52,406 nt of DNA from Actinomycetes bacterium. Its GTDB lineage: Bacteria > Actinomycetota > Thermoleophilia > Gaiellales > F1-60-MAGs149. Made by a program: the position numbers and the translations under genes. The notes under the pieces were generated by a model. It saw nothing but the letters and a program-made list of their open reading frames with translations. It was not told the DNA's origin and ran no database searches. Shown here piece by piece: positions 1 through 52,406 of the stretch. The stretch's first letter is position 1, and the number at the start of each line of letters is the position of its first letter. Where the stretch lies: NCBI GenBank assembly GCA_025360225.1, contig JANYCN010000055.1:1-52406 (forward strand), given 5' to 3'.

Positions 1-141
1 GCCCACGATCCGGCACGCAGAGCGGGCCGGGGCGCGGTCGCCGGAGCTGAGCGGCGTAGCCACCCGACGGGTGGCAGAGCCGACAAGCGCAGGACGATCC
101 AGGCAGTCGGATGACCACGCCATCTCACAATCAGACCACTA
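1..141. repeat. Right part of a CTAG-flanked inverted-repeat element (copy A)
   Basis: This is the right-hand part of the element seen complete at 3551-3801; the window edge cuts off its left side. Bases 1-140 align almost base for base with 3664-3801. The copy ends with the family's right terminal repeat (about 111-140, reading ATGACCACGCC...CAGACCAC). A CTAG tetramer at 142-145 follows directly and contains the TAG stop codon of the minus-strand DAHP synthase gene. No coding potential is evident. It looks like a non-autonomous, MITE-like element rather than a terminator, because it recurs in several contexts. Confidence 0.75.
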
Positions 142-1503
142 CTAGCGCCGCAAGAGCTCTGCCACGCGGAACGCCAGGTCGATCGACTGGCGGCCGTTCA
201 GGCGTGGGTCGAGCACCGTCTCGTAGCGGTCGGCGAGGTGGTGGTCCTCGATCTCCTCGGCGCCACCCAGGCACTCGGTGACGTCGTCGCCGGTCAGCTC
301 GACGTGGACGCCACCGGGCCACGTCCCCTCGGCGCGGTGCGCTGCGAAGAAGCCGACCAGCTCGCGCACGACCGCGTCGAAGTGCCGCGTCTTGTGGCCG
401 CCGGCCGACGTGAAGGTGTTTCCGTGCATCGGGTCGCAGCACCAGACCACAGGGTGGCCAGCATCGGTGACGGCGCGGATGATCGGTCGGAGCGTCGCCT
501 CGACGTGATCGGCGCCCATCCGCGCGATCAACGTCAAGCGTCCGGCCACGCGGTCGGGGTTGAGCGTCTCACAGAGCGCGACCGCCTCGTCGACGGTGAT
601 GCTCGGGCCGATCTTGACGCCGAGCGGGTTGCCGACGCCACGGAGGAACTCGACGTGCGCGCCGTCGAGCTGTCGCGTACGTTCGCCGATCCACAGCATG
701 TGCGCCGAGCAGTCGTACCACTCGCCGGTCGTCGAGTCGACCCGGGTGAGCGCTTCCTCGAAGCCGAGGAGCAGCGCCTCGTGGCTCGTGTAGAGGTCGA
801 CCTGGTGGAGCTGTGCGGTGTTCTCAAGGTCGATGCCACACGCCCGCATGAACGTCAGCGCCCGCTCGATCTCGCTCGCGAGGGCCTCGTAGCGCTGGCC
901 TTCGCGGCTCGTCGCGACGAACTCCTGTGTCCAGGCATGCACGCGCGTGAGGTCGGCGAAGCCGCCCTTCGTGAACGCGCGGAGCAGGTTCAGGGTCGAC
1001 GACGACTGGTGGTAAGCCTGAACGAGGCGACGTGGGTCGGGCGTACGAGCGGCAACGGTCGGGTCGGCGCCGTTGACGATGTGGCCGCGGAACGCGGGTA
1101 GGTCGATCTCGCCAACGCGCTCGTACGGCGAGGAGCGCGGCTTTGCGAACTGTCCGGCGATCCGTCCGACCTTGATCGCCGGCACGCCGGAGGAGTACGT
1201 GAGGATCACGGCCATCTGCAGGATCACCCGCAGCTGCTCGCGGATCTTCGGCGCCGAGAAGCTATCGAACGACTCAGCACAATCACCGGCCTGGAGCAGG
1301 AACGCCTTACCCTGTGCCGCGAGGCCGAGCGCTGACGTCAGCGCTCGCGCCTCGCCGGCGAAGACGAGCGGTGGGTACGAGGCCAGCTCCGCGAGCGCGC
1401 CGGCGAGAGCGTCGTCGTCGGGCCAGTCGGGCTGCTGCGCGGCCGGGCGGTCGCGCCAGGTTCGCGGTGTCCAGGAGTCGAGCACGCTCTCATGGTGCCG
1501 CAT
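142..1503 (-). CDS. aroG: Class II 3-deoxy-7-phosphoheptulonate (DAHP) synthase
   Basis: Condenses phosphoenolpyruvate and erythrose 4-phosphate into DAHP, the first step of the shikimate pathway; cytosolic. The 453-residue protein has the class II (plant/mycobacterial type) features: an early W-T-P-x-T-W segment, the metal-binding Cys75 in QAGDCAES, the KVGRIAGQFAKPRS motif, the stretch around STTGEWYDCSAHMLW, and the C-terminal VWCCDPMHGNT and HVELTGDDVTECLGG blocks. Length is normal for the class. The ATG at 1503 lies 5 bases after the CoA-transferase stop; a longer reading to 1788 would add an arginine-rich tail overlapping that gene and is not credible. It is the last gene of a three-gene minus-strand run, and its TAG stop abuts a repeat element. 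Confidence 0.95.
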   Translation of the reverse strand: MRHHESVLDSWTPRTWRDRPAAQQPDWPDDDALAGALAELASYPPLVFAGEARALTSALGLAAQGKAFLLQAGDCAESFDSFSAPKIREQLRVILQMAVILTYSSGVPAIKVGRIAGQFAKPRSSPYERVGEIDLPAFRGHIVNGADPTVAARTPDPRRLVQAYHQSSSTLNLLRAFTKGGFADLTRVHAWTQEFVATSREGQRYEALASEIERALTFMRACGIDLENTAQLHQVDLYTSHEALLLGFEEALTRVDSTTGEWYDCSAHMLWIGERTRQLDGAHVEFLRGVGNPLGVKIGPSITVDEAVALCETLNPDRVAGRLTLIARMGADHVEATLRPIIRAVTDAGHPVVWCCDPMHGNTFTSAGGHKTRHFDAVVRELVGFFAAHRAEGTWPGGVHVELTGDDVTECLGGAEEIEDHHLADRYETVLDPRLNGRQSIDLAFRVAELLRR

Positions 1504-1508
1504 CGGTG

Positions 1509-2696
1509 CTATCCCGGTCGGCAGACGCCACGGAGGAGCGCCGCCGTCTCCTCTCCGGCGTACCCGAGCTCTGCGAGCACGTCGGCGGTCTGCTCGCCGA
1601 GCAGGGGCGGCGCGGCGCTCGCGGTGAGATAGGTGTCGTCGAACGCGAGCGGCGAGCGGAACGTGCGGATCGCGCCGGCGGTTGGGTGGTCGTGGTCGAC
1701 GAGCGCCCATGGCGAGGCGGCCGCAACCTCCGGGATCGTCCGAACCGGCCCTCCGGGAACGCCGGCACGCTCGAACGCCCCCAGCCACCCGGCGACCGTT
1801 CGGGTCGCGAAGGCCGTCACGAGGAGCGCCGTAAGGGCGCTCCGGTTCGCGACGCGGTCACGGTTCGTGGCGAATCGTGGGTCGACCCCGACCGTACCGA
1901 TCCCTGCCTCGGCGCAGAAGGCGCGGAACTGTCCGTCCGTGCCGATCGCGAGGTTCACGTAGCCGTCACTCGCCCGGAACGTCTCGTACGGGCAGATCGA
2001 TGGGTGCGCGTTGCCGAACCGGCCGGGCTCGACGCCTCCGATCACCGCCTCGCTTCCGCGATTGCCGAGCCATGCGAGCTGGGCGTCGAACAGCGACACC
2101 GAGACCGCGCGTGCCCTACCGGTCGCCCGCGCCTCGAGGAGCGCCGCGAGGATCCCGCTCGCCGCCAGCATGCCGGTGGTGATGTCGGTGATCGCCACGC
2201 CGACCTTCGTCGGCTCCCTGTCCGCCGGACCGGTGATGCTCATCAGCCCGCCGTCGCCCTGGATGGCGAAGTCGAACCCTGGTCGCTCGGCATCGGGGCT
2301 CTCCGGCGGGTACCCGCGAATCGAGCAGTACACGACCTCCGGGCGATCGCCAACGAGCGCCGCCCGGTCAAGCCCGAGGCGCTCGGCGCCGCCGGGGAGG
2401 AAGTTCTCGACGACGACGTCGCACGTCCGCGCGAGCCGGTGCACGACCTGAAGGCCAGCAGGGTCGGTCACGTCGACCGCCACCGATCGCTTGCCACGGT
2501 TCGCGGAGAGGTAGTAGGTCGACTCGCCACCGACGAACGGCGGCCCCCATGCGCGCGACTGGTCGCCGACGCCGGGGCGTTCGATCTTGAAGATCTCGGC
2601 ACCGAGATCTGCAAGCATCATCGTGCAGTACGGCCCGGCAAGGACCCGCGAGAGGTCGAGCACGCGCACGCCGGCGAGCGGCCCGCTCGGCGTCAC
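1509..2696 (-). CDS. CoA-transferase family III (CaiB/BaiF type)
   Basis: Family III CoA-transferases move CoA between carboxylic acids through aspartyl-CoA anhydride and thioester intermediates. The 395-residue length is typical. The N-terminus carries the family Rossmann-like signature (GVRVLDLSRVLAGP, LADLGAEIFKIERP). The likely nucleophile is Asp142 in ERPGFDFAIQGDGGLMS, and KVGVAITDITTGMLA is the usual downstream block. The substrate cannot be read from sequence; formyl-CoA, carnitine, succinyl or bile-acid type transferases share these motifs. The start is GTG (2694-2696), overlapping the peroxiredoxin stop as GTGA, so translation is probably coupled. The link to DAHP synthase downstream is positional only. 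Confidence 0.88.
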   Translation of the reverse strand: MTPSGPLAGVRVLDLSRVLAGPYCTMMLADLGAEIFKIERPGVGDQSRAWGPPFVGGESTYYLSANRGKRSVAVDVTDPAGLQVVHRLARTCDVVVENFLPGGAERLGLDRAALVGDRPEVVYCSIRGYPPESPDAERPGFDFAIQGDGGLMSITGPADREPTKVGVAITDITTGMLAASGILAALLEARATGRARAVSVSLFDAQLAWLGNRGSEAVIGGVEPGRFGNAHPSICPYETFRASDGYVNLAIGTDGQFRAFCAEAGIGTVGVDPRFATNRDRVANRSALTALLVTAFATRTVAGWLGAFERAGVPGGPVRTIPEVAAASPWALVDHDHPTAGAIRTFRSPLAFDDTYLTASAAPPLLGEQTADVLAELGYAGEETAALLRGVCRPG

Positions 2697-3127
2697 GTGG
2701 CGAGGGCCTCGAGGACGATCGCGAGGTGGTCGTCCGGGTTGACGCGAGGCCAGGCGCGCTCGATCGTGCCATCCGCCCCGATCAGGAACGTCGAGCGAAC
2801 GATCCGTCCTTCAACCTCCACGCCAAACGCTCCCGCGAGGGCTCGGTCGGTGTCGGCCAGGAGCGGAAACGGCAGGGCGTAGGCATCGCGGAACCGGGCG
2901 TGCGAGGCGGCGTCATCAGGGGAGACACCGAGGACGAGCGCGCCCGCCGTGGTGAGGGCATCCCACGCGTCGCGCAACGCGCAGGCCTGCCGAGTGCAGC
3001 CGGGGGTGTCGTCCTTCGGGTAGAAGTAGAGGACCGTTCGCCGCCCGAGAAGCCGGCTTCGTGTCCACGTCTCGCCACGGTCATCGCCGATCATGAAGGC
3101 AGGGGTGTCGTCGCCGTCGGTGAGCAT
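2693..3127 (-). CDS. bcp: Thioredoxin-dependent peroxiredoxin (BCP/PrxQ family)
   Basis: Reduces hydroperoxides using a peroxidatic cysteine. The 144-residue protein has the PrxQ pattern: YFYPKDDTPGCTRQAC with peroxidatic Cys44 and a resolving Cys49 five residues later, which marks the atypical two-Cys BCP subgroup. Later blocks (LGVSPDDAASHARF, FPLLADTD, RSTFLIGADGTI) fit the fold. I chose the ATG at 3127; the open frame runs further upstream but into sequence that belongs to the divergent gene. It heads the minus-strand run with the CoA-transferase and DAHP synthase genes and is divergent from the small membrane protein at 3158, leaving only about 30 bases for both promoters. Confidence 0.93.
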   Translation of the reverse strand: MLTDGDDTPAFMIGDDRGETWTRSRLLGRRTVLYFYPKDDTPGCTRQACALRDAWDALTTAGALVLGVSPDDAASHARFRDAYALPFPLLADTDRALAGAFGVEVEGRIVRSTFLIGADGTIERAWPRVNPDDHLAIVLEALAT

Positions 3128-3157
3128 CACGCCAGCATTCTCGCGCATACTGGACCG

Positions 3158-3523
3158 ATGCCGGAAGTCCACCAAGCCCTCGGCGGGCTCGTGATCCTTC
3201 TCAACCTCGTCGCCGGGCTCTGGGCGCTGCTCGTCTACCGCGGCAGGCGCGAACCGACGAAGCCGTTTCAGCAGGTGCTCGCGCTCTCCCACACGGTGAT
3301 CGTTGGGCAGGCGACGATCGGCCTGCTGCTGCTGATGTCCCAGCATCACGCTCCGGCGTCGCTGCACTACATCTACGGGCTCGCGCCCGCCGGAGCGGTG
3401 CTGTTCGCCTACTCCGCGCGCACCGAGGAGCCGCGGCGGAACATCCTCGTGTTCGCGATCATCGCCCTCGTCGCGACGGCGTTCGCGGCCCGCGCCTTCA
3501 TGACGGGCATCGGCTGGGGCTGA
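3158..3523 (+). CDS. Small membrane protein, function unknown
   Basis: A 121-residue protein with about four hydrophobic segments: residues about 8-27 (GGLVILLNLVAGLWALLVY), 40-60 (ending IGLLLLM), 68-83 (IYGLAPAGAVLFAYSA) and 92-112 (ILVFAIIALVATAFAARAF). Short charged loops lie between them. I chose the ATG at 3158 because the methionine immediately precedes the first helix; the frame stays open upstream but runs antisense to the peroxiredoxin gene. The histidines in the second and third segments (SHTVIV, QHH, LHY) are notable, but I recognise no heme or metal motif. I cannot assign a family. Confidence 0.7.
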   Translation: MPEVHQALGGLVILLNLVAGLWALLVYRGRREPTKPFQQVLALSHTVIVGQATIGLLLLMSQHHAPASLHYIYGLAPAGAVLFAYSARTEEPRRNILVFAIIALVATAFAARAFMTGIGWG

Positions 3524-3546
3524 CGCCTGCCTCCACAGCGACGAGC

Positions 3547-3804
3547 TCTCGTGGTGTGATTGTCAGATGGCATCGTCATTGGGTGTCTGGAGCGAGCGGG
3601 AGCGTTGCGCATCGCACAGGGCTTGCCGGGGCAAGCGCAAGCGGCGCGCGGCGTTCCCGCGAAGCCCACGATCCGGCACGCTGAGCGGGCCGGGGCAGGT
3701 CGCCGGAGCTGGGCGACGTAGCCACCCGCAGGGTGGCGTAGCCGGCCAGCGCAGGACGATCGAGGCGCGCGAATGACCACGCCATTTCACAATCAGACCG
3801 CTAG
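3547..3804. repeat. Complete MITE-like element with 30-bp inverted ends (copy B)
   Basis: The left end (3551-3580, GTGGTGTGATTGTCAGATGG...) and the reverse complement of the right end (3772-3801) match at 24 of 30 positions. The right end is followed by CTAG (3801-3804); the left border reads CTCG, one change from CTAG. The roughly 190-base interior is GC-rich, has several small palindromes, and shares long blocks with copies at 1-141 and 41557-41710, including an identical 21-mer (3584-3604 versus 41673-41693 reversed). Frames inside are arginine-rich noise, and there is no transposase. This fits a non-autonomous element mobilised in trans. Confidence 0.8.
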
Positions 3805-3966
3805 AGCCCGTGAACAGCGGTCGGCGTTGGCGCGTGGGTGGGAACGGGCGGGGGTGGCGGGCGTGGTGCAGGGCTTGCTGGAACCGGTTCAAACGGCGCG
3901 CGTCGCTCCAGCGTAGGACGATCCGGGCAGCCGGATCACCACGCCATCTTGCAATCGGACCGCTAG
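3805..3966. repeat. Diverged adjacent element with the same right end (copy C)
   Basis: Placed head-to-tail behind copy B. The right end (3934-3963, GATCACCACGCCATCTTGCA...) is the family terminal repeat with a few changes and is followed by CTAG (3963-3966). The interior is different: a G-rich stretch, then GCAGGGCTTGC, which recurs in the other copies, then GTAGGACGATC, close to GCAGGACGATC in copies A and B. An 18-mer near its left side (3819-3836, GGTCGGCGTTGGCGCGTG) recurs at 36726-36743. The left inverted end is not clear, so it may be truncated or fused to copy B. With copy B it fills the 452-base gap between two genes. Confidence 0.6.
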
Positions 3967-3975
3967 GCTCTGTCC

Positions 3976-4332
3976 ATGAGGAACGACACAGCACGAAACG
4001 TCGCGATCGTCGTTGGACTCGTCGTCGTGTTCGCCGTCCCGAGCTCCGGCGCGCTCGCCGGCACGATCTCGCTGCTGATCCGCGCGCTCATGCTCGCCGC
4101 GTTCCTGTACTTCGCCTACACCATGTGGCGCGCGAACCAGGGGGCGATCGCGAACCTTCCCGACCGTGACCGGTCGATCGTCTACGCCGCGCTCGCCCTT
4201 CTCGTGGTGCTGCTCGTCGCGTGGCTGCTGCTGCCGCTCTCCGGCGTTCGGATGCTGATCGTTCTTGGCGGGATCGGAGGTCTCGGATACCTCGTCTGGC
4301 GAACGCTGCAGGGCGGCCGAGGCTACTATTGA
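3976..4332 (+). CDS. Small integral membrane protein, function unknown
   Basis: A 118-residue, very hydrophobic protein. Hydrophobic segments lie at about residues 8-30 (VAIVVGLVVVFAVPSSG...), 31-50 (LLIRALMLAAFLYFAYTMW), 68-88 (IVYAALALLVVLLVAWLLL) and 91-107 (VRMLIVLGGIGGLGYLVW), with a polar loop (RANQGAIANLPDRDRS) between the second and third. The C-terminus ends in GGRGYY. The ATG follows the end of repeat copy C by 9 bases, so its original upstream region may have been displaced. The next gene begins 4 bases after its stop, suggesting co-transcription. No family recognised. Confidence 0.7.
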   Translation: MRNDTARNVAIVVGLVVVFAVPSSGALAGTISLLIRALMLAAFLYFAYTMWRANQGAIANLPDRDRSIVYAALALLVVLLVAWLLLPLSGVRMLIVLGGIGGLGYLVWRTLQGGRGYY

Positions 4333-4336
4333 TTCC

Positions 4337-5620
4337 ATGACGGTTGCGAGCGGATTCAGGAGGATCGTTCTTCTGGCGTCGCTGCCTCTCGCTCTGTCCG
4401 TCGGCGCCGTCGGACACGCTGCGACCCAGCCGTCACCATCCCGACCGCTGCACGCCACGCCGTGGCCGATCTATCCGCTGGCCCTTGACGGCCGGCGCGA
4501 CGTTGCCCTCCCGGCGACCACCTTGAACGCGAGCTTCCCGCTGTCCGTCGAGTGGCCCGACGCGGCGTCGCCGCTAGTCGATCCGCCCTTCGTTGCGCCG
4601 CCGCAGCCGGGGTTCTCGAACTGCGACGCGCGTGACACCTCGACGTTCGACTACGGCTACCACGCGTCGTGGTTTGACGTTCGCGCGAACAGCACCCTGC
4701 AGACCGTGGCTGAGCGGACGATCTTCACCCTCGACACCGGCGACTCGGCGTTCACCGGGATGATCGCCGTCTACCGCGACGCCGTGCCCGCGGCGTTCGA
4801 GCGTGGCGTCTCCGCGCTGCCGACGACCCTCATCGCCTGTAACCGTGGCAAGGCGATCTCGACCTCGTCCTCGCTCGCCGTGCCTGCGTTCGTCTCGTTC
4901 GTTGCCGAGCCCGGCCACAGCTACTACGCGGAGGTCGCGTCGCAGACGAACTTCGCCGTCGGTGGGACGCTCTGGCTGTACCTCCGCGCGCTCGACGTGC
5001 AGCCGCCTTCGGTGCGCATCCAGACGAACGACCAGAACCTCGCGCAGCCCGGCACGGAGACGTCGTTCGATGTCGCGTGGCCGGACGCTGGCAGCGGCGT
5101 CGACGACTCGACGGTGGCGGCGAGCGTGACGACGCTGCTCGGCTCGAAGCTTCTCACGACGCTCGTCGACCAGTGCCACGGGGTGCCAGACACGAACCTG
5201 CGGCTGGCGCCCGGCCAGTTCTGTCGTGGGCGCGACACCCTGCGCGTCCGCTGGCCGCTGAGCGCGACCGCCGTCACCGGGCGGGTCGAGATCGACGCGA
5301 CCGACAATGCCGGGAACAGGGGCACCGCGTCGCTGCGGGTGAACGTCCGTGACCGCACCCCGCCCGAGGCGACCGTCCGGACGCTCAAGTCGGTTGGCCG
5401 TAAGGCATGGGTGACGGTCTCCTGCAGCGAGCCTGGTCGGCTGATCGTGACGCTCTACGGGCCAGGGCCCGACCCGCGAGCAGCCGTCGCCGTTCGCGCC
5501 GCAAAGGCGACGAAGGTCGCCTTCACGCGTCTGCGCTCAGGGTTCTACCTCGTCGAGGTCGCGTGCGTGGATCTCGCGCAGAACCGCGCTGCGACGTATC
5601 GCGGCGTTCTGATCGCGTAA
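4337..5620 (+). CDS. Secreted protein with C-terminal Ig-like modules, function unknown
   Basis: A 427-residue exported protein. The N-terminus is a classical Sec signal (FRRIVLLASLPLALSVGAVG, cleavage likely after GHA). The middle, about residues 95-225, resembles a beta-rich module (TLQTVAERTIFTLDTGDSA, SYYAEVASQTNF...GTLWLYL) similar in style to pre-peptidase C-terminal domains. Two Ig/Big-like modules follow, marked by PPSVRIQTNDQ...VEIDATDNAGNRGTAS and DRTPPEATV...VACVDLAQNRAA. Several cysteine pairs may be disulfides. No sorting motif or anchor is seen at the end. It follows the membrane protein at 3976 by 4 bases and precedes the TadE-like genes by 67. A cell-surface role is inference. 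Confidence 0.8.
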   Translation: MTVASGFRRIVLLASLPLALSVGAVGHAATQPSPSRPLHATPWPIYPLALDGRRDVALPATTLNASFPLSVEWPDAASPLVDPPFVAPPQPGFSNCDARDTSTFDYGYHASWFDVRANSTLQTVAERTIFTLDTGDSAFTGMIAVYRDAVPAAFERGVSALPTTLIACNRGKAISTSSSLAVPAFVSFVAEPGHSYYAEVASQTNFAVGGTLWLYLRALDVQPPSVRIQTNDQNLAQPGTETSFDVAWPDAGSGVDDSTVAASVTTLLGSKLLTTLVDQCHGVPDTNLRLAPGQFCRGRDTLRVRWPLSATAVTGRVEIDATDNAGNRGTASLRVNVRDRTPPEATVRTLKSVGRKAWVTVSCSEPGRLIVTLYGPGPDPRAAVAVRAAKATKVAFTRLRSGFYLVEVACVDLAQNRAATYRGVLIA

Positions 5621-5687
5621 CGATCCACGCGCCGAGCGTCGCGGTCCGTGACGGTATCGCGCGCCTGGACTGAGCGATGATCGCTCC

Positions 5688-5999
5688 ATGCGAGCGTCCC
5701 GCGGCCAGGCAACGATCGAGCTCGTCGTCGTCCTCCCGGCGGTGCTCGTGCTGCTTGCGGGTCTCGCCGAGGGCGTCCTCGCCGCCTGGTCGGCCACGGA
5801 GGCTGCCGATGCTGCGCGCGCCGGCGTCCGCGCCGGCGTCGTCGGTGCTGACGTGACGGCAACGGTGCGGGCGGCGCTCCCCGGCACGCTTGCCGGTGAC
5901 GCCGTCGTTCTCGTCGGCGACGGTGGCGTGCGCGTACGGGTCACGGTCCCGGGCATCGTTCCGGGCCTCGACCTGCAGGTTGACGGAGCGGCCGGGTGA
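5688..5999 (+). CDS. TadE-like pseudopilin
   Basis: A 103-residue TadE-family protein. The signature is at the start: RGQATIELVVVLPAVLVLLA, a short basic leader followed by G-Q-A-x-x-E and a single hydrophobic helix (residues about 10-32). An alanine-rich amphipathic stretch (ATEAADAARAGVRAG) and a small beta-rich tail follow. In Tad/Flp systems such proteins are minor pseudopilins processed by a prepilin peptidase and assembled at the membrane. It is the first of three tandem genes coupled by GTGA overlaps. No tadA/B/C ATPase or platform genes are in this window, so any machinery must be encoded elsewhere. Confidence 0.8.
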   Translation: MRASRGQATIELVVVLPAVLVLLAGLAEGVLAAWSATEAADAARAGVRAGVVGADVTATVRAALPGTLAGDAVVLVGDGGVRVRVTVPGIVPGLDLQVDGAAG

Positions 6000-6313
6000 A
6001 GGGCCTCGCGAGGTGCCGGGGCCAGGCCGCCGTCGAGCTCTGCGCGCTAGCGCCGCTGCTCGCGGTGATCGGGCTTGGCGTGACGAGCGCCCTGGCCCTC
6101 GCCGACGTCGCGGTCGGCGTCGAGCACGCGCTCGACGCCGCCGTGATCGCAAGCGCAGCGGGGAACGATGCCGTCGCGGCCGCCCGCACCGCGCTGCCGC
6201 CTGGGCTCCGCCCTGGTGCAAGCGTCCGGTGGGAGGCTGGTCGCCTCGTCGTCACGGTGCCTCGACACGACCTGACCCCGGGCTACACCGCCTCAACGGC
6301 GGTCGTCCGGTGA
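5996..6313 (+). CDS. TadE-like pseudopilin, second copy
   Basis: A 105-residue protein of the same design: CRGQAAVELCALAPLLAVIG gives the G-Q-A-x-x-E motif and hydrophobic helix (about residues 8-36), then an alanine-rich helix (VEHALDAAVIASAAGNDAVA) and a short beta-rich C-terminus. The GTG start overlaps the stop of the first tadE-like gene (GTGA). The two proteins are only loosely similar outside the N-terminal motif, suggesting an old duplication or distinct minor subunits. Alternative: a general secreted TadE/TadG-like protein unrelated to pili. Confidence 0.75.
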   Translation: MKGLARCRGQAAVELCALAPLLAVIGLGVTSALALADVAVGVEHALDAAVIASAAGNDAVAAARTALPPGLRPGASVRWEAGRLVVTVPRHDLTPGYTASTAVVR

Positions 6314-6708
6314 GCCGCCAGAGCGGTCAGGCGACGGTGCTCGTCGTTGGCGCGATGGCGGTCGGTGTCGGCCTCGTAACGATCGCCGCGGCGTTCTGCA
6401 TCGGCGCCGTCGCCCGCGCGCACGCCCAACGGGTCGCAGACGAGGTGGCGCTGATCGTGGCAGCTCACGCCGATCATCGCGTCCTCGACCTCCCGGCCGC
6501 GCGCCGCCTCGCCGCTGCGATCGCGCGGCGCGAGGACGTTCGGCTGGAGCGCCTCGACAGCACCGCCACGGGCGTTGACGTCGCCGTCGTCACCGCCTCC
6601 CGCTCGTTCACGTTACCTGCGGCGATCGGTGGTCATCGCCTCGTCGTGGCCGGCGCTGCCAGCGCCACGGCCGAGTCCGGGCCCGGCGGGTCGCACCTCG
6701 TTCGCTGA
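6310..6708 (+). CDS. TadE/TadF-like secreted protein, third gene of the set
   Basis: A 132-residue protein beginning VSRQSGQATVLVVGAMAVG, again a short basic leader with S-G-Q-A-T and a hydrophobic helix (about residues 10-33). It continues with HAQRVADEVALIVAAHADH and a variable tail. The lack of the Glu after G-Q-A-T and the helix composition resemble the Rv3660c-neighbourhood 'helicase/secretion TadE-like' proteins of actinobacteria. The GTG start overlaps the previous stop by four bases. uvrC follows after only 17 bases, so the trio is likely on the same transcript as the uvrC-glycolysis run. Confidence 0.7.
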   Translation: MSRQSGQATVLVVGAMAVGVGLVTIAAAFCIGAVARAHAQRVADEVALIVAAHADHRVLDLPAARRLAAAIARREDVRLERLDSTATGVDVAVVTASRSFTLPAAIGGHRLVVAGAASATAESGPGGSHLVR

Positions 6709-6725
6709 CCCTCTACGATGCCGCG

Positions 6726-8606
6726 ATGGCGGTCGGGGTTGAGGTGATCCGGGAGGGTGCGCGCGAGCTGCCGGACGCTCCGGGCGTCTACCTGATGCAC
6801 GGGTCAGCGGACGAGGTCCTGTACGTCGGTAAGGCGAAGTCGCTGCGCAAGCGGGTTGGCTCCTACGCGCGTGGCGATCGGCTGCTCGATCGCAAGACCC
6901 TCGACCTGGTCGCGCGCGTCGCCTCGATCGAGTCGATCGTCGTCGAGAGCGAGAGCGAGGCGCTGTTCCTCGAGCAGAACCTCGTGAAACGTCACCGACC
7001 CGCGTTCAACATCCGTCTGCGGGACGACAAGAGCTACCCGTTCATCGCCGTGACCGTCGGCGAGCGGTTTCCGCGGGTCCTCTTCACGCGGGAGCGCCAC
7101 CGGCGTGGCGTGCGGTACTTCGGCCCGTACGCGAACGCGTCGAAGGTGCGGGAGACGCTCGACGTCCTTGGCCGGGTGTTCCCCTTTCGTCCGTGCGAGG
7201 GGCCCCAGCCGGGCCGTCGAAGCGGCGTCCCGTGCCTCGACTACCACATCGGACGGTGTCTTGCGCCCTGCGTCGCCTACGTCTCCGAGGAGCGCTACCG
7301 CGAGCTGATCGATGGTGTCGTCGCGTTCCTCGAAGGGCGAACCCGGCCGATCGAACGCCAGCTCGAGGAGGACATGAAGGTCGCATCAGCCGAGCAGCGC
7401 TTCGAGGACGCCGCTCGGGCGCGGAACCGACTGACAGCGGTGCGACATCTGATGGAGCGGAACCTCGTCGACCGCGTTGGCAGCGCGGACTTCGACGTGA
7501 TCGCCGTCGCGTCTGACGGGGACGTCGCGAGCGTCCAGGTGTTCCCGCTCCGCGATGGGCGTCTCGGCGACCGCTTCTCGTACACCCTTGAGAACGCTGC
7601 CGAGGAGAGCGTTGGCGCGCTCGTGCTGGCAGCCGTGGAGGAACGCTACGCGGCGCCGAGCGGCGGCGTGCCTCCGCTCGTCTGTGTTCCCGAGGGGATC
7701 GACGACGTCGGCGCGCTCGCCGACAGGCTCTGCGAGCTACGTGGTGGGCAGGTCGAGGTTCGCGTGCCGCTGCGGGGCGAGAAGCGTCGCCTTCTCGAGC
7801 TCGCCACGCGCAACGCCCGACACGCCCTCGAGGGGGCGCGGTTGCAGGGCGAGCGCGACCGTGCCCGGCGCGTCGGCGCGATCGAGGAGCTGCGCGAGGC
7901 TCTCAACCTCGAGTCGCTGCCGCTGCGCATCGAGTGCTTCGACGTCTCGAACCTCGGCGATCAGGCGACGGTCGCGTCGATGGTCGTCTTCGAGCAGGGC
8001 GTCGCGAAGAGGTCCGACTACCGGGTGTTCGGCATCGAGCACGGTCAGGGACAGGACGATTTCGCCTCGATGGCGGAGGCAGTGCGGCGGCGATTTACGC
8101 GCCTCGCGAACCCTGCGAGCGCCGAGCGCGACTACGACGCAGGCTTCGCCGCGACGCCGAACCTCGTGGTCATCGACGGCGGACGCGGCCAGCTCTCGGC
8201 GGCGCTTGGCGCGCTTGACGGGATCGACCTGCCGCGGGTCGCGGCGATCGGGCTGGCGAAGCGCATCGAGGAGGTGTTCCTTCCCGGTCGAAGCGACCCG
8301 ATCATCCTGGCGGAGGACTCGCCAGCGCTGCTCCTGCTGCGGCGCATCCGTGACGAGGCGCACCGGTTCGCGCTCCGCCACCATCGTGAGCGCCGCTCAC
8401 GGGCCGCCGGCACCGAGTCGCTGTTCGAGCGGCTGCCAGGCGTCGGGCCGGCGCGTCGCAACGCGTTGCTCAGCCACTTCGGGTCGCCAGCCGCGGTGCT
8501 CGCCGCCAGCCCCGGCGAGCTCGAGGCCGTTCCTGGCCTCCCGCGGGCCACGGCGCGTCAGATCCACGCCTTCCTGCATCGCGCAGGTGGGCCGGGGCCG
8601 GCGTGA
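6726..8606 (+). CDS. uvrC: Excinuclease ABC subunit C
   Basis: Makes both incisions in nucleotide excision repair after UvrA/UvrB recognise damage. The 626-residue protein has all the expected parts: an N-terminal GIY-YIG nuclease (PGVYLMHGSADEVLYVGKAK, about residues 17-95), a UVR/UvrB-binding segment near residues 215-250 (AEQRFEDAARARNRLTAV), the RNase H-like second nuclease (RIECFDVSNLGDQATVASMV, then LVVIDGGRGQLSAAL), and a C-terminal double helix-hairpin-helix (LPGVGPARRNALLSHFGS, VPGLPRATARQIHAF). The ATG start follows the TadE-like trio by 17 bases. The stop overlaps the GTG of the alkyltransferase-like gene, so the two are translationally coupled. Confidence 0.97.
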   Translation: MAVGVEVIREGARELPDAPGVYLMHGSADEVLYVGKAKSLRKRVGSYARGDRLLDRKTLDLVARVASIESIVVESESEALFLEQNLVKRHRPAFNIRLRDDKSYPFIAVTVGERFPRVLFTRERHRRGVRYFGPYANASKVRETLDVLGRVFPFRPCEGPQPGRRSGVPCLDYHIGRCLAPCVAYVSEERYRELIDGVVAFLEGRTRPIERQLEEDMKVASAEQRFEDAARARNRLTAVRHLMERNLVDRVGSADFDVIAVASDGDVASVQVFPLRDGRLGDRFSYTLENAAEESVGALVLAAVEERYAAPSGGVPPLVCVPEGIDDVGALADRLCELRGGQVEVRVPLRGEKRRLLELATRNARHALEGARLQGERDRARRVGAIEELREALNLESLPLRIECFDVSNLGDQATVASMVVFEQGVAKRSDYRVFGIEHGQGQDDFASMAEAVRRRFTRLANPASAERDYDAGFAATPNLVVIDGGRGQLSAALGALDGIDLPRVAAIGLAKRIEEVFLPGRSDPIILAEDSPALLLLRRIRDEAHRFALRHHRERRSRAAGTESLFERLPGVGPARRNALLSHFGSPAAVLAASPGELEAVPGLPRATARQIHAFLHRAGGPGPA

Positions 8607-9103
8607 CGGCGAGAGGCCGGCTCGTCACGACCACCTACGACGCGCCCGGGTGGGGGACAGGGGAGGTCGTCTTTGCCGGCGACGTGCCGGTCTACCACGA
8701 GGAGCCACGGGTCGGGATCGCGCGTGGGCTTGGCGCGGACACGCCGGGACGCGCGCGGCTCGTCGCTGAGCTCCAGGCCTACTTCGCTGGCGGGCGTGAC
8801 GGGTTCACCGTCGACCTTGGCGCGTCGCTCGCTGAGGCCGGAGCGACGGTGTTCGAACGGTCGTGCGTGCTTGCGATCGCCGCGATCCCGTACGGTGAGG
8901 TCGTGAGCTACCGCGACCTCGCCGCCGCAGCAGGTCATCCTGGCGCAAGCCGCGCGGCTGGATCGGTCTGCGCGCGCGGGACGCTCTCGGTGATCGTGCC
9001 CTACCACCGGGTGATCCGCTCCGACGGCTCCCTCGGCCCGTTCGGTGTCGGCGGCGAGCCGCTGAAGCGCCGGTTGTTGGCGCACGAAGGCGTGCGGCTG
9101 TGA
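8603..9103 (+). CDS. Alkyltransferase-like protein (MGMT/Ogt homologue with Tyr replacing the catalytic Cys)
   Basis: A 166-residue homologue of O6-alkylguanine-DNA alkyltransferase with both parts: an N-terminal beta domain (residues 1-85) and the DNA-binding C-domain (FERSCVLAIAAIPYGEVVSY, GASRAAGSV, then VPYHRVIRSDGSLGPFGVGG). The invariant PCHR is PYHR here (Tyr134), and the preceding NP-type turn is also altered (CARGTLSV), so it cannot be a self-methylating repair enzyme. Known Cys-less alkyltransferase-like (ATL) proteins, usually with Trp, bind alkylated bases and pass them to nucleotide excision repair. The GTG overlaps the uvrC stop by four bases, which fits that role. It occupies the slot where rapZ normally sits between uvrC and yvcK. 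Function in this organism is inferred. Confidence 0.82.
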   Translation: MTARGRLVTTTYDAPGWGTGEVVFAGDVPVYHEEPRVGIARGLGADTPGRARLVAELQAYFAGGRDGFTVDLGASLAEAGATVFERSCVLAIAAIPYGEVVSYRDLAAAAGHPGASRAAGSVCARGTLSVIVPYHRVIRSDGSLGPFGVGGEPLKRRLLAHEGVRL

Positions 9104-10013
9104 GCCGCCGCGTGCGCGTCGTCTGCCTTGGCGGTGGCACCGGGTTGTCGACGGTACTGCGTGGTCTAAAGGCTGTTGGTCAACGCCCTACGGCAATCGT
9201 CACGCTGACAGATGACGGTGGATCGTCGGGTCGCCTGCGCCGCGAGCTCGACATCCCGCCGCCGGGCGACGTTCGCGCGTGCCTTCTCGCGCTTGCCGAG
9301 GACGAGTCGCTGATGGCCCAGGTGTTCGGTCATCGGTTCACGCGCGGCGAGCTTGCCGGACACAACCTCGGCAACCTGTTTCTCGCCGCGCTTACCGAGA
9401 TCGCCGGATCCTTCGACGCCGCGGTGGCGATGACGTCGCACGCCCTCGCGATCGCTGGTGAGGTCCTGCCGGCAACGCGCGAGGAGGCCGTCCTGGTCGC
9501 CGAGATGGTCGACGGCCGCGTCGTTGCCGGCGAGACGGCCGTCGCCACCGATCGCAGCCACGTGCGTCGGCTTCGCCTCGAGCCGCGCGAGCCCCGTGCG
9601 CATGAGGGCGCGCTCGCGGCGATCGGCGCCGCCGACCTGGTGGTCCTCGGCCCCGGGTCGCTGTTCACCTCGACCCTCCCGCCCTTGCTCGTGCCGGCGA
9701 TCCGCGAGGCGGTGCTCGCCGCCCGCGCCCCGCGCGTCTACGTCGCCAACCTGCTCCAGCAACAGAACGAGACCGTCGGCTACGACGCCGCTCGCCACGT
9801 CGACCGTCTCGTCCAGCACGTCGGCGCAGGCATCGTCGACATCGTCGTCATGCCGTCGGTCGACCACGTCGCGACCGACCTCGTGCCAGTCGAGTTCGAC
9901 GAGGCGTCCCTGCGCGAGCGCGGCGTCGACGTCGTCCGTGCCCCGGTGACCCGTGGCCACCAGCACGACCCGATCTCGCTTGCACGCGTCCTCGTCCGAC
10001 TAGCGACGCGGCG

Positions 10014-10017
<4 letters not shown>
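9100..10017 (+). CDS. yvcK: YvcK/GlmR-type gluconeogenesis factor
   Basis: A 305-residue member of the CofD-like family. Diagnostic blocks are VCLGGGTGLSTVLRGLK (nucleotide-sugar binding loop), IVTLTDDGGSSGRLRREL, PPPGDVRACLLALA, GHNLGNLFLAAL, ADLVVLGPGSLFTSTLPPLL and VANLLQQQNETVGYD. Homologues bind UDP-sugars and balance carbon flow between gluconeogenesis and cell-wall precursor synthesis. It is the middle of the uvrC-yvcK-whiA cassette known from Gram-positive bacteria and starts on GTG overlapping the previous stop by four bases. Confidence 0.95.
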
Positions 10018-11991
<1,974 letters not shown>

Positions 11992-11993
11992 CC

Positions 11994-13169
11994 GTGCGGT
12001 CGATCGCCGACCTCGGCGAACTCCGTGGCCGTCGTGTCCTCGTTCGGGTCGACTTCAACGTGCCGATCGTGGCCGGCGTTGTCGGTGACGACACGCGCAT
12101 CCGTGCGGCGCTGCCGACGATCCGGGCGCTCGTCGCCGCTGGCGCACGGGTCGTGCTCTGCTCGCACCTCGGCCGTCCGAAGGCGTCCGTCGTCGCGGCG
12201 CTCTCGCTGAGACCGGTCGCCCTCCACCTCGCGGGCCTCCTGGGGACGGGAGTGGCGTTCGTCTCCGACTGCGTCGGCGTCTCCGCGACCGCGGCGGTCG
12301 CCTCCCTCTCCGATGGCGAGGTGCTGCTGCTCGAGAACCTCCGTTTCCACGCCGCGGAGGAGGCGAACGATCCTGCGTTTGCGGCTGCGCTGGCGGGACT
12401 AGCGGACGTGTACGTGAACGACGCCTTTGGCGCGGCACATCGCGCGCACGCATCGACCGAGGGCGTCGCGCACCTGCTGCCGGCGACGGCCGGGCTGCTG
12501 CTCGAACGGGAGGTCGCAACGCTCTCGGCGATGCTCGCTGCTCCGTCGCGCCCGTTCGTGGCGATCGTCGGCGGTGCGAAGGTGACGGACAAGATCGCCG
12601 TCATCGAACGGCTGTGTGACGTCGCAGACACCGTGCTGATCGGCGGCGCGATGGCCTTCACCTTTGCCGTAGCGGGTGGTGGCGCCGTCGGCTCGTCGCT
12701 GCACGAGGGAGCGGAGGGGCAGGCGATCGCGCGTCGGGCACAGGCGCGCGCTGCGGCGAGCGGCTGCAGGCTGGTCCTGCCGGTCGATGCCGTGATCGCG
12801 GACGCGTTCTCCGCCGAGGCGGCAACCGACGTCGCGCCAACGGGAGCGGTGCCCGACGGGTGGCTCGGGCTCGACATCGGGCCAGCCGCGACGGCGAGGT
12901 TCGTCGCTGAGATCGCCGGCGCCGCGACCGTGTTGTGGAACGGTCCGATGGGCGTCTTCGAGCTCGCCCCGTTTGCAGCCGGCACCCGCGCCATCGCAGA
13001 GGCGGTCGCGGCCTGCCCGGGGACGACGGTCGTCGGCGGCGGTGACTCCGTTGCCGCGCTGACGGCGATGGGTCTCGCCGGCCGTGTGACGCACGTCTCA
13101 ACCGGCGGTGGCGCGAGCCTCGAGCTGCTCGAGGGACGAACGCTCCCCGGCGTCGCCGCGCTCGGGTGA
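11994..13169 (+). CDS. pgk: Phosphoglycerate kinase
   Basis: A 391-residue phosphoglycerate kinase. Visible blocks: RVLVRVDFNVPI (substrate Asp/Asn), VLCSHLGRPKA, LLLENLRFHAAEE, NDAFGAAHRAHAST, FVAIVGGAKVTDKI, VLWNGPMGVFE and the C-terminal VVGGGDSVAAL...STGGGASLELLEG. The GTG at 11994 is the plausible start; a frame open from 11931 only adds sequence overlapping gap. Slightly shorter than the E. coli enzyme (387) plus a few residues, so normal. Part of the gap-pgk-tpiA-gpmI block. Confidence 0.97.
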   Translation: MRSIADLGELRGRRVLVRVDFNVPIVAGVVGDDTRIRAALPTIRALVAAGARVVLCSHLGRPKASVVAALSLRPVALHLAGLLGTGVAFVSDCVGVSATAAVASLSDGEVLLLENLRFHAAEEANDPAFAAALAGLADVYVNDAFGAAHRAHASTEGVAHLLPATAGLLLEREVATLSAMLAAPSRPFVAIVGGAKVTDKIAVIERLCDVADTVLIGGAMAFTFAVAGGGAVGSSLHEGAEGQAIARRAQARAAASGCRLVLPVDAVIADAFSAEAATDVAPTGAVPDGWLGLDIGPAATARFVAEIAGAATVLWNGPMGVFELAPFAAGTRAIAEAVAACPGTTVVGGGDSVAALTAMGLAGRVTHVSTGGGASLELLEGRTLPGVAALG

Positions 13170-13199
13170 CCGACGCCCCCGCAAACGCCGTTCGCGAGA

Positions 13200-13985
13200 A
13201 TGCCTGACGTGACTGATCAGATCATCGAGCGGACACCGCTCGTCGCCGGTAACTGGAAGATGTTCAAGCTCCGCGGTGAGGCACGGGCGTTCGCCCACGC
13301 GCTCGCCGCGGGGCTCGACCAGGTCGACGAGGTCGATCTCGCGATCTGCCCACCCCTGACGTGTCTCGCCGACGTTGCGGCGATCCTCGCGCCGCTCGGC
13401 GTCGGCGTTCTCGCGCAGACCGCTCACCAGGCTGCTTCCGGCGCCTTCACCGGCGAGGTCTCGATGTCGATGCTGGTCGACGCCGGCGCGACGGGCGTCC
13501 TGCTCGGGCACTCGGAGCGTCGGGCGCTCTACGGCGAGTCAGACGGGGCGCTCGCCGAGAAGGTGCCGGCGGCACTTGCGGCCGGGCTCGAGCCGATCCT
13601 CTGCGTTGGCGAGAGCGAGGCCGAACGTGACGCTGGCGTGACCGAGGAGCGGCTCGCAGAACAGGTGCGTCACGGGCTTGCTGGCGTTGCCTCGTCGCTC
13701 GCGAGCGACGTCGTGATCGCCTACGAGCCGGTGTGGGCGATCGGCACCGGGCGCACGGCGACGCCGGCGATCGCTCAGGCGGCGCACGCGCACATCCGTG
13801 CGGTCCTCGAGGAGCTCTTCGGCGCAGCTGCCGACGAGATGCGCATCCTCTACGGTGGCTCGGTGAAGCCGGCGAACGCGGCTGAGCTGTTTGCCGGGCC
13901 CGACGTCGACGGTGCGCTGGTGGGCGGCGCCTCGCTGGCGGTCGGAGATCTCCTCGCGATCGCCGCCGGCGCGCTCGCGCGGTGA
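13200..13985 (+). CDS. tpiA: Triosephosphate isomerase
   Basis: A 261-residue TIM barrel. Catalytic and signature residues are present: Lys in VAGNWKMFK, His in LLGHSERR, Glu in AYEPVWAIGTG, and the phosphate-gripping ILYGGSVKP and ALVGGASL loops. The ATG at 13200 lies 30 bases after pgk. Typical actinobacterial operons place secG after tpiA; here gpmI follows directly, overlapping the stop (GTGA). Confidence 0.97.
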   Translation: MPDVTDQIIERTPLVAGNWKMFKLRGEARAFAHALAAGLDQVDEVDLAICPPLTCLADVAAILAPLGVGVLAQTAHQAASGAFTGEVSMSMLVDAGATGVLLGHSERRALYGESDGALAEKVPAALAAGLEPILCVGESEAERDAGVTEERLAEQVRHGLAGVASSLASDVVIAYEPVWAIGTGRTATPAIAQAAHAHIRAVLEELFGAAADEMRILYGGSVKPANAAELFAGPDVDGALVGGASLAVGDLLAIAAGALAR

Positions 13986-15487
13986 CGCGCCCCGTCGTCC
14001 TGATCATCCTCGACGGTTGGGGGCTCGCGCCGCCCGGGCCCGGGAACGCCGTCGAGCTCGCGGCGACGCCCGTGTTCGATGCGTTGGTGGCGCTGTACCC
14101 GACCACGCGGCTGAACGCCTCGGGGCGCGCGGTCGGCCTGCCGGAAGGGCAGATGGGGAACTCGGAGGTCGGACACCTGACGATCGGCGCCGGTCGGGTC
14201 GTGCGACAGGACCTCGTACGCCTCGCCGCGGCGATCGCCGATGGGTCGTTCCTGACCAACGCGGCGCTCCTCGCCGCCGTCGATCGAGCTGCTTCGCGGG
14301 GCCGTCCCCTGCACGTCTCCGGGCTCGTCTCGGACGGCGGCGTGCACTCGCACGTTGATCACCTGCGTGCGATCGTCGCGATCGCTCGATCACGGAGCGT
14401 GCCGGTCGTCGTGCACGCGATCACCGACGGGCGCGACGTTGCCCCACACCAGGCGGGGAAGCTTCTGGCGACCCTCGAGGCGGAGTGGAGCGACGGGCGG
14501 GCGCGGATCGCGACCGTGTGCGGACGGCTCTGGGCGATGGACCGCGATCAGCGGCTCGAGCGCACGCAGCGCTTCGTCGACGCCGTCACCGACGGAACGG
14601 GGCACCCTGCTCTCTCGGCTGGCGCCGCGGTTCAGGCCGCCTACGACGCGGGAGTCACCGACGAGTTCATCGAGCCGACGATCGTCGGCGATCCGGCCGC
14701 CGACCGACTTACCGCGGCGGACGAGCTCGTGTTCACGAACTTCCGCCCGGACCGTGCGCGTCAGGTCTGCCGTGCTCTCTGCGGCGACGGTTCTGGCGGC
14801 GCTCCGTTCCTCACCGCGATGACCGCCTACTGGGATGGCCAGCCCGGAGCGATCGCGTTCGGCGCTGACTGGCCGGAGTCCGTGCTGGCCGACGAGCTTG
14901 AGCGTGCCGGGCTCGCCCAGGTGCATGCCGCCGAAACGGAGAAGTACCCGCACGTCACCTACTTCCTCAACGGTGGACGCGAGGCGCCCCACGAAGCGGA
15001 GAGCCGCATCCTCGTGCCATCGCCGCGTGACGTTCGCACCTACGACGAACGACCGGCGATGAGCGCGCCCGAGCTGTGCGCCCGCGTCTGTACCGCGATC
15101 GAGCGAGAGCGGCCGGACTTCGTCGTTGTCAACTTCGCGAACCCCGACATGGTCGGTCACACGGGCGTCATCCCCGCGGTGATCGAGGCCGTCGAGACGG
15201 CTGATCGTTGCCTCGGCGAGGTGCTGGCGTCGGTGCGGCGCGTCGGCGGTGTGGCGCTCGTCACGGCCGACCATGGGAACGCGGAGAAGATGCTCGCGCC
15301 GGATGGCTCGCCGTTCACGGCGCACACGACGAACCCGGTGCCCTTCATCCTCACGGACACCTCGGCGACCCTGCGGCCAGGCGGCTCCCTCGTGGACGTC
15401 GCGCCGACGGTGCTTGACCTGCTCGAGCTGAAAAATGGCGAAAAGATGACAGGTTTGTCACTTAGACTTCTTCAGATTTCTTCATGA
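13982..15487 (+). CDS. gpmI: 2,3-bisphosphoglycerate-independent phosphoglycerate mutase
   Basis: Mn-dependent cofactor-independent mutase, 501 residues, interconverting 3- and 2-phosphoglycerate. Alkaline-phosphatase-fold motifs: VVLIILDGWGLAPPG, GQMGNSEVGHLTIGAGR (Ser nucleophile), SDGGVHSHVDHL, HAITDGRDVAP, NFRPDRARQ, NFANPDMVGHTG, VTADHGNAEKM. The GTG start overlaps tpiA by four bases. The last 19 codons (LKNGEKMTGLSLRLLQISS) are strikingly AT-rich compared with the rest of the gene and replace the usual '...PAEMTGRSLL' ending, probably because a promoter for the next gene is embedded there. Confidence 0.96.
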   Translation: MTRPVVLIILDGWGLAPPGPGNAVELAATPVFDALVALYPTTRLNASGRAVGLPEGQMGNSEVGHLTIGAGRVVRQDLVRLAAAIADGSFLTNAALLAAVDRAASRGRPLHVSGLVSDGGVHSHVDHLRAIVAIARSRSVPVVVHAITDGRDVAPHQAGKLLATLEAEWSDGRARIATVCGRLWAMDRDQRLERTQRFVDAVTDGTGHPALSAGAAVQAAYDAGVTDEFIEPTIVGDPAADRLTAADELVFTNFRPDRARQVCRALCGDGSGGAPFLTAMTAYWDGQPGAIAFGADWPESVLADELERAGLAQVHAAETEKYPHVTYFLNGGREAPHEAESRILVPSPRDVRTYDERPAMSAPELCARVCTAIERERPDFVVVNFANPDMVGHTGVIPAVIEAVETADRCLGEVLASVRRVGGVALVTADHGNAEKMLAPDGSPFTAHTTNPVPFILTDTSATLRPGGSLVDVAPTVLDLLELKNGEKMTGLSLRLLQISS

Positions 15488-15493
15488 TATACA
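15455..15493 (+). promoter_or_regulatory. Putative promoter in an AT-rich patch at the end of gpmI
   Basis: About 65 bases (15429-15495) are roughly two-thirds A+T in an otherwise very GC-rich window. Within it lie TTGTCA (15455-15460) and TTAGAC (15462-15467) as possible -35 elements, and GATATACA (15486-15493) as a -10. TTAGAC to GATATA has an 18-base spacer. The position, right before the small sigma-like gene, supports a promoter. The exact boxes are uncertain. Confidence 0.5.
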
Positions 15494-15538
15494 CTCGTGT
15501 TCGCTGGGCCTCTGCGACGGGCCGGCAGACGAGGTGAC

Positions 15539-16042
15539 GTGACGACGATCCCTGATCGGGAGATCTATCTGGCTGCGCGGAGCGGCGACGCGATTGCTCT
15601 CTCGCGCCTCGTCGGCGCGCACGCGCCGGCGCTGCACAACGTCGCGCTCTGGATCAGCGGCGGCGATACCCGCTACGCCGTGCGCGCCCGGCGCCGCGCG
15701 GAGCGGTCGTTCGCGCGGATGGTGCGCCATACCGCGAACGAGGAGGAGGCGCTCGTCGAGCTGTACCGCGGCTTCGTCGCGACGATCGACCCGCGCCCGA
15801 GGCCGGGAGCGAGCGATCCTTCCCATCGGGGACGCGTCGCTGATCTACCGACCCGCGAGGCACTGGCTCTTACCCTGGTCTCCGTGGCGGGGCTGCGCCA
15901 CGCCCGCGTAGCTGAGGTGCTCGGAGTGGATCTCACGCGGCTTCGTCTGCTTCTGCACGGCGCCCGCGAAACGGTCGCGCGTGCGAGCGGGGCGGTGAGG
16001 TCAGGCGCCGAGGGCGAGGCGCTCGGCGAGCTTCAGCGGTAG
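15539..16042 (+). CDS. Small sigma-70 region 4-like protein, divergent
   Basis: A protein of 167 residues. The C-terminal part (LPTREALALTLVSVAGLRHA, RVAEVLGVDLTRLRLLLHGA) follows the sigma-70 region 4 helix-turn-helix pattern 'LPxREaLxL...G.s..EvAevLGv....Lr..Lh.ARe'. The N-terminal part (YLAARSGDAIALSRLVGAHA) resembles the start of an ECF sigma region 2, but the rest of region 2 is not recognisable. I prefer the GTG at 15539, behind GAGGTGA, over the in-frame GTG at 15497, which would sit at the predicted transcription start. The last 42 bases overlap the convergent phosphoesterase gene. It could be an unusual ECF factor or a sigma-derived regulator. Confidence 0.55.
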   Translation: MTTIPDREIYLAARSGDAIALSRLVGAHAPALHNVALWISGGDTRYAVRARRRAERSFARMVRHTANEEEALVELYRGFVATIDPRPRPGASDPSHRGRVADLPTREALALTLVSVAGLRHARVAEVLGVDLTRLRLLLHGARETVARASGAVRSGAEGEALGELQR

Positions 16043-16741
16043 GCCCGCCGCGGTGATCTCTCGCTGGGCGCGTACGACGTCATAACGTGTGCGCTCGAAC
16101 GTCGCGCGGACGGGTCGTCCTTCGTCGTCGAGCTCGAGGATCAGCCACGCCGCGCGCGGGTCACCGTCACGGGGCTGTCCGACCGACCCCGGGTTCAGCA
16201 GGGTCGCTCCGCCGCCACGAAGCTCAACGAGCGCACCGGGGTTCGCCCGCCCGCCGGAGAGCCGTGCATCGACGAGGCGCACGGCGGTCTGGGCATGGGT
16301 GTGCCCGACGAGCACGACGGGACGGTCGGAGCGCTCGAGGGACGTCCGCGCGGCTGTCGGGTTGACGACGTAGTCCCAGACCGGATCGAGAGGTGAGCCG
16401 TGGTACAGCCCGATCAGTGCTTCCTCCCGCTGGGGGGCGAGGGCACCCAGGTACTCCGAGATCTCCGGTTGCAGCACCTCGCGCGTCCAGCGCAGCGCCC
16501 GTCCTGCATCCGTGGAGAACGTGCCGCAGTCGATCTGCCCGACCGCCGCGAGGTCGTGGTTTCCGGCCAGCACCACCGAGCAGTGCTCGCGACAGACGGA
16601 GGCGCTCTCGTTTGGGCGAGCGCCGTAGCCAACGAGGTCGCCAAGGCACCAGATCGCCTCGCACCGGGTGCCGATCGACTCGAGGACGGCCTCAAGCGCG
16701 GCGAGGTTACCGTGGACGTCCGAGATCACCGCGACCCGCAC
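16001..16741 (-). CDS. Calcineurin-like metallophosphoesterase (YfcE/MJ0936-like)
   Basis: A 246-residue protein with the full metal-binding set: SDVHGNLAALEAVL, CLGDLVGYGARPNE, VLAGNHDLAA, YHGSP, VLVGHTHAQTA and LLNPGSVGQPRDGDP. This architecture is typical of small YfcE-type phosphodiesterases acting on model phosphodiesters; the natural substrate is unknown. The start is GTG (16741) directly before RVAVISDVHGN. It is convergent with the sigma-like gene (42-base overlap) and divergent from rlmH, whose start is 50 bases away. Confidence 0.9.
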   Translation of the reverse strand: MRVAVISDVHGNLAALEAVLESIGTRCEAIWCLGDLVGYGARPNESASVCREHCSVVLAGNHDLAAVGQIDCGTFSTDAGRALRWTREVLQPEISEYLGALAPQREEALIGLYHGSPLDPVWDYVVNPTAARTSLERSDRPVVLVGHTHAQTAVRLVDARLSGGRANPGALVELRGGGATLLNPGSVGQPRDGDPRAAWLILELDDEGRPVRATFERTRYDVVRAQREITAAGLPLKLAERLALGA

Positions 16742-16791
16742 CGCTTCCGATACCGCGCGGGATGCTCACCTCCTTCCCCTACGCTGTCGCG

Positions 16792-17247
16792 GTGATTCGC
16801 ATCGTCGTTGTCGGTCGGCCGCGCGGCGCGTTGGCCGAGGCGGCTGCCGAGTACGAGCGGCGGATCGCTCGCGCGCTCCGGGTCGAGGTGATCGAGGTAC
16901 GGGAGGAGCCGTTGCAGCACGGCACGACCACCGAGGTGCTCGAGCGCGAGCGCCGTCGGATCGAGCCGCATCTCGTCGGCTGGCCGGTCGTCGCGCTTGA
17001 CCGGAGAGGGCGGCAGCTGACGTCGGAGGCGCTCGCTGACGAGGTTCGTCGGCGCGAGGAGGAGGCACCGCAGCGGACGGCATTTCTGATCGGTGGATCG
17101 GCCGGGCTCGCGCCCGAGCTGGTCTCGTCGGCGTTCACCATGTCGCTCGGCGCCGGGACGCTTCCGCACCAGCTGGCGCGCGTGGTTCTCGTCGAGCAGC
17201 TGTACCGGGCGACGACGATCATCCGCGGTGAGCCGTACCACCGTTGA
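16792..17247 (+). CDS. rlmH: 23S rRNA pseudouridine(1915) N3-methyltransferase
   Basis: A SPOUT-family enzyme methylating pseudouridine 1915 in helix 69 of 23S rRNA. From the GTG at 16792 the protein is 151 residues, matching the family's usual length of about 155. Blocks: IRIVVVGRPRGALAEAAAEY at the N-terminus, VVALDRRGRQLTSEALADEV, TAFLIGGSAGLAPEL (SAM-binding knot) and the hallmark C-terminus HQLARVVLVEQLYRATTIIR followed by GEPYHR. An ATG at 16762 in the same frame is possible but adds ten residues that do not look like the family. Confidence 0.95.
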   Translation: MIRIVVVGRPRGALAEAAAEYERRIARALRVEVIEVREEPLQHGTTTEVLERERRRIEPHLVGWPVVALDRRGRQLTSEALADEVRRREEEAPQRTAFLIGGSAGLAPELVSSAFTMSLGAGTLPHQLARVVLVEQLYRATTIIRGEPYHR

Positions 17248-17303
17248 CCGGTCGCGTGACGCGTCCGCGCGGTCGCGTCGACCTGCTCCGGTAGCCTGCT
17301 GGC

Positions 17304-18896
17304 GTGGATCTTCTCGCGAACCTCGCTGCGCCGGTCGCCGGCGCTGCGGCATCGCTCGCCGGTGGCGGCACGCCCGACGTCCTGCTCGAGCGCCCCGCCG
17401 ATCCGGCACACGGCGACTACGCGACGACCGTCGCGCTTCGGATGGCTCCGAGCCTGAAGCGGGCGCCGCGGCAGATCGCTGAGGAGATCGCCCAACGGAT
17501 CGGCAGCGGTGGCGACATCGCCTCGGTCGAGATTGCCGGCCCGGGGTTCATCAACCTTCGCCTGTCACCAACCTGGTATCGCAACGCGGTGACGCGTATC
17601 CGCGTCGACGGTGACCGGTACGGCGCCGGTCGGCATGATGCGCGCCGCAACGTGCTCGTCGAGATGGTGTCCGCCAACCCGACGGGGAGCCTGACCGCAG
17701 GGAGCGCGAGAAACGGCGCGTACGGCGACGCCGTTGCGCGCCTCGTCGCGTTCGCTGGACATGACGTGGTGCGCGAGTACTACTTCAACGACGCGGGCGT
17801 ACAGATCGACCGGTTTGGCGAGTCCGTCCGCGCCCGCAAGCGGGGCGAGGAGCCGCCCGAAGGCGGGTATCCCGGGCCCGATCCGATCGCCCTTGCGGCG
17901 GAGATCGACCTTCCCGGAGACGCCTCGATCGCCGAGTGGTCGGCCGCCGCCGTGCCGATCATGTTCGAGCGCATCAAGGCGACGCTCGCCCGCTTGCGGA
18001 TCGACGTCGACATCTGGTTCTCCGAGCGCGACCTTCACGCCTCGGGCGCGATCGCACGGGCGATCGGCACCGCGCGCGCAGCCGGGCACGTCTACGAGCG
18101 GGATGGCGCGGTGTGGCTCGCGACGACGCCGTTCGGTGACGACAAGGATCGTGTTCTGATCAAGGCTGACGGCTCGACCACCTACTTCGCCGCCGACCTT
18201 GCGTACATCGAGCACAAGTTCGCGCGCGGCCATGATCGGTTGCTCTACATCCTCGGCGCCGATCATCACGGCTACGTCGGGCGATTGAAGGCGGCAGCGG
18301 CGTGCCTTGGCCACGAGCCGGCGAGCGTCGAGGTGCCGATCTACCAGATGATCACCGTCTCGGGCGAGCGCATGGGGAAGCGCCGGGGGAACGTCGTCAC
18401 CGCGGACGAGCTGATCGACGCGATCGGCGTTGACGCGGCGCGTTACTTCCTCGTTGCCCGTTCCCACGACCAGGCGATGGACATCGACCTTGACCTGGCC
18501 GTCGCACAGAACAGCGAGAACCCGGTGTTCTACGTGCAGTACGCGCACGCCCGTGCGGCGAAGCTGCTCCGCGACGCCGGTCGGAGCACGGCGACGAGCT
18601 GGGCCTACGATCCGCGTCCGCAGGAGAACACGCTCGTCAAGCGACTCGCCGAGTGGCCGGCTGTCGTCCGCGAGGCAGCGGAGCTGCGCGCGCCGCACCG
18701 TGTCGTCGGCTACGTGCACGCCCTGGCAGGTGACTGGCACCGCTATCACCATGACGGCAAGGTCGACCCGACGCTTCGCGTCGTCAACGATGATGCGGAC
18801 GCACGCGACTTCCGACTCGCCCTCACCGAGGTCGTCGCGACGACGATCCGCACCGCCCTCGCGCTCGTCGGGGTCGCCGCGCCCGACGCGATGTAG
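17304..18896 (+). CDS. argS: Arginyl-tRNA synthetase with an atypical HIGH region
   Basis: A 530-residue class I synthetase. The order of parts fits ArgRS: an N-terminal Add-1 domain (residues 1-110), the catalytic core starting VEMVSANPTGSL, YFNDAGVQIDRFGESVRAR, the Rossmann core (YFAADLAYIEHKF, ILGADHHGYVGRLKAA), the KMSKS-like loop VSGERMGKRRGNVVT, and the C-terminal anticodon-binding domain (FYVQYAHARAAKLLRDA; LAGDWHRYHHDGKV). Where the HIGH signature (usually HVGH) is expected, residues 131-134 read TAGS, so both histidines are missing. The reading frame is intact and the KMSKS loop is good, so the gene looks functional. GTG start. Confidence 0.93.
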   Translation: MDLLANLAAPVAGAAASLAGGGTPDVLLERPADPAHGDYATTVALRMAPSLKRAPRQIAEEIAQRIGSGGDIASVEIAGPGFINLRLSPTWYRNAVTRIRVDGDRYGAGRHDARRNVLVEMVSANPTGSLTAGSARNGAYGDAVARLVAFAGHDVVREYYFNDAGVQIDRFGESVRARKRGEEPPEGGYPGPDPIALAAEIDLPGDASIAEWSAAAVPIMFERIKATLARLRIDVDIWFSERDLHASGAIARAIGTARAAGHVYERDGAVWLATTPFGDDKDRVLIKADGSTTYFAADLAYIEHKFARGHDRLLYILGADHHGYVGRLKAAAACLGHEPASVEVPIYQMITVSGERMGKRRGNVVTADELIDAIGVDAARYFLVARSHDQAMDIDLDLAVAQNSENPVFYVQYAHARAAKLLRDAGRSTATSWAYDPRPQENTLVKRLAEWPAVVREAAELRAPHRVVGYVHALAGDWHRYHHDGKVDPTLRVVNDDADARDFRLALTEVVATTIRTALALVGVAAPDAM

Positions 18897-18899
18897 CCA

Positions 18900-19775
18900 G
18901 TGGGCGTCGTCGCGACGCTGGGTGACCTCCTGCTCGACGTGTCGTGCCGGCCGTCGACGACCCTCCGCCCGGATACCGACACGCCGTCGGCGAACACCCT
19001 CGAGGCCGGTGGTCAGGCCGCGAACGTGGCGGCGTGGGCGGCGACGAGTGGCGCGGCGGCGCGCCTTATCTGCCGTCGCGCGGACGATCCTGCCGGTCGA
19101 CTCGCCGCGGAGCGGTGCCGCATGCGAGGGGTGGCCGTCGTCGGGCCGAGCGGCTCGGGACCGTCCGGGATCGTCGTTGCGCTCGTCGGCGGGGATGGCG
19201 GGCGCTCGATGTTGACGGATCGCGGTACGTCCGCGTTGCTCGCGCCCGCTGACATCGATGAGCGGTTCCTTGACGATGTCAGCTGGCTGTTCGTCTCGTG
19301 CTACTCGCTGCTCGCTGAGCCGACGATCGGAGCAGCGCTGCGTGCCGTCGCTCTCGCTCGCGCTCGCGGCGCCTCGATCGCCGTTGACATCGCATCGCGT
19401 GGCGCGATCGAGGAGGTCGGCGTGGAAGGTGTTCTCGCGCTGGTGCGGGAGATCAACCCGGACATCGTCCTCGCGACGGCGGACGAGCTCGCGCTGGTTC
19501 CGGCGGGCGCCATTGCGCTGGCGTCGCTCACGGTGCTCAAGCAGGGCCCGAGAGGCGCTGGCCTCCGCGGTCGCATCAACGTCGACCGACCGCCCTGCGC
19601 TGGCAGGGTGATCGACACCCTTGGTGCTGGCGATGCACTCACCGGTGGGATGCTCGCGGCCCTTGCGCGTGGCGCCCATCCGGTGGACGCGCTCGATGCG
19701 GGCATGCGCGCCGCTGCTTCCTGCGTTGAGCGGCGCGGCGCCATGCCGCCGGTGCCCGGCGAGCCTACGGCGTGA
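18900..19775 (+). CDS. PfkB-family carbohydrate/nucleoside kinase
   Basis: A 291-residue ribokinase-like protein. It has the N-terminal glycine pair region (AGGQAANVAAWAATSG, the PfkB signature 1 equivalent) and the C-terminal signature DTLGAGDALTGGMLAALARG, with the catalytic Asp in GAGD near residue 243. The middle (DIASRGAIEEVGVEG...INPDIVLATADELALV, VLKQGPRGAG) matches the substrate/ATP core. Substrate unknown: ribose, fructose-type sugars and adenosine are all possible in the family. The GTG start lies 3 bases after argS. The 3' end overlaps the convergent methyltransferase gene by 11 bases. Confidence 0.85.
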   Translation: MGVVATLGDLLLDVSCRPSTTLRPDTDTPSANTLEAGGQAANVAAWAATSGAAARLICRRADDPAGRLAAERCRMRGVAVVGPSGSGPSGIVVALVGGDGGRSMLTDRGTSALLAPADIDERFLDDVSWLFVSCYSLLAEPTIGAALRAVALARARGASIAVDIASRGAIEEVGVEGVLALVREINPDIVLATADELALVPAGAIALASLTVLKQGPRGAGLRGRINVDRPPCAGRVIDTLGAGDALTGGMLAALARGAHPVDALDAGMRAAASCVERRGAMPPVPGEPTA

Positions 19776-20583
19776 CGTCTGCCGGCCGTCGAGCGACGCA
19801 GTAGCAGTACCCCGCCGCGAACGGGCGCAGCGGTACCCGGACGCCGCGTCCTTCAAGCCACCAGCCGGCGACGGAGAGCCGGAGCATGAGCGCGATCGCG
19901 ATCCTTCGAGCCTGCCAGGAACGCGTCCCGCGCGTGAGACCGGCGAGGTTCACGATCCCGAGGTTCGACGACACCAGGTAGCCCGAATCGACGATCTCGA
20001 GGCCCGCATCGCGGTGCGCGTCGGCCAGGTCGCGCGCGGTGAGCAGCACGTGAACGTCGTAGGCCGCGCGGTTCACGAGCCGCATCACCCGTCCGGAGAC
20101 GCCGGGCATGTTCGGCGTCACCGTCACGACCGTGCCTCCCGGTCGAAGCAGGTTTCCGCATGCCGCGACCGCCGCGACGGTATCGTCAAAGTGCTCGACA
20201 ACGCCGAAGGAGATCACCGCGTCCTGTGCGCCGAGCACCTCTGCCGGCGGGTCGAACATGTCGGCAAGGATGATCTCGCCGGCCACGCCGGCAGCGGCGA
20301 GCACGTCGCGTGACTGCTCGCAGCCGAGCGGCGAGTAGTCGATGCCGCGCACCGTCATGCCGAACTGGCGGGCGAAGTACGGGAGCCAGAACGAGCGCGC
20401 GCAGCCAACCTCCATCACCGACGCGCCAGCGCCCAGCACCCCGACGTGGCGTGCGAAGAGGTGGTGGAACGTGCGGTTGACGTGGTTCCAGACGCCGGGG
20501 CGCGTCGGATCGACGCCGCTCGCATCCGCGCCACTCGTCCAGCGCGCGTCCCAGAACTCGACCCCTGCCTTGTCCATCGTCAC
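19765..20583 (-). CDS. Class I SAM-dependent methyltransferase
   Basis: A 272-residue protein with a clear SAM-binding core: VMEVGCARSFWLPYFARQ (motif I), VRGIDYSPLGCEQS (motif II), DAVISFGVVEHFDDT (motif IV, 'FGVVEHF' in the UbiE/small-molecule style) and LLRPGGTVVTVTPNMPG (motif V). The tail carries a hydrophobic segment and LRPFAAGYCYCVARR. Substrate unknown; the '..FWDARWTSG..' start resembles methyltransferases acting on lipids or glycans. Start is GTG at 20583 or the ATG two codons later. It is divergent from the tRNA-Gly gene. Confidence 0.85.
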   Translation of the reverse strand: MTMDKAGVEFWDARWTSGADASGVDPTRPGVWNHVNRTFHHLFARHVGVLGAGASVMEVGCARSFWLPYFARQFGMTVRGIDYSPLGCEQSRDVLAAAGVAGEIILADMFDPPAEVLGAQDAVISFGVVEHFDDTVAAVAACGNLLRPGGTVVTVTPNMPGVSGRVMRLVNRAAYDVHVLLTARDLADAHRDAGLEIVDSGYLVSSNLGIVNLAGLTRGTRSWQARRIAIALMLRLSVAGWWLEGRGVRVPLRPFAAGYCYCVARRPADVTP

Positions 20584-20619
20584 GCCGCGGAGACTACCCC
20601 AAGGCGCGCGGCGGCGGTG

Positions 20620-20625
20620 TATACT
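20620..20625 (+). promoter_or_regulatory. -10 element of the tRNA-Gly promoter
   Basis: TATACT lies 8 bases before the first tRNA base in an otherwise GC-only stretch, which is a normal distance for a tRNA promoter. No convincing -35 hexamer is seen about 17 bases upstream. Confidence 0.55.
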
Positions 20626-20633
20626 CGCCGCAC

Positions 20634-20706
20634 GCGGATGTAGCTCAGCTGGTAGAGCGACGGCTTCCCAAGCCGTAGGTCGCGGGTTCGAACCCCGTCG
20701 TCCGCT
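20634..20706 (+). tRNA. tRNA-Gly (anticodon CCC)
   Basis: A full cloverleaf folds by eye. The acceptor stem is GCGGATG (20634-20640) with CGTCCGC (20699-20705), including one G-U pair. The D-arm contains AGCTCAGCTGGTAGAGC. The anticodon stem ACGGC/GCCGT encloses the loop TTCCCAA with anticodon CCC, and the T-arm GCGGG-TTCGAAC-CCCGT is canonical. The discriminator base is T, as is usual for bacterial tRNA-Gly. The 3' CCA is not encoded (TCA follows). It decodes GGG. Confidence 0.97.
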
Positions 20707-20803
20707 TCACGGAGGTGCCTATGGTGACGACCGCCGAGGCGCATCATCCGGGTGCAGATCCTGCTCGCGCGTGCCCCTGGCTCTCTGGCTGGCTACGGCC
20801 CGC

Positions 20804-22882
20804 TCAGCGGATTCGGGTCAGGGTCGGCGAGGCTGGGTCGCCGCTCGCCAGGTAGTACGAGAAGGCGTTGTCGCCGCGCCAGTCGACGACGCCCTCGAAG
20901 AAGCCGGGGCCGGCGGTATGAACGCCGCCGAGGAAGCCGATGACGGTGTCGTGTCGCGCCACGACGATCGCCCCGTCCTCGACCGGGTGGTCGACGGATA
21001 GGTCGACGCCAACCCATGATGTTCGGCTCGCGGCCTGCGGCTTCGGCGCGTGCACGGCCACGAGCCGCGCGTCCGTCGCGGTGGCGGTCGACCCGATCCT
21101 GGTGCCGAGCAGGTCGCGGTACCGGCCGCGCGCGAAGATCCGGTTCCAGCCCTCCGCGGCGCTTGGGAACCAGGCGTCGTACGTCCGCCGTCGTGCGAGC
21201 ACCGAGGCGAGGCCGAGCGGGTACGGCGCGGGCTTCTCGAACGCATCTACCTGCCGCACCCGGGTGCTGGCAGGCACGCGGGCGAGGTCGACGCCCTCGA
21301 ACGTCGGCAGCGGCGCGATGCCGAGGACGCCGAAGACCGTCGGCAGAAGGTCGACCGTGCTCGTCGGCGCGTCGACGACGGCGCCCGACCGCTGGCCCGG
21401 CGTGTGGACGATCATCGGCACCGCGTAGAGCTCGTCCTCCGGTGTCCCGGTGGCCGGTGATCGGAACATCTCGCCCGGTGAGAAGTTGATGCCATGGTCG
21501 GCGGAGAGGACCAGCAGCGTCGTGTCCCAGAGCCCGGTCGCCTTCAGTCGCGCGATCAGCCGTCCGACGACCAGGTCGGCAGCGCCGGCCTGGAGCGCGT
21601 ACTCGGCGGCGCGGGTCTGCGCCCGCCACCGGTCGACCGGAACACGATCGCCCTCGGCACCTACCTCCGGGTCGTCCAGACGGGTTCCGTCCGGCGCGAG
21701 GTACCACGGCCGGTGGGGGAGCAGGGCGTGCAGGAAGTGCAGCGTCGGCGGCTCGTGCGCCCGGATCCGATCGATGAACGTCCCCGCGACCTCGACCTGC
21801 ACGTCCGGGTAGCGCCACGAGACGTGGCGGACCTTCGCGAACGGGTCGACCGTCGTCCTGTTGTCCGGGAGCGCCTCGAAGCCACCCCAGCCGGTGTCTG
21901 TCGCGGGGAGGCGGCTGCGGAGGAAATCCGGCAACACCAGGGTGCCGTACGCGACGGCGGCGTCGTTCAACACGGACCGGAACGCGTGCGGCGCGTGCAG
22001 GACGTTTCCGAGGCAACGAGAGGAGACGCAGAGGTTCGTGACCGGCTCGAAGGCGTCGATGCGGTACGCCCGGTCGAGGAGGCTGAAGGCGTTCGTCGGG
22101 AAGGAGCTGGCGTTCGGCAGCGCCCCCGCGGGGCCGTACCTGCTCGCGAGCAGCCCTGGCACGGCGCGCTGCGTCTGGTTGTCCATGCCGATCGCGTTCC
22201 GGTACCACGTCGACGCGGCGGCCAGGGCGGCGAGGTTCGGGTACCGGCTGGGATCGATCGCGTCGGTGCGGTCGAGGAGCATCGCCAGGTTCGCCTCGTC
22301 GAGCACGATCCAGACGATCGTCGGCCGGGAGACGAGCTTCGCGGGAGGAAGCGAGACGTCGACCGCGTCGTGACCGCGCACCAGGGCGCCTGACTGCGAC
22401 ACGAACAGGAACGTGGCCAGCACGAGCGGCGCCAGCAGGCCCATCAGGCTTGCGATCGAGCGAGCCGCCCGGACACGTGTCACGAGCACGCTGAGCAGCG
22501 TTGCTGCCACGAGCGCGCTGGCGACGGTCGCGACGTCGGGCAGGCCGAGCCGGACGCAGACGACGAGGGCGGCGAGGACGTATCCGACAGCGAGGCCGAG
22601 AACGCGCCAGAGCGCCAGGAGCCGGCGTCGCGTGCGGGCGAGGAGCGCGACGGCGAACCAGGCCGCGGGCGGTCCGAGCACGGTCACCAGCGCGAAGAGG
22701 ACGACGCGCCCCGCGGGCTGGTAGGCGGCGACGAACATCGTCGGGTTCTTCCCGTAGAGGTCGAGGAGCGGCTGTCCGATCCCGGCCGTGAGGGCTCCGG
22801 TGACGGCCGCCAGCGCGGTGAGCAGCTCGCGCCCACGGGCAGCCCTGCTAGTGGGCGTATCTCTCGAAGCCGGCGCCGTCAT
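20804..22882 (-). CDS. Membrane-anchored sulfatase/alkaline-phosphatase-fold enzyme
   Basis: A 692-residue protein. Residues about 25-185 hold four to five transmembrane helices (e.g. AGRVVLFALVTVLGPPAAW, LMGLLAPLVLATFLFVSQ). The extracellular part is a sulfatase-type domain: TIVWIVLDEANLAMLL (first metal site), IGMDNQTQRAVPGLLASRYG (likely Thr nucleophile, as in phosphoglycerol transferases, not the Cys of true sulfatases), HFLHALLPHRPWYLAPDG, LLVLSADHGINF (second metal site), then VPMIVHTPGQ and VDLLPTVFGVLGIAPLP. This layout resembles LtaS/OpgB-like phosphotransferases acting on lipid or glycan head groups. Substrate unknown. Its 3' end faces the tRNA, and tdk starts upstream after 21 bases. 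Confidence 0.82.
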   Translation of the reverse strand: MTAPASRDTPTSRAARGRELLTALAAVTGALTAGIGQPLLDLYGKNPTMFVAAYQPAGRVVLFALVTVLGPPAAWFAVALLARTRRRLLALWRVLGLAVGYVLAALVVCVRLGLPDVATVASALVAATLLSVLVTRVRAARSIASLMGLLAPLVLATFLFVSQSGALVRGHDAVDVSLPPAKLVSRPTIVWIVLDEANLAMLLDRTDAIDPSRYPNLAALAAASTWYRNAIGMDNQTQRAVPGLLASRYGPAGALPNASSFPTNAFSLLDRAYRIDAFEPVTNLCVSSRCLGNVLHAPHAFRSVLNDAAVAYGTLVLPDFLRSRLPATDTGWGGFEALPDNRTTVDPFAKVRHVSWRYPDVQVEVAGTFIDRIRAHEPPTLHFLHALLPHRPWYLAPDGTRLDDPEVGAEGDRVPVDRWRAQTRAAEYALQAGAADLVVGRLIARLKATGLWDTTLLVLSADHGINFSPGEMFRSPATGTPEDELYAVPMIVHTPGQRSGAVVDAPTSTVDLLPTVFGVLGIAPLPTFEGVDLARVPASTRVRQVDAFEKPAPYPLGLASVLARRRTYDAWFPSAAEGWNRIFARGRYRDLLGTRIGSTATATDARLVAVHAPKPQAASRTSWVGVDLSVDHPVEDGAIVVARHDTVIGFLGGVHTAGPGFFEGVVDWRGDNAFSYYLASGDPASPTLTRIR

Positions 22883-22903
22883 CGGCGCACGATACTACGC
22901 CGG

Positions 22904-23536
22904 CTATGCCGGATGGTAGGGACGGGCGAGGCGGCGGCTGCGGCACGCCGTTGGCTCGGGGATGCCAACCTGGTGACAGTCGCGGCACCGTGCCTCGTAC
23001 TGCTCGCCGGCGCCAACCACCACGAGCGCACCGTCGAACGGTGCTGGCTCGCCGTTGACGAGGCGCTGGGTCATCGTCGCCGCAGCCCCGCAGCGATGGC
23101 ACACCGCCTGCAGCTTGTCGACGAACTCGGCGACGGCAAGCAGGTGCGGCATTGGCCCGAACGGCAGGCCGCGGTAGTCCGTGTCGAGACCAGCGCAGAC
23201 GACACGTCGACCGCCCCGCGCGAGAGACTGGACGACGGCGACGAGGTCGTCTGAGAAGAAGTGCGCCTCGTCGACGCCAACGACGTCGGCGTCCTCGGCC
23301 AGCTCGCGGAGGGCGCCAGCGGTCGCCACCGGTCGAGCCTCCATGCGCATCCCGGCGTGCGAGACGACCGCTACGGCGTCGTAGCGATCGTCGATCGCCG
23401 GCTTGACGATGCAGACCTGCTGCCGGGCGATCTCGGCCCGTCGCATGCGCCGCATCAGCTCCTCGCTCTTGCCGGAGAACATCGGCCCGCAGACGACCTC
23501 GAGCCAGCCATGGGAGGAGGGTGCCAGTCGCATCAC
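22904..23536 (-). CDS. tdk: Thymidine kinase (class II)
   Basis: Phosphorylates thymidine with ATP for salvage. The 210-residue protein has the P-loop CGPMFSGKSEELMRRMRRAE, the Walker B/DEAH-like VVGVDEAHFF, VVCAGLDTDYRGLPFGPM (lasso and substrate loop), and four zinc-binding cysteines as two CxxC pairs (VCHRCG; RCRDCH). Length fits the class. The first codons are GTG ATG, so the start is 23536 or 23533. It is 10 bases downstream of the phosphoribosyltransferase gene on the same strand, so a salvage operon is likely. Confidence 0.95.
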   Translation of the reverse strand: MMRLAPSSHGWLEVVCGPMFSGKSEELMRRMRRAEIARQQVCIVKPAIDDRYDAVAVVSHAGMRMEARPVATAGALRELAEDADVVGVDEAHFFSDDLVAVVQSLARGGRRVVCAGLDTDYRGLPFGPMPHLLAVAEFVDKLQAVCHRCGAAATMTQRLVNGEPAPFDGALVVVGAGEQYEARCRDCHQVGIPEPTACRSRRLARPYHPA

Positions 23537-23546
23537 CCGCGAGATC

Positions 23547-24035
23547 TTACGGGGCCGGTCGGACGGCGAGGTACTCCGTCACCCGCGTCCAGGGGTACAC
23601 GACCCACGCGTTCGTCTCGACGACGTGATGGTCGGGGCGCTGGCCGGTCTCGTCGCGCCCGGGCTTGAAGTGCAGCACCGCGGTGGTCGGGATGCCGCCT
23701 GCCAGTCGGATGCGCGCGACGACCGCCTCGATCGTGCGCCCAGAGTCCCAGACCTCGTCAACGACGAGCACGCGCTGGTCGCGCAGAAGAGGATCGGCTG
23801 GAAACTGGAGGAACGTCGGCGCGTCGCGGCGCCCACCCGCGTCGTCATAGAACTCGACGGCCGCGACGAGGATGTTCTTCACCCCGAGCAGGTACGCGAG
23901 GATCCCACCGGGGATCAGCCCGCCCCGCGTGATCACGAGCATCAGGTCGTGCTGCTCGGCGCGGACACGGTCGCCGAGCTCGACGACGAGCCGCGCGACA
24001 TCATCGAGGTCGAGCACCACGCGGTCCTGATCCAC
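23547..24035 (-). CDS. Purine phosphoribosyltransferase (xanthine/hypoxanthine type)
   Basis: A 162-residue type I phosphoribosyltransferase. The PRPP-binding signature is VLVVDEVWDSGRTIEAVVAR, and the N-terminal loop LVITRGGLIPGGILAYLLG carries the conserved Arg-Gly pair. The C-terminal block DHHVVETNAWVVYPW resembles xanthine/hypoxanthine transferases, where this segment contacts the base; exact base preference cannot be read. I chose the GTG at 24035 because no in-frame ATG lies near and upstream residues are arginine-rich noise. It leads the minus-strand unit with tdk. Confidence 0.88.
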   Translation of the reverse strand: MDQDRVVLDLDDVARLVVELGDRVRAEQHDLMLVITRGGLIPGGILAYLLGVKNILVAAVEFYDDAGGRRDAPTFLQFPADPLLRDQRVLVVDEVWDSGRTIEAVVARIRLAGGIPTTAVLHFKPGRDETGQRPDHHVVETNAWVVYPWTRVTEYLAVRPAP

Positions 24036-24062
24036 GCCGTCATCGTATCGAAGCGGGAGCGA

Positions 24063-24098
24063 CGCCCAAGTGCACGGAGCGTTCCGTGCACTTGGGCG
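24063..24098. promoter_or_regulatory. Perfect 16-bp inverted repeat between divergent genes
   Basis: CGCCCAAGTGCACGGA (24063-24078) and its exact reverse complement (24083-24098) are separated by GCGT. It lies in the 172-base gap between the divergent phosphoribosyltransferase and large secreted-protein genes, 27 bases from the former's start. No T-run follows on either strand, so an ordinary intrinsic terminator is unlikely. It could be an operator for a dimeric regulator or a 5'-leader hairpin. No known riboswitch was recognised in the rest of the gap. Confidence 0.6.
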
Positions 24099-24207
24099 AC
24101 GTCCCCCATCCGGTGGATCGAGGACCGACCGTGCGTGGGCGATGGAGACGGTGGAGCCGCACCCGCGGTGTCTGAACCCGTACCGCACGGAACTGAATGG
24201 AGTCGTC

Positions 24208-27195
24208 TTGACGTATCGGAGTGGCATCGCACGAAGGTCCATCGGAGCGCTCGTCGCGCTCGCCGTCCTTGGCGTTGTCTCCTCGGCTCAGGCCGCTGTC
24301 ACCGTCACCTCCTTCGCGCCCGCGGGCGCTCTCGCCTCGGCCTCGGTGACGATCACCGGTACGGGCTTCACGGCTGGTACGAACACCGTGACCTTCAACG
24401 GTGTTGCGGCGGCAGCTCCGACGAGCGTCACGGCGACCTCGATGGTTGCCGTCGTACCGGCCGCTGCCACGTCCGGCCCGATCAAGGTCGTCAACACGCT
24501 GAATGGAACCGGCAGCTCTGCGTCGGACTTCTTCGTCTATCCGGCCGGCTTCACGAGCGCGACGGTCGACGCTCCAGCGCACCTGACGCTCGGCACGCCA
24601 GCGACGCTCTCGATCGCCACCGGGCACATGACGGTGCAGACCTTCACGACGACGAGCGCCGCGCAGCGCGTGTTCCTCAAGTGGACCGGGTCGACGATCA
24701 GCAACTGGAGCCTGATCCTGCGCGACCCGACCGGCAACGGCCTCGTGGCCGCCTCCAGCGGCACCGGCACCGACTGGATCGACACGATCGCCCTTGGCGC
24801 CGTCGGCACGTACGCGTTGCAGATCACACCGTCTAACCCGTTCAGTGGCTCGCTGTCGCTAACGGTCTCGTCACCGCCGGCTGACCTCTCCGGAGCGATG
24901 ACGCTAGGCACCGCGAAGGCGTCGACGATCAGCACGGCCGGTCAGAACGCCCTGTACACGTTCACCGGGACGTACGGACATCGGGCGTTCATCGACTTCA
25001 CCGGGTCGACGATCGTCGGCGGAACGGTCTCCTTGCTCGACCCGTCGGGCGTCACGATCAACTCGACGCCGCTCCTGAAGGGCGAGGTCGTGCTCGACAC
25101 GACGCTGCTGTACGGCACGCCGACGGGCGGCACCGGCACCTTCCAGGTCCTGATCGACCCGGCCGGCTCGAACACCGGCGTCGTCAACGCCACCGTGTAT
25201 GACGTCCCGGCCGATCTGACGCCGGCAGCACCGCTCTCGTTGCCCGCTACCGTGTCGACGACGATCACGACGCCGGGACAGAACGCGACGATCCCGTTCC
25301 CGATCATCGCCGGCCACCAGGTCTCGATCTCGATCTCGAACACCGGCTTGATGGTCGGAGCGCTGACGATCTTCAAGGCGGACGGCGCCACACCGCTCAC
25401 CACTGCGACGACCATCCGCACGGCGACCGGCCTGATCGACTCGACTGCGATTCCCATGGGATCGACGGGCCCCTTCTTTCTCAGGTGGGATCCGGTCGGC
25501 GCTTCGACCGGCATCGCGAGCTTCACGTTCAACGACTTCAGCGACGTCGCGAGCTCGCTCACGCTCGGCGCAACGGCGCCGGCGAGCACCGCCGTCACCA
25601 ACGTGTCGACGACGATCCCCGGGCAGAACATCTACCTGACCGTCCCCGGCGCGATCAACGACCGGCTGAGCATCAAGATCACTGGCCTCTCCGGCATCGC
25701 GGGTGGGAAGATCCAGCTCCTCGATGGCGCCAACGCGGTTGTCGGGCAGGCCGTGCTGAGCGCGACCGGGTTCCTCGGGGCGTTGAAGGTGACGACCGCC
25801 GGGCCGTACCGGTTCCTCCTCGACCCGTCGGGGCAGAGCATCGGCACGGTGAGCTACCAGGTGTTCCGCGTCTCCGCTGACCTCGTCGTCGCTGTGAGCC
25901 CGGCGACGGGGCCGGGTGGCCTTGCCGCAACCACGGCGCTCGAGCCAGGCCAGATCGCGACCTTCACGATGACGCCGAGCGCGACCGGCACCATCGCCTT
26001 CTACATCGACGGCGCGCCCGTCACGAAGGGCGGCACCGCGACGCTTCGCGACGCCAGCGAGGCGGTCATCGGCACCCCGTTCACCCTGCTCGCGACGGGA
26101 ACGTGGGCGGAGGGCTTCGCCGTCACCGCCGGAACGCCGTACCACCTTGTCGTCGACCCGGGCGGCGCAAACGTTGGCGCCGTCTCTCTGCGTGCCTATC
26201 TCTCCGTGGCGAGCGCCAGCGGTGGCGTGATCGCCCTCGGCGGCTCTGCGATGTCTGCGACGACGACACAGCGCGGCCAGAACGCGACCTTCACGTTCAC
26301 CGGCACGGCCGGCCACGGCGTCTTCATCAGCATGGCACCGTCGACCGGTGTCGTTGGTGGCCTGCTGAAGCTCTACGACGTGACCGGGACGACGTTGATC
26401 GCCAGCGCGAAGATCGGCTCAGCCGGCGCGTTCATCGACGCGACCACCCTTCCCGGCACGAGCGGGTCAGCGACGGTGTACACGGTGGTCGTTGATCCGA
26501 TCGGGATCCAGACCGGTACCGTGGTCGTCTCCGCCTACGACGTCGTGGGCGCGGTCCCCGTCCCGCTCGGGACGGCCGGCGTCGGTGTGATGGTGTCGAT
26601 CACCTCGATCGGTCAGGTCGGCTTGCTCACGATGAGCGGCATCCCCGCCGGTCAGAAGATCGCGCTGAAGCTGTCGAACCCGGCCTTCTCGGGCAAGCTG
26701 ACGATCACCGACGCCAACAACGCCGCCGTCGTCAATGCCCGTGCGTTCGGCGTTGCGGGGCTGTTCGTCGACACGACGGTCTTCGCGAACGGTGGCACGT
26801 ACACCGTCAAGATCGACCCGACAGCGACGGGACTCGGCACCGCGACGCTGCAGGCCTGGGCCGTCGCAGCACCGTTCGCCACGACGATCGTCGTCGGCGG
26901 CGCCTCCGTCTCGGTCTCTGCGTCGCCGGGCCAGAACGGCACGGTCAGCTTCGATGCCTCGTCGCTGCAGCAGACCGTCCACCTGCAGTTCTCCGGTGTG
27001 ACGATGGGTCTCACCGCCGGGTCTGGCGTGAAGATCACGATCGCGACCCCGAGCGGCACCCAGCTGATCGTGCCGCACAGCATCGGCACGGCAGGCGGCT
27101 CGATGACCGTCGTGCTACCGGCGCTCGGCACGTACGTGATGACGGTCGACCCGCAGTCCGACGCGACCGGCAACCTCGTCGTCCGCGCGTACTAG
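24208..27195 (+). CDS. Large secreted IPT/TIG protein with about eight beta-rich repeats
   Basis: A 995-residue exported protein. The start is a TTG at 24208 with GGAG six bases upstream, giving a clean signal peptide (RRSIGALVALAVLGVVSSAQ, cut after A). Upstream in-frame codons would add a non-signal-like tail. Residues about 30-110 are an IPT/TIG module (VTSFAPAGALASASVTITGT, GTNTVTFNGVAAAAP). The rest is about eight degenerate units of roughly 110 residues, each with a 'GQNATxTFTGTAGH' core, a 'GGxxxLxDxxG' turn and a 'YxVxIDPxGxxTGTVxxxxYDV' end, similar in style to pre-peptidase C-terminal domains. Thr/Ser/Ala/Gly-rich, no cysteine in the repeats, no sorting signal or enzyme domain. Its TAG stop is shared with a repeat element. 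Confidence 0.85.
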   Translation: MTYRSGIARRSIGALVALAVLGVVSSAQAAVTVTSFAPAGALASASVTITGTGFTAGTNTVTFNGVAAAAPTSVTATSMVAVVPAAATSGPIKVVNTLNGTGSSASDFFVYPAGFTSATVDAPAHLTLGTPATLSIATGHMTVQTFTTTSAAQRVFLKWTGSTISNWSLILRDPTGNGLVAASSGTGTDWIDTIALGAVGTYALQITPSNPFSGSLSLTVSSPPADLSGAMTLGTAKASTISTAGQNALYTFTGTYGHRAFIDFTGSTIVGGTVSLLDPSGVTINSTPLLKGEVVLDTTLLYGTPTGGTGTFQVLIDPAGSNTGVVNATVYDVPADLTPAAPLSLPATVSTTITTPGQNATIPFPIIAGHQVSISISNTGLMVGALTIFKADGATPLTTATTIRTATGLIDSTAIPMGSTGPFFLRWDPVGASTGIASFTFNDFSDVASSLTLGATAPASTAVTNVSTTIPGQNIYLTVPGAINDRLSIKITGLSGIAGGKIQLLDGANAVVGQAVLSATGFLGALKVTTAGPYRFLLDPSGQSIGTVSYQVFRVSADLVVAVSPATGPGGLAATTALEPGQIATFTMTPSATGTIAFYIDGAPVTKGGTATLRDASEAVIGTPFTLLATGTWAEGFAVTAGTPYHLVVDPGGANVGAVSLRAYLSVASASGGVIALGGSAMSATTTQRGQNATFTFTGTAGHGVFISMAPSTGVVGGLLKLYDVTGTTLIASAKIGSAGAFIDATTLPGTSGSATVYTVVVDPIGIQTGTVVVSAYDVVGAVPVPLGTAGVGVMVSITSIGQVGLLTMSGIPAGQKIALKLSNPAFSGKLTITDANNAAVVNARAFGVAGLFVDTTVFANGGTYTVKIDPTATGLGTATLQAWAVAAPFATTIVVGGASVSVSASPGQNGTVSFDASSLQQTVHLQFSGVTMGLTAGSGVKITIATPSGTQLIVPHSIGTAGGSMTVVLPALGTYVMTVDPQSDATGNLVVRAY

Positions 27196-27265
27196 CGGTC
27201 TGATTGCGAGATGGCGTGGTCATTCGGCTGCCCATGACCATGCCATCTCGCGATCACACCGCTGG
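27192..27265. repeat. Minimal palindromic element made of two abutting terminal repeats (copy D)
   Basis: The left arm (27195-27224, GCGGTCTGATTGCGAGATGG...) and the reverse complement of the right arm (27233-27262) match at 26 of 30 positions, with only 8 bases between. The arms are the same terminal sequence that bounds copy B. The left border is CTAG (27192-27195), containing the TAG stop of the large secreted protein; the right border is CTGG. The transcript could fold into a 30-bp hairpin, so it may also act as a terminator or 3'-end stabiliser for that gene. Confidence 0.85.
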
Positions 27266-27313
27266 TGCTTCCCCCCACGGACATCTCGAGGCTGGCGTAG
27301 TACCCTGCGAGGG

Positions 27314-27547
27314 ATGCCCGAGCTCTCTCACGTACGCCAGCTGATCGAGACGGCCTTGCCGGGCGCCGTCGTCCGGGTCGAGGACTTCGCCGGCGGCGGC
27401 GGCGACCACCTCACGGCGCACGTCGCCGCGCCGCAGTTCGTGGGCCTCGGGCTGCTTGCCCGACACCGTCTGGTCTACGCGGCCGTGCAGGCCGAGCTTG
27501 ACTCTGGAGCGATCCACGCCCTGTCGATCCAGGCATCGACGCCCTGA
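27314..27547 (+). CDS. bolA: BolA family protein
   Basis: A 77-residue BolA-fold protein. Typical features are the N-terminal helix (VRQLIETALPGAVVRVED), the GGDHLTAHVAAPQFVG strand-loop (BolA/YrbA '..DHx..VxSxxFxG' pattern, with His in GGDHL) and the conserved RHRLVYAAV(Q)AEL helix followed by IHALSIQAS. BolA proteins bind CGFS glutaredoxins through a shared [2Fe-2S] cluster. The monothiol glutaredoxin gene follows after 16 bases, supporting a functional pair. ATG start. Confidence 0.93.
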   Translation: MPELSHVRQLIETALPGAVVRVEDFAGGGGDHLTAHVAAPQFVGLGLLARHRLVYAAVQAELDSGAIHALSIQASTP

Positions 27548-27563
27548 ACCCCTAGGAGCCACC

Positions 27564-27890
27564 GTGTCCGTGATCACCGACGAGCAGGTCCGCGAGCAGA
27601 TCCTCCAGCACATCAACGGCAACCGCGTTGCCCTCTTCATGAAGGGCATGCCCGAGTCGCCGCGCTGTGGCTTCTCCGCCCGTGTCGTGGAGCGGATGAA
27701 CGCGCTCGGGGAGGAGTACGCCGCCGTCGACGTGCTCGTCGACCCACGCATCCGGCAGGTGCTCGCGGCGCACTCCAACTGGCCGACGATCCCCCAGCTG
27801 TTCGTCGACGGGGAGCTGGTTGGTGGCTGCGACATCGTCGAGGAGCTCGCCGAGTCAGGCGAGCTCGCGACGATCGTTCGCGGCGGCTAG
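27564..27890 (+). CDS. grxD: Monothiol glutaredoxin, Grx4/GrxD type
   Basis: A 108-residue single-domain CGFS glutaredoxin. The active site is PESPRCGFSARVV with Cys35; VALFMKGMP precedes it, and WPTIPQLFVDGELVGGCDIV carries the cis-Pro and the GG-C-D glutathione-binding motif. Such proteins ligate a bridging [2Fe-2S] cluster with BolA and take part in Fe-S trafficking rather than disulfide reduction. The GTG at 27564 has a GGAG site upstream. The TAG stop lies in the CTAG that borders repeat element E. Confidence 0.95.
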   Translation: MSVITDEQVREQILQHINGNRVALFMKGMPESPRCGFSARVVERMNALGEEYAAVDVLVDPRIRQVLAAHSNWPTIPQLFVDGELVGGCDIVEELAESGELATIVRGG

Positions 27891-28084
27891 TGCCGCGTCT
27901 GGAGATTGCCGTGCTGATCGCGGGCGCGCTGGATAGCACACCCGCTCGCACGCGCGAGGAGGCGTTCGCCTTGACGCGCTACGTGGCCGAGCTGGAGCGC
28001 GGCTCGCCCCGACTTGTCGGGCAAGGTGCCAGCCGCAGCTCCGCAGCCCGAATTCTGCCCCGAAGCTCCGCGACGGGACACTAG
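27887..28084. repeat. 198-bp CTAG-to-CTAG element (copy E)
   Basis: CTAG occurs at both ends (27887-27890 and 28081-28084). Reading inward, the ends are CTAGTGCCGCGTC and, reversed, CTAGTGTCCCGTC, which agree at 11 of 13 positions. A 70-base internal block (27915-27984) matches reversed 41650-41581 without gaps at 59 of 70 positions by my count. The left CTAG holds the grxD stop codon, and the right end runs into the 5' end of the hydrolase frame. The 64-codon frame inside is not convincing as a gene. Confidence 0.72.
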
Positions 28085-28826
28085 AATCGCCTCTGCGCCC
28101 GGACCGTCCGAGCGGTGCCTGCGCGTCGCAACGTGGAACTGTCGGATGGCGCTCGACCGGAAGGCGAACGCGCTCACCTCGCTCGCGGCTGACGTGCTCG
28201 TGCTCCCCGAAGCGTCGTCCAACCCTCGCGTCGCGGCTGAGGCGGAGTACCTCTGGCGCGGCCGATCTGCGCACAAGGGCCTCGGCGTGCTCGCTCTGAA
28301 CGGATGGCGCCTCGAGGCCCTCGACGATCCCCAGCATCCGTGGGAGCTCGCCGCTCGTCTGCACGACCCGCACGGCCTCGAGTACGCCTCGCTGCTGGCG
28401 CTCTGGACGGTTCAGGCGCCCGGTTGGGGAAGCTACACCCGACAGCTAGCGCGGACGATCGACCGGTGGGGCGAGCGGGTGAGCACCGGGCGGTGGATCG
28501 TCGCCGGCGATCTCAACGCTTCAGCACCTGACCGTCGTCACCTCGCGAACGTGGCGGCGCTGCATGCGCTCGGAATACGATCGGCGTACCACCAGGCACG
28601 CTGTGTGGAGCACGGGGAGGAGGCTCACCCGACGTTGCGCTGGACGGCGCCCGGAGGCGCGCGGCGTACCTACCACTGTGACCTCGTCCTGCTCTCGGCG
28701 GCGCTGACGCCGTTCCTCGTGGACGTCGCCGTTGGCTCGATCGCCGACTGGGTTGAGTCGGGCCTCTCCGATCATTGCCCCGTCACGGTCACCCTGCAGG
28801 ACGACGCGCTCGCCGGGACCGCGTAG
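28014..28826 (+). CDS. Endonuclease/exonuclease/phosphatase (DNase I-fold) family protein
   Basis: The four family motifs are present: RVATWNCRMAL, VLVLPEASSN (metal Glu), WIVAGDLNASAPD and SDHCPVTVTL (catalytic His), plus an HCDLVLLS-type strand before the last. The substrate could be DNA, RNA, lipid or inositol phosphate. The natural protein probably begins just before RVATWN (about 28119), but the only standard in-frame start codons, TTG 28014 and GTG 28026, lie inside repeat element E; CTG 28119 is the alternative. The start therefore is uncertain and about 35 leading residues may be element-derived. The TAG stop is followed by CGGTCTGA, the first bases of the terminal-repeat family. Confidence 0.8.
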   Translation: MSGKVPAAAPQPEFCPEAPRRDTRIASAPGPSERCLRVATWNCRMALDRKANALTSLAADVLVLPEASSNPRVAAEAEYLWRGRSAHKGLGVLALNGWRLEALDDPQHPWELAARLHDPHGLEYASLLALWTVQAPGWGSYTRQLARTIDRWGERVSTGRWIVAGDLNASAPDRRHLANVAALHALGIRSAYHQARCVEHGEEAHPTLRWTAPGGARRTYHCDLVLLSAALTPFLVDVAVGSIADWVESGLSDHCPVTVTLQDDALAGTA

Positions 28827-28847
28827 CGGTCTGACCCGGACTGGCGT

Positions 28848-30599
28848 TCAGGCCGGCGTCGTGCGCGCGATCAGCGTCCCGTGGTCGGAGCGCAGATGCG
28901 GGACAACGAGCCCGACGACGATGCTCACCGCTCGGCGCGCGCCGGCCTGGCGGGTCACGACGGTCGAGCGGTCGGTCGCCGGGTCGTAGCGCACGGTGAT
29001 CGAGCCACTCCGTGTCCTGACGACGATGCGGATCGCCGTGACGACGCCAGCCTCGTCGCGCGTCGTCCGAACGCGATAGCTGTTCCGCCCTGGGTCGACG
29101 GCGGTCGTTGAGTCGTATGCCAGCGAGCGGACGCTCAGGCGTTGCGCGCTACCGCCATCATCATCGTCGCTCCGCGATCGCGAGGAGCGGACGATCGTTC
29201 GATGCTCGCCTACCGCCGCGATGCGCGTGTCGTCCGGACCAGACTCGATCGTGCCGCCGTCCCGCTCGCTCCAGACGAACGAGCCGGTAGCTGCGTCGTA
29301 GCTGATGTCGACCTCTGCTGAGGTGATCGGCGGCGGGGTGACCTGAACCGCGAAGCTCCCGCTGGCAACGTTCCCTGAAGCGTCGTTAGCCGTGCAGCTG
29401 ACGGTCGTGGTGCCGATGGAGAACCGCTCTCCGGAGCGTGGGGAACAGGTGAGGGTTGGCGTCGGGTCGAAGAGGTCAGAGACCGTCACGACGTAGTCGA
29501 CGGTGACGCCGAGCTCATCGATCGCCGTGCGGGTGACGTCGCTCGGGAGGCCGAGGGCCGGTGCTGACCAGTCGGCGACGAAGGGCACGTCCACGCCCGC
29601 CGGGTCGACGTTCCCGGCCGCATCGGTCGCGACGACGTGGATGACGTGGTGACCCTCGTCCGCCAGAAGGAGCCTGTCGGCGGTGGCGCACGGCCTTGCC
29701 GGTGCGCCGTCGAGCGCGCAGGTGAACGTTGCGCCCTGCTCGTTCGCGCTCGCGTGGACCGTCGCGTGGCGGTCCCCGGCGCGCGGGGGATCGACCGTTG
29801 CGGACGTTGTCGGCGCCGTCCGATCGACCGTGAACGTTGCTTGGGCGGGCGTCGATGTCGCGTTCCCCCACGCGTCAGTCGCGTCGATCGAGACGAGGTG
29901 TGACCCTTCTGTGAGCGTCGGCGTGTCGAACGGTGAGGTGCAGCGCGACGGCGTTCCGGCGTCGATCGTGCACGCAAACGTCGCAGGCTCGTCCGCTGCG
30001 AACCCGACCGCGAGCTGCGTCGCGTTCGACGGGTTCGGGGCGACCGGGTCGATCACGACGACCGGAGGGGTGTGATCAGCGGGGGCGCCGTCGAGAACCA
30101 ACGCGAACCCCGAGTCGACCGGCACCGGGCGCCACCGCCCGTCGCTCTGGTAGAGCGCGAAGGGCGGTCCGACGCAGCCGCCAAGGGACAGATCGCCCGC
30201 GCCCTCGACGACCAGGGCGTAGCTGCCGGCGGTGAGGTGACCGAGATGGACGGCGATCGCGGCATCGGTCGCTGTCAGCGAGGTCGGGGACACGTCGACG
30301 GCCAGGAGCGGTGTACCCCCGACTGGCACCAGCGGCGAGGTGGGGTCGGCGGCGCTGCGTGGGACGAGCGGCTGCACCGTGATATGTGCTGAGGCCGCTG
30401 CGGATCCACCGATCCAGATGTGGATCTTCGTGACGTCCGTCTCCGCCGCCAAGGTGAACGGCTGTGCGAACGCGTGCGGGCCGATGACGGCGGCCTGGCC
30501 GGAGGGAACGCACGCCGAGACCGTGCCCGCGAGGGCCGGTTGCACTGCCAGTAGCAACCCCGTGGCAACTGCCGCCACGAGGAGCGCGATTCGTCGCAT
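28848..30599 (-). CDS. Secreted protein with Ig-like and HYR domains
   Basis: A 583-residue exported protein. ATG 30599 has a GGAGG site and a textbook signal peptide (RRIALLVAAVATGLLLAVQP, cut after ALA). Residues about 25-175 form a beta-rich module (AFAQPFTLAAETDVTKIHIW...GSYALVVEGAGD). Two Ig-like units with Cys pairs follow (TFACTIDAGTPSRC; TFTCALDGAPARPC), each ending with 'xVxATDxxGN'. A HYR domain comes next (about residues 375-450, TLTCSPRSGERFSIGTTTVS, CTANDASGNVASGSF). The C-terminal 130 residues hold a Ser/Asp-rich linker and a basic tail with no anchor. An adhesion or surface role is inference. Divergent from the P450 gene. Confidence 0.85.
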   Translation of the reverse strand: MRRIALLVAAVATGLLLAVQPALAGTVSACVPSGQAAVIGPHAFAQPFTLAAETDVTKIHIWIGGSAAASAHITVQPLVPRSAADPTSPLVPVGGTPLLAVDVSPTSLTATDAAIAVHLGHLTAGSYALVVEGAGDLSLGGCVGPPFALYQSDGRWRPVPVDSGFALVLDGAPADHTPPVVVIDPVAPNPSNATQLAVGFAADEPATFACTIDAGTPSRCTSPFDTPTLTEGSHLVSIDATDAWGNATSTPAQATFTVDRTAPTTSATVDPPRAGDRHATVHASANEQGATFTCALDGAPARPCATADRLLLADEGHHVIHVVATDAAGNVDPAGVDVPFVADWSAPALGLPSDVTRTAIDELGVTVDYVVTVSDLFDPTPTLTCSPRSGERFSIGTTTVSCTANDASGNVASGSFAVQVTPPPITSAEVDISYDAATGSFVWSERDGGTIESGPDDTRIAAVGEHRTIVRSSRSRSDDDDGGSAQRLSVRSLAYDSTTAVDPGRNSYRVRTTRDEAGVVTAIRIVVRTRSGSITVRYDPATDRSTVVTRQAGARRAVSIVVGLVVPHLRSDHGTLIARTTPA

Positions 30600-30723
30600 C
30601 ACGCGCACCTCCGCACTATCCATCGACCGCCTAGCGTCAACGCCGAGCCGCCGAACGGGGGATTCCGCCGACCGTTCGCCGCTCGGAGCTCGGCGATCGC
30701 GCTCGATTGGCGATGATGCGGGC

Positions 30724-32019
30724 GTGGACATCCTGGGGATCGGAGCGGTGCGCGCGATCCGGCGCGACCCGCTGAGCTACCTCGCATCGCTCGCCCGGAC
30801 ACCCGGCGGGATCGTGCGAATCCGGATCGGCGGTCTCCGATACATCAACGTCTCGGAGCCGGCGTTGATCACGCGTGTCCTCGTCGACGACGCCGCGTCG
30901 TACACCAAGGGGATGGCGCTCGCCCGCGCTCGCATCCTCCTCGGCGACGGGCTCTTGACCAGCGAGGGAGACCTCCACCGAGCGCAAGCGCGTCGTGTCG
31001 CGCCCGCCTTCGCGCGGCGGCGGATCGTCCGCGACGCGCCCACGTTCGCCCGTGTAGCGGCGGAGACGACCAGGGCGTGGGAGGACGGCGCGACGGTTGA
31101 CGTGTCGGCGGCAATGACGCAGCTGACGCTCCGCGTCGTCGTCTCGACGTTGCTCGGAAGCGGTATCAACGCTCTCGAAGCGACCGCGGTCAGCGAGGCG
31201 CTCACGCTGCTGCTGGACGAGTTCGTCTGGCTCCTCACTCACCCGCTGGGGGCGTGGCGTACGCGCCTTCGGACGCCACGGGTGCGCCGCTTCCTCGCGG
31301 CACGGGACGCCATCCACGACGTGGTCGACCGGCTCGTCGCCGACCATCGGACACACGACGCGGACGCCGATGACGTCCTCTCGACGTTGCTTGGGGATGA
31401 CGGCCCTGGCCACGCCCTCGTCCGCGACGAGGCGGTGACGTTGCTCGTCGCCGGGCACGAGACGACCGCGAGCTGGCTCACGTTCACCTGGCTAGCTCTG
31501 GCAGAACACCCCGACTGTGCGGCGCGCCTGAACGCCGAGCTCGAGGCCGCGCTGCCTGATGCTGACGCGCCGGTCAGCCTCAGCGTCGCCGAGCGGTTGC
31601 CGTACCTGAACGCCGTGCTGGAGGAGGTCCTGCGGCTCTATCCGCCAGCGTGGGGCGTCGGACGTCGGGCCGCCGTAGACACGGAGCTTGCCGGCGAACA
31701 GGTTCGGAGAGGCACGATCGTGTCCGTCTGCCAGCACGCGATGCAGCGCCATCCTCGGTTCTGGGATCGCCCTGACGAGTTCGACCCCGAGCGCTGGCTC
31801 GTTGGCGTGCGGCCAACCCGCGGCGTACACCTTCCGTTCGGCGACGGGCCACGGCGCTGCATCGCCGAGAGCTTCGCCCGAGCAGAGGCGTGCGTCGTGG
31901 TTGCGACGATCGCTCGTCGGTGGCGTCTCCACCGGGTTGACGTTGGGCCGGTCGCCCTCGACGCGCGGATCACGCTCCGCGTGCACGGAGCGCTGGCGAT
32001 GCGCGTCGAGCGGCGCTGA
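30724..32019 (+). CDS. Cytochrome P450
   Basis: A 431-residue soluble P450. All landmarks are visible: the I-helix oxygen-binding motif AGHETTAS, the K-helix ExxR in LEEVLRLYPP, the PERF-like FDPERWLVG, and the heme loop FGDGPRRCIAES with the axial Cys at about residue 379. The helix-C Trp/Arg region (EGDLHRAQARRVAPAF) is also typical. The pattern is closest to CYP families with fatty-acid/xenobiotic activity (CYP102/CYP4-like by the 'HETT' and 'RLYPP' motifs), but the substrate is unknown. No redox partner gene is adjacent. GTG start at 30724; an upstream open frame is antisense to the HYR gene. Confidence 0.95.
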   Translation: MDILGIGAVRAIRRDPLSYLASLARTPGGIVRIRIGGLRYINVSEPALITRVLVDDAASYTKGMALARARILLGDGLLTSEGDLHRAQARRVAPAFARRRIVRDAPTFARVAAETTRAWEDGATVDVSAAMTQLTLRVVVSTLLGSGINALEATAVSEALTLLLDEFVWLLTHPLGAWRTRLRTPRVRRFLAARDAIHDVVDRLVADHRTHDADADDVLSTLLGDDGPGHALVRDEAVTLLVAGHETTASWLTFTWLALAEHPDCAARLNAELEAALPDADAPVSLSVAERLPYLNAVLEEVLRLYPPAWGVGRRAAVDTELAGEQVRRGTIVSVCQHAMQRHPRFWDRPDEFDPERWLVGVRPTRGVHLPFGDGPRRCIAESFARAEACVVVATIARRWRLHRVDVGPVALDARITLRVHGALAMRVERR

Positions 32020-32031
32020 TCGGCCGCTCCG

Positions 32032-32436
32032 TCAGCGGATGGCGCGCATCCGGTTGTTGCGCGGGTTGTGCTCGACCTCGGCGAGACCGAGCGCCTCCAG
32101 GACGGGCGGGACGTAAACGCCGAAGCGGCCGCGTAGGCCCTTCTTCAGACCGTACCACCCGCCGACCGGGTTCTCCTCGGAACGCGCCCACGCCTCCACC
32201 GAGCCCTCCGGTGCGACCTTCTGCTCGTCTGTCCCGCCGAGCGCCACCCAGTCCCCGGCGGATACGAGCATCGCGTGCAGGTCCTCGATGCAGCGGAGCT
32301 GGTAGCGCACCTGCGTGCCGCCGACCTGGGCGACGAGGGCCGGTGGATCGAGCGACGGATCGCGCCACGCGGTGAACGCAGAGGATCCTGGAGGAGTCGT
32401 CAGCGCCCACGGGTCGTCCTTCGTCCCAGTGTTCAT
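32032..32436 (-). CDS. Conserved small protein, function unknown
   Basis: A 134-residue soluble protein. The conserved-looking parts are KDDPWALTTPPGSSAF, ALVAQVGGTQVRYQLRCIED, WVALGGTDEQ and GGWYGLKKGLRGRFGVYVPP followed by HNPRNNRMRAIR. The lack of low-complexity sequence and the sharp motifs argue for a real gene. I recall similar actinobacterial proteins of this length but cannot name a domain with confidence. The ATG at 32436 is the natural start. Convergent with the P450 gene (12 bases apart) and divergent from the 76-residue protein. Confidence 0.75.
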   Translation of the reverse strand: MNTGTKDDPWALTTPPGSSAFTAWRDPSLDPPALVAQVGGTQVRYQLRCIEDLHAMLVSAGDWVALGGTDEQKVAPEGSVEAWARSEENPVGGWYGLKKGLRGRFGVYVPPVLEALGLAEVEHNPRNNRMRAIR

Positions 32437-32496
32437 GGGCCCTATCGTTGCACAGCTCGCAACGCTCCGTCCGATCGCCTCCTTATGCTGTGAACC

Positions 32497-32727
32497 GTGG
32501 ATACGTCGACCCATCGTGAGGCGCTTGCGCAGGCCGTCGATCTCCGCCTCGCTGACCTCTGGCGCGAGCTGTTTGAGATCCCACAGGAGCGATGGGATGC
32601 CGACCTCGTAGGCTGGTTTCTACGCACGGCCTACGGACAGGGGTACTGCGATGCGCTGCGGGAGACCGATCCCGGTGCGCTGTACCGCGAGGTTGCCGAG
32701 GCGGCCTCCGCAACGGCCATCGCGTAG
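32497..32727 (+). CDS. Small hypothetical protein
   Basis: A 76-residue protein starting at GTG 32497: DTSTHREALAQAVDLRLADL, then FEIPQERWDADLVGWFLRTA and YGQGYCDALRETDPGALYRE. It looks like a helical soluble protein with a tryptophan-rich middle and no membrane segment. It lies between the conserved minus-strand gene and ccmE, 54 bases before the latter, so it may be the first gene of the ccm run. No family recognised. Confidence 0.6.
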   Translation: MDTSTHREALAQAVDLRLADLWRELFEIPQERWDADLVGWFLRTAYGQGYCDALRETDPGALYREVAEAASATAIA

Positions 32728-32781
32728 CGACTCCCCGTTTCGACGACGGTCGCCGGTACCAGCCGGCGGTAGACTGCGGCC

Positions 32782-33222
32782 ATGAACTCGTCCCCGATCG
32801 TCGAGCGGCCGAGCGGGCACATCCGTCTCGTCTTCGCCCTCGCGATCGCCGGCTTGCTGGGCGTGTTCGCCGTGTACACCGCGCTGATCGGCGACACGAC
32901 GCCGCTCGTCGGCGTCGCGGAGGCAGCGGCCGGAAAGCATCGAGGCGAGGTCGTGCGTCTGGCGGGCAAGGTCGTGTCGCACAGCGGCGACGCCGGGACA
33001 CCCGCTGGCCTGCGGATCGTCCTCGCCGACAACGCCACCGGGCAGACGACGGTGCTCGTCTACCACGGGAGCGTGCCGGACGCGTTTCGCGATGGCCGGC
33101 GGGTGGTCGTCGATGGCACGGAGAAGGCCAGCGGGTTCGAGGCGAAGACGGACACGCTCGTCACGAAGTGTCCGTCGAAGTACCAGCCGCCGACCTCGAC
33201 CGGCACCGTCACCGGCTCCTGA
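32782..33222 (+). CDS. ccmE: Cytochrome c maturation protein CcmE, CXXXY variant
   Basis: A heme chaperone of 146 residues: a short cytoplasmic tail, one membrane anchor (VFALAIAGLLGVFAVYTALI, about residues 16-37) and a periplasmic OB-fold (GEVVRLAGKVV, GLRIVLADNATGQTTVLVYH, VVVDGTEKASGFEAKTDTLV). The usual heme-binding HXXXY is replaced by Cys130-P-S-K-Tyr134. Such CXXXY-type CcmE proteins are known from archaea and some sulfate reducers and are functional there with a reduced Ccm set. The stop shares one base with the ccmF start (TGATG). Confidence 0.92.
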   Translation: MNSSPIVERPSGHIRLVFALAIAGLLGVFAVYTALIGDTTPLVGVAEAAAGKHRGEVVRLAGKVVSHSGDAGTPAGLRIVLADNATGQTTVLVYHGSVPDAFRDGRRVVVDGTEKASGFEAKTDTLVTKCPSKYQPPTSTGTVTGS

Positions 33223-35228
33223 TGGCCTCGCTCGGTCGGGGGGCGCTCGTCCTCGCACTCGTCGTTGCCGCGTATGCCCTCGTCGTCGGCCTGCTTGGCG
33301 CGGTCCGACGCGATCGCCGCATGGTGACGAGCGCGCGACGTGCCACCTTCGCTCTGGTCGGCGTCGTTGGCGTCGCCGACCTCGTGTACGCCGCCGCGAT
33401 CCTTCGCCACGACTTCTCCTTCGTCGTCGTCGCTGAGACGTCATCCCGCTCGCTACCGATCGGGTACCTGATCACCTCCTTCTGGGCGTCGCAGGCAGGG
33501 TCGCTGCTTCTCTGGGTCTCGGTGTTGACGGGGTGTGCGGCGATCGTACAGCTCACCAACCGGCGAGCGAACGGCGAGCTGATGCCGTGGGTGACCGCCA
33601 TCCTCGCTGCGATCGCGACGTTCTTCTGCACGCTGCTCGTCGTCGCCGCGAGCCCGTTCGCGACGCAGGTTGCACCGGCAGACGGAAACGGCCTGAACCC
33701 GTCGCTGCAGAACCCATACATGGTCGCCCACCCGCCAAGCCTGTATCTCGGCTACGTCACCCTCGCTGTACCGTTCGCCTTCTGCATGGCGGCGCTCCTG
33801 GCGGGCCGCAGCGACGCGCGCTGGATCGTGTCGACGCGACGCTGGACGCTGACGTCCTGGTCGTTCCTCGGTGTCGGCATGCTGCTCGGCGCCCACTGGG
33901 CGTACGTGGAGGTCGGCTGGGGTGGCTTCTGGGCCTGGGACCCGGTGGAGAACGCCGCCCTCATGCCGTGGCTCGTCGCGACGGCGTTCCTGCACTCCGT
34001 GATGGTGCAGGAGAAGAAGGGGATGCTCAAGGTCTGGAACGTCGTCCTCGTCGCCACGGCGTTCGCCCTCTCGATCTTCGGCACCTTCCTGACGCGTTCG
34101 GGGCTGCTCTCGTCGATCCACGCGTTCGTCGCCTCGAACGTCGGTTTCTGGTTCGTCGGCTTCATCGCCGTCGTTCTCGCCGGACCGGCTGCGCTGATCA
34201 TCTGGCGGCTCCCGTTGTTGCGAACCGAGCATCGGATGGAGTCGCTCGTCTCGCGTGAGGCGACGTTCCTGTTCAACAACCTCCTGCTCGTCGGCCTCGC
34301 CTTCGCGGTCCTCTGGGGCGTCATCTACCCCTTGATCTCGAAGACGGTGATCGGCGACGAGGTGACGGTGAACGCGCCCTTCTTCCAGTTCTTCTCCGTC
34401 GCGTTCGGGTTGCCGCTGCTCGCGCTGATGGGGATCGGTCCCGTGATCGCCTGGCGCCGCGCATCGCTGCGCAGCCTCCGAGCGACCTTCGGCATCCCCT
34501 TTGCGACCGGGGTGGCCTGCGGCCTGGCACTGACCGTTCTGGGGTACGGCACCAACGCGCTTGGCACTGCGGCGTACTCGCTGTGCGTGTTCGTCGCCGT
34601 CGCGATCGGCAGCGAGTTCGCGCGCGGCGCGGCCGCCCGCCGGGCGCTCTCGGGAGGCTCCTGGGCTGGCGCGCTCGTCGCGTTGATCAACCGGAACCGG
34701 CGTCGGTACGGCGGCTACGTCGTGCACCTCGCGATGGTCCTGATGATCATCGGGATGGTTGGCACGTCAGCGTACGGGACGACGCGCGAGGCATCTCTGC
34801 GACCGGGGGAGACGCTCGTGATCCGCGACTATCGCCTGCTGTTCACCGGCCTCGTGCGCGAGTCCGGCCCGAACTACGACGAGCGGTCAGCACGCTTCAC
34901 GGTGTCCCGTGCCGGTCAGGCCCTCGGGGAGATCGCACCGGCGAACCGTTTCTATCCGATCACCGGCCAGGTCGACCCGCAACGTTCGAACGAGGCAGCG
35001 ATCCGGACGGACTGGTCACGAGGGGAGGACCTGTTCCTCATCCTCGACAGCGCCCGGAGCGACGGCTCGGTCACCGTCAAGGCGCTGATCAACCCGCTCG
35101 TCAACCTCCTCTGGCTCGGAGCGATCGTCTTCGTCCTCGGATCACTGATCGCCGCCTGGCCCGATCGGCGCGAGGCACGCCGGCTTGCGCGGCGTTACGC
35201 CGAGGAGCCGGTGGTGGGCGAGGCGTGA
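33222..35228 (+). CDS. ccmF: Heme lyase CcmF/NrfE family
   Basis: A 668-residue polytopic membrane protein that attaches heme from holo-CcmE to apocytochrome c. It begins with the ATG at 33222 and has about 14 hydrophobic segments. The WWD-like heme loop reads VGWGGFWAWDPVENAALMPW; other CcmF marks are AHPPSLYLGYV, SIFGTFLTRSGLLSSIHAF and GGYVVHLAMVLMIIGMVG. The large periplasmic loop near the C-terminus (EASLRPGETLVIRDYRLLF) is followed by LINPLVNLLWLGAIVFVLG. ccmA, B, C and any thiol-reductase genes are not in this window. Confidence 0.95.
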   Translation: MASLGRGALVLALVVAAYALVVGLLGAVRRDRRMVTSARRATFALVGVVGVADLVYAAAILRHDFSFVVVAETSSRSLPIGYLITSFWASQAGSLLLWVSVLTGCAAIVQLTNRRANGELMPWVTAILAAIATFFCTLLVVAASPFATQVAPADGNGLNPSLQNPYMVAHPPSLYLGYVTLAVPFAFCMAALLAGRSDARWIVSTRRWTLTSWSFLGVGMLLGAHWAYVEVGWGGFWAWDPVENAALMPWLVATAFLHSVMVQEKKGMLKVWNVVLVATAFALSIFGTFLTRSGLLSSIHAFVASNVGFWFVGFIAVVLAGPAALIIWRLPLLRTEHRMESLVSREATFLFNNLLLVGLAFAVLWGVIYPLISKTVIGDEVTVNAPFFQFFSVAFGLPLLALMGIGPVIAWRRASLRSLRATFGIPFATGVACGLALTVLGYGTNALGTAAYSLCVFVAVAIGSEFARGAAARRALSGGSWAGALVALINRNRRRYGGYVVHLAMVLMIIGMVGTSAYGTTREASLRPGETLVIRDYRLLFTGLVRESGPNYDERSARFTVSRAGQALGEIAPANRFYPITGQVDPQRSNEAAIRTDWSRGEDLFLILDSARSDGSVTVKALINPLVNLLWLGAIVFVLGSLIAAWPDRREARRLARRYAEEPVVGEA

Positions 35229-35566
35229 TCGCGACGCTGCTGCTCGTCGCGCTCGTGTTGATCGTCGCCGTCACGGTCGGGGCGCCTCTCCTACGCGAGC
35301 CGACCGAGGTCGACGTGATCCCGCGCATCGAGGGTGCTGCTGCCGATCGGCTGCGCCTGCGTGAGCAGCGAGACGATGCGATCGCGAGCCTCCAGGAGCT
35401 CGCGTTCGACCTTCGCACTGGCAAGATCACGCAGGGCGACCACGACGACGGGGCGGCGTCGCTCCGGGCCCGGATCGCCGCGCTCGTGGCCGCTCTGGAC
35501 GGCGTGTCAGCCGGAACGTCCGCTACGCTGCGCCCCGTTGACGACCCTGGCAGAACTCCACGCTGA
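35225..35566 (+). CDS. CcmI N-terminal-like membrane protein of the ccm run
   Basis: A 113-residue protein. One N-terminal membrane helix (IATLLLVALVLIVAVTVGAP) is followed by a cytoplasmic/periplasmic coiled helix: RLRLREQRDDAIASLQELAF then DLRTGKITQGDHDD and ARIAALVAALDGV. The 'R.eA...L.eLeFDl.tGKis..Dy' pattern is typical of the CcmI/CycH N-terminal domain, but there are no TPR repeats, so it is a short form. The GTG start overlaps ccmF by four bases. The last 29 bases overlap the start of the crotonase gene. Confidence 0.72.
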   Translation: MIATLLLVALVLIVAVTVGAPLLREPTEVDVIPRIEGAAADRLRLREQRDDAIASLQELAFDLRTGKITQGDHDDGAASLRARIAALVAALDGVSAGTSATLRPVDDPGRTPR

Positions 35567-36353
35567 GGCCCGCACCCGTGGCCTCGCGGGCTACCGACGG
35601 CTGGCGAAGGCTGAGCTCGCGGCGTTGCTCGCGCCCTCCGGCAGCCCGATCCCGCGGGTGCCGGTCCGGCTCGAGCGCGATGGCCCGCTCGCGCTGATCC
35701 TGCTCGACGACCGCGACACCCGCAACGCGATGACGGCAGCGGCGATCGACGGGTTCGGCGCGGCGCTCGACAGCATCGGGTCGGACGACTCCGTCGCGCT
35801 CGTCGCGGTCATGGGGGTCGGGCCGATGTTCTGCTCCGGCGCCGGGCTGCGCGACTTCGAGGGGCGGCCGGACGGCGGCGCGGATCTGACCGATGGCGGC
35901 ACGGCCCTCCTCGCGCGGCTCGCCGCTCTGCCCGTCCCGACGGTCGCGCTGATCAACGGCCACGCGATCGGCGGAGGCGTCGAGGTGGCGCTGGCGTGTG
36001 ACTGGCGTCTGATCGATCCCGAGTCGGAGCTGCGTTTCGTCCACGCCTCGCTCGGGTTGATCCCCGGGTTCGGCGGCCTCGCCCGGCTCGCCCGGCTGGT
36101 CGGTCATGGCACTGCCTTGCGTCTTCTCGCTGCCTGTGAGTCGGTGGACGGTCGGCGTGCCGTCGCGCTCGGGCTCGCCGATGAGGAGATCGGCTACCGC
36201 GACCAGCGTGGCCGAGCGCGTGCGCTCGCCGCGCGGATCGACGGGTCCGATCGTGCCGCCGTCGCGGCGATCAAGGGCGCGCTCGCGGATGGCACAGCGG
36301 CCGCCGAGCGATCGGCGTTTCTCGCGTGCTGGGAGCGCCGCCAGCAAGGCTGA
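35538..36353 (+). CDS. Enoyl-CoA hydratase/isomerase with an N-terminal Rho_N/SAP-like segment
   Basis: From TTG 35538 the protein has 271 residues. Residues 1-35 (LAELHAEARTRGLAGYRRLA, then KAELAALLA) follow the SAP/Rho_N helix-loop-helix pattern, normally found at the start of transcription terminator Rho and other nucleic-acid-binding proteins. The rest is a crotonase: LILLDDRDTRNAMT, VMGVGPMFCSGAGLRDFEG (first oxyanion segment), LPVPTVALINGHAIGGGVEV (second), RFVHASLGLIPGFGGL (the catalytic Glu positions are not the canonical pair). The reaction is not certain; hydratase, isomerase or other acyl-CoA lyase are possible. It overlaps the CcmI-like gene by 29 bases. Confidence 0.83.
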   Translation: MTTLAELHAEARTRGLAGYRRLAKAELAALLAPSGSPIPRVPVRLERDGPLALILLDDRDTRNAMTAAAIDGFGAALDSIGSDDSVALVAVMGVGPMFCSGAGLRDFEGRPDGGADLTDGGTALLARLAALPVPTVALINGHAIGGGVEVALACDWRLIDPESELRFVHASLGLIPGFGGLARLARLVGHGTALRLLAACESVDGRRAVALGLADEEIGYRDQRGRARALAARIDGSDRAAVAAIKGALADGTAAAERSAFLACWERRQQG

Positions 36354-36384
36354 GCGACGGAGAGCAACCGGCTACCCTGCTGGC

Positions 36385-36681
36385 ATGGTTACTGAGGAGC
36401 TCGTGCGTGACGCGTTGAACCTGGTCGAGGACCCCGAGCTGATGATGGGGATCGTCGACCTCGGCCTGGTGTACGAGGTGACGGTCACGGGCGCACACGT
36501 GAAGGTCATCTACTCGCTCACCTCGATGGGCTGTCCCGTTGGCCCGTGGATCGCCGAGCAGGTTGCGCTTGCCGCTCGCGGCGTCGAGGGCGTCGAGGAG
36601 GTTGACGCGGAGCTCGTCTTCTCGCCGGCGTGGACGCCGGAGCGGATGTCCGAGGACGCCAAGTTCGCCCTCGGGTTCTGA
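36385..36681 (+). CDS. MIP18/PaaD-family (DUF59) protein
   Basis: A 98-residue DUF59-fold protein. It shows the family's N-terminal block (VRDALNLVEDPELMMGIVDL, then GLVYEV) and the central TSMGCPVGPWIAEQV with the conserved Cys, then VEEVDAELVFSPAWTPERMS. Members assist Fe-S cluster assembly (SufT-like) or are parts of phenylacetate oxygenase (PaaD). No paa or suf genes are here, so an Fe-S role is a guess. The ATG at 36385 follows the crotonase stop by 31 bases. Confidence 0.9.
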   Translation: MVTEELVRDALNLVEDPELMMGIVDLGLVYEVTVTGAHVKVIYSLTSMGCPVGPWIAEQVALAARGVEGVEEVDAELVFSPAWTPERMSEDAKFALGF

Positions 36682-36682
36682 C

Positions 36683-36704
36683 CAGCCGCGCTCCGCGCGG
36701 GCTG
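36683..36704. terminator. GC-rich hairpin between convergent genes
   Basis: CAGCCGCGC (36683-36691) pairs with GCGCGGGCTG (36695-36704) with one bulged G and a 3-base loop, directly after the MIP18-type gene's stop. There is no T-run, so it would be a weak intrinsic or bidirectional stop signal. The remaining 75 bases to the rnhA stop include an 18-mer (36726-36743) also found at 3819-3836. Confidence 0.4.
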
Positions 36705-36778
36705 CACGATGAGCCCGTCAGAAAAGGTCGGCGTTGGCGCGTGCCGATGGGACAGCACCGAGCGATCCTGACGGTCTC

Positions 36779-37216
36779 TTAAACGCGCTCGCGGGCCGCG
36801 ACCGCGAGGCGGTCTGCTCGCTCGTTCATGTCCACCCCAGCGTGCCCCTTGACCCGCTCGAACGTCACGGTGTGGCGTCCGACGAGCGCGTCCAGCTGCT
36901 CCCACAGGTCGCGGTTGGCGACCGGGGTCTTGCCGGAGGTCTGCCAGCCGTTGCGCTTCCACCTCGCGAGCCAGCCGTCGGTGAACGCGCGCTGCAGGTA
37001 GGCCGAGTCGGTCTTCACGACAACGGTCGATGGACGGCTGAGGGCTCGCAGGGCCTCGAGCGGCCCCATCAGCTCCATCCGGTTGTTCGTCGTGTCGCGC
37101 TCTCCGCCGGACAGCTCGCGCTCGCTGCCGTTCCACACCAGGATCGCCGCCCAGCCGCCCGGTCCGGGGTTCCCCGAGCATGCGCCGTCCGTCCAGATCA
37201 CCACCGGTTCCGTCAT
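36779..37216 (-). CDS. rnhA: Ribonuclease HI
   Basis: Degrades the RNA strand of RNA-DNA hybrids. The 145-residue protein carries the full catalytic set: Asp in [19 protein letters not shown], Glu in [13 protein letters not shown], Asp in [14 protein letters not shown] and the C-terminal Asp in [12 protein letters not shown], with the conserved His in [11 protein letters not shown]. It also has the basic substrate handle region ([20 protein letters not shown]). ATG start at 37216, divergent from the Tat-exported protein gene by 52 bases. Confidence 0.96.
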
Positions 37217-37268
37217 GCGGAAAGCCTACCGGCTTGACTACCGCCGACGGATGCGGTTCACTGCACCC

Positions 37269-37745
37269 ATGACAACCGTGAGGAACGGGACGAGCCGGCG
37301 CGACCTGCTCGTCGGACTTGGCGCAGCGGTTGGAGCCGCGGCGACCACCGGGTTCGTCTTCAACGAGCGCTCGGCCGCGCCGTCGACGACGCTCCGCCTG
37401 GCGCTCGTCGACGTGCGTCACGCCGTACCGGGAGCGGTTCCGGGCCAGCTGCACGCGATGGGCGCCCGTGCCGTCCCGTACGCCGACGTCGTTGACGCCG
37501 CCGGGCGCCACGTCGGGCGACTCGACTCTGCGATCGTCCCCGGAACGGCCGGCGAGTCAGTGCTGCACACGCTGAACCTCGCCGATGGCTCGTTGCTCGC
37601 GATCGGGCCGCACGACATGGCGGGCGCGTACGCGGTGGTCGGCGGTAGCGGGAGGTACGGCGGCGTCACCGGCAGCTACCAGCTTGACGACCACGGATCG
37701 GACGCGCACGATCTCACGATCACCCTGCACGGACTGGAGGCATGA
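37269..37745 (+). CDS. Tat-exported beta-barrel protein (allene-oxide-cyclase/dirigent-like)
   Basis: A 158-residue protein. The N-terminus has a twin-arginine signal (GTSRRDLLVGLGAAVGAAAT). The mature part is beta-rich and ends in a pattern typical of AOC-barrel/dirigent-like folds, 'AVVGGSGRYGGVTGSYQLDD', which resembles 'F.i.GGTG.F.GA.G...' of that group. The ATG at 37269 gives the cleanest signal; an ATG 18 bases upstream is possible. The Hcp-like gene starts one base after its stop, so the two are probably co-translated. Function unknown. Confidence 0.68.
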   Translation: MTTVRNGTSRRDLLVGLGAAVGAAATTGFVFNERSAAPSTTLRLALVDVRHAVPGAVPGQLHAMGARAVPYADVVDAAGRHVGRLDSAIVPGTAGESVLHTLNLADGSLLAIGPHDMAGAYAVVGGSGRYGGVTGSYQLDDHGSDAHDLTITLHGLEA

Positions 37746-37746
37746 G

Positions 37747-38205
37747 ATGGCGATGAAGATCTTCCTCAAGCTCGTCGGGGTCGATGGCGGGATGGTGGCG
37801 AAGGGCTACGAGAAGTGGATCGAGATCAGCTCCTTCTCCTGGGGGGCGACGCAGCAGGGCGCGGTTGGCGGGGGCGGGGCTGGCACGGGGAAGCTGGTCG
37901 TCAAGACCGTCGACCTGTCCATCCCGGCGAGCATCGCGACGCCCGGCATGATCAAGCTCCTTGGCACCGGTGCCGCGACGGTCGCCTCGATCGTCACCGC
38001 TCGGGTGATCAAGGGGACGTACTACAAGGAGCATTTCATCAAGCTCGACGGCGTTCGCGTCACCTCATACTCGATGTCAGGGCAGGGCCCGGACGCATCT
38101 TCGACGGACACCGTCTCGCTCGCGTTCCTCAAGCTCGACCTCCAGACGACCTTCGGCAAGCTGACGAGTAGCGCGACGCTCGCGACTGGTTCCACCCCGG
38201 CTTGA
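37747..38205 (+). CDS. Hcp1-family (type VI secretion tube-like) protein
   Basis: A 152-residue Hcp-like barrel. Key patterns: IFLKLVGVDGG, YEKWIEISSFSWGATQQ (the Hcp signature 'gWIEv.SfswG.sq'), LVVKTVDLSIPASIATPGMI and KEHFIKLDGVRVTSYSMSGQ, then LAFLKLDLQTTFGKL. Hcp normally forms the tube of the type VI secretion machine, but no other T6SS gene is in the window and the system is largely proteobacterial; actinobacterial orphans of this fold are known but uncharacterised. It sits between the Tat-exported barrel protein and a methyltransferase, both tightly linked. Confidence 0.82.
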   Translation: MAMKIFLKLVGVDGGMVAKGYEKWIEISSFSWGATQQGAVGGGGAGTGKLVVKTVDLSIPASIATPGMIKLLGTGAATVASIVTARVIKGTYYKEHFIKLDGVRVTSYSMSGQGPDASSTDTVSLAFLKLDLQTTFGKLTSSATLATGSTPA

Positions 38206-39596
38206 GCGAGTTTCCGCCGGCGATCGTCGGCAGCGAGCAGACCGTTCAGCGCGTTGGCGTCGCTCTGACGGCGGCCGGCTTCACGCCACCACGGCTGAAG
38301 GACCTCCTTGGCTCGGACGGCGCCCTCGTCGACGCGGGCCGTCGACCTGATGCATTGCGCCACGCTCACGCCGGTGGCGACCTCGGCGTGCTCGCTCGTC
38401 TCTTCCTGCTCGCCGACGGCGTGAGCGACGAGGAGCTTTCAGGCCTCGGGACGCTTGCTGAGGACCTGCGGTGCTGCGGGCTCGTCAGCCAACGCGGCGG
38501 CGTGAACGTTGGCGCGGCAACGATGATCCCACACGACGACATCCTGATCGCCTCGGATGGGCCTGGGAGCGACGTCAGCGACGCTCTCGTCCCGGGGGTA
38601 CAGGGCCCATCACACCTCCTCGGCATGCTCGCCATTCGTCGGCCCGTTCAGCGGGCCCTCGATCTCGGCACCGGCAACGGCATCCAGGCGATCCTCCTAG
38701 CACGCAGCAGCGAGCACGTCGTCGCGACTGATCTGAACCCGCGAGCGATCGCGTACGCCCGCTTCAACGCTGCCTTGAACGGCGTCACGAACATCGAGTT
38801 TCGGCAGGGAGACCTGTTCGAACCGGTCGCCGGGGAGCGGTTCGGTCTTGCGGTTGCGAACCCGCCGTACGTGATCTCGCCCGAGACGAGCTTCACCTTC
38901 CGCGACTCCGTGCTCGGCGGGGAAGCGATCAGCGCGCAGGTCGTCGTGGGCATGTCTGACGTCCTCGAGGAGGGCGGACACGCGACGGTGCTCGTCAGCT
39001 GGGACGCGTCCGGCGCCGACCCACACGCGACACCTGTTGGCTGGGTCGCTGGCCTGCCGGTTGACGGTGTCGTGCTGTCCACGACGATCGAGCCTGCCCG
39101 GTCGAACGCCGAGCGCTGGACGGCAGCCCACGCCGACCGCGACGCGGCGTTCGCACAGTGGTACGACTACTACGTCGCGAACGGGATCGAACACGTCGGC
39201 TACGCCGCCGTTGTCATGCGCCGGCGCGAACGACATGGGCGTCACCGCGTGATCGCCGTGCCGCCGACGATGGCATCGCAGGCGTCCGACCATCTCCTGC
39301 GACTTCTTGACGGACAGGGCACGACCGTGGCTGAGGCATCGATCGTCCGCCTCGCGCCGACGACGAGGATCACCGAGGTCACCGAGCCTGGCCCGGACGG
39401 TTGGGCGCTCGCCTCGGCTGAGATCTCCCTCGCCGACGGGCTCGGTTTCCGTGCTGACCTCGACGTGCGCGGGCTGGCCGTCGTCCGGTCGCTCGTGTCT
39501 CAGACCGCTGTCGCTGACCTCCCCGGCGACGACGCCGACGAGGTCCTCGGGTTCGTCCGCGAGCTCGTCGAGCTCGGCTTCGTCGTGACGGGTTGA
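38202..39596 (+). CDS. Class I methyltransferase with an HemK/RlmG-type NPPY motif
   Basis: A 464-residue protein. Residues 1-125 form a helical N-terminal domain; the SAM-binding core starts at RALDLGTGNGIQAILLARSS (motif I), VATDLNPRAIAYARFNAAL (motif II) and contains LAVANPPYVISPE (motif IV, NPPY). NPPY enzymes modify amino groups such as glutamine side chains or exocyclic N of RNA/DNA bases. The C-terminal 200 residues are variable with one repeat of beta-rich segments. The TTG start overlaps the Hcp gene's stop by four bases (TTGA), so translation is coupled. The target is unknown; it might modify protein or nucleic acid. Confidence 0.85.
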   Translation: MSEFPPAIVGSEQTVQRVGVALTAAGFTPPRLKDLLGSDGALVDAGRRPDALRHAHAGGDLGVLARLFLLADGVSDEELSGLGTLAEDLRCCGLVSQRGGVNVGAATMIPHDDILIASDGPGSDVSDALVPGVQGPSHLLGMLAIRRPVQRALDLGTGNGIQAILLARSSEHVVATDLNPRAIAYARFNAALNGVTNIEFRQGDLFEPVAGERFGLAVANPPYVISPETSFTFRDSVLGGEAISAQVVVGMSDVLEEGGHATVLVSWDASGADPHATPVGWVAGLPVDGVVLSTTIEPARSNAERWTAAHADRDAAFAQWYDYYVANGIEHVGYAAVVMRRRERHGRHRVIAVPPTMASQASDHLLRLLDGQGTTVAEASIVRLAPTTRITEVTEPGPDGWALASAEISLADGLGFRADLDVRGLAVVRSLVSQTAVADLPGDDADEVLGFVRELVELGFVVTG

Positions 39597-39627
39597 TGAT
39601 CGTCTCGAGCGCGCTCGTCCGTCCGGC

Positions 39628-40620
39628 GTGACCGGGCTCGACGACCTTGCCGCGCTCGTTCGAGAGGATGGGATCGTGCTCTCTGCGGCGCCGGCGGCAC
39701 CGTACGTCAACACCGAGCGCCACATCCTTGATCGTCGGGCGCGCGGGCTGTTCGCCGACATGGGGTTCACGATGCGCCAGCCCGAGCGGTCGTGTCACCC
39801 CGAGCTCGCGGTGCGCGGAGCGCGAACCGTCCTGACGGCGCTTCTGCCCTTGACGCACCGCACGCCCGCACGACCCGCCGGTGCTGTTGGGCGGCTGCCG
39901 CGATACGCCTGGGGCGACCCGTACGCGGTGCTGCGTAACGCGCTCGGTCGGGTGCGCGAGGCCCTGCGCGGCGAGCATGCACGTGCTGCCGTGTTCGTCG
40001 ACGCCAACCACCACGTCGATCGGGAGGGCGCCCGGCGGGCCGGCCTCACGTTCTACGGCAAGAACACCATGGCGATCGCTCCCGGCCTTGGCTCCTTCAT
40101 CGCGATCGGCACTGTCGTCACCGACGCGTCGCTCGTCAACGCGGCCCCGGCTCCGGCCCGCGACGGTTGCGGTTCGTGCACGCGGTGCGTCGATGCGTGC
40201 CCGACCGGTGCGCTGGACGAGCCAGGAACGCTCGACGCGACTCGCTGCCTCTCCTACTGGACGCAATCGCGCCATGATGCACCCGTAGACGTCGCCACGG
40301 CGCTCGAGGATCGCGTCTACGGCTGCGACATCTGTCAGGACGTTTGCCCGTACACCACCGGACCAGACCGCCGTACTGCGGCCGAGGCGAGCGCCACCGA
40401 CGCGTACGTCGATCTGCACCGTTGGCTTACCGATCCCGGGGACGACCTGCTCCGAGCGTACTCGCGTCTCTACGTCCCTGACCGCGACGTGCGTTACCTC
40501 CGACGGAACGCGCTGATCGCCCTCGGGAACGGGCCGTCTGACCATCTCGGGCTCGCGCTGCCGTTCGTTGATGACGACGATCCGCTGCTCCGTCACGCCG
40601 CTCGTCGAGCGTTGCGTTGA
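39628..40620 (+). CDS. queG: Epoxyqueuosine reductase
   Basis: Cobalamin-dependent Fe-S enzyme that converts epoxyqueuosine to queuosine in tRNA. The 330-residue protein has the B12-binding N-terminal domain (FADMGFTMRQPERSCHPELA, GRLPRYAWGDPYAVL, GLTFYGKNTMAIAPGLGSF) and two [4Fe-4S] motifs, CGSCTRCVDACPTGAL and CDICQDVCPYT. The C-terminus has a short HEAT-like segment (RDVRYLRRNALIALGN). GTG start. The methyltransferase gene lies 31 bases upstream. No other queuosine genes are in the window. Confidence 0.95.
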   Translation: MTGLDDLAALVREDGIVLSAAPAAPYVNTERHILDRRARGLFADMGFTMRQPERSCHPELAVRGARTVLTALLPLTHRTPARPAGAVGRLPRYAWGDPYAVLRNALGRVREALRGEHARAAVFVDANHHVDREGARRAGLTFYGKNTMAIAPGLGSFIAIGTVVTDASLVNAAPAPARDGCGSCTRCVDACPTGALDEPGTLDATRCLSYWTQSRHDAPVDVATALEDRVYGCDICQDVCPYTTGPDRRTAAEASATDAYVDLHRWLTDPGDDLLRAYSRLYVPDRDVRYLRRNALIALGNGPSDHLGLALPFVDDDDPLLRHAARRALR

Positions 40621-40689
40621 CCGACGGGGGGGCGGAGGCGCCCCGTCATCCGGTGGCAAAGCTCGCTCCGTCGTCCCTGTCGTCGCGTC

Positions 40690-41560
40690 CTGCCGAACGT
40701 CCGGGTGCTGTCCATGGTGTCGCTTGCCAACGACGCGGCGAGTGAGGTGCCGGTCCTGCCGCTCTTCCTGACCGTGACGTTCGGTGCGCCGGTCGTCGTG
40801 CTCGGCGTCGTTGAGGGGCTCTCCGAGGCCGTCGCGGTGGTGTTTCGGGGCGTCTTCGGGCCGATCTCCGACAGGCGAGGGGCGCGCGGCGTCCGTTCAT
40901 CGCGAGCCGCTACGTTGCCTCCGTTGCGGGTCGGGTGCTCGTTGCGGTGGCGCCGACGTGGGGTTCGTGCTCGTCGCGCGGGCTGTCGATCGGTTTGGAA
41001 AGGCCGTGCGTTCCTCTCCTCGCGACGCCCTGATCCGCGACTCATCGCCGGCGGCGTTCGTCGGGTCGAGCTTCGGCTTTCACCCGGCGATGGACTCGCT
41101 CGGGGGGTGATCGGGCCGACGGTTCGCTCTGGTGCTGATCGCTGGTGGAGATTGGCGCCTACATCGGCTTCAACGTCGAGTTCAGCGCCCTCGTGTGGCC
41201 GCTTGGCGCCCTCTCAGACCACGTCGGACGCCGCGGGCTCCTGATCGGTGGGATGCTCGTGTTCGCTGCGGTCTACGGCGGTCTCGCCGTGGCGGATGCC
41301 GCGTGGGAGGCGTACCCGCTGCTGGCCACCTACGGTCTGTACCTTGCCGCGACCGACGGCGTCGGCAAGGCGTTCGTCGCCGACCACGCTCCGGCGGCCC
41401 TCTCGGGCACCGCCGATAGCGCGTTCTCGCTCCTCGCTGGCGGCTGTGCGCTGATCGCCTCGACCGTCGCCGGGGTCGTCTACGAGCGGGTTGGGCACGG
41501 CGTGCCGTTCGCGATCGGCGCTGCCTCCGCGCGCTTGCCGGGGCCGTCGCGTTGCGGCGG
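40690..41560 (+). pseudogene. Decayed MFS transporter gene
   Basis: Recognisable pieces of one major facilitator protein are spread over several frames in the right order: SLANDAASEVPVLPLFLTV and VFRGVFGPISDRRGAR, then RPFIASRYVASVAGRVLVAV in another frame, FVLVARAVDRFGKAVRSSPR in a third, and IGFNVEFSALVWPLGALSDH...LLIGGMLVFAAVYGGLAVAD further on. I count at least four frameshifts between about 40885 and 41150 and one more near 41541, and the middle helices appear to be missing. The 3' end runs into a repeat element. The neighbouring genes are intact, which argues against simple sequencing error. Confidence 0.85.
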
Positions 41561-41710
41561 GAACGTCGCGCGCCGCTTGCACTTAGCGTGTCAAGGCCTT
41601 CGCCTTGACACGCGTGCGAGCGGGCGTGCTATCCAGCACGCCCGCGATCAGCAAGCCCTGCGCGACGCGCCACGCTCCCGCTCGCTCCAGACAACACAAA
41701 GCACCACTAG
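41557..41710. repeat. Mosaic repeat element at the end of the broken MFS gene (copy F)
   Basis: In reverse orientation this copy starts CTAGTGGTG (CTAG at 41707-41710), contains an exact 21-base match to copy B (41673-41693 versus 3584-3604) and a 23 of 24 match (41557-41580 versus 3637-3660). Between these lies a 70-base block (41581-41650) that copy B lacks but copy E has. That block contains two perfect hairpins: GCGGGCGTGCT (41620-41630) with its complement (41635-41645), and GTGTCAAGGC (41588-41597) with its complement (41602-41611). No second CTAG border is found on the MFS side, so this end may be truncated. Confidence 0.75.
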
Positions 41711-41741
41711 CGGCCGGATTGGTCATCTGACCGGGCAGACG

Positions 41742-43241
41742 ATGCGCGTCTACCGCGGCACGCCGCGCAGGCGCCGGTTCCTGCGTCGGCTTCTCCTTGC
41801 GCTTGCTGCGCTCTTCCTCGTCGTCGCCGTCTCCTTTGCCTTCGCGGTCTGGAAGCTCCACCAGGGGCTCGAGGAGGTGCAGGCAGCGAACACGCCGGCC
41901 GATCGCGCCGTGGTGGAGGAGACCGCTGGCGGGGCGCTCGCGGCGTCCTCGCCGATCACCTTCGCGATCTTCGGCGTCGACCGGCGGAAGGGCGATACCG
42001 CACCGCGCTCGGACACGACGATCCTCGTGCGACTCGACCCGCGGCGGCACACGCTGAGCCAGCTCGCGCTGACGCGGGACTGGGCGGTGCCGATCCCCGG
42101 GCACGGCAACGGGATCCTCACCTGGGCGTACCACTTCGGCGGCGCGGCTCTGGCGCTTGAGACGATTCGCGCCCAGACCGGGATTCGGCCGAACTTCGCC
42201 GTTGAGGTCGATTTCGACAGCTTCCGGCGCACCGTCGACGCCTTCGACGGTGCCTACATGGAGATCGACCGACGCTACTACAACCACAACACGGGCGGCG
42301 CGACCAACTACACCGATATCGACCTGCAGCCCGGCTACCAGCACCTGCGGGGCGCGGCGGCGCTCACGTTCGTTCGTTTCCGTCACAGCGATGATGACCC
42401 TGTGCGGATCGCTCGCCAGCAGCTCTTCGTCGCGGCCTTCAAGCGACGGCTCGACCCGATCACGACCTCCACGCACCTCTACGAGCTCCTCGGAATCGCA
42501 ACGAGCTCGCTGAAGCTGCTCGGCCGGCACAAGGCGAGCGAGGTGGAGATCCTCCGCTGGATCGAGCTCGCCCGGTCGATCCCGCGCCAGAACGCGATCT
42601 CCGTTCGCTGTGACGTGATCCCATACCCGAAGAACCACAGCTGGTTCTCGATCACGCCGAGCGCGTTGGCAACGTGTATCCACGCGTTCCTCCAGCCGGA
42701 CACCACGGCCGCGACCCGTGCCTCGGCTGACGTTGCGCGGCCAGCGAGGCCCGGTTCGCCCTCGACACCGATCCCGCCGTCGCAGACGATCGTGACCGAA
42801 CCGGGCCGTGATCTCGGTCGCTACCAGGCTACGGCGCGCGCCGCGCACCTGCGCCTCTACCTGCCGTCGCGGCTGCCCGTTGGGGCGTTCACGCGCGATC
42901 CGCAGTTCCGTCAGAGCGCCGATCCGTTCCGGGTCTACCGCGTCGATGGGCATCGCGCCGTTCACGTCACCTACTCCTATCCGGCGGCGATCTTCGGCAA
43001 CGCGGCGTTCGGGTTTCAGGCGATCGCCTGGAGCGCGCCGCCGATCCTTGACGCCCCGACGGCCTCGCGCACGTTCGCCGGGCGTCGCTACGATCTCTAC
43101 CTGGACGGGGCGCGGATCACAAGGATCGCCTGGCACGATGGCGGGGTCAGCTACTGGGTTTCGAATACCCTGCTGTTGGCGCTCTCGAACGAGACGATGT
43201 GGTCGGTGGCAACGAGCTTCCGACCGGTACCGAAGGAGTGA
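41742..43241 (+). CDS. LytR-CpsA-Psr (LCP) family glycopolymer ligase
   Basis: Attaches undecaprenyl-linked glycopolymers to peptidoglycan outside the cell. The 499-residue protein has a basic N-terminus, one membrane helix (LLLALAALFLVVAVSFAFAV), and an LCP domain (about residues 70-270): FAIFGVDRRKGDTAPRSDTT, SQLALTRDWAVPIPG (catalytic Arg region), AYHFGGAALALETIRAQTGI, VEVDFDSFRRTVDAFDGAYM and LRGAAALTFVRFRHSDDDPV, then IARQQLF. A further 170-residue C-terminal region is not a standard LytR_C domain. ATG 41742 is preceded by the repeat element; the frame is open upstream only through the broken MFS gene. UDP-glucose dehydrogenase follows after 7 bases. Confidence 0.9.
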   Translation: MRVYRGTPRRRRFLRRLLLALAALFLVVAVSFAFAVWKLHQGLEEVQAANTPADRAVVEETAGGALAASSPITFAIFGVDRRKGDTAPRSDTTILVRLDPRRHTLSQLALTRDWAVPIPGHGNGILTWAYHFGGAALALETIRAQTGIRPNFAVEVDFDSFRRTVDAFDGAYMEIDRRYYNHNTGGATNYTDIDLQPGYQHLRGAAALTFVRFRHSDDDPVRIARQQLFVAAFKRRLDPITTSTHLYELLGIATSSLKLLGRHKASEVEILRWIELARSIPRQNAISVRCDVIPYPKNHSWFSITPSALATCIHAFLQPDTTAATRASADVARPARPGSPSTPIPPSQTIVTEPGRDLGRYQATARAAHLRLYLPSRLPVGAFTRDPQFRQSADPFRVYRVDGHRAVHVTYSYPAAIFGNAAFGFQAIAWSAPPILDAPTASRTFAGRRYDLYLDGARITRIAWHDGGVSYWVSNTLLLALSNETMWSVATSFRPVPKE

Positions 43242-43248
43242 TCGGCAG

Positions 43249-44544
43249 GTGAGGACGGGCCAGGAGCCAGTCGGTGTGATCGGAGTTGGCTACGTCGGGC
43301 TCGTGACCTCCGCCTGCCTCGCCGACCTCGGCCAGCAGGTGGTGTGCTGTGATGTCGACGCGGCGAAGATCGCGCGCCTCCGCAACGGTGAGGTGCCAAT
43401 CCACGAGCCGGGTATCGACGAGCTGATCCGGCGCAACCGCGATCGCCTGACGTTCGTCACCGACCTGCGTGACGTCTTCGTCGAGGCCTCGATCGCGTTC
43501 ATCTGCGTCGACACGCCGCCGCTGGTGTCGGGAGACGCCGACCTTTCGCGCGTGAACGCGGTGATCGACGCCATGCCCTCATCGGCGGACGGGGCGTTGC
43601 TCGTGATGAAGTCAACCGTTCCCGTCGGTACCGGTGCAAGCGTCCGTGCCCGTCTCGACCGGCTCGGGCGAGGCGGCGTCGGCTACGCCTCAAACCCCGA
43701 GTTCCTGCGCGAGGGTTCGGCCGTCTCCGACTTCATGGCGCCTGACCGCGTCGTCATCGGCTCCGACGACGCCGCCAACGCCGACCGCGTCGCCCGGCTG
43801 TACGCAGGGCTCGACACCGAGATCGTTCGCACCGACGTGGCGTCGGCGGAGATGACGAAGCTCGCGGCGAACGCGTTCCTCGCGACGAAGATCTCGTTCA
43901 TCAACGAGATCGCGAACATCTGTGAGAACGTCGGTGCGGACGTCTCCGAGGTCGCGCGGGGGATCGGCCTCGACCGGCGGATCGGGTCGAGCTTCCTGCG
44001 TGCCGGGATCGGCTGGGGCGGCTCGTGCTTCCCGAAGGACGTGCGCGCGCTGAAGCAGCTCGCGGGGAACTCCGGCTACCACTTCCAGCTGTTGAACGCC
44101 GTGATCGAGGTGAACGAGATGCAGAAGCGGCGCGTCATCGGGCGCCTGTTGACGCGTCTTGAAACGCTTCGCGACCGCCGGATCGCGCTGCTCGGCATCG
44201 CGTTCAAGCCAAACACTGACGACACCCGCGAGGCGACCAGCATCGTGCTCGCTGCGCGGCTGGTTGCCGAAGGGGCCAGCGTCGTCGCCTACGACCCGGT
44301 CGCGTCTGGCGTGCAGCTCGAGGCGCTCGGCGCGACCGTCGCCGGCTCGGCTGCCGAGGCAATCGCTGGTGCCGACGCGGCGATCGTCGTCACCGAGTGG
44401 AACGAGTTCCGAGCGCTGATCGATCCGACCTTGCGGGCGACGATGCGCCGTCCGCTCCTGCTCGACGGACGGAACCTGCTTGACCCGATCAAGGCGCGTG
44501 CAGCCGGCTACGAGTACGAGTCGATCGGGCGCCGGTCGGGATGA
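43249..44544 (+). CDS. ugd: UDP-glucose/GDP-mannose dehydrogenase family, probably UDP-glucose 6-dehydrogenase
   Basis: Oxidises a nucleotide sugar twice to the uronate. The 431-residue protein has the N-terminal Rossmann domain (VGVIGVGYVGLVTSACLADL, VVCCDVDAAKIARLR), FICVDTPPLV, MKSTVPVGTG, SNPEFLREGSAVSDFMAPDR, the central dimerisation helix (EMTKLAANAFLATKISFINE), the catalytic Cys in GIGWGGSCFPKDVRALKQL and the C-terminal domain (IALLGIAFKPNTDDTREATS). The 'NPEFLREG' and 'KPNTDD' forms favour UDP-glucose. GTG start. The next gene overlaps by 4 bases (ATGA). Confidence 0.93.
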   Translation: MRTGQEPVGVIGVGYVGLVTSACLADLGQQVVCCDVDAAKIARLRNGEVPIHEPGIDELIRRNRDRLTFVTDLRDVFVEASIAFICVDTPPLVSGDADLSRVNAVIDAMPSSADGALLVMKSTVPVGTGASVRARLDRLGRGGVGYASNPEFLREGSAVSDFMAPDRVVIGSDDAANADRVARLYAGLDTEIVRTDVASAEMTKLAANAFLATKISFINEIANICENVGADVSEVARGIGLDRRIGSSFLRAGIGWGGSCFPKDVRALKQLAGNSGYHFQLLNAVIEVNEMQKRRVIGRLLTRLETLRDRRIALLGIAFKPNTDDTREATSIVLAARLVAEGASVVAYDPVASGVQLEALGATVAGSAAEAIAGADAAIVVTEWNEFRALIDPTLRATMRRPLLLDGRNLLDPIKARAAGYEYESIGRRSG

Positions 44545-45560
44545 TCGCCGTCGTGCTCGTCGGTGGAGAGGGGACGCGCCTTCGCCCGCTCACCCTCTCG
44601 CGGCCGAAGCCGATGCTTCCGATCGCGAACCGCCCGTTCCTCGCGCACCTGCTCGACCGGCTCGTCGCGGGTGGCGTCGACGAGGTGATCTTCTCCTGCG
44701 GCTACCTGCCCGACCCGATCGTCACAACGTTCGGGCGGGAGTACCGCGACACGCGGCTGACCTACGTCGTCGAGCCCGAGCCGCTCGACACCGCCGGGGC
44801 GATCCGGTTCGCCGCCGACGGCCGCGTCGGTGACGAGACCTTCCTCGCCCTGAACGGCGACATCCTTGCTGCCGCGCCGTTGGCTGACCTGCTCGCAGAG
44901 CACCGCCGACGTGGCGCTCAGGCGACGTTGACGTTGACCGAGGTCACGGACCCGCGCCCCTACGGGCTGGTGCTCACGGCCGAAGACGGCGCCGTGACGG
45001 CGTTTCTCGAGAAGCCTGGCGACGACTGCGTCGTCGGTGACGGTCCGCACTGGATCAATGCCGGGGTCTACGCCCTCGAGCCGTCCGTTCTCGACCGGAT
45101 CCCCCTTGGGCAGCGGGTGAACATCGAGCGAGCCATCTTCCCGACGCTGATCGGCAACGGCCTGCATGGCTGGCGGGGCGCCGGGTACTGGAACGACATC
45201 GGCACGCCGGCCAGCTACGTCGCGGCGAACGTCGCCGTCGCGTGCGGCGCGCTCGGCGGACCGACGGAGCAGGCGGTGTTCGCCGCTACGGCGATGATCG
45301 ACGGCACGGCGATCGTCGACGGCGGCAGCGTCGTCGGTGACGGCGCCGTGATCGCTGCCGGGGCGCGCGTCAGCGGTAGCGTCGTTGACGCTGGCGCGGT
45401 GGTCGAGGCGTGCGCGCTCGTCGAGCGCTCAGCGGTGGGGCGTGGCGCGATCGTGGGCGTGGCTGCACGGCTTCTCAACGGGTCGGTGCTCGGGGACGGG
45501 CAGAGGCTCGCCGACGGTGCCACCCTCGACGATCAGCGTGTCCCGGAGGCCGTCGCATGA
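44541..45560 (+). CDS. NDP-sugar pyrophosphorylase (mannose-1-phosphate guanylyltransferase type)
   Basis: A 339-residue nucleotidyltransferase. The signature is VVLVGGEGTRLRPLTLSRPK, followed by PMLPIANRPFLAHLLDRL, FLALNGDILAAAP (metal Asp), GLVLTAEDGAVTAFLEKP, WINAGVYALEPSVLDRIP and GYWNDIGTPASY. The last 90 residues form a left-handed beta-helix-like hexapeptide tail (IDGTAIVDGGSVVGDGAVIA and onwards). This layout is shared by GDP-mannose and glucose-1-phosphate thymidylyl/guanylyltransferases; base and sugar cannot be fixed. ATG overlaps ugd; its stop overlaps the ATG of the isomerase gene. Confidence 0.9.
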   Translation: MIAVVLVGGEGTRLRPLTLSRPKPMLPIANRPFLAHLLDRLVAGGVDEVIFSCGYLPDPIVTTFGREYRDTRLTYVVEPEPLDTAGAIRFAADGRVGDETFLALNGDILAAAPLADLLAEHRRRGAQATLTLTEVTDPRPYGLVLTAEDGAVTAFLEKPGDDCVVGDGPHWINAGVYALEPSVLDRIPLGQRVNIERAIFPTLIGNGLHGWRGAGYWNDIGTPASYVAANVAVACGALGGPTEQAVFAATAMIDGTAIVDGGSVVGDGAVIAAGARVSGSVVDAGAVVEACALVERSAVGRGAIVGVAARLLNGSVLGDGQRLADGATLDDQRVPEAVA

Positions 45561-46531
45561 TGCTCGACCAGGCGAGGGCGTTCGGGACACAGCTGCGGGA
45601 GGGCCGCGACACAGCGACGGGGGTCGTGGGAGTTGTCGATCGACCTGACGCGGTGCTCCTTTGTGGCCTCGGCGGGTCGGCGGCCGGTGCGCGGATCGCC
45701 GTTGCCCTCCTCTCCGCGAGGCTGACCGTCCCCGTGCTGATCGCTGCCGACGCGAAGCTTCCCGGCTGGGTGGGCGAGCGGACGCTCGTCGTCGTCACCT
45801 CGTACTCCGGTGCGACGCGCGAGGCGTTGGCGTGGTTCGCGGCCGCGGCCGAGCGTGGCGCCCGGCGCGTCGCGATCGCCTCGGGCGGCGCGCTTCGGGC
45901 GGCCGCTCAGGCCGACGGCGTGCCGGTGGTGCCGGTCAGGGATGGCCTCGCGCCGCGAGGCGCGCTCGGGCTGCTCCTCGCGGCGCTGGTCGTCGTCCTC
46001 GACGAGGCCGGCGTCGCACCGGGGGCGACGAAGATCCTCGCGACAGCGGCGTCGGCGGCTGACGACGCGCACGCGTCCCGGGAGGGCGAGGCGCGCGCGG
46101 CGGCGGCTCGTCTCACCGGGCGCACGCTCGTCGTCTACGGCGCAGGCGTGCGCGCGGCGATCGCCGTCCGGCTGAAGAACCAGCTGAACGAGAACGCCAA
46201 GGCGTCGGCGTTCGCCGGTGAGATCCCCGAGATCGCCCACAACGAGGTGCTCGGCTGGCATCAGGTCGCGCGCGCCAGCCTGCCCTGCCGCGCGATCGTG
46301 TTACGGGACGAGGCCGATCCGGAGCCATTGACCGGCACCCTGACGCACCTGCTCGCTGCGGACGCCGGCGGTGTCGAGGAGTGGCGTGGACATGGCACGA
46401 CGGAGCTCGAGCGCGCGTTCTCGCTGCTCGCCTTCGGTGACCTCGTCTCGCTGAACCTCGCAGCGATCGAGGAGGTTGATCCCGAGCAGATCGATCGCCT
46501 GACGGCGCTCAAGGTCCCCGACCTCTCCTGA
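45557..46531 (+). CDS. SIS-domain phosphoglucose/phosphomannose isomerase
   Basis: A 324-residue bifunctional-type isomerase, interconverting fructose 6-phosphate with glucose or mannose 6-phosphate. Double SIS-domain features: VLLCGLGGSAAGARIAVALL, VVVTSYSGATREALAWFAAA, RGALGLLLAALVVVLDEAGV, TLVVYGAGVRAAIAVRLKNQ, LNENAKASAFAGEIPEIAHN (catalytic Glu-His, as in the archaeal-type enzymes) and FGDLVSLNLAAIEEVDPEQI. ATG 45557 (followed by a second ATG) overlaps the pyrophosphorylase stop. Together with the neighbours it could feed mannose-1-P/GDP-mannose production. Confidence 0.9.
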   Translation: MMLDQARAFGTQLREGRDTATGVVGVVDRPDAVLLCGLGGSAAGARIAVALLSARLTVPVLIAADAKLPGWVGERTLVVVTSYSGATREALAWFAAAAERGARRVAIASGGALRAAAQADGVPVVPVRDGLAPRGALGLLLAALVVVLDEAGVAPGATKILATAASAADDAHASREGEARAAAARLTGRTLVVYGAGVRAAIAVRLKNQLNENAKASAFAGEIPEIAHNEVLGWHQVARASLPCRAIVLRDEADPEPLTGTLTHLLAADAGGVEEWRGHGTTELERAFSLLAFGDLVSLNLAAIEEVDPEQIDRLTALKVPDLS

Positions 46532-46532
46532 C

Positions 46533-47537
46533 GTGAGGCCGGAACAGATCATCCGCATGGAGGGTCGTTCGGTCATGCTCCTCGACCAGACGGTGCTCCC
46601 GACGACCGTGCGCGAGCGTCGTTGCGTCGAGGTGGCCGACCTCGTTCAGGCAATCCAGGACCTTGCCGTACGCGGCGCACCGCTCCTCGGTGTCGCCGGG
46701 GCGATGGGCGTCTGGCTTGCGGCCCAGTCAGCGCCCGACCATCCGCAGGGGTTGCGCCAGTACGTCACCGAGCAGGCGGCGCGCGTCGCCGCTGCTCGGC
46801 CAACTGCGGTGAACCTCCGATGGGGCGTCGAGCAGGCGCTCGGTGAGCTCGACCGCCCGTGGGCGAGCGTCGCTGAGGCGCGTGGACGCCTCCAGGCCGT
46901 CGCCGAACGCATCCACCGCGACGAGGTCGCTCGATGTCTCATCATTGGCACGAACGGCGCCGAGGCGCTCGGGCCGGTCAGACACCTGATGACCCAGTGC
47001 AACGCTGGTGGGCTCGCGACCGGTGGCTACGGGACGGCGCTCGGCGTCATCCGCGTGGTCGCTTCCCGCACTCCCGGACTGCACGTCTGGGTGCCCGAGA
47101 CGCGCCCGCTGCTTCAGGGCTCTCGGCTCACCGCCTTCGAGCTCGCCGAGGCGGGAATCGCCCACACCGTCGTTACCGATAACGCCTGTGCCGCCCTGTT
47201 TCGCGAGGGAGTCGTCGATGCGGTCGTGGTGGGCGCTGACCGGATCGCCGCGAACGGCGACACCGCCAACAAGATCGGGACGTACGCGCTCGCGGTGATC
47301 GCTCACCACCACGGCGTGCCGCTGATCGTTGCGGCGCCGTCCTCGACGGTTGACCCGGACACCAGCACCGGCGCTGGGATCATCATTGAGCAGCGTCCGG
47401 CGAGCGAGGTCACGCCCTACGGGTCGCCGGCACGCAACGACGCGTTCGACGTCACGCCGGCGGCGCTCGTTCGCGCGATCGTCACCGAGCACGGCGTCCT
47501 TCGCGCGCCGTACGACCTGCGGTCGGTGCGACCGTGA
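46533..47537 (+). CDS. mtnA: S-methyl-5-thioribose-1-phosphate isomerase
   Basis: Converts 5-methylthioribose 1-phosphate to the ribulose form in methionine salvage. The 334-residue protein has LLDQTVLPT, VRGAPLLGVAGAMGVWLAA, RPTAVNLRWGV, LMTQCNAGGLATGGYGTALG (catalytic Cys), VWVPETRPLLQGSRLTAFEL and VVGADRIAANGDTANKIGTY (catalytic Asp). GTG start one base after the isomerase stop. Its place between sugar-phosphate and nucleotide-sugar genes is unusual; eIF2B-like relatives include ribose-1,5-bisphosphate isomerases, but these motifs favour MtnA. Confidence 0.94.
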   Translation: MRPEQIIRMEGRSVMLLDQTVLPTTVRERRCVEVADLVQAIQDLAVRGAPLLGVAGAMGVWLAAQSAPDHPQGLRQYVTEQAARVAAARPTAVNLRWGVEQALGELDRPWASVAEARGRLQAVAERIHRDEVARCLIIGTNGAEALGPVRHLMTQCNAGGLATGGYGTALGVIRVVASRTPGLHVWVPETRPLLQGSRLTAFELAEAGIAHTVVTDNACAALFREGVVDAVVVGADRIAANGDTANKIGTYALAVIAHHHGVPLIVAAPSSTVDPDTSTGAGIIIEQRPASEVTPYGSPARNDAFDVTPAALVRAIVTEHGVLRAPYDLRSVRP

Positions 47538-48532
47538 ACGAGGTCGCAGGTGCGGTTGACGCGCTCAGCGCCGGGGACATCGCGAGGCTCCCGCCAGCCG
47601 GCACCGCCGAGGGTGATCGCCTCGGGCGCGACGGGAGCGCGTTGCTCGCTCGTGGTGGGTGCGCGCTGCTCCTGCTGAGCGGCGGCATGGCAACGCGGAT
47701 GGGCGGAACCGTGAAGGCGCTCGTCGAGGTCACCGCGGGCAGCTCCTTCCTCGACCTGCGGCTGCGTGAACGCTCGCGCCTCGGCGATCGGGTCGGCGTC
47801 CTCCCGCCGCTGTGGCTCATGACCAGCCCGGCAACCGACGAGGCGATCCGCGCCGCCCTCGGCGAACACATCGCTGCCGGCGGGGTCGAGCTGTTCCAGC
47901 AACGCACCGACGTCCGCCGCCGGCCCGATGGGAGCGTCTTCCGTGACCGAGAGGGCAACGTCAGCAGCCACGCCTGCGGCCACGGCGATGTCGTCGATGC
48001 TGTGCGCGACGCCGGCGTCCTCGCCCGGTTCCTCGACCGCGGCGGTGAGCACGTGATGATCGCGAACATCGACAACCTCGGCGCCGCCCTCGATGACGTC
48101 GTGCTGGGTTGGCATCTCGCCCACGGCGCTCCGCTGACGTGCGAGGTCGTCGACGCCGCCGGCGATCGGGGCGGGCTACCGGTCAGGTGGAACGGGCGCC
48201 CCGTCATCCTCGAGGAGTTCCGTGTTCCCGCTGCCTTCGACCGGTCACTGGTGAAGGTGTTCAACACGAACACCTTCACCGTGTCGGCGCAGGCGCTCCA
48301 CGACCACGATGCGCCGTGGACCTGGTTCTCGGTCGCCAAGGAGGTCGACGGTGAGCCGGTCGTGCAACGCGAGCGGCTGCTCGGCGAGCTGACCTCGCAC
48401 CTCGACACGCGATTTCTCCACGTCGATCGAGACGGTCATTCGTCGCGGTTCCTGCCCGTGAAGGACGCGGACGAGCTTGAACGACGTCGCCCAGCGGTAC
48501 GCGCGGTGCTCGCCTCCCGTGGCGTCCTCTGA
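47534..48532 (+). CDS. UTP-glucose-1-phosphate uridylyltransferase-like (UDPGP family)
   Basis: A 332-residue UDPGP-family nucleotidyltransferase. It carries a variant of the signature LLLLSGGMATRMGGTVKALV (normally GGxGTRxG...K), PLWLMTSPATDEAIRAAL, CGHGDVVDAVRDAGVL, EHVMIANIDNLGAALDD (metal Asp) and FNTNTFTVSAQAL, then RFLPVKDADELE. This is the eukaryote/UDPGP-like branch, not the GalU type, and could make UDP-glucose for the dehydrogenase upstream. A related UDP-HexNAc pyrophosphorylase activity is possible. GTG start overlaps mtnA by four bases. Confidence 0.85.
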   Translation: MNEVAGAVDALSAGDIARLPPAGTAEGDRLGRDGSALLARGGCALLLLSGGMATRMGGTVKALVEVTAGSSFLDLRLRERSRLGDRVGVLPPLWLMTSPATDEAIRAALGEHIAAGGVELFQQRTDVRRRPDGSVFRDREGNVSSHACGHGDVVDAVRDAGVLARFLDRGGEHVMIANIDNLGAALDDVVLGWHLAHGAPLTCEVVDAAGDRGGLPVRWNGRPVILEEFRVPAAFDRSLVKVFNTNTFTVSAQALHDHDAPWTWFSVAKEVDGEPVVQRERLLGELTSHLDTRFLHVDRDGHSSRFLPVKDADELERRRPAVRAVLASRGVL

Positions 48533-48587
48533 TCCTCCCGGCACCGCTCGCGGCGTCCCGACCGAATGAGGATGGCCGTGTGCGGCG

Positions 48588-49913
48588 CTACCGACGCGGG
48601 AACGCCGCCCGGATGAGCCCTGCGTGTGCGGCGAGCACGTCGCCGACAGCGTCGACGTAGCCGTCGATATCGGCCGGAGTGAGCGGCAGGGAGAGGCTTA
48701 GGAAGCCGCGCCGGGCATGCGAGTAGCCGCGTTCAAGGAGCGACAGGTGCAGGAGCGTCCGCAGGGCGGTGAGCGTCGCCGGAGCCGTTTGAACGGTGTC
48801 CGTGATCCGGCGGATCGGACCGTGGGCGAGGTGGAGCCCGATCAAGGAGCCGACCCCGGTCGCTTGGAACGGGAGCTCGAGCGCAGCGCCGAGCGCGGTC
48901 AGGCGCTCGCGTAGGTCGTCTCCCGAGCGGTTGAGCTGGTCAAGGACCTCCCGATGGAGCACCTGCGTCAACCCAGCAAGACCTGCGGCCATCGTCAGCA
49001 CGTTGTTGTTGAACGTCCCGGCGTGCGCGAGCGATCCAGGTCTTCCCGGGTCGAAGCGATCCATCAGGTCGCGTCGTCCACCGAAGGCGCCGAACGTCAG
49101 TCCCCCGCCGAGGTACTTGCCGAGCGCCGTGAGATCAGGGATGACGCCCGTCAGATCCTGCGCCCCCCCTGGCGCGAGCCGCGAGGTCATCACCTCGTCG
49201 AACACGAGCACGACGTCCCGTTCGGCGGTGACGGCGCGCAGCGAGCCAAGGAACGCCGCCTCTCCGGGGATCGCGCCGGCGGAGCCCTGCAGCGGCTCGA
49301 CGACGACGCACGCGAGGGACGCGGCGTGCTGCTGAACGAGCTCGCGTGCCGTCGTGGCATCGTTGTACGGCGCGACGATGAACGGGAACGGTGCGTTGAG
49401 CGGTGATCCGGCAGCCGTCGGGAAGGAGAGCATGCTGCCGTGGTACCCGCCCTCAAACACCAGCACGCCCTCGCGTCCGGTCGCCGCCCGGGCGAGCGAG
49501 ACCGCCAGCAGGTTTGCCTCCGTGCCGGAGTTACAGAAGCGGACAAGGTCGATCGAGGGGAAGCGCCCGACGATCGCCGCGGCCAGGCCGGACTCGTACT
49601 CGTTGGGTGCGCCGAAGGCGATGCCGTCCGCCAGCGCCTCGCGGATCGCGCCGGCGATCACGGGGTTGGAGTGGCCGTAGAGCCCCGCGGTGAACTCGCC
49701 GAGCAGGTCGCGGTAGAGGTGCCCGTCGACATCGGTGAGCGTCGCGCCCTCGGCGCGGGCGATCGTCAGCGGGAAGGGATCGGCGTGGAGCACCGTCCGC
49801 GTGTTGCCGCCCGGCATTGCCGTCGCGCGCTCGGCGTGCAGCCGGGCGCTCGTCGGGTTTCGGGCCGCGTAGCGTTCGGTCAGCTCCCGGACGGTCGTCG
49901 CAAGGTCGTGCAC
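48588..49913 (-). CDS. Class III aminotransferase/glutamate-1-semialdehyde aminomutase-like
   Basis: A 441-residue PLP enzyme. Landmarks: TAMPGGNTRTVLHADPFPLT, VRFCNSGTEANLLAVSLARA, VLVFEGGYHGSML, VVVEPLQGSAGAIPG, VVLVFDEVMTSRLAPGG, the PLP-Lys in LTALGKYLGGGLTFGAFGG, and AHAGTFNNNVLTMAAG. The pattern is HemL-like, but a true HemL next to other heme genes is not evident here, so it may be a related aminomutase. GTG start at 49913, divergent from the GGDEF/HD-GYP gene with 62 bases between. Confidence 0.9.
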   Translation of the reverse strand: MHDLATTVRELTERYAARNPTSARLHAERATAMPGGNTRTVLHADPFPLTIARAEGATLTDVDGHLYRDLLGEFTAGLYGHSNPVIAGAIREALADGIAFGAPNEYESGLAAAIVGRFPSIDLVRFCNSGTEANLLAVSLARAATGREGVLVFEGGYHGSMLSFPTAAGSPLNAPFPFIVAPYNDATTARELVQQHAASLACVVVEPLQGSAGAIPGEAAFLGSLRAVTAERDVVLVFDEVMTSRLAPGGAQDLTGVIPDLTALGKYLGGGLTFGAFGGRRDLMDRFDPGRPGSLAHAGTFNNNVLTMAAGLAGLTQVLHREVLDQLNRSGDDLRERLTALGAALELPFQATGVGSLIGLHLAHGPIRRITDTVQTAPATLTALRTLLHLSLLERGYSHARRGFLSLSLPLTPADIDGYVDAVGDVLAAHAGLIRAAFPRR

Positions 49914-49975
49914 GCCTCAGTTGTAGCGCGAAGCTCGCGCTCGTGCTCCCACCTCGTCGTGCCGATTGGAGACTC

Positions 49976-51508
49976 GTGGATCACAACGGAGAACCGGGTT
50001 CGGCGTCGCGGCACCGCATTCTCGAGGCGCTGGGGGTGCTCGATGAGGTCTTCAGCTGGCCGCTCGCCGGCTGCGCGCCGGAGCTGGCCGCCCTCGAAGC
50101 GACGGTGGTCGACGACGACCGGGCTGCCTTCAGCGCTCTCGTCGCCTCGGTCACCGGTGCCTGCCCGGTTCGCGGCACGTTCCGCGTGCGCTCCTCCGCT
50201 CACGGCGTCCGCGCCGTCGCGCTCACGCTGATCGTTACCCCCGCCAGTGGCGGAAACCGGCTCGAGGGGGCGCTCGTTGACGTTGGCGAGCCCGACGTCT
50301 ACCACGATGAGCTGACGACGATGCTCGCCGAGATGAACCAGATCTCAGCGCAGCTCGAGCTGCAGAACCTCGAGCTTGAAGCGTTGCGCCACGAGGCAGA
50401 GGAGCGGTCGCGCACCGACGCGCTGACAGGCGCATACAATCGCCGTCATCTCGTCGAGACGCTGGCCTACGAGCAGGGCCGTGCGAGCCGAGGAGCGCCC
50501 ATCGCCTCGTTGCTGCTCCTCGACATCGACCGCTTCAAGTCGGTGAACGACACCTACGGTCACCCAGCGGGTGACGCCGTGCTGATCGAGGTCGCTACGC
50601 GTCTTCGCGCAGCGGTACGTGAGCATGACACCGTCGCGCGGTTTGGTGGTGAGGAGTTCGCCGTGCTGCTCGTCGGCGTCACCGACGAGCCGACGCTCGC
50701 GACGCGTGCAGAGGTCGTTCGTGGCGCGATCTCGGCGCGCGACATCGCTGTGCCGGGCGGCGTCGCGTTGCGCGTGACGGCATCGTGTGGTGCGGTGGTC
50801 TGGGGTGGGGGGCGTGCTGGCGAGGAGGCGCTTGAGCTCGCCGACCAGGCGCTCTACGCGGCGAAGCGCGGTGGACGCGACCAGGTGCGGCTGTACGCCA
50901 CCCTTCAGGAGCAGGATCTCGCGGAGGTCGAGCCAGAGTCGCTGAAGCTGGCCCGGGGCCTTGCGCTGGCGGCGAGCGTCCGCGAGGCGTCGCCCGTCGA
51001 TCACTGCGAGGAGGTCGCCGACGTCGCTGCCGCGACCGCCCACCATCTTGGTCTGAGCCCTGCGATGATCCTCCGCTGCCGCCTGGGCGGATTGCTCCAC
51101 GACATCGGCAAGCTCGCGATCCCTGATCGGATCGTGCACGCCCAGGGTGTTCTTGGCGACGACGACCGTCGCCTGCTGCGGGGCCACGTCGAGCTTGGTG
51201 CCGACATCGTCGGTCGGCTCGCGGCGCTCCATGACGTCGTCGCTGCCGTGCGTCACCATCACGAGTTGCACGACGGCTCCGGGTATCCAGACGGGCTTGC
51301 TGGGGAAGCGATCCCCGTGGAGGCCCGCATCGTCGCGGCTGCCGATGCGTACTCTGCGATCCGCGCCGGCCGCCCCTACCAGGCGTCGCTCGACGTCCCC
51401 GCGAGCCACGCGGCGCTCCGAGCGGCTGCGCCAGACCGGCTCGACCCGCGCGTCGTCGAGGCAGTCGTTGCCGTCACCTCAGCGGCCGATCGCGAGCTGG
51501 TCGGATGA
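49976..51508 (+). CDS. GGDEF and HD-GYP two-domain c-di-GMP enzyme
   Basis: A 510-residue cytosolic protein. Residues 1-105 are a variable sensor-like domain (perhaps PAS), followed by a short coiled coil (EMNQISAQLELQNLELEALR). The GGDEF domain (about 147-310) has an intact active site GGEEF (224-228) and an RxxD inhibition site five residues upstream (REHD, 215-218). The C-terminal HD-GYP domain (about 340-500) has LLHDIGKLAIPD, the HHHELHDGSGYPDGL motif and RIVAAADAYSAI. Both domains appear catalytically intact, so it could make and degrade c-di-GMP. GTG 49976 (GGAG before it) is the preferred start; GTG 49943 is an alternative. Confidence 0.93.
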   Translation: MDHNGEPGSASRHRILEALGVLDEVFSWPLAGCAPELAALEATVVDDDRAAFSALVASVTGACPVRGTFRVRSSAHGVRAVALTLIVTPASGGNRLEGALVDVGEPDVYHDELTTMLAEMNQISAQLELQNLELEALRHEAEERSRTDALTGAYNRRHLVETLAYEQGRASRGAPIASLLLLDIDRFKSVNDTYGHPAGDAVLIEVATRLRAAVREHDTVARFGGEEFAVLLVGVTDEPTLATRAEVVRGAISARDIAVPGGVALRVTASCGAVVWGGGRAGEEALELADQALYAAKRGGRDQVRLYATLQEQDLAEVEPESLKLARGLALAASVREASPVDHCEEVADVAAATAHHLGLSPAMILRCRLGGLLHDIGKLAIPDRIVHAQGVLGDDDRRLLRGHVELGADIVGRLAALHDVVAAVRHHHELHDGSGYPDGLAGEAIPVEARIVAAADAYSAIRAGRPYQASLDVPASHAALRAAAPDRLDPRVVEAVVAVTSAADRELVG

Positions 51509-52363
51509 CGGGGGGCTCGCGTTCAGTAGCGCGCTGACCGTCGCGAAGCGGTAGTGGCGCTTCTTCAACGCCGGGATGATCAGATCGAGCGCAGCGACCG
51601 TGGCGGAGCGGTCACCGCCGCCATCGTGCAGCAACACGATCGATCCGGGCTTCACGCCTGCGAGCACGTTCGCAGCGATCTTCTCCGCCGTCAGGCCGGT
51701 CCAGTCACGGGTGTCGATGCTCCAGACGACGGGGACAAGACCGAGCGATCGGGCGAGCTGGTTCGTCGCGGCATCCGTCGTGCCGTATGGCGGGCGCACG
51801 AGGGTCGCTGGGCCGAGGCCCTGCCCGTCGATCGCATCAGACGTTGTGAGCATCTCGTCACGCCGGGCACCTGGCGGGAGCTGGAGCAACACCGTGTGTG
51901 ACCACGTGTGGTTCGCAAGCTCGTGTCCGGCGTCCGCGACGGCGTGGAGGGTCGCGGGGTAGGCGCGCGCGTTCTTGCCGATCACGAAGAAGGTCGCGTG
52001 GACGTTGTAGCGCGCGAGCGCGTCGAGCACGGGACGGGTGTAGTCGGACGGCCCGTCATCGAAGGTCAACGCGATGCTCCGCTGCATGCCCCCCGCCGCG
52101 ACGACCGAGTCGCCGTTGGGGATCATTGCCGTGGTCGGATCTGCCAGGCTCCAGCGTGAGCGGGTCTGTCGGGTCGGCGCGGCGGCGGCCGTTGAAGCGA
52201 ACGCCGACTCCTCACGCGAGATCTCGCCGGTCGCTGCGATCGGGCCGGTGAGCGCGACCGCCGGCGGGTCGGCGCTGCCGAGCACGACGCGCGCCGCGAC
52301 CACTCCGATCGCTGCGAGCACGAACAGGGCGACGATCGACCGCGTGCTTCGTCGGGGTGCCAT
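51479..52363 (-). CDS. Secreted polysaccharide deacetylase (NodB/CE4)
   Basis: A 294-residue exported CE4 enzyme removing N- or O-acetyl groups from cell-wall or extracellular glycans. The N-terminus holds a signal anchor (SIVALFVLAAIGVVAARVVL). The NodB domain (about residues 92-280) has motif 1 LTFDDGPSDYTRP (catalytic base and metal Asp), motif 2 ELANHTWSHTVLL (metal His pair), motif 3 LVRPPYGTTD, motif 4 WSIDTRDWTGLT and motif 5 SIVLLHDGGGDRS. The substrate is not clear; peptidoglycan or another envelope glycan fits the neighbourhood. The ATG at 52363 is the natural start. It is convergent with the c-di-GMP gene, overlapping by 30 bases. Confidence 0.94.
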   Translation of the reverse strand: MAPRRSTRSIVALFVLAAIGVVAARVVLGSADPPAVALTGPIAATGEISREESAFASTAAAAPTRQTRSRWSLADPTTAMIPNGDSVVAAGGMQRSIALTFDDGPSDYTRPVLDALARYNVHATFFVIGKNARAYPATLHAVADAGHELANHTWSHTVLLQLPPGARRDEMLTTSDAIDGQGLGPATLVRPPYGTTDAATNQLARSLGLVPVVWSIDTRDWTGLTAEKIAANVLAGVKPGSIVLLHDGGGDRSATVAALDLIIPALKKRHYRFATVSALLNASPPSSDQLAIGR

Positions 52364-52406
52364 GCGCCCCCACTATGCCACCGTGCAACGACGTGCGTCC
52401 CGCACG

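Follow-up and report, generated by a model that had tools for sequence, protein, structure and literature searches.

The bcr1 repeats of the Bacillus cereus group have a folded structure. They are lineage-restricted repeats of high copy number, 100–400 bp in length, with features of mobile DNA, and are associated with TTTAT and a possibly site-specific mechanism (PMC6542083). The RUP elements of Streptococcus pneumoniae are short repeats without genes, present in about a hundred copies, that have inverted ends and a TA target; their transposase is proposed to be provided in trans by an IS630-family insertion sequence (IS) (IS630-Spn1; PMC2229807). The Correia or NEMIS elements of Neisseria also have inverted ends and intergenic copies, fall into two length classes due to an internal insert, and have been proposed to produce folding transcripts (PMC2229807). 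Among autonomous elements, the IS630/Tc1-mariner element ISY100 duplicates a TA target (PMC2170065), and IS630 prefers the TA within CTAG (Tenzen and Ohtsubo 1991, cited in PMC2170065). Elements of the IS701 family duplicate exactly 4 bp (PMC2266710).

The repeat family described here was analysed in a window of 52,406 nucleotides, which is the whole of contig C20 of the home genome G000 (3.24 Mb, 89 contigs, 97% complete). The comparison set is composed of 128 further genomes of the same order (129 with G000). Genome G003 belongs to the same family as G000 and to a sister genus, and G072 and G073 belong to genus g16 of another family. The statistics of ends and borders are taken from 97 genome pieces of G000, in which 152 ends and 43 complete pairs of ends were located. 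The features of the window, together with two IS insertions elsewhere in G000, are listed in Table 1.

Table 1. Coordinates of element copies and their parts (window positions unless a contig is given; CM, covariance model)
Feature	Coordinates	Strand	Evidence
Copy B, complete element, short class	3548..3804	+ (strand of modelled fold)	CM E 1e-60, model 1-258; 67 BLASTN matches in genome
Copy B, left inverted end	3551..3580	+	24/30 match to right end
Copy B, right inverted end with CTAG border 3801-3804	3772..3804	-	0 mismatches to 32-base end pattern
Copy B, folded core (approximate limits)	3584..3764	+	RNA fold z -7.1; covariation
Copy B, core arms (approximate)	long ~3590-3666; second ~3666-3698; third ~3699-3764		
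Right part of a copy	1..145	+	Right end 111-141, border CTACTAG; CM E 3e-28
Diverged, shortened but complete copy	3814..3966	+	Right border CTAG; CM E 8e-12 over model 1-258
Minimal copy, two ends back to back	27192..27265	.	End pattern and CM
CTAG-bounded mosaic, core segment joined to IS630-type right end 28047-28084	27887..28084	+	80% over 98 nt to long-class core
Core arm (reverse strand) joined to IS701-type end 41692-41710, CTAG at 41707	41557..41710	-	97.8% over 137 nt to long-class core
IS5-type insertions in element copies	L029 1-443 (G000:C26); L079 (G000:C84, first 130 bases)		

Copies in the window and in the genome

Copy B encodes no gene. The agreement between its inverted ends, on which the original prediction of a MITE-like family had drawn, is reached by only 4 of 200,000 random position pairs at the same spacing. 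CTAG had been noted at its right border, which is correct; the left border reads CTC|G. The recurrence of the ends at 1–141 and 27192–27265 is upheld. The sequence of the first of these copies (1–142) is 97.9% identical over 141 nt to another complete copy and is ended by the start of the contig, not by biology. A third recurrence, at 3934–3966, is real but had been drawn too short, as it is part of the diverged complete copy that begins at 3814. The two related mosaics of the original prediction do contain core sequence, joined to ends that differ from those of copy B, and the second of them (41557–41710) has lost its far end. Around this second mosaic (41145–41742), the open frame of the C-terminus of an MFS-like transporter continues in frame through the element fragment, toward the start of a LytR-CpsA-Psr-like gene (both proteins named by inspection). 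The insertion may have replaced the end of the transporter.

The family is repeated in G000 far beyond chance: 140 ends match the 32-mer and 207 ends match the 27-mer pattern, each within three mismatches, and the reversed control of the latter gives 0 matches. The further copies on which the original prediction depended are therefore abundant. The 27-base pattern has 0 matches in the 128 other genomes of the order. The 43 complete copies measure 68–374 bp between their ends and contain no gene, and terminal inverted repeats are exhibited by the 152 aligned ends as by copy B. There are two main length classes, of approximately 252 and 312 bp between the ends, and shorter forms down to 68 bp. 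Since the ten copies of the 312-bp class are 86–97% identical to one another, a recent origin is not provable for any copy. Of the 178 contig ends in the G000 assembly, at least 43 (among them the left end of the window) fall within copies, which makes the element a main cause of the assembly breaks.

The copy at 1480–1780 of L005 (G000:C50) is flanked on both sides by a repeated stretch, GTTGGACGGCTGACGATCTAG, and its right end is replaced at CACGCTCG, which looks like a template switch. One copy, in L013 (G000:C8), carries tandem repeats of a third-arm module of 20 bp, GGCGCAGCCGGCCGCAGGGT.

The distribution of the family is patchy, with relatives identified by the covariance model (based on copies from both G000 and G003) in 4 of the 129 genomes. 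The exact end pattern has no match among 84,980 species genomes, a set that possibly does not include the home genome. A degenerate core pattern matched three of these assemblies only, all Actinomycetota MAGs: Bin_62_12 (VFJZ01; G003), CH-Jul18-163 (CANFDS01; G073) and GL140_2_metabat_386 (JANXXF01; G072). The Rfam 15 covariance search of the window identified only a tRNA at 20634–20706, and nothing at 3400–4000 up to an E value of 5. Within the searches made, only four genomes contain the family and Rfam does not, and a non-exhaustive literature search provided no earlier description of the element.

CTAG borders and location at gene ends

The bases outside the repeat are strongly conserved among the 152 ends, with C at 95%, T at 93% and A at 78% (or C at 19%), and the first base of the element is an invariant G (152/152). 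One position further out from the CTA, G is preferred (49%). The borders have the form CTA|G...C|TAG, which fits insertion at the TA of CTAG. CTA is present on both sides in 20 of the 43 pairs; among the others, CTC on a single side is the most frequent arrangement (8 pairs). This CTC|G variant replaces CTA|G at 19% of ends, often on one side only and with ends that are otherwise perfect, as at 3548–3550 of the window, and it is explained by neither TA nor CTAG duplication. Because CTAG is palindromic, a duplicated TA is indistinguishable from a CTAG that belongs to the end. Abutting units have one CTAG in common (L019, C73 and L229; in G003, an element copy and an IS630 in L237), which is expected from insertion at a CTAG border.

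CTAG is depleted eight-fold in the window (18 sites observed, 143 expected from composition), and 7 of the 18 sites are element borders. With CTAG this scarce, and with 35 of the 44 coding frames that reach a border stopping at the border's own TAG (frames judged by the heuristic of codon-position G+C), the insertions sit at gene ends. Within the window, this is seen at 142–145, 27192 and 27887, where the border doubles as the TAG stop of an adjoining ORF. The TAG at 142–145, read on the minus strand, is the stop of the adjacent minus-strand ORF, and the CTAG of the minimal copy supplies the TAG stop of the upstream ORF 24070–27195. A similar heuristic places the insertion sites between 21 convergent, 16 co-directional and 2 divergent gene pairs. 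A circular chromosome has as many convergent as divergent junctions, and 21:2 is therefore a strong bias. A CTAG-specific element in a CTAG-poor genome would be steered to stop codons.

The folded core and its ends

The original prediction missed the folded core. The RNA of copy B is predicted to fold at −153 kcal/mol, compared to −117 kcal/mol for shuffled sequences, with a stem formed by the ends, one long arm and two shorter arms. In the 312-bp class, about 60 additional bp extend the long arm at its tip; one or more arms of the core are missing from many short forms. Full-length relatives are identified by the covariance model in G003, where they have CTAG ends, and in G072 and G073. The branched fold covaries between genera: in a structure-guided alignment, which leans towards the structure, 93.1% of cells pair and double changes are present in 35 of the 64 pairs. 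Covariation scores 0.343 in this alignment, compared to 0.162 for shuffles and 0.04–0.08 for slid partners. In a model-free alignment, pairing is kept despite changes on both sides in 21 of the 64 pairs. Between lineages, the core is 60–70% identical and the ends 39–54%.

Relative to shuffles of the same strand, the plus strand folds more deeply than the minus strand in three of three lineages (−23 vs −12, −30 vs −21 and −23 vs −14 kcal/mol), and co-directional insertions exhibit no strand preference (7:8). An excess of G-U over A-C pairs (104 vs 7) was considered as proof of a selected RNA strand and was dropped, since the shared pairs are without a clear bias when both strands are used for the prediction (9:13 and 14:4); most of the excess stems from pair prediction on the plus strand. 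Of the strand evidence, the difference in folding energy alone is retained. Covariation can also be mimicked by template-switch correction of palindromes. Selection on the modelled fold is considered likely; given these limits regarding strand, palindrome and G-U pairs, an RNA function is only a candidate.

The ends that accompany the core are of several kinds. Copies in G003 start with CTAGTGGTTCGACACGG, and copies in G072 and G073 start with GAGCTCG or GAACTCA after TNA. Exact 3-bp TNA direct repeats are present in 6 of the 11 copies of the latter family that have both flanks (TAA in L167, L168, L172 and L204; TTA in L171; TGA in L222). A fragment of an IS5-type transposase in G073 (L202) begins with this same end after TTA (p = 0.0005 vs shuffles), and the IS5-type IS of G000 has a similar end. 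The short copy in L204, located beside an IS5-type transposase of G072, was considered as the end of that IS and rejected; it is an insertion, since it has two inverted ends with TAA next to each. The IS5-type IS of G000 (PF01609, PF13586), with ends TTA|GAGTCCGTTTCAGTAGG, is itself inserted at the long-arm tip within two element copies.

The window mosaics are cores on other ends, one of IS630 type and one of IS701 type. The first end (28047–28084) matches the right end of a G003 IS630 at 32 of 38 positions. This IS630 is intact (L237 1031–2341, G003:C34), with a length of 1.17 kb and a frame of 384 codons, and directly adjoins a copy of the element at its CTAG border, the two sharing one CTAG. 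The second end (41692–41710) follows a pattern common to the IS701-like ISs of G000, and IS701-like ISs with ends at CTAG occur in both G000 and G003. In L231, a CTAG-bounded unit has one IS701-like end and one main end, and in L230 an IS701-like end is fused to the core. As the core is joined to several kinds of IS ends, core and ends evolve partly independently. In a stronger reading, which is tentative and rather improbable, selection acts on one strand of a portable structured core that unrelated transposase families have mobilised in different lineages (CTAG-type ends in G000 and G003, IS5-type ends in G072 and G073, IS630-type and IS701-type ends in mosaics); the core would in effect be a conserved hitch-hiking RNA or single-strand DNA structure that changes its ends.

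Proposed mobilisation and comparison with known elements

The IS630 transposase domain (PF13358) was not found in the G000 assembly, which is 97% complete and fragmented at the element repeats; three are found in G003. A transposase gene bounded by the main ends, which the original prediction had suggested as a check, was looked for and not found. The main ends of G000 match none of the IS630 ends found (p = 0.24–0.78), and they are no more similar to the IS701 ends than expected by chance (p = 0.28–0.49). Comparison of the G003 main end with one IS630 end gave an uncorrected p of 0.011. A PF01609 search of G000 identified three IS fragments, none with main ends, and the main ends of G000 match no IS found in the analysis. 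Ends in common with autonomous ISs are exhibited by the G073 copies (IS5-type) and the two window mosaics (IS630 and IS701), and by none of the main ends.

A MITE-like family is supported by the number of copies, their inverted ends and CTAG borders, the lack of genes within them and the single CTAG found where two copies abut. It is probably a gene-less, non-autonomous family that is moved in trans by a CTAG-specific DDE transposase. This transposase would act on the inverted ends of about 28 bp and insert the element at CTAG, most simply with duplication of TA to give C-TA-element-TA-G. The invariant first G of the element would then restore the TAG stop codon after the duplication. Insertion at a CTAG stop would spare the protein and, CTAG being scarce, copies would collect at the 3' ends of genes. 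The copies presumably reached each site through past mobility, and the folded core may aid mobility or persistence.

There is about an even chance that the transposase is of the IS630 type, and another CTAG-specific transposase is a possible, less probable candidate. IS630 is favoured because of the CTAG-bounded IS630 in G003, the presence of its end in the window and the known preference for CTAG; the invariance of the first G is also easier to reconcile with a duplication of 2 bp than with one of 4 bp. The IS630/Tc1-type derivative of the original prediction is supported by its borders and by the G003 element, and is weakened by the missing IS630 domain and unmatched main ends in G000, the IS701-type ends at CTAG and the IS5-type ends in G072 and G073. 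If an IS701-family transposase drove the main family, which seems unlikely, CTAG would be a 4-bp duplication and the element would start with TGG. The CTAG ends of the IS701-like ISs in both genomes, the hybrid units (L231, L230 and 41557–41710) and the exact 4-bp duplication of this IS family are consistent with such a driver, but the resemblance of the main ends to IS701 ends is at chance level, and the first G, invariant in 152 ends, would be expected to vary as the outer C does (5%) if it belonged to a duplicated target. For the main family, the best single model, and a plausible one, is mobilisation in trans by an IS630-type transposase.

Three further explanations were considered. The core could be selected as an RNA of the element or of the host, for example as an mRNA 3'-end structure, with the transposon ends serving only as a vehicle. 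The covariation, the higher identity of the core between lineages and the deeper folding of the plus strand in all three lineages agree with this reading, but it is made doubtful by the lack of strand preference relative to co-directional genes, the loss of whole arms from many copies, the G-U excess largely disappearing in the both-strands control, the palindrome correction that can mimic covariation and the lack of an Rfam match. A REPIN-like element moved by a Y1 (RAYT) transposase would account for high-copy inverted repeats at gene ends and for minimal back-to-back units such as 27192–27265, but is very improbable given that single ends are not themselves hairpins (by inspection) and that copies of the G072/G073 family are flanked by direct repeats of 3 bp and carry IS ends of the DDE type. 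Equally remote are fixed structural repeats, immobile, vertically inherited and amplified by recombination: the 86–97% identity of copies, none provably recent, would fit, but the sharp CTAG borders at unrelated flanks, the target duplications of the G072/G073 family and the patchy presence do not.

The analysis adds an abundant short-element family in uncultured Actinomycetota. A CTAG-specific element that is led to TAG stop codons in a CTAG-poor genome would have a simple route to a safe insertion niche. The core is kept across genera and families while the end type changes, which makes two ideas testable: that MITE interiors are under selection, for mobility or as RNA, and that they can switch transposase partners.

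The family fits the MITE definition and appears to work like RUP or Correia elements, with a putative partner for its main ends and a duplication that is unprovable in a palindromic target. It resembles RUP in its short gene-less repeats, copy number, inverted ends, TA target and proposed IS630-type mobilisation in trans. RUP ends match a resident IS630, whereas the main ends of G000 match no resident IS, and no structured core is reported for RUP, whereas the G000 core is branched and kept between genera. The two length classes, inverted ends, intergenic copies and proposed folding are shared with the Correia elements, from which the family differs in sequence and size, in its CTAG target at stop codons and in having several IS-end types on one core. 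It is lineage-restricted and mobile in character like bcr1, but has inverted ends and CTAG in place of TTTAT. The TA target relates it to IS630/Tc1-mariner elements; unlike them, the element is without a transposase and its assembly without an IS630 transposase, and the main ends are only candidate IS630 ends. The IS701-like ISs of G000 at CTAG have ends in common with the mosaic copies, but the main ends have no match among them. The ends and 3-bp duplication of the G072/G073 family resemble the IS5 family (IS1031 and IS427 groups), with a target type other than that of the window copies. The unusual trait of the family is its branched core, which is kept across genera on different ends.
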